Source of the DNA: an uncultured Flavobacteriales bacterium
Lineage (GTDB): Bacteria; Bacteroidota; Bacteroidia; Flavobacteriales; Vicingaceae
Reading direction: 5' to 3'
Length of the DNA: 5,271 nt
Assembly: GCA_946886085.1 (NCBI GenBank)
Contig: CAMPHX010000125.1
Span: 1-5,271, forward strand
In this document: piece after piece, positions 1-5,271 of the stretch
How the letters are laid out: every line of letters begins with the position of its first letter
How positions within the stretch are numbered: the first letter of the stretch is position 1
Notes under the pieces: generated by a model
What the model was told of the DNA's origin: nothing
Seen by the model: only the letters and a program-made list of their open reading frames with translations
Database searches by the model: none
Program-made: the position numbers and the translations under genes

Positions 1-2891
1 GTATTACTTACCATTTGATCTTCAATGATTTTCTGACCTAAGGCATTGTAAACAGATACCATATAATTTTGTTCTATATCATCAAACTCTATTACTGTAA
101 CTTCGTTAGCTTTATAAATAGCTATTTGTTGTTCCATTCCATTAACAGTATTAGTTGCTTGATTTGACAACCTTAATGAAAAACGTTCTCCTGTTTCATA
201 TTCATCTATCATTACTTCTACTTCATTCATTGAAGTTAAATCATATACTTTACCTGTTTTGGTATCTGTTAACTCCATTACTTTATACTCATGAGCAAAT
301 TCCTCAAAATTAATAGCTTCAATGATATAGTTTCCAGAAACCCCAACCTCAACAGCTATAGGCAACACTACTTCATCATTATAATTGAATGAATTAATAA
401 CTAATTTTTTATTGTTATTCACACTATAGCTATAAATACTTGGTGCTTCCAGCACTCTACTTGGCAAAAAGGTTCCGTCATGATAATCATGATTAAGAGA
501 AGCTAAATTGTTTAATCTTAATTTTAAAACATGATTATAAGGAGATTTTACACTCTTCACTTTTAATTGTACTTCAGTAAAAACATAAGGTTCTTCTGAT
601 AACTCTCCATTAGTTCTGTAAAATGTACTTGAAGCACTACCCGCCTTAGACGATTCCATAAAGGTTAATGTACCAGCTCCAACACTTTCTACCCAAAATC
701 CTTGGTTTGGAGGTATGTAACCTGTAGTTGAAGCATCATACGTGCCATTATTGGTATTCCAAATATAGAAAGTACCATTTAATGTAGGTCTTGATAGATT
801 TGCCCAATTAATCCATGATTGATAGGGGTTTCCTACTAAATTCCAAGAATTAGCAACCGGCATAGGAATATTTCCAAAATTAGGTGTCCCTCTGGTATCA
901 AAAGTTTTTGCCTCCCAAACGGAATTAGAATCTTCTAACCAAATTTCAAAACCTCTAGCTGGTGTCAGTGCTTGGGTAGTGTCTGTCACAGTAACAAAAC
1001 TTTGCGTATTCTCATCATAATAATATACCGACTGAAATGAAATGGCATTACCATCTACTCCACCTACCCCTGACATATATATTTCTGTTACAGTTCCTGT
1101 AGGGTCTGAATCCCATTCTCCTAAAGTGGCATTAGACACCGGAGAGCTCAAATCTCCCCACCCTGCATTTCTCTGAGAGATATGACGTTGAGCAATAAAA
1201 GTACCGGTAAATCCACCTGATGTATTTAAAAGTATTGCCGTACTCGTTGCATCAGATTTAAATGTAAAAGTTCCTCCTATATTGTTTAAAGGTCCATTAG
1301 GTACTTGTATAACATTATTTACTATAAAACTACCGGATTGAACATTTACTCCGTTTGAATTATTAATAATTAATACAGAAAATTGTACAGCAGATGTAGC
1401 ATTATTTTGCATATTTTGAGCTACAGTTCCATTAAAAGTAATGGTTTTATTAACGAAGCTTCCTGTTGCGTTGACAACCAAATCTCCTTTAATGTTAAAA
1501 GCACCTGTTTGTATTGTATTTAAAGTACCATCTATTGTTATAGTATTCACATTTGTAGTGGTAGTTGCTGAAACCGTGTGTCCTAACGAAATGGTAACAT
1601 CATCAGCAGCTCCGGGAATACACCCACAACTCCATGTGCTTGTGTTGTTCCAACCTCCTGTGGCTACAGAAACTATTGCCGAACTAGCTCCGGATGCTAA
1701 GGTGTAATAATCACCATCTGCAAATGAAACACCGGTAAAAGTTACTATCCCCCCCACATCACTAAAAGGGCCGTAGGTAACTACCCCTCCATCATTAAAC
1801 ACCCCATTATTTGACTCTACTAGTAAATAATAACCTCCCGCTCCAGGTAATGTTAAGCCGGATACATCATAAGCCACATCTACAATATTGGTAGTACCTG
1901 TTACATCTATTCTCCAAGTTCTGGTTAAACGAGCTCCTCCCGCAATGCTCGCAGGAATATCATTAGTTACATTAGACAACCCAACATTGTCATGACCTGA
2001 AATAACATAATCTCCATTATTTAAGGAAGCTGCTGAAAGCTGAACAATTCCTCTACCTTGAGCAGCTAAATTATTACCATCAGCTTCTTGACCAATACCA
2101 ATAACACCAAAACGATGCGTTAACCCGCCATCAAAAGCATACATATCATTAGCAATGGCTATATTAAATTTAGAAGATAAATAATTATCTACTATGTTAC
2201 GTTGTGCCGAATTCAATGCCGTATTATATAAAATTACTTCTCCCATATCGCCATCAAATGGAAAAGTATTAGTTGATGATGCTCCAACAGTATTCATCAA
2301 GTTACCGGTAGGAACACCATTAGCACCTACTCTTGAGCCTACCGAAGCTCCATTTTTATAACTATCAAAAGTTTGAGCAGTACCGTCCCACACAGAAGAT
2401 GTTATTTGAAAAGCTGAAGAATTTGTTGTTATATTGTCTATAACAGCACTCGATGCATCTCGAACATAATACCTTATATCTCCTTGCCTACGATATGTTC
2501 CATAAAAATTTCCCTGATCAAACTCTCCAACATACAATACACCAACATGATTTGGTCTATACCCATTATATACTACATACTGTGTATTTTCAGTAGCATT
2601 TAAGGCGGCAATTCCTCCTCTTCTTAGCCAATCAGCGCCATCAAAACGAAGTCCATTAAACCCATAATAAGTTACAATACTTGGTTGGTTGGTAGAAGTT
2701 CCTTGTGTAAAATCATTACCATTCCCGGATTGATCCAGCCAAGTAGCAATATTAGGATGAGTTGCTGTAGTTACTGTATTTCCATCTAACCAAACTACAT
2801 TGTTAGAGGAGTTACCAACTCCACCGGGACCGGTTTGTGCTATTAATGAAAGAGAACCAGTAAGGAGCAAAACAGTAAATAGATTTTTCAT
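1..2891 (-). CDS. Secreted LamG-like surface protein with type IX secretion sorting domain (3' end cut by window)
   Basis: One frame stays open from the ATG at 2891 to the window edge: 963 codons, with no in-frame stop found when read codon by codon. Residues 1-19 (MKNLFTVLLLTGSLSLIAQ) form a signal peptide. Residues 30-245 resemble a concanavalin/LamG-like domain of Bacteroidota surface proteins (WLDG at 34, WLDQSGNGNDF at 51, GLRFDG at 80, DGDMGEVILYN at 213). A second beta-rich module covers about 255-400 (HRFGVIGIGQEADG at 259, GDYVISGHDN at 293). WSCGC at 420-424 opens a repetitive beta-solenoid-like stretch to about 560. Then come QRHISQ at 568, WNLVGNPY at 683 and PPNQGFWVES at 727, typical of large type IX-exported proteins. 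The last visible part (VSVYNALGQKI, 945-955) matches the middle of a type A sorting domain, so perhaps 30-45 residues are missing. It is probably exported through the Por machinery and attached to, or released from, the cell surface. Adhesion or glycan binding is inferred; no catalytic motif is seen. Confidence 0.88.
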   Translation of the reverse strand, partial: MKNLFTVLLLTGSLSLIAQTGPGGVGNSSNNVVWLDGNTVTTATHPNIATWLDQSGNGNDFTQGTSTNQPSIVTYYGFNGLRFDGADWLRRGGIAALNATENTQYVVYNGYRPNHVGVLYVGEFDQGNFYGTYRRQGDIRYYVRDASSAVIDNITTNSSAFQITSSVWDGTAQTFDSYKNGASVGSRVGANGVPTGNLMNTVGASSTNTFPFDGDMGEVILYNTALNSAQRNIVDNYLSSKFNIAIANDMYAFDGGLTHRFGVIGIGQEADGNNLAAQGRGIVQLSAASLNNGDYVISGHDNVGLSNVTNDIPASIAGGARLTRTWRIDVTGTTNIVDVAYDVSGLTLPGAGGYYLLVESNNGVFNDGGVVTYGPFSDVGGIVTFTGVSFADGDYYTLASGASSAIVSVATGGWNNTSTWSCGCIPGAADDVTISLGHTVSATTTTNVNTITIDGTLNTIQTGAFNIKGDLVVNATGSFVNKTITFNGTVAQNMQNNATSAVQFSVLIINNSNGVNVQSGSFIVNNVIQVPNGPLNNIGGTFTFKSDATSTAILLNTSGGFTGTFIAQRHISQRNAGWGDLSSPVSNATLGEWDSDPTGTVTEIYMSGVGGVDGNAISFQSVYYYDENTQSFVTVTDTTQALTPARGFEIWLEDSNSVWEAKTFDTRGTPNFGNIPMPVANSWNLVGNPYQSWINWANLSRPTLNGTFYIWNTNNGTYDASTTGYIPPNQGFWVESVGAGTLTFMESSKAGSASSTFYRTNGELSEEPYVFTEVQLKVKSVKSPYNHVLKLRLNNLASLNHDYHDGTFLPSRVLEAPSIYSYSVNNNKKLVINSFNYNDEVVLPIAVEVGVSGNYIIEAINFEEFAHEYKVMELTDTKTGKVYDLTSMNEVEVMIDEYETGERFSLRLSNQATNTVNGMEQQIAIYKANEVTVIEFDDIEQNYMVSVYNALGQKIIEDQMVSN

Positions 2892-2926
2892 ATATTTATG
2901 GTTTAATAATTATGTCTGTTGTAACG

Positions 2927-2957
2927 CAAATCTAAGCTAAAAGGTTGTATGTTTGAA
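2927..2957 (-). promoter_or_regulatory. Bacteroidota-type promoter of the surface protein gene
   Basis: Read on the minus strand, TAGATTTGC (2934-2926) is an exact match to the Bacteroidota -7 consensus TAnnTTTG. A weak -33 element, TTC in place of TTG, lies at 2957-2955 with 20 bp between the two, within the usual range. Transcription would start near 2920, giving a leader of roughly 30 bases that is AT-rich and has no Shine-Dalgarno sequence before the ATG at 2891, as is common in this phylum. The surface protein gene therefore probably has its own transcript rather than depending on the genes upstream. Confidence 0.6.
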
Positions 2958-2999
2958 CTCTTTTTATTAGTTTTTTTGAAATTTACGTATTGTTACGGA

Positions 3000-3021
3000 T
3001 AAGTATTGGTAAAAATACTTA
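3000..3021. repeat. Perfect 8-bp inverted repeat upstream of the surface protein promoter
   Basis: TAAGTATT (3000-3007) and AATACTTA (3014-3021) are perfect reverse complements around a 6-base spacer, GGTAAA. The element is about 40 bp upstream of the predicted -33 box and does not share the arm sequences of the neighbouring cassette. No T run follows on either strand, so a terminator is unlikely. An operator for a dimeric regulator is possible, but a chance palindrome in AT-rich DNA is also possible. Confidence 0.4.
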
Positions 3022-3048
3022 GGGGTTACACCTTTTGTTCGGAATTTT

Positions 3049-3235
3049 ATTGCGAAGCCAATCCTGTCCGTCATTGCTGATTCCTGACCATCATTGCGAA
3101 CGACCATAGGGAGTGAAACAATCTTTCATTTGATTAGACAGATTGCTTCGCTTCACTATATGATGACGGTAACATTAGACAGATTGCTTCGTTCGTTTCC
3201 TCTCTCGCAATGAGGATAACGATGAGCAATAACGG
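3049..3235. repeat. Composite palindromic repeat cassette L
   Basis: This gene-free stretch is made of degenerate and good copies of the arms TCATTGCGAG and CGAAGCAATCTG in both orientations. Left-type arms are at 3049-3064 (degenerate), 3071-3077 and 3091-3099. The last pairs perfectly with TCGCAATGA at 3205-3213. An inner imperfect hairpin joins AGTGAAACAATCT (3112-3124) to the reverse complement of 3140-3157, with a bulge of about 5 bases on the longer arm. An exact 18-bp direct repeat, ATTAGACAGATTGCTTCG, occurs at 3133-3150 and 3174-3191, a period of 41 bp. Positions 3174-3224 match 3661-3710 of cassette R at about 90 percent in the same orientation. The cassette ends a few bases from the stop codon of the GIY-YIG gene. 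Confidence 0.85.
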
Positions 3236-3240
3236 TAAGA

Positions 3241-3531
3241 TTATAAATCATCAAACAAATCCTTCCATTCTGGATTAAATGCATTGATTAAATCCAATTT
3301 CTTTTGTCGGGAACCTGCTTTTAATTGCTTTTCTCTTGCTATGGCTTCTTCTATTGAGCTATAATATTCATAATAAACCAATTTGTTCAAATTGTATTTT
3401 GCAGAAAAGCTGGTTTTGAAATGTTTGATTTTGTGTTGGTAAACTCTGTCCTTTAAATCACTGGTAACACCAATGTACAAAACCTCATTATTTTTGTTAG
3501 TTATGATATAAATACATCCACCTCTTTCCAT
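3241..3531 (-). CDS. Small single-domain GIY-YIG endonuclease family protein
   Basis: This 96-residue protein is a nearly bare GIY-YIG nuclease domain. The first motif is C-I-Y-I at residues 6-9 and the second is L-Y-I-G at 18-21. The conserved Arg follows at R29 (DLKDR), then His33, the metal-binding Glu as E67 in AREKQLKAGSRQKK, and Asn83 in the C-terminal LINAFNPEWKDL. All expected catalytic positions are present and the length suits the stand-alone UPF0213/YhbQ-like group, so it is probably intact. The family cleaves DNA with a divalent metal, but the cellular role of the stand-alone members is poorly defined. No extra DNA-binding domain is visible, unlike homing enzymes or UvrC. The start at 3531 puts the first motif near the N-terminus, as is usual; no Shine-Dalgarno sequence is seen. 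The gene is bracketed by cassettes L and R in direct orientation, and its stop is within about 6 bases of cassette L. Confidence 0.9.
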   Translation of the reverse strand: MERGGCIYIITNKNNEVLYIGVTSDLKDRVYQHKIKHFKTSFSAKYNLNKLVYYEYYSSIEEAIAREKQLKAGSRQKKLDLINAFNPEWKDLFDDL

Positions 3532-3600
3532 AGAGCTAAACTAGTATTTTTTTATTTATGTTATTGATAAGCTAATTATGACCGTCATTGCTCCTCACTT

Positions 3601-3702
3601 CCGTCATTGCGAGGTTTTGGGTAGGCTTATGTGTGGGAAACCGAAGTAATCTGTTTTTAGATTAAACAGATTGCTTCGTTCGTACCTCTCTCGCAATGAC
3701 GG
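3601..3702. repeat. Long two-tier hairpin within cassette R
   Basis: The outer arms CCGTCATTGCGAG (3601-3613) and CTCGCAATGACGG (3690-3702) are perfect 13-bp reverse complements. The inner arms 3642-3656 and 3664-3678 pair at 14 of 15 positions, the exception being T3647, around a 7-base loop. The two paired tiers are separated by unpaired stretches of 28 bases on the left and 11 on the right. This is the best preserved palindrome in the window. A transcript from the glycosyltransferase could fold it, but no U run follows on the minus strand, so intrinsic termination is not clearly indicated. Confidence 0.85.
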
Positions 3703-3712
3703 TAACGATGGG

Positions 3713-3773
3713 CAGATTGCTTCGTGGAGTTTACCTGAGTAAACCGAAGGGTTGCACTCCTCTCGCAATGACG
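3713..3773. repeat. Repeat unit with a nested hairpin insert, directly after the glycosyltransferase
   Basis: The unit runs from the arm CAGATTGCTTCG (3713-3724) to the arm CTCGCAATGACG (3762-3773). Between them lies a separate small palindrome: GTTTAC (3729-3734), loop CTGA, GTAAAC (3739-3744), enclosed by GGAGT (3726-3730, overlapping the stem by two bases) and ACTCC (3756-3760). The other units in the window lack this inner hairpin. As a transcribed structure just past the stop codon at 3781 it could protect or end the mRNA; that is inference. Confidence 0.65.
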
Positions 3774-3780
3774 ATAACGA

Positions 3781-5031
3781 CTAAACAGACTTATAAATCT
3801 CCATCACTCGCTTATAAAAAGCTGCTTTACCGTATTGACTAATCACATCTTCTCTTAGTTGTTCTTTATTGTAATTGTTATACTCACGGTACATCTTAAG
3901 TAAAGCTTGAGCTAATTCTTCTACATTTTTAGGTTGTACCAATATTCCGTTACTATCGTTAACAATACATTCAGGACCTCCACAATAGGTAGAAATAACA
4001 GGAACTCCCCTAGAAAGTGCCTCTATTAAAACCACTCCAAATGTCTCGTAGTGGCTGGGTAAAACAAATACATCACAATCATCTAACTGAGTAATTACTT
4101 GTTCTCTGTTAATGTACCCTATTAACTTAATTTTTTGGTTAAGCTTAAATTGAGTAACCATGTACTCTAATTTTTCTTTTAACTCACCATCACCTGCTAT
4201 TACTAATTCTACATCTTCCACATTTTCAAAAGCTATATTAAATGCGTTTATCAATTCTGCTTGACCTTTGAGTGGTATCAAATTAGCTATATTTAAAAAC
4301 CGAACAATTTTTCGTTGCCTCTTGACATCTAGTAATTGCTTATTCTCAATATAGCTATCCAATACATTGGGCAACCATATTATTTTATTCTCTGATAAAG
4401 AAAATCGCTTGGTAAGTTGTTGAATCAATACTGGACTAACTGCATATAAATTGACTGATAAAGAAAATGCTTTTTCCAATTGTTGATTCAATTCTGAAGA
4501 TACCTCTCCCATTATATATTGAGAACTGTGCTCCGTTATTACATAAGGTATATTGTACTTTTTATTTAAATCAATGGTTAATAATCCTGCATAAATCATA
4601 TTATGAGCATGTATTACATCCGGTTTACCATAGTTATTAATATATGCCTGTAATGCAAGGTCACCATATTTTAACCACATTTCATACTTACTCAATGGCA
4701 AATTACTCTTTTTAGTTCCCCAAAAACCATCGCAACGAAGTACATCAATTTGATCTTTTATTTCATAGTGTAATGCCGACTGAAATGGAGTAAACGTTTT
4801 CTTGAATAAAGTAGTTAGTAATGCTATACTACTTAAATTTTTAGTGTGTTTATTATTTTTGCCTAACAACGCATTTATCAAACTCGAAAAAGAATATTTA
4901 AAAGTAAAGGATAACACTCCTACTTGATGTCCGTTTTGTTGTAATATCTTAGCTTGATCGTGTTGAAAGATACCTGCCATGGGAGCATGATTAGGAACAT
5001 ATTCTTCTGACGGTATAATGAGGATGTGCAT
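3781..5031 (-). CDS. GT4-family (GT-B fold) glycosyltransferase
   Basis: This complete 416-residue protein has the usual length and layout of a retaining GT4 transferase, which moves a sugar from a nucleotide sugar to a growing glycan at the cytoplasmic membrane face. The N-terminal Rossmann half opens with MHILIIPSEEYVPN and contains PDVIHAH (137-143), VITEHSS (164-170) and YAVSP (196-200). The C-terminal donor-binding half begins near 243 and shows NLIPLKG (250-256), with Lys255 at the position that usually contacts donor phosphate, then VIAGDGEL (277-284) and the E-x7-E signature E329-TFGVVLI-E337, followed by GGPE (351-354). There is no signal peptide and no obvious membrane segment. The ATG at 5031 lies one base after the stop of the upstream gene, so the two are almost certainly co-transcribed and probably translationally coupled. 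The context suggests synthesis of a surface polysaccharide or glycolipid. Donor and acceptor sugars cannot be read from the sequence. Confidence 0.93.
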   Translation of the reverse strand: MHILIIPSEEYVPNHAPMAGIFQHDQAKILQQNGHQVGVLSFTFKYSFSSLINALLGKNNKHTKNLSSIALLTTLFKKTFTPFQSALHYEIKDQIDVLRCDGFWGTKKSNLPLSKYEMWLKYGDLALQAYINNYGKPDVIHAHNMIYAGLLTIDLNKKYNIPYVITEHSSQYIMGEVSSELNQQLEKAFSLSVNLYAVSPVLIQQLTKRFSLSENKIIWLPNVLDSYIENKQLLDVKRQRKIVRFLNIANLIPLKGQAELINAFNIAFENVEDVELVIAGDGELKEKLEYMVTQFKLNQKIKLIGYINREQVITQLDDCDVFVLPSHYETFGVVLIEALSRGVPVISTYCGGPECIVNDSNGILVQPKNVEELAQALLKMYREYNNYNKEQLREDVISQYGKAAFYKRVMEIYKSV

Positions 5032-5032
5032 T

Positions 5033-5271
5033 TTATATTTTTTGAAAAACTTTTATCTCAGTAGATGGGCTTTCCGTTTTTAACGAAATAAGTAATTTTT
5101 CAATTGGTTTGATTAAATTACCTATAAGCTTTCCTTTTTTCTCTCCTTTACGAACATTTTTAGTAATTAACCAAAAAAATTTTTTGATGAAGCGGTTATT
5201 GGTATCAACAGGATCGTTCATCAACACAAACATCGGAATAGTTTTCACATGCTTAAACCCTGTTTTTTCAA
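5033..5271 (-). CDS. C-terminal end of a probable SAM-dependent methyltransferase (5' part outside window)
   Basis: The frame is open from the window edge to the TAA at 5033-5035, giving 79 whole codons before the stop. It begins EKTGFKHVKTIPMFVLMND and ends ESPSTEIKVFQKI. An internal GTG at 5248 could be mistaken for a start, but codons upstream of it (EKTGFKH) continue the same frame in plausible protein sequence, so this is the tail of a longer gene. The GFKHVK strand followed by a basic, aromatic helix region and a final TEIKVF strand resembles the last part of class I methyltransferases found in Bacteroidota polysaccharide clusters. The SAM-binding motifs lie outside the window, so this identity is tentative. 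The gene ends one base before the glycosyltransferase start, which supports a shared role in glycan assembly or modification. Confidence 0.55.
   Translation of the reverse strand, partial: EKTGFKHVKTIPMFVLMNDPVDTNNRFIKKFFWLITKNVRKGEKKGKLIGNLIKPIEKLLISLKTESPSTEIKVFQKI

Follow-up and report, generated by a model that had tools for sequence, protein, structure and literature searches.

Ssn proteins, as Chenal et al. reportedly found in 2025, are site-specific GIY-YIG nucleases that are said to cut single-stranded genomic repeats and to modulate transformation in Neisseria; we know of no mobile unit of gene plus repeat from that work. In the accessible part of the study that describes them, RAYT genes are flanked by two inverted REPs with the head GT(A/G)G, the trees of enzyme and repeat in these REPtrons agree, and copies of the repeat without the gene are found elsewhere (Nunvar et al. 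2010, PMC2817692). The CGTC super-family of REPs, to judge from the accessible text of the 2013 survey, apparently lacks a dedicated transposase; its palindromes were found in five phyla, Bacteroidetes among those reported, and consist of an unpaired head CGTC, often TGTC or CCTC, at one end, a stem of 8-9 bp starting with AT, a loop of 4-5 and a CCA-like tail (PMC3733652). In the same text, these REPs form dimers and are intergenic, mostly located downstream of genes, the CGTC-1 REPs are equated with dRS3 of Neisseriae, and the string 'GIY' does not occur (Di Nocera et al. 2013, PMC3733652). Among the titles and abstract openings of open-licence papers that were searched, none ties GIY-YIG proteins to REPs, which proves no absence of such a link.

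The stretch of DNA analysed here (the window) comprises 5,271 nucleotides from an uncultured Flavobacteriales bacterium and contains, between the genes for a glycosyltransferase and a large protein, a block of ~730 bp with the order half repeats, left hairpin cassette, GIY-YIG nuclease gene, right hairpin cassette and one further repeat unit (Table 1). This block probably represents a relative of the CGTC super-family that is built like a REPtron: a minimal GIY-YIG nuclease gene lies between cognate REP-like units, and the whole was inserted between the two flanking genes. The large protein, which may by likeness be a type IX secretion substrate, had no match in searches against Pfam and NCBIfam, and a search of 2900-3800 against Rfam at the gathering threshold returned no family.

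Table 1. Features of the window (positions count from its first nucleotide)
Feature	Positions	Strand	Evidence
Large-protein gene, flanking, open at window edge	3..2891	-	no Pfam/NCBIfam match
Degenerate half units (TTATTGCGAAGCCAATC stretch; CGTCATTGC at 3069)	3045..3088	+	unit search
Approximate extent of the putatively inserted block (as in the initial annotation; ends approximate)	3049..3780		spacing excess vs L321/L322
Left cassette: pair of facing REP-like units, 3089-3123 (+, decayed head, CATC) and 3182-3215 (-, CCTC head)	3089..3215		fold z -2.0
Small GIY-YIG nuclease gene, 96 aa, single minimal GIY-YIG domain	3241..3531	-	Pfam PF01541 2.5e-17
Half unit CGTCATTGCT between gene and right cassette	3583..3592	+	unit search
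Right cassette: REP dimer without gene, 3602-3651 (+) and 3669-3701 (-), CGTC heads outward on both	3602..3701		fold z -8.5
Extra REP-like unit, CGTC head, right of right cassette	3715..3773	-	unit search
Family 4 glycosyltransferase gene, flanking	3781..5031	-	Pfam PF00534 1.7e-36

Exact matches to the arm TCATTGCGAG or to its complement are located at 3204, 3604, 3690 and 3762 and are absent from the rest of the window; CAGATTGCTTCG was found at 3139, 3180, 3667 and 3713 in the searched stretch 3001-3800. The initial annotation had described a nuclease gene between two hairpin cassettes, which agrees with the 96-residue reading frame and the cassette on either side of it, and had matched 3174-3224 to 3661-3710 at about 90 percent, which corresponds to 46 identical columns out of 51. 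Its description of the cassettes as direct repeats holds in part: the gene flanks match in direct orientation (local score 63, maximum of 300 shuffles 24), but they also match as inverted repeats (score 33), and each cassette is itself palindromic. A tandem unit with a period of about 487 bp, also suggested there, finds no support in this clade, since the window contains one gene only; near-identical tandems of gene plus spacer do occur in other GIY-YIG groups. The unit at 3715-3773 and several half units, which lie within the same block, had not been named. As single-stranded DNA, the right cassette folds with -27.1 kcal/mol and none of 200 shuffled sequences folds as well, whereas the left cassette is eroded and is equalled by 6 of 200.

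Heads of the CGTC type are present at 3602 (+), 3701 (-) and 3773 (-) as CGTC and at 3215 (-) as CCTC, and the unit at 3089 has CATC. The window units resemble CGTC REPs in their heads, in the stem that starts with AT, in the formation of dimers and in the intergenic location; unlike the published format with a stem of 8-9 bp, a loop of 4-5 and a tail, they have a 5-bp stem (ATTGC/GCAAT) and a longer loop. Because of this difference in stem and loop, we file the window repeats as an offshoot rather than as a member of one of the four published CGTC families. The layout, a gene between two inverted REPs, is that of a REPtron, each side being a dimer in the window.

The 96-residue protein belongs to the GIY-YIG superfamily on the basis of the Pfam domain, conserved residues and fold matches. 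In an alignment of 52 sequences, 20 columns are invariant, Y8, Y19, G21, R29, H33 and E67 among these; Y8, Y19, R29 and E67 are presumably the catalytic residues. The AlphaFold model (pLDDT 95.7) consists of one bare GIY-YIG domain, and the nearest solved folds are UPF0213 (Foldseek E 1.4e-3), Slx1 and the N-domain of UvrC, with no solved fold at E < 0.001; the fold is thus held in common with UPF0213/YhbQ and UvrC GIY-YIG proteins. All profile matches in Pfam and NCBIfam are of the GIY-YIG type, the single NCBIfam match, to a group I intron endonuclease model, being below the cut-off. As with RAYT, a small gene lies between inverted head-bearing REPs, the enzyme agrees with its repeat, and copies without the gene exist, but the enzyme is a GIY-YIG nuclease and not a tyrosine transposase of the IS200/IS605 type, and the head is GTC(A) and not GTAG or GTGG. 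Since the enzyme class differs, the block would work like a REPtron without being one by definition.

One genome scan yielded 216 confirmed relatives of the nuclease, of which the best 80 were analysed. An arm with at most one mismatch lies within 500 bp of the gene in 79 of these 80 relatives, which are not all independent (L035/L046/L066 and L039/L044/L062 are orthologous sets), and on both sides in 65, compared to 7 of 80 for the reversed patterns; exact arms are found in 64 of the best 80, and reversed exact arms in none. The sole exception is L026, where one flank is only 20 bases long and the other has no arm. In the same best 80 of 216, arm density is 7.49/kb near the gene versus 0.42/kb far from it, an enrichment of about 18-fold. 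Clustering by nearest neighbour distributes 77 loci (of 81, window included) over 61 clusters. In 9 of 10 loci chosen for simple layout, the gene is located inside one hairpin, with the heads outward and a unit of 363-391 bp. These counts demonstrate, at the level of sequence, the association of gene and repeat. The comparison with REPs and RAYT made in the initial annotation, and its suggestion of a nuclease-linked repeat family, find good support in these 79 of the best 80 relatives and in the co-diversification of repeats and protein and the empty sites described below; a lack of arm enrichment near GIY-YIG genes had been named there as an observation that would count against this family, and the arms proved enriched.

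Seven loci (L025, L042, L052, L054, L055, L058 and L075) combine the gene with the repeat type seen in the window, although their contigs are assigned to metagenome bins of Pseudomonadota, Clostridiales or Spirochaetales, which may reflect transfer or mis-binning. At L014 (G002 contig 14, about 313-336 kb) and L073, dense clusters of repeat units surround the nuclease gene beside restriction-modification-like genes, which were named from reading the translations.

Genome-wide arm counts were obtained for 12 host genomes of relatives. Exact copies of TCATTGCGAG range from 4 to 418 per genome, and the count is at least twice that of the reversed control in 10 of the 12 (for example, 418 vs 8 and 71 vs 3). 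In the whole genome of the nearest relative, G001, there are 7 exact arms, three of them at the locus, vs 4 in the reversed control, and in G006, 4 vs 5, with two of the four flanking the gene; a large dispersed family is therefore not general. The CGTC-1-type unit has 77 copies in G175 and 19 in G170, which are hosts of a related GIY clade, and was found in three of four other genomes searched (5, 14 and 3 copies; none in G243), the reversed control being 0 throughout. On contig 24 of G170 and contig 6 of G175, an intact GIY gene is enclosed by a pair of these units, 444 bp apart. On contig 30 of G175, at about 34386-34775, there is a second REP-flanked GIY-YIG copy, which is broken by a stop, so that gene-bearing units can be multicopy and decay.

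The same observations bear on the possibility that the hairpins merely terminate transcription, or are of a generic intergenic kind and flank a small gene by chance. Several small GIY genes indeed have only terminator-like hairpins ending in runs of A and T; however, the sequences in question are specific and head-tagged, they show the 18-fold local enrichment while the reversed control is flat, the far flanks speak against an equal frequency beside unrelated genes, and dispersed copies exist in G170 and G175 against a control of 0, all of which makes this explanation hardly credible.

A search with PF01541 found 3-17 GIY-YIG genes in each of the 12 whole genomes. Small GIY-YIG paralogues have different flanking inverted repeats, also within one genome (for example, L125 vs L127 in G001 and L129 vs L132 in G005), and several have none or terminator-like ones only. 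When inverted repeats were sought from flank to flank (score at least 15) in 205 distinct small GIY genes, a set weighted towards the window family owing to the first scan, they were present in 67 of the 193 with full flanks, compared to 9 of 351 other ORFs, so that most small GIY genes lack them. Among large GIY genes, which are mostly UvrC, none of the 22 with full flanks (of 38) has a flanking inverted repeat, unlike the window gene. Flank similarity tracks protein identity (Mantel r 0.35, a value reached in 0 of 1000 permutations) in 166 representatives, which were obtained by thinning the 189 genes with usable flanks at 85% identity. Pairs of genes that share motifs account for 23.6% near the gene and 0.3% far from it at 50-60% protein identity, and for 64.5% and 4.8% at 70-85%. 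The pairing of each enzyme with a cognate repeat is thus evident in the sequence comparisons. A GIY-YIG gene that, like a homing endonuclease, repeatedly invaded existing REP dimers moved by something else would explain why the gene occupies the loop of a dimer that is otherwise normal and why, among the weak PADLOC matches of the window, the best is a homing endonuclease profile (3.1e-4); nevertheless, such a passenger is improbable in view of the way repeat sequence follows protein similarity across genomes and of the paralogues that carry different repeats in the same genome.

The repeats of different clades have a head in common. Among all 1024 5-mers, GTCAT is the top head of 8-mers that are common to both flanks in inverted orientation; it ranks first within the window family, with 28 of 54 genes, as well as among the other small GIY genes, with 13 of 112 against a mean of 0.87 per 5-mer. 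When the stem of a hairpin is required to measure 6 bp or more, GTC is second to AAA in the other small GIY genes (27 matches in 17 of 112 genes; far flanks, 4 in 3), and the window family has no GTC-headed hairpin; with 5-bp stems starting with A, GTC is the first of 64 heads in the window family (81 matches, spread over 32 of the 54 genes, vs 3 in the far flanks) and again second after AAA in the others (70 matches in 35 of 112 genes; far, 11). Among 218 small GIY genes, 44 have GTC-headed hairpins, counted in either orientation, on both sides and 84 on either side, compared to 1 and 21 for the control head CTG. A plain count of TGTCA in the flanks shows no clear excess; the GTC head becomes visible only when tied to a shared repeat or hairpin.

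When 214 distinct domains are placed on a tree built with FastTree, the presence of a GTC-headed hairpin on either side (83 of 214) requires 45 changes, compared to a mean of 66 and a minimum of 55 in 300 shuffles; the trait is therefore clustered on the protein tree, yet has often been gained or lost. Among the 22 largest clades, units on both sides occur in 7/7, 4/5, 3/5, 19/67, 2/13, 1/3 and 1/2 members, and in none of the other 15 clades; the clade with 19 of 67 is that of the window, in which 35 of 67 have a 5-bp GTC-headed hairpin on either side. The clade of seven (L340, L358, L350, L351, L269, L260 and L261) mostly conforms to the published CGTC format, e.g., TGTC-ATTCCCGC-GAAG-GCGGGAAT-CCA, although one side of L351 differs; the full format, including the stem of 8-9 bp, is seen in units at L340, L350, L260, L269 and L261. 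The small GIY-YIG genes at L260, L269, L261, L340, L350 and L358 are accompanied by dRS3-like (CGTC-1) or ATCCCGG-type palindromes, and their hosts are Bacteroidota and Pseudomonadota. In Pseudomonadota, 29 small GIY genes were collected (30 loci from 60 genomes), four of which bear a GTC head facing outward on each side and five a flank-to-flank inverted repeat; the small GIY genes of other types in this phylum, presumably UPF0213-like, mostly have no flanking inverted repeat. Tandem arrays of a small GIY-YIG gene plus spacer, with periods of 344-494 bp and about 2 to 5 copies that are 94-99% alike, occur at L112, L133, L142 (G008), L216, L254, L255 and L272, and their clades, as far as they are among those listed, lack two-sided units.

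Empty sites at orthologous loci, for which the initial annotation had advised looking, exist at three sites. For the window site, 46 genomes from the family of G001 were searched, and three besides G001 encode a glycosyltransferase more than 50% identical to that of the window (L320, L321 and L322). In L321 and L322, an orthologue of the large-protein neighbour (61% and 59% identity over 400 residues) directly adjoins the glycosyltransferase gene: the distance from the stop of the latter to the next start is 889 bp in the window vs 141 and 136 bp, an excess of 748-753 bp. The gap in L321 and L322 contains neither an arm nor, with E values up to 10 allowed, a match to GIY-YIG, a single 9-base near-match to an arm in L321 being located inside the next gene; L320 has a different neighbour and no arm.

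For L046, 32 loci were compared (30 of 72 matching genomes, plus L035 and L066), 13 of which were dropped; in the 19 that keep both flanks by the criterion applied, the gene unit is present in three (L046, L035 and L066), the flanks are -10 to 53 bp apart in ten, and six have other content, with repeat-like remnants in one of the latter (L171). In L191, one of the dropped loci, the unit matches and the left flank does not. For L039, 22 of 32 loci (30 of 138 matching genomes, plus L044 and L062) keep both flanks and 10 were dropped; the gene unit is present in four of the 22 (L289, which is L039 itself, L044, L062 and L299), 13 have no match to it, L313 has a hairpin of the same family as the L039 unit without the gene, L292 and L293 start with a hairpin from another family, and L298 retains a degenerate remnant of the unit. 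The presence or absence of the gene together with its repeats at orthologous sites is thus seen directly in these alignments. Since different species are compared, whose flanks are about 64-89% identical (96% in the case of L062), junctions and target duplications are not readable to the base and gain and loss are not strictly separable, and loss could account for part of the pattern. At L291, an otherwise empty site orthologous to L039, a 14-base right end of the unit is present, which looks like the footprint of a deletion or excision.

The gene contexts of the window family also appear more scattered than those of UvrC, in a rough comparison that can only be supportive, UvrC and small GIY genes evolving at different rates and the UvrC set being small (27): pairs with the nearest neighbour in common number 2 of 1273 vs 14 of 48 at 60-70% protein identity, 15 of 341 vs 9 of 20 at 70-80%, and 9 of 11 vs 10 of 10 at 90% or more. 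A neighbour cluster of 8 loci was set aside, as it may stem from repeat-derived reading frames. The main competitor of the REPtron-like reading is a resident nuclease of the Ssn type, which would form a host regulatory pair with the repeats, e.g., tuning the uptake of single-stranded DNA or recombination at repeat sites, and would move nothing, the repeats spreading otherwise. The likeness is a small GIY-YIG nuclease with a cognate genomic repeat, and the 2025 work reportedly concerns enzymes of this class that cleave repeats of the genome in single-stranded form; the difference is that the role reported for Ssn is cutting and modulating transformation, whereas the unit of the window type is read as a mobile gene plus repeat. 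The related GIY clade with repeats of the CGTC-1 type, to which dRS3 of Neisseriae belongs according to the accessible text of the survey (PMC3733652), also speaks for a resident pair. Still, at orthologous sites the unit is found or missing as one block, and its gene contexts are more scattered than those of UvrC, and we regard a purely resident role as rather unlikely.

Under the REPtron-like reading, the nuclease gene with its repeats looks like a very small mobile element with an unusual enzyme. The enzyme would recognise the GTC head together with the folded repeat, probably as single-stranded or extruded DNA, a preference for single strands that we infer, and would nick or cut at the recognised repeat; at intergenic sites, repair or strand exchange would then copy or remove the dimer that lacks the gene and, on occasion, the complete unit with the gene. 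Cleavage of the repeats by the 96-residue enzyme is likely, and it is plausible that the enzyme itself drives their spread.

Should the Ssn work have linked Ssn to CGTC REPs, the pairing would be known already, and the contribution made here would lie in the head that several clades have in common, in how far the trait extends over the protein tree, and in the presence or absence of the unit of gene plus repeat. The present analysis names a candidate enzyme for several types of repeat at once; whether CGTC palindromes are served by an enzyme, and by which, was left open in the accessible text of the 2013 survey (PMC3733652). It also provides matched pairs of enzyme and repeat with differing repeat sequences, as well as empty, gene-bearing and gene-less versions of one site, and short oligonucleotides together with a single small protein for each pair would be enough to test the question. 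More tentatively, as a possibility that we would not yet call probable, small GIY-YIG nucleases may be the dedicated enzymes that the CGTC REP super-family seemed to lack, in which case repeats would spread without a tyrosine or DDE transposase, and a nuclease of ~96 residues with a head-tagged hairpin would represent one of the smallest autonomous mobile units, in Bacteroidota and Pseudomonadota.
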